A DNA stretch of 5,306 nt, taken from the NCBI GenBank assembly GCA_937139605.1, contig CAKZQG010000009.1:1-5306 (forward strand), given 5' to 3'. The position numbers and the translations under genes are program-made. This document shows positions 1 through 5,306 of the stretch, piece after piece; the stretch's first letter is position 1, and each line of letters begins with the position of its first letter. A model generated the notes under the pieces. That model was not told the origin of the DNA. It was given only the letters and a program-made list of their open reading frames with translations, and did no database searches. The DNA is from an uncultured bacterium (GTDB taxonomy: Bacteria; DRYD01).

Positions 1-1
1 T

Positions 2-1183
2 CCCCGGATTAGATACATTAAATACACAATTTGTACCTAAACTAAAATCACTTGGCATCTTTAATCCATATCCAACTCCTCCAACATTAATATACCTACT
101 AACAAAGAAACCTCCATCTGTTGTTGGAAACATTGTAGGTAAAACCACTTGAGAATTCCCACCACCTTTTGCACTCAATTTTATCTGATTCATTATACTT
201 AAATCATTTTTATTTATTTTTAAAAATATTAAATTATTTTGCGTTTCATTCGTTGTTATCCCTATCCCTATATTCCCATCACTTAAAAATGTCCCCGAAT
301 ACCTACCATTTAAACTACTCAAACTATACTCCTTTGAAACACTTACACTTAAACTACTTAAATTACTTATATCTATCTTCGATATCACTAAATTATTACT
401 ACTATTTTTATCTATTAAATATAAATAATTTTCATCCATTATTGGAAATTGATGTTGATCACCATTGGTATTCACATTAACTGCTTGACTTAAATCCTTC
501 TTTATTATTACTACACCATAAGGATAATTATAACTATAAGTAGCTATATAATTACTATTTTGAGATATACTTGCAAAATTATAACCACTTATTTGTTTAG
601 AACCTACTATACTTAAATTACTTAAATTTAACTTTATTATATATCCATTTAAACTTACTCCATATAAATTTGTATTATCCGTTATTAAGGCAATAACACC
701 ACTATTAGAATATCTTTTAAGAATGTTTAAATTTCCCGTATTTTTATCTATTTCTCCTATTATTCCATCATTGTTATACCATCCACCAACATATAGCTTT
801 GTATTATCATTTGGATTAAAAAAAGAATTACTTAATCCAATGTTAGTTGCTCCTGAAGCAGTATAATATTTCGCATAATTTAAAGTTAAATCAGGATTTA
901 TCTTTATTATTGCATACTTCATTGTTCCATCATCTTGCCAACCAGTTATATAGTAATTATTTCCATCTAATAATGCTCCATTATACCAATCATTTCCACT
1001 TGAAGTATCAATATGAACAGCTCCGTTAGTTAATGTTATTCCTCCCCCTGATCCTCCTCCTATTGAACCACTACCTAATAGGTTTGTAAATTTATTATCA
1101 CATGACCCACAGCTTGTTAAAAACAACACTATAGCTGATAATATAATACCTACAAATATAAGTAATATTTTACTTTTTCTCAT
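2..1183 (-). CDS. Secreted lipoprotein, beta-propeller-like, 3' end outside window
   Basis: An open frame of 394 codons runs from the ATG at 1183-1181 off the left edge without a stop, so the C-terminus is missing. The start is well supported: AGGAGGT lies seven bases upstream. Residues 1-25 are a lipoprotein signal peptide, with basic residues at 2-5, a hydrophobic stretch at 6-22 and the lipobox L-T-S-C, so Cys25 should be lipidated after signal peptidase II cleavage. A Gly/Ser-rich tether follows (about 37-48, with two GGG runs). The rest is rich in Asn, Ser, Tyr and Gly, with recurring short beta-type stretches such as NNYYITGW, KLYVGGW, NLYGVSLNGYIIKLNLSNL and NYLYLIDK about every 40-50 residues. 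That pattern suggests a WD40/YVTN-like beta-propeller, which is inference. No catalytic motif is visible. It probably sits on a membrane facing outward, in a binding or structural role. The specific function is unknown. Unlike the two genes to its right it shows no lesion. Confidence 0.85.
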   Translation of the reverse strand, partial: MRKSKILLIFVGIILSAIVLFLTSCGSCDNKFTNLLGSGSIGGGSGGGITLTNGAVHIDTSSGNDWYNGALLDGNNYYITGWQDDGTMKYAIIKINPDLTLNYAKYYTASGATNIGLSNSFFNPNDNTKLYVGGWYNNDGIIGEIDKNTGNLNILKRYSNSGVIALITDNTNLYGVSLNGYIIKLNLSNLSIVGSKQISGYNFASISQNSNYIATYSYNYPYGVVIIKKDLSQAVNVNTNGDQHQFPIMDENYLYLIDKNSSNNLVISKIDISNLSSLSVSVSKEYSLSSLNGRYSGTFLSDGNIGIGITTNETQNNLIFLKINKNDLSIMNQIKLSAKGGGNSQVVLPTMFPTTDGGFFVSRYINVGGVGYGLKMPSDFSLGTNCVFNVSNPG

Positions 1184-1190
1184 TTTTTTT

Positions 1191-1197
1191 ACCTCCT
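1191..1197 (-). promoter_or_regulatory. Ribosome binding site of the lipoprotein gene
   Basis: On the minus strand this reads AGGAGGT, a near-perfect anti-16S match, followed by seven A residues and then the ATG at 1183. It fixes the start of the lipoprotein. It also contrasts with the two downstream GTG starts available in the neighbouring genes, neither of which has any such site. Confidence 0.85.
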
Positions 1198-1206
1198 TTT
1201 TTATTT

Positions 1207-1212
1207 ATTATA
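1207..1212 (-). promoter_or_regulatory. Possible -10 box for the lipoprotein gene
   Basis: The minus strand reads TATAAT here, ten bases upstream of the AGGAGGT. No good -35 hexamer lies 17 bases further up (AGAAAT at 1230-1235), and there is no TGn extension. Transcription from it would give a leader of only about 17-20 bases. In DNA this AT-rich the hexamer can arise by chance, so the call is weak. The 102-bp gap between the ATPase stop and the lipoprotein start does suit a separate promoter. Confidence 0.25.
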
Positions 1213-1252
1213 CTTTATTTTATTATTTAATTTCTTATTAATAATATTATTC

Positions 1253-1274
1253 AAAAAAAAAAATCCTCTTTTTT
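1253..1274 (-). terminator. Possible weak terminator after the ATPase-like gene
   Basis: Eleven bases past the TAG stop of the ATPase frame, the minus strand reads A6, GAGGA, then a run of eleven T. The A6 and T6 can pair around a five-base loop, with the remaining T residues as a U-tract. The stem contains no G-C pair, so it would be unstable. This is a position-supported guess only. Confidence 0.2.
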
Positions 1275-1285
1275 ATAAAATAAAA

Positions 1286-2743
1286 CTATTTTATCTTTTC
1301 ATATTCAAAATTAATAACATTCTTTTTTACTTTATCAAACTCTATTCCTATTATGTATATTTTTTCATAATTTAGATATTTTTTGTGATACTCTTTTTCT
1401 TTAATTTGTTTTAAAGCCTTCCCTTTTTCTCTTTGATTATCTAACACCTTAAACTCCATTATAACGAAAGTTATATGAAATATATATACTATCTTTTCAT
1501 CCACCATTACAGTAATATCTATCCGCCCTTTAGATGTATTATCTTCTATTATCACATTTAATCCTGTTGTATATAACATACTATATACTGCTATTACATA
1601 ACTATATTCCTCTTTTAAATACATATAACTTATTGCACTTATTAATATCTCTATTTGTTCTTTTAATTCTTCTATTTTCTCTATTTTTAATATCTCTATT
1701 ATTTTTTCTGCTATTACATTTACCCTTGATTTTTGTTTTACTAAATTATACAATATATCTCTATTAAATGATACTCTTACCTCTTTATTCGGAAATCCTA
1801 ACTCAAATAATACCCCATTTTCACTTACCTTATAATCCTTTATTGTTAAATATCCACTTTGAAACATTATTGCTTCTATTTCTATCTCTTCTACGTCAAA
1901 TTTATTTAATAAACTCTCATCTGCTTTTATCCCTTCTAATTCCACTATATTATACTCCTTCTGTTTTATTAACTTTATTAAAAAACTTGGCGTTCCTGTT
2001 TCATACCAATAGTTCCTTATCTCTTTTTTTCTTAAATATAACAACACATCAAATGGATTATATACTTTATCAGCTAAAAAATTATACCCATTATACCATT
2101 CCTTTAACTCTTCTATATTCACATTATCCAAATACTCTTTAAAATAATATTCTAATTCTTCTTGGGTATATCCGCATATATCTCCATATTCTTTACTTAA
2201 TGAAATATCTTCTAACTGATTTAACCCACTAAAAAGAGATACTTTTGCAAATTTTGAAACCCCCGTTACTAACACAAACTTTATATATCTATCTAACCCT
2301 TTTAACACTGAATAGAAACTCTTTAATGTTTTTCTTACCTCTTCTGCTTCTTTTCTTTCTTCTATTACATCTAATATCGGCTTGTCATATTCATCTATTA
2401 ATACCACCACCTGTTTTTTATATCTCTTATCTATCTCTATTATTAAATTTTTCAGTAATAAGCCTACATGCCTTACCTCATTTTCAAATTTTATCTCGTT
2501 CCTTTCATAATTTAATCTTAATTCATCACATATTACTTCATATAATTCACTTACTGTTTTTATATCCGCTGAAAAATCTATTCTTATTACTGGGTACTTT
2601 TCATTCCAATCCCATTTATCTTCTATGTATAATCCCTTAAATAATTCTCTTTTAGATTCATATAAATATTCTATTGTTGATAATAATAACGACTTCCCAA
2701 AGCGTCTTGGTCTGCTTAAAAATATATATCCTCCACTATTCAC
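1286..2743 (-). CDS. AAA-ATPase-like protein with C-terminal PD-(D/E)XK nuclease domain (N-terminally disrupted gene)
   Basis: The 485-codon frame belongs to the family with an N-terminal AAA-ATPase-like domain (PF09820 type) and a C-terminal PD-(D/E)XK domain (PF08011/DUF1703 type). Its members are common accessory proteins of unproven role, possibly in defence or mobile-element biology. Residues 11-18 (RPRRFGKS) are the Walker A motif and 112-120 (VVVLIDEYD) the Walker B. TGVSKFAK at 160-167 is a conserved family block. G-R-I-D (406-409) and E-F-K (430-432) supply the nuclease Asp and E-x-K residues, and a KALKQIKEKEYHKKY helix follows. Residues 422-428 (FHITFVI) come from the palindromic insertion at 1460-1480. 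The GTG at 2743 has no ribosome binding site and is internal to the family domain: conserved residues (DKTKYIYEL) continue upstream to 2770. The real start was near 2884, giving about 509 residues without the insertions. As it stands, a pseudogene or a much impaired gene. Confidence 0.85.
   Translation of the reverse strand: MNSGGYIFLSRPRRFGKSLLLSTIEYLYESKRELFKGLYIEDKWDWNEKYPVIRIDFSADIKTVSELYEVICDELRLNYERNEIKFENEVRHVGLLLKNLIIEIDKRYKKQVVVLIDEYDKPILDVIEERKEAEEVRKTLKSFYSVLKGLDRYIKFVLVTGVSKFAKVSLFSGLNQLEDISLSKEYGDICGYTQEELEYYFKEYLDNVNIEELKEWYNGYNFLADKVYNPFDVLLYLRKKEIRNYWYETGTPSFLIKLIKQKEYNIVELEGIKADESLLNKFDVEEIEIEAIMFQSGYLTIKDYKVSENGVLFELGFPNKEVRVSFNRDILYNLVKQKSRVNVIAEKIIEILKIEKIEELKEQIEILISAISYMYLKEEYSYVIAVYSMLYTTGLNVIIEDNTSKGRIDITVMVDEKIVYIFHITFVIMEFKVLDNQREKGKALKQIKEKEYHKKYLNYEKIYIIGIEFDKVKKNVINFEYEKIK
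1460..1480 (-). repeat. Palindromic mini-element, short form (21 bp), in frame in ATPase-like gene
   Basis: The plus strand reads TATAACGAA, one A, then GTTATATGAAA. TATAAC and GTTATA pair as a 6-bp stem over a GAAA loop. The first nine and last eleven bases are identical to the ends of the 34-bp copy at 2771-2804. It adds seven codons, FHITFVI, between VYI and MEFKV. Family members read straight through a strand of the VYI(M/I)EFK type at this point, so the element is an insertion and not ancestral sequence. Confidence 0.75.
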
Positions 2744-2770
2744 TAATTCATATATGTACTTTGTTTTATC

Positions 2771-2804
2771 TATAACGAAGGCGTAAGCCTAATGTTATAT
2801 GAAA
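2771..2804 (-). repeat. Palindromic mini-element, long form (34 bp), disrupting ATPase-like gene
   Basis: The plus strand reads TATAACGAA, then GGCGTAAGCCTAAT, then GTTATATGAAA. Outer arms TATAAC/GTTATA pair over 6 bp, and inner arms AGGC/GCCT pair over 4 bp around a GTAA loop, with a small asymmetric bulge (GA against AAT). It lies exactly between the codons for YIYV and DKTKYI of the family N-terminus. It shifts frame by one and carries a TAG at 2789-2791. The 21-bp copy lacks the inner stem. Confidence 0.75.
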
Positions 2805-2824
2805 TACATATATATAATTTCCTT

Positions 2825-2852
2825 CTATTAATTTCTTACTATTAATTTCTTA
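2825..2852. repeat. 14-bp perfect tandem duplication
   Basis: CTATTAATTTCTTA occurs twice head to tail (2825-2838 and 2839-2852). On the coding (minus) strand the duplicate falls right after the codons for DFKKLI and moves translation into the stops TAA and TAG. One copy alone gives the family reading DFKKLIEGNYIYV, so the second copy is a lesion. Confidence 0.9.
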
Positions 2853-2892
2853 AAATCACTAATACCAATTGGTAATTTCTTTATAAAAAACA

Positions 2893-2899
2893 CCCCTTT
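2893..2899 (-). promoter_or_regulatory. Relict ribosome binding site of the ATPase-like gene
   Basis: The minus strand reads AAAGGGG, then eight bases, then ATA at 2884-2882, followed by codons for KKLPIGISDF. The spacing is right for an initiator where ATA now stands. This supports an ancestral ATG there and argues against the internal GTG at 2743. Confidence 0.5.
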
Positions 2900-2948
2900 A
2901 TTATTAATCTACTCTTTTGTATATAAATAATTTTCTAATATTAATTTA

Positions 2949-2976
2949 TTGAATAATTTTACTTGAATAATTTTGC
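2949..2976. repeat. Imperfect 14-bp tandem duplication at the 3' end of the kinase-repeat gene
   Basis: TTGAATAATTTTAC (2949-2962) is followed directly by TTGAATAATTTTGC (2963-2976), 13 of 14 bases identical. The right copy encodes the last residues (KLFK) and the left copy overlaps the TAA stop at 2961-2959 and continues past it. The 74 bp from here to the ATPase start region (2885-2958) holds no gene and no convincing terminator. Confidence 0.75.
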
Positions 2977-4665
2977 AGCCTTTTCTGGACTAATGCGATT
3001 TCTTTTACAGATTATCGCTTGACTTAAAGTAAATCCTGCATTTTTCCATTTTATCGCTTCACTGACATTAAACTCATTCTCTTCCCATCGCCTTGCTTCC
3101 CCTGGTTCAAATCCCTTATCTCTCCATTCCACTGCTTCACTTACATCAAATCCTGCATCTTTCCATTCTTTTGCTTTTTTTACATCAAATCCAATCACCA
3201 TCAATTCTATCGCTTCACTTACACTAAACCCAGCATCTTTCCATTCTTTTGCTTGCTCTGAATCAAAGCCTATATATTTCCATTCTAGTGCTTGACTTAA
3301 ATTAAATTCATTACTTTTCCATTCCTTTGCATTATTTAAATCAAATCCATTTTTTTTCCATTCTATTGCTTCACTTATATTAAATCCATTATATTTCCAT
3401 TTCTTTGCCTCATTTAAATCAATTCCGTTTTTTTTCAATTCTATTGCTCGTTGTAAGCTAAAATTATTTATTTTCCATTCTAATGCTTCAATTATATTAA
3501 ACCCCGCTTTTGTCCATTGATAATAAAAATTAATAACTATTATCAATATCACAACAGCAATTATTTTGGCTATATCTTTCATAACAAATATAATTGCATT
3601 TTTTATAATTATCATATCCTGATTATCCTGATTTAACTTTATTATCTCATTAGCACTATATCCTTTAGATTTAAACATTTTAGCTTGAACAGGAGTAATT
3701 CCCTGTTGTCTTAAAAGTTTAGCTTCATAAGAATTAAAACCAGATAGTATCCATTCCAATGTATCTTGTATAGAAAATCCATTTTTTTTAAATTTTATTA
3801 TCTCATCTACTGAGACTACATTCTTAATTACTTTTTTCTTTAATTTCTTAGCATCATTAAAATTAATTCCATTTTTAAACAATTTAACCGCTTGCTCTAA
3901 AGTAAAACCTAAACTAATCCATGCATTAGAATTAAAACCCTTAGATATAATATTCATCATCTCTGATAAATCCTTTATTACTTCATTACTTATCAGTTTT
4001 TTCCATTCTAATATTTCTTCTAATTGTTTTATTCCAAAATTATAAAACACTATATACTCCTTTAATGATATTTTCTTATTAATCATTTCTTCTATTTTAT
4101 TCACATCTAATTTCATTTCTAAATAGGTTTTTAAATCTTCTATAGGTATTTTTAAATCTTTAGTAAAATAAAGAACTTTCTTTAAAACTAAAGAATTATC
4201 TTCAAAAAATATAGCATCTTTAGGATTAAATCCCGCATTTTTCCAATTATATGTCAATTTTCCTGATTTCATTCCTGCTTCTATCCACTCTTTTGCCTCA
4301 CTTACACTAAATCCTTCCTCTTTAAAGGTAATCGCTACCTTGGGATCATTTACAATTTCCATCCATTCCCTTGCAGTTTTTTCTGTAAATCCTTCCCTTA
4401 ACCATTCTTCTATTTTTACTTTCTCATATTGCTCTATATCTTCATCTACATAATCTATTACTTCCTCATCATTTATCCATTTATTTACTTCCTCATATCC
4501 CCATCTTTTACTATAATCCCTGTTTAATAAATTTCTTAATAATTTTCTTATTTTTTCATCTATGTTATCGCTTATTAAAACTCCATTTGTAAATATCTGA
4601 TTCATTATTACTTGTTGCGATAAATTTTCAAAAGGATGTCTCTTTTGTATAATTTCTAATAACAC
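2959..4665 (-). CDS. Membrane protein with 13-residue tandem repeats; C-terminal part of a split Ser/Thr kinase
   Basis: This 568-codon frame stays open up to 4725, where it begins with APETFSNYFGKEIDYWALGIVLLEII, the kinase APE motif and helix F. The GTG at 4665 is therefore internal and has no ribosome site. Residues 1-64 finish the kinase C-lobe (HPF at 10-12; the Arg of subdomain XI in NRDYSKRW near 54). Degenerate 13-residue units follow at 88-153 and 249-343, for example FKEEGFSVSEAKE. About 365-382 is a single hydrophobic segment (KIIAVVILIIVINFYY), probably transmembrane. Residues 384-568 are 14 regular repeats of consensus W-K-x-x-G-F-x-x-x-E-A-x-E. By analogy with PASTA kinases the regular repeats could be an outward sensor, but similar repeats on both sides of the membrane segment make that uncertain. 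Together with 4726-5306 it was one gene. Confidence 0.8.
   Translation of the reverse strand: MLLEIIQKRHPFENLSQQVIMNQIFTNGVLISDNIDEKIRKLLRNLLNRDYSKRWGYEEVNKWINDEEVIDYVDEDIEQYEKVKIEEWLREGFTEKTAREWMEIVNDPKVAITFKEEGFSVSEAKEWIEAGMKSGKLTYNWKNAGFNPKDAIFFEDNSLVLKKVLYFTKDLKIPIEDLKTYLEMKLDVNKIEEMINKKISLKEYIVFYNFGIKQLEEILEWKKLISNEVIKDLSEMMNIISKGFNSNAWISLGFTLEQAVKLFKNGINFNDAKKLKKKVIKNVVSVDEIIKFKKNGFSIQDTLEWILSGFNSYEAKLLRQQGITPVQAKMFKSKGYSANEIIKLNQDNQDMIIIKNAIIFVMKDIAKIIAVVILIIVINFYYQWTKAGFNIIEALEWKINNFSLQRAIELKKNGIDLNEAKKWKYNGFNISEAIEWKKNGFDLNNAKEWKSNEFNLSQALEWKYIGFDSEQAKEWKDAGFSVSEAIELMVIGFDVKKAKEWKDAGFDVSEAVEWRDKGFEPGEARRWEENEFNVSEAIKWKNAGFTLSQAIICKRNRISPEKAAKLFK
2962..3516 (-). repeat. Array of 14 protein repeats of 13 residues (39 bp each)
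   Basis: Fourteen units run from the Trp codon at 3516-3514 to the end of the gene, the last being extended to 16 residues. Examples are WKYNGFNISEAIE, WKKNGFDLNNAKE and WKDAGFDVSEAVE. Trp, Lys, Gly-Phe and Glu-Ala are the most conserved positions. Units tend to alternate between an ending A-(I/L/V)-E and an ending A-K-E, suggesting a 26-residue structural unit such as a helical pair. A 22-bp block is identical at 3155-3176 and 3233-3254, 78 bp (two units) apart, which points to recent growth by two-unit duplication. Confidence 0.9.
3520..3573 (-). other. Predicted transmembrane segment of the kinase-repeat protein
   Basis: Codons here give about 18 mostly hydrophobic residues (IAKIIAVVILIIVINFYY), directly followed by the first regular 13-residue repeat. 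It is the only clear membrane-spanning stretch in the protein and separates the degenerate repeats from the regular array. Orientation is not decided by the flanking charges, though Lys residues lie just before it on the kinase side. Confidence 0.65.
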
Positions 4666-4725
4666 TATACCTAATGCCCAATAATCTATTTCTTTTCCAA
4701 AATAGTTTGAAAATGTTTCCGGTGC

Positions 4726-5306
4726 TTATCTATTGTTCCCTTAAAATGAGTAGTTATTATCTTTGATACATCTTCCTCATTTAAACTTGATATCCCAAAA
4801 TCCGTTAATACTAATTCTATGGGTTCATTTTTTCTTACTAAAATATTTTGTGGCTTTATATCCCTATGTATTATATTCTTTTTATGTAATACATTTAAAG
4901 CTTCGCTTATATGTTTTACTATAGTTTTTAGTTTTTCTATTTTTATATCTTTGTTTTTATAAAATTCTAATAAATTGCCATGTTTTATATATTCTTGAAT
5001 TTCATAATATCTTTGGGTATTTTTATCATAGCCATAAGATATAATATTTATAAAGTATTGAGGAAATTCTTGATAAAGTTCTTGAACTCTTTTAAGAATC
5101 TCAAATTTAGGTTTAAAACCTTTTCGGTATAGCTTTAAAAAATATTGATTATTGTTTTTAGGGTATTTTTATCATAGCCATAAGATATAATATTTATAAA
5201 GTATTGAGGAAATTCTTGATAAAGTTCTTGAACTCTTTTAAGAATCTCAAATTTAGGTTTAAAACCTTTTCGGTATAGCTTTAAAAAATATTGATTATTG
5301 TTTTTA
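4726..5306 (-). pseudogene. Ser/Thr protein kinase, N-terminal part, frameshifted and 5'-truncated
   Basis: In the frame covering 5159 to 4728 the translation is a eukaryotic-type (Hanks) kinase. NNQYFLKLYRKG holds the beta3 Lys (codon 5135-5133). The hinge-like QEYIKHGNLLEFY, the catalytic loop HRDIKPQN (4868-4845) and DFG (4802-4794) follow, then GTID, where the frame is lost. The expected continuation, APETFSNYFG, is in another frame from 4725, with only two bases (4727-4726) between: a loss of one, or more likely four, bases in the activation segment. Unshifted reading ends at TAG 4688-4686. The glycine-rich loop would lie beyond the window edge. The upstream copy of the 146-bp duplicate is a second break: reading through it hits TAA at 5137-5135. 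No start codon with a ribosome site is visible in this stretch. Confidence 0.8.
5015..5306. repeat. Perfect 146-bp tandem duplication at the window edge
   Basis: Positions 5015-5160 and 5161-5306 are identical over all 146 bases. The unit codes for the kinase N-lobe from the beta3 strand to YGYDKNT. Because 146 is not a multiple of three, the duplicate shifts frame and the upstream copy cannot be joined in frame to the rest. The second copy ends exactly at the last base of the window, which is what one would see if an assembler stopped inside or wrapped a repeat. Either a real duplication or a contig-end artefact. Confidence 0.9.

Follow-up and report, generated by a model that had tools for sequence, protein, structure and literature searches.

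Hairpin-forming mini-elements inserted at TA junctions in an AAA-ATPase/PDDEXK_9 gene family of an uncultured bacterium

The stretch of DNA analysed here, called the window, is 5,306 nucleotides long and comes from the draft genome of an uncultured bacterium (G000, the source genome; 1.88 Mb in 45 contigs). It carries a gene of the AAA-ATPase_like/PDDEXK_9 family (PF09820, E 1.2e-50; PF08011, E 1.4e-13) in a copy that is broken in three ways. ATA is found in place of ATG at the expected start near position 2880, where other copies have ATG; a 14-bp direct duplication is present; and an insertion at the place designated site A shifts the reading frame (Table 1). The combination of PF09820 and PF08011 is the architecture described in the literature as the DUF1703 family, whose paralogues recombine extensively in Cardinium (PMC6387759). 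PADLOC and NCBIfam searches gave no match for the host protein. Summed over all its members the family spans about 25 kb, or 1.3% of the source assembly. It is also a mosaic: the middle segment exists in at least two alternatives and the N-terminal segment in several, and copies differ in how these are combined (L010, L113-L115 and others). For comparison we used a congener (G001) and a member of a sister genus of the same family (G002); the drafts of the order that were used are 71-90% complete, and several filled copies of the gene lie at contig ends.

Two short palindromes interrupt the gene. Bases 1460-1480 read TATAACGAAAGTTATATGAAA and bases 2771-2804 read TATAACGAAGGCGTAAGCCTAATGTTATATGAAA. 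A sequence-only reading of the window had reported that these palindromes have matching ends and that both fold through TATAAC/GTTATA. Both are present at those coordinates, where the pattern TATAACGAA-N(0-30)-GTTATATGAAA gives 2 matches in the window compared to 0 expected from 200 shuffles, and both form hairpins, the 21-bp version being no more than the outer stem TATAAC/GTTATA closed by GAAA. Rfam gave no match in the window. The same reading took the palindromes to be insertions into an otherwise continuous protein. This was confirmed by other copies of the gene in the source genome, in which exact empty sites are seen, ..TATGTA^GATAAAAC.. as the counterpart of 2771-2804 and ..GTATATA^ATGGAG.. 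as the counterpart of 1460-1480. Copies of the gene in the congener have no insert at these sites.

Table 1. Features of the host gene in the window and insertion sites recognized in its paralogues. Positions refer to the window; a caret marks the point of insertion.
Feature	Position	Strand	Residues at site	Description
Host gene, pseudogene copy	1286..2880	-		AAA-ATPase_like (PF09820) + PDDEXK_9 (PF08011)
14-bp direct duplication	2826..2852	-		AGAAATTAATAGTAAGAAATTAATAG (sense strand); just upstream of site A; contains TAA and TAG
Site A element	2771..2804	+	YV^DKTKY	34 bp; TATAACGA-AGGC-GTAA-GCCT-AAT-GTTATA-TGAAA; antisense to host gene; frameshifting, between YV and DKT
Site D			KVS^LFSG	34 bp; opposite orientation
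Site B (B1, B2)			EWY^NGY	Two tandem 34-bp elements; inner stems differ
Empty site B of the window	2087..2102	-	EWY^NGY	GAATGGTAT^AATGGGTATA; element-free
Site E			FD^IEYI	36 bp
Site C element	1460..1480	+	VYI^MEF	21 bp; TATAAC-GAAA-GTTATA-TGAAA; antisense to host gene; in frame between VYI and MEF
Site C'			KV^xE (x, variable residue)	54 bp
Site F			KEY^YKKYL	36 bp; opposite orientation

A search for further copies, which the sequence-only reading had proposed, was productive. The strict pattern occurs at 30 places in the 1.88 Mb of the source genome, where the reversed control pattern had 0 matches, and it was not matched in 58 other genomes. A looser pattern together with a covariance model raised the count in the source genome to 40. 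All 40 copies are inside PF09820/PF08011 genes and none is elsewhere in the genome; this result comes from element searches that spanned whole genomes, while empty sites were examined in the one gene family. Alignment of the paralogues placed the copies, which are 21-54 bp long and occur in both orientations, at seven places in the gene, or eight sites when B1 and B2 are counted as separate insertions. If insertions were independent and uniform, the chance of all eight falling within the gene family would be ~1e-15. At every site both filled and empty (uninterrupted) paralogues were found. The site A element is present in 7 copies in the source genome, 6 of them identical, and the 21-bp element of site C in 10 identical copies. 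Site B, which is empty in the window, holds two tandem 34-bp elements in six other paralogues and a single element in one, with insert lengths of 34, 68 or 69. The filled genes lie on the contig minus strand throughout, C42 excepted, the strand of a contig being arbitrary.

Exact matches to the pattern were also returned by a scan of one genome per species (63 stretches) and by viral contigs (10). Those in the genomes of other species share no common inner stem, and none was found with an AAA-ATPase of the PF09820/PF08011 family; most of the viral matches fold poorly or differently. Both sets were taken as chance or conserved-gene matches, and the exact element family has so far been found in two genomes, those of the source and its congener.

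The general form of the element is TATAACGA, a variable paired stem with a GTA- or GTAA-type loop, GA or GAA, GTTATATG and NAA. A TG-NAA tail follows the palindrome on one side and makes it subterminal. Version F has an outer stem that is altered on both sides, to TACAAC/GTTGTA. All versions tested in the orientation of the general form gave folding z-scores of ~ -2.8 to -8.6. The inner stems differ from site to site with pairing kept by compensatory changes: in the seven versions compared, pairing holds for 93% of cells, 12 cells are double-changed, and the covariation score was reached by 0 of 500 shuffles. With seven sequences this covariation supports, short of proof, a constraint on the hairpin. 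Short AAC/GTT arms around an inner stem are also found in integron attC sites, and the elements might be regarded as degenerate versions of these. The sequence-only reading considered this less likely, and we give it next to no credence: the element has TATAAC and GTTATAT, which match neither RYYYAAC nor GTTRRRY, elements of both orientations occur within the one family of genes, and a cassette structure is lacking.

The junctions of the elements are constant. The element begins with TA, TA follows directly 3' of it in 39 of 39 copies tested, and the empty sites have one TA, which is the TA target duplication expected of a MITE of the IS630/Tc1-mariner type. The 5' base is a pyrimidine, except where another element precedes. 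The alternating TATATA that the earlier reading described as a flank of both elements is indeed there, although part of it is just the TA that follows every copy.

Movement to a new place was found in the congener. In this genome almost all of the roughly 30 copies of the gene are open, and the element family is present in two of the copies at another site (LYI^EDKW). A third element, L182 (G001:C100:10976-11011), lies inside a broken HD-domain gene whose orthologue in the source genome is intact and uninterrupted (GFSY^NVANAIKF). Since the orthologue has no insert, we take this as evidence of a true transposition to an unrelated place, and we conclude that the elements can transpose. Together with the further copies and the empty sites, this supports the earlier suggestion that the palindrome is mobile and invades coding sequences at a TA target. 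As a whole, that reading is partly supported; what it missed is the confinement to one gene family and the presence of unrelated palindromes in the same family in the sister genus (below).

A conventional MITE-like element, whose hairpin would be acted on in trans by a transposase or recombinase and inserted 5' of TA, would account for the constant 3' TA and 5' pyrimidine, the two orientations, the tandem insertion at site B and the copy in the unrelated congener gene. Confinement would then have to result from purging elsewhere or from a longer recognition sequence. We consider this explanation unlikely because many divergent gene copies share one version at one site and none is found outside the family in 1.88 Mb of AT-rich DNA, and because the element ends do not look like terminal inverted repeats. 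In addition, the Y1 (HUH) transposase domain PF01797 had 0 matches in the drafts of the source genome and the congener, each about 88% complete; on the same result an IS200/REP-type explanation is not supported.

The sister genus G002 shows the same pattern with a different sequence. Its genome had no significant match to the element covariance model. It does contain about 17 nested palindromes of the form GGGG..GGGG.CCCC..CCCC, about 21 bp long, each in a copy of the PF09820/PF08011 family (contigs C3, C5, C12, C15 and C19; L122, L123, L127-L130 and L136). Six other genomes of the order had no GGGG..CCCC palindromes. One locus, L128 (G002:C5), has a third kind of insert at residue about 171, consisting of two small hairpins, GAATGACGAAGTCATTC and TCTCGTAAGAGA.

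Filled copies of the gene are associated with damage. In the source genome inserts of 21, 36 and 54 bp preserve the reading frame and are stop-free, and those of 34 bp shift it. When the elements are set aside, a further stop, frameshift or duplication is present in 5 of 7 full-length filled copies, compared to 0 of 6 full-length empty copies (Fisher p 0.02). In the sister genus, where stops were placed by reading, lesions outside the inserts are present in 6 of 7 filled and 0 of 5 empty copies. Relaxed selection on the filled genes was considered and rejected, as the ratio of private nonsynonymous to synonymous changes is the same in filled (0.93) and empty (0.90) copies. The equal ratios suggest that inactivation is recent or has been blurred by recombination. 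They would also be expected if the filled genes were functional, with the inserts skipped by programmed translational bypassing or taken out of the RNA, as in mitochondrial byps, and the elements conserved by selection. The strong conservation of the elements and the matching bases on both sides of sites B and C fit this explanation, but extra stops, frameshifts or a lost start in the 5 of 7 full-length filled copies, the lack of a matched take-off/landing codon at site A (GTA versus ATA), the variable length of the insert at site B and the opposite orientation of the element at two sites all argue against it, and we regard it as highly improbable.

The elements are much alike and their surroundings are not. 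The mean difference between copies at the same site is 0.46% (14 of 3019 comparisons). For the host genes the difference is 27% at third, 9% at first and 6% at second codon positions. No drop in diversity of the kind that co-conversion tracts would leave was seen beside the elements, except for a slight one in the 15 bases to the right of site A. Separate ancestry of the filled genes was rejected, the between-group minus within-group distance being -0.004 (permutation p 0.57). Near-identical elements in divergent, unlinked flanks indicate that the elements were placed in, or exchanged among, genes that had already diverged, and that the flanks were not carried with them. The elements have recently spread through copies of the gene family. 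Given that filled and empty genes form one mixed sequence pool and that the family recombines, the insertions might instead be old, inherited with the gene family and kept constant by purifying selection while recombination shuffled the flanks. This is very unlikely: the inner stems are almost invariant at any one site although compensatory changes make them differ freely from site to site, the congener copies have no insert at these sites, and the filled genes are decaying.

The interpretation we prefer, with a probability of roughly 0.5, is that these are non-autonomous palindromic mini-elements that jump rarely and spread by recombination between paralogues without taking their flanks along. 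New sites would arise rarely, by insertion at pyrimidine^TA, and the element would then pass from copy to copy within a gene family whose members recombine. During strand exchange the palindrome may fold out as a hairpin that mismatch repair leaves in place, while the flanking mismatches would be repaired, with the result that the element spreads or persists minus its flanks. In yeast, the 26-bp palindromic insertion his4-lopc is poorly repaired in heteroduplex (Nag and others 1989, as cited in PMC5736917). Only a gene with many recombining copies could sustain such spread, which would explain the confinement to one family. Insertion would inactivate the copy, so that in this proposal elements accumulate in dead copies while functional ones remain without them. 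Spread by recombination accounts for confinement to a multicopy gene, for identical elements in divergent flanks and for the independent case in the sister genus.

Two observations are less easily accommodated. Passage with almost no flanking sequence needs hairpins that escape repair and flanks that do not, or else very many events. Moreover, filled copies usually have elements at most of the available sites and empty copies at none, and elements up to 1.4 kb apart co-occur in the same gene copies; free recombination alone would break up this co-occurrence unless selection keeps functional copies empty. A further possibility, which we consider quite unlikely, is that the PF09820/PF08011 proteins are themselves the drive, cutting or provoking recombination in their own gene copies at conserved motifs. 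The palindromes would then be cargo copied into the repaired gene, making it resistant, and unrelated palindromes would have been recruited independently in each lineage. If true, this would amount to a homing system in bacteria, with a hairpin of 21-54 bp as the cargo and the protein encoded by the target gene itself as the enzyme.

Minimal co-conversion might also result from copying through RNA, in which a retron-like reverse transcriptase would copy the hairpins into DNA, or use them as a donor strand, for insertion by short-homology annealing. The source genome and the sister genus, the two palindrome-rich genomes, both have a retron-like reverse transcriptase gene, and a similar idea has been proposed for yeast mitochondrial GC clusters (PMC4478555). 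On the other hand, no reverse transcriptase was found in the draft assembly of the congener, which has three element copies, a template RNA was not identified, and retron reverse transcriptases are so common that the coincidence carries little weight. We regard this route as rather improbable. The two genes, L193 (G000:C2:63625-64260) and L192 (G002:C22), encode YADN in place of YADD.

Small palindromic elements have been known for decades and, to our knowledge, the mechanism by which they move is mostly unknown. The Nostoc small dispersed repeats such as SDR5 are very small (21-27 bp), apparently mobile and bacterial, and have been reported in tandem heptamers and structural RNAs. Very small size, apparent mobility and a bacterial genome are shared with the present elements, but sequence and sites differ. 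REPs and REPINs are likewise palindromic, 20-40 bp long, present in many copies and non-autonomous; REPs, however, are extragenic, carry a GTAG or CGTC tag and need a Y1 (RAYT) transposase, whereas the elements described here are in genes. The byps of Magnusiomyces mitochondria are short hairpin insertions in essential coding genes that stay functional. The elements here are also short hairpin inserts within coding genes, but matched take-off and landing codons are lacking at site A, and most of the full-length filled genes are pseudogenes.

Rickettsia palindromic elements, palindromic repeats that are inserted in coding sequences and sometimes in frame (review PMC10969869), had been offered as a parallel by the sequence-only reading. 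The parallel is loose, an analogy and not a match. Insertion in genes, at times in frame, is common to both. Rickettsia elements are about 100-150 bp long with an internal conserved ORF and occur, mostly in frame, in unrelated metabolic genes; those described here are 21-54 bp, lack that feature, occur almost exclusively in one gene family and frequently cause frameshifts, and their full-length hosts are mostly broken rather than functional. Yeast mitochondrial GC clusters are short palindromes that may duplicate 2 bp of the target; their stems are under constraint, units merge, and the clusters are exchanged by homologous recombination (PMC4478555). Palindromic units, a 2-bp target duplication, apparently constrained stems, merger and, in the mechanism proposed above, recombinational exchange are features that the clusters (e.g. 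GC42) share with the elements here. The clusters are GC-rich, mitochondrial and found all over mtDNA, in contrast to AT-ended bacterial elements restricted to one gene family; it is the sister genus, with its GGGG..CCCC palindromes, that offers the closer resemblance to GC clusters. Closest in behaviour are the yeast mitochondrial GC clusters and, for insertion into genes, the Rickettsia palindromic elements.

Among palindromic mini-elements the present case stands out in that the elements are restricted to a single gene family whose copies recombine, and in that unrelated palindromes of a sister genus show the same restriction. It is a bacterial case in which filled and empty sites are found together in one genome, with identical elements and unlinked flanks in one gene family, and in the sister genus the pattern recurs independently with a palindrome of unrelated sequence. 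Spread of palindromes by recombination in bacteria thereby becomes directly testable. Inserts of this kind may inactivate members of the DUF1703 family, which is widespread.

Two other features of the window lie outside the host gene. Positions 2959-5306 are occupied by a protein-kinase-like gene; it contains 39-bp repeats of the EWKxxGF type in a long array and appears to be split by a frameshift near 4725. At 5012-5303 a 146-bp direct repeat, 99% identical, lies exactly at the contig end and is probably an assembly artefact.

Follow-up and report, generated by a model that had tools for sequence, protein, structure and literature searches.

The window, i.e. the 5306-bp stretch of DNA analysed here in full, carries on its minus strand a Hanks-type protein kinase domain followed by a long array of 13-residue units, W-K-x-x-G-F-x-x-x-E-A-x-E. 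We put at about even chances its interpretation as a membrane-anchored Ser/Thr kinase equipped with a helical binding scaffold of variable length. Kinase motifs, array and membrane segment were all recorded in the window, and related proteins displayed arrays of very different lengths.

The window corresponds to the whole of contig C9 of MAG G000 (1.88 Mb, 45 contigs, 88.5% complete). The host most probably belongs to Ca. Calescibacteriota: among named relatives, this kinase-array protein occurs in Candidatus Calescibacterium nevadense (L050, L051) and in a Tibetan MAG (G002, L047), the latter from the same family as the window. From these relatives, we infer a hot-spring habitat. Genomes available for comparison were one from the same genus, four from the family and one from the order.

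Organization of the kinase-array region

The features of the region are given below in the direction of transcription, from the contig end inwards.

5015-5306, no strand: 146-bp stretch present twice in tandem at the contig end (100% identity; contig C11 overlaps at both copies)
4728-5160, minus strand: kinase domain, frame-0 part, from the end of the N-lobe (beta-3 lysine in NQYFLKLY) through HRD and DFG to GTID (Pfam Pkinase, translation)
4726-4727, minus strand: reading frame broken within the activation segment, GGA ACA ATA GAT / AA / GCA CCG GAA (paralogs and intact relatives)
4417-4725, minus strand: kinase C-lobe (APETFSNYFGKEIDYWALG...), -1 frame, continuous with ORF 2959-4665 (PF00069 positions 164-258, E 5.6e-11)
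3637-4404, minus strand: degenerate stretch of the 13-residue helical array, covering residues 88-343 (10 units pass the threshold; the model displays about 18 helices)
3517-3615, minus strand: single membrane helix, residues about 351-383, core IAKIIAVVILIIVINFYY (hydropathy maximum 2.6)
2971-3516, minus strand: regular array of 14 units of 13 residues each (score matrices, DNA period, AF2)

ORF 2959-4665 (minus strand, 568 aa) thus runs from the end of the kinase domain through the degenerate array and the membrane helix to the regular array. At the other side, position 5160, the right-hand coordinate of the original prediction, turned out to be the edge of a duplicated stretch and not where the gene starts, 5161-5306 being an exact copy of 5015-5160. 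Contig C11 (1-77) overlaps the window by exactly 77 bp, equal to the start of each duplicate. The terminal duplication is most likely an assembly-graph artefact: 77 bp is likely to be the assembler's k-mer, and a graph with k = 77 would leave such an overlap at a repeat. The true N-terminus of the window kinase lies on contig C11; the kinase gene there starts with an N-terminus of its own, MGNLNSDDIN..., preceded by a GGAGG ribosome-binding site.

The 13-residue array

With a 13-column score matrix, ORF 2959-4665 yielded 24 units, 10 of them ahead of the membrane helix and 14 behind it, whereas 200 shuffles averaged 0.2 and never exceeded 2. A stricter matrix, trained on the 14 last units only, still recovered 22 units versus 0.04 in shuffles, with an exact 13-residue spacing in 16 of the 21 gaps between them. 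Likewise, Tandem Repeats Finder reported a DNA period of 39/78/156 bp, and residue-identity autocorrelation reached 0.39 at lag 13 and 0.48 at lag 26, values elsewhere (lag 39 excepted) being at most 0.10. The array is far beyond chance, which confirms the one initially announced.

The 14 regular repeats described after the membrane helix were also retrieved, both as 14 units by the matrix and as 14 helices in the AF2 model. Of the "11 or so" degenerate repeats, the degenerate stretch itself was confirmed and 10 of its units scored; this part exceeds 11 units, since the AF2 model of the whole ORF displayed about 18 equally spaced helices before the membrane helix. Judged from that model, the real number of units in the window is closer to 32 than to 25.

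Conservation by column was examined over 270 units. Phe6 (90%), Ala11 (85%), Gly5 (84%) and Glu/Asp/Gln10 (81%) were the most conserved, followed by Ser/Thr/Asn/Asp7 (58%) and Pro8 (50%). According to known helix-capping rules, Gly at position 5 would be a helix C-cap, followed by an N-cap box.

The AF2 model of residues 384-568, built with 11 related rows, was consistent with this column pattern. It reached a pLDDT of 95.2, although AF2 scores of tandem repeats can run high without proving the superhelix shape, and it comprised 14 helices of 8 to 10 residues, each unit being made of one 9-residue helix and a 4-residue loop; the alpha-helical nature originally proposed for the array was thus borne out by the predicted fold. 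The model of the full ORF had a pTM of only 0.40.

Fold searches with the array model gave no clear natural match in the PDB (none with E <= 0.001 by Foldseek) and nothing significant among viral models. The top VIA match consisted of designed proteins (Z 6.8 with an rmsd of 15). The best structural resemblance was to designed left-handed alpha toroids (5byo, 4yxz and 4yxy), with Z values of 5.8-6.8, below what the tool's notes regard as meaningful for repeats; for 4yxy (Z 5.8), 77 residues were aligned at 3.2 A. These toroids are artificial, are built of two-helix units and have no sequence kinship to the window array.

Kinship with the DotG/IcmE repeat

The original prediction took the array for a new one. 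A repeat unrelated to anything known was not supported, since a profile search among PDB sequences reached the repeat region of DotG/IcmE (T4BSS) with an E value of 1.4e-16. The Pfam family concerned, PF25296 'Decapeptide', was matched by 10 of 12 related arrays. The window scored 34 bits (E 2.7e-8), below the 45-bit gathering threshold, while the array of C. nevadense scored 66.2 bits, above it; the kinship is therefore real, though the window copy is not a formal member. The NCBIfam DotG model (NF033900) matched the window with E 6e-7 and 27.8 bits, short of its full-length score of 750.

Both arrays share a common core, W/L-K-x-A-G-F-S/T, and both are membrane-linked. The window array differs from DotG by its period of 13 instead of 10 residues, by Trp in place of Leu, by its fusion to a kinase and by the lack of a VirB10 domain, for which the window protein gave no Pfam match. 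The DotG repeat unit is 30 bp long (PMC2639597) versus 39 bp in the window, and alignment of the two required a three-residue gap in nearly every unit, so that each unit differs by nearly one helical turn between the two repeats. We call the 13-residue repeat a sister of the DotG/IcmE repeat rather than a member of it. DotG repeats have been placed in the secretion-system stalk, a part absent from the purified reconstruction (PMC7511231); no solved structure of the DotG repeat region was found for comparison, more of DotG being now traceable according to a 2025 review (PMC12857230).

As initially stated, the window protein had no PASTA, WD40, TPR, Sel1 or NHL match in Pfam, PASTA domains being absent at E values up to 10. 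PASTA-type kinases (PknB, PrkC) nevertheless have a comparable layout, i.e. a Hanks kinase, a membrane helix and a C-terminal repeat region; by contrast, repeats in the window are short helices, and the array of its relatives precedes the membrane segments. TPR and Sel1 units contain two helices in about 34-40 residues, whereas the AF2 model shows a single helix every 13 residues. No paper on the 13-residue repeat was found in the literature.

Paralogs, relatives and distribution

Two further kinase-array copies were found in the genome of the window, on contigs C28 (86% identity across the first 224 residues of the second ORF) and C26 (65% identity). Gene neighbourhood was not conserved, the C28 and C26 copies having unrelated neighbours. 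On contig C39 (L011 8200-8766 and upstream), a kinase-less array remnant with an in-frame TAG was observed beside a hemB-like gene; it is a decayed fourth copy. Among relatives, the G002 protein (1041 aa) combines an intact kinase with an array and membrane segments. The kinase of C. nevadense is also intact and is followed by at least 26 units. A second array of this species contains 55 units and two terminal membrane segments and precedes genes for a PP2C phosphatase and an AAA ATPase, both natural partners of a Ser/Thr kinase. Among Calescibacteriota members, the number of units ranged from 7 to 55 (strict threshold).

A back-translated two-unit pattern, which misses arrays lacking the exact W-K/G-F codons, was searched in about 85,000 species and matched five genomes and one viral contig. 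The profile search of 386 sampled genomes gave matches in six, including the window's own, G014 and G247. The G247 match (E 1e-7) was discarded as a likely antisense frame in a high-GC gene. Arrays were fused to a kinase in Calescibacteriota and occurred without one outside this group. Lipoprotein-type signal peptides were recorded on arrays of G026 (L027), Methylomirabilota (L046) and G202 (1898 aa), and another G026 array (L026) carries an N-terminal membrane anchor. L049 is labelled 'Flavobacteriales', perhaps through a binning error.

The giant lipoprotein-like ORF of G202 (L088, contig C142) consists almost wholly of W-K-x-A-G-F units with a mixed spacing of 23 and 27, i.e. long and short units alternate. 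The viral contig (IMGVR_UViG_3300042965_000182, 66 kb) encodes two array proteins of 196 and 400 aa (L044, L045), with 10 and 13 units at the strict threshold and no membrane segments. PHROGs matches of the array were weak and scattered, and tblastn gave no match of the array in phage and plasmid collections.

Membrane segments

All membrane calls were based on hydropathy alone. They supported the single membrane helix originally proposed for the window protein, in its middle, between kinase and regular array. Segments were C-terminal in C26 and C. nevadense, located both inside the array and at the C-terminus in G002, and absent from the C28 paralog. The last 14 units of the window copy are placed beyond its single membrane helix and probably face outside. 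The arrays of C26 and C. nevadense, placed between the kinase and C-terminal membrane segments, would instead be cytoplasmic.

A split kinase gene

The presence of a Hanks-type kinase domain, as first claimed, was established by its motifs: IIHRDIKPQN, TDFGIS and APETFSNYFGKEIDYW were all present, APE being in the -1 frame. The Pfam Pkinase profile (PF00069) exceeded its cut-off, in two pieces, with E values of 4e-20 to 1.2e-19 for the upstream one (4719-5141). The two pieces do not form one continuous reading frame but are separated by the break at 4726-4727. The frame-0 ORF continues past the break to a stop at 4686, and stops occur at the junction in both frames, just before it in the -1 frame and soon after it in frame 0. 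The alleged fusion of kinase and array is consequently not a single open frame in the window, although their linkage is real in intact relatives.

These relatives display the consensus GTxxYxAPE at the break site, read as GTTHYIAPE in C. nevadense, GTFLYSAPE in G002 and GTILYLAPE in another kinase of the same genome, on contig C11, which indicates that about four bases are missing at the window junction. An identical junction was found in the C28 (about 25,720) and C26 (about 11,430) paralogs (break loci L009 and L010). One active chain from each of the three copies is therefore in doubt.

Differences among the three copies fell mostly on third codon positions, both upstream (19/29, 23/32 and 14/17) and downstream of the break (12/13, 18/20 and 14/17). 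Between window and C26, differences at codon positions 1, 2 and 3 numbered 6, 3 and 23 upstream and 1, 1 and 18 downstream. In the 20 codons from the break to the first possible start of the second ORF, window and C26 differ in six codons, five of them synonymously in the -1 frame, while nearly all differences were non-synonymous when read in frame 0. This substitution pattern indicates that both kinase halves are under purifying selection. Window and C26 differ at +5, +8, +11 and at -24 and -27 nt from the break, which makes a recent large conversion tract unlikely in this comparison; window and C28 are identical over the 50 nt after the break, where such a tract is possible.

Assembly error was rejected as the main cause, since three separate contigs with different flanking substitutions carry the break. 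Simple tRNA slippage was discarded because TAA directly precedes GCA in the -1 frame, and no -1 slippery heptamer was seen by eye before the break. Tetranucleotide phase variation was likewise set aside, there being no tandem 4-nt array at this site. The break represents either an ancestral loss that is still decoded or tolerated, or a lesion spread via short conversion tracts, or the mark of decaying copies.

Hairpin inserts and other features of the window

The AAA-ATPase_like/PDDEXK_9 gene at 1286-2895 is interrupted by hairpin inserts of 21-35 nt, composed of TTTCATATAAC, a variable inner stem and (T)CGTTATA, at 2771-2804 and 1460-1480 (minus strand). Further copies were recorded elsewhere (L105-L112, L116 and L140). 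The pattern had 32 matches in the window genome, none with a reversed control and none in six relatives of the order. A loose scan of viral contigs gave 106 matches, about chance level for such a pattern, and was discarded. All inserts that were read lay within AAA-ATPase_like genes, at four fixed sites:

YV^DKT: 34 nt
S^LFSG: 33 nt, in inverted orientation
WY^NG: usually a tandem pair
VYI^MEFK: 21 nt, in frame

Inner stems vary with pairing kept (ACGCA/TGCGT, ACACA/TGTGT, AGGC/GCCT and GGTA/TACC). Most inserts break the frame, coding between them is largely open, and third-position bias was 0.61 in insert-carrying genes versus 0.60 in uninterrupted copies. They may be MITE-like elements that target TA and were spread by gene conversion. 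By analogy with Magnusiomyces mitochondria (PMC5009743), bypass-type decoding of these inserts is possible.

A 14-bp tandem duplication (2.7 copies, 2815-2852) further breaks the start of the AAA-ATPase gene. At the contig end, ORF 2-1183 (minus strand) encodes a 394-aa lipoprotein-like protein whose signal ends in LFLTSCGSC and whose frame is open at the contig end; it gave only a weak LVIVD-repeat match (E 0.009) and is perhaps a beta-propeller.

Proposed role of the array

The scaffold reading would apply to at least three paralogous Hanks-type Ser/Thr kinases, each with a solenoid of 13-residue units C-terminal to the kinase and, in most copies and relatives, with membrane segments. Each unit would provide one short helix, from position 8 to position 3 of the next unit; Gly5 would end this helix, Phe6 and Trp1/Ala11 would pack in the core, and Ser/Thr/Asn/Asp7 together with Glu10 would cap the next one. 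The whole array would act as a membrane-tethered scaffold of adjustable length, bringing partners or substrates to an active kinase.

Receptor-like behaviour with an outside sensor, the role originally suggested, fits the topology of the window copy only. In such a receptor kinase, the 14 regular units would form, in the PASTA manner, an extracytoplasmic sensor for an envelope ligand, with dimerisation via the membrane helix. The position of that single helix speaks for it, as do the related arrays that look extracytoplasmic (the lipoprotein-like L027, L046 and G202 proteins and the anchored L026) and the precedent of PASTA kinases (PMC6213207). Yet the arrays of C26, G002 and C. nevadense would lie mostly on the kinase side, and C28 has no membrane segment, which leaves a sensor role rather unlikely. 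We give very little credence to the array being a target of its own kinase, a switchable rod loosened by phosphorylation of Ser/Thr7. Ser and Thr are indeed common at this predicted helix N-cap (53 T and 43 S in 270 units), but the position takes Asn, Asp, Glu or Lys as readily, which fits plain helix capping better, and kinase-less array proteins occur in other phyla.

Other alternatives concern the break itself. It may have inactivated an ancestral copy that was then propagated by duplication or gene conversion, the window copy being a pseudogene. The occurrence of the break in three of three kinase copies, the C39 remnant with its stop and missing kinase, the broken neighbouring AAA-ATPase gene and the possibility of a conversion tract under about 30 nt around the break would all suit such decay. 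Both halves are nevertheless open in the three copies, substitutions on either side lie mostly at third positions of the proper frame, and the differences close to the break reveal no homogenised tract relative to C26; we therefore regard decay as possible but doubtful. The genes could conversely be functional, a ribosome or RNA joining the two frames so that recoding makes or controls the active kinase. This is improbable in our opinion and was retained because the same species harbours frame-breaking hairpin inserts in AAA-ATPase genes with constrained flanking coding.

Implications

Should the break be decoded, recoding would take place within a kinase activation segment, a rare situation, and bypass-type decoding could be a general trait of the lineage. 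As for the array, it represents a kinase-linked repeat class outside the usual catalogue of sensor repeats. It also shows that the DotG repeat, hitherto known from a single secretion-system protein, belongs to a broader set of short repeats made of one helix, whose periods are 10 and 13 residues and which are present in several phyla and a viral contig. The predicted rod of one helix per 13 residues is simple enough for testing and engineering.
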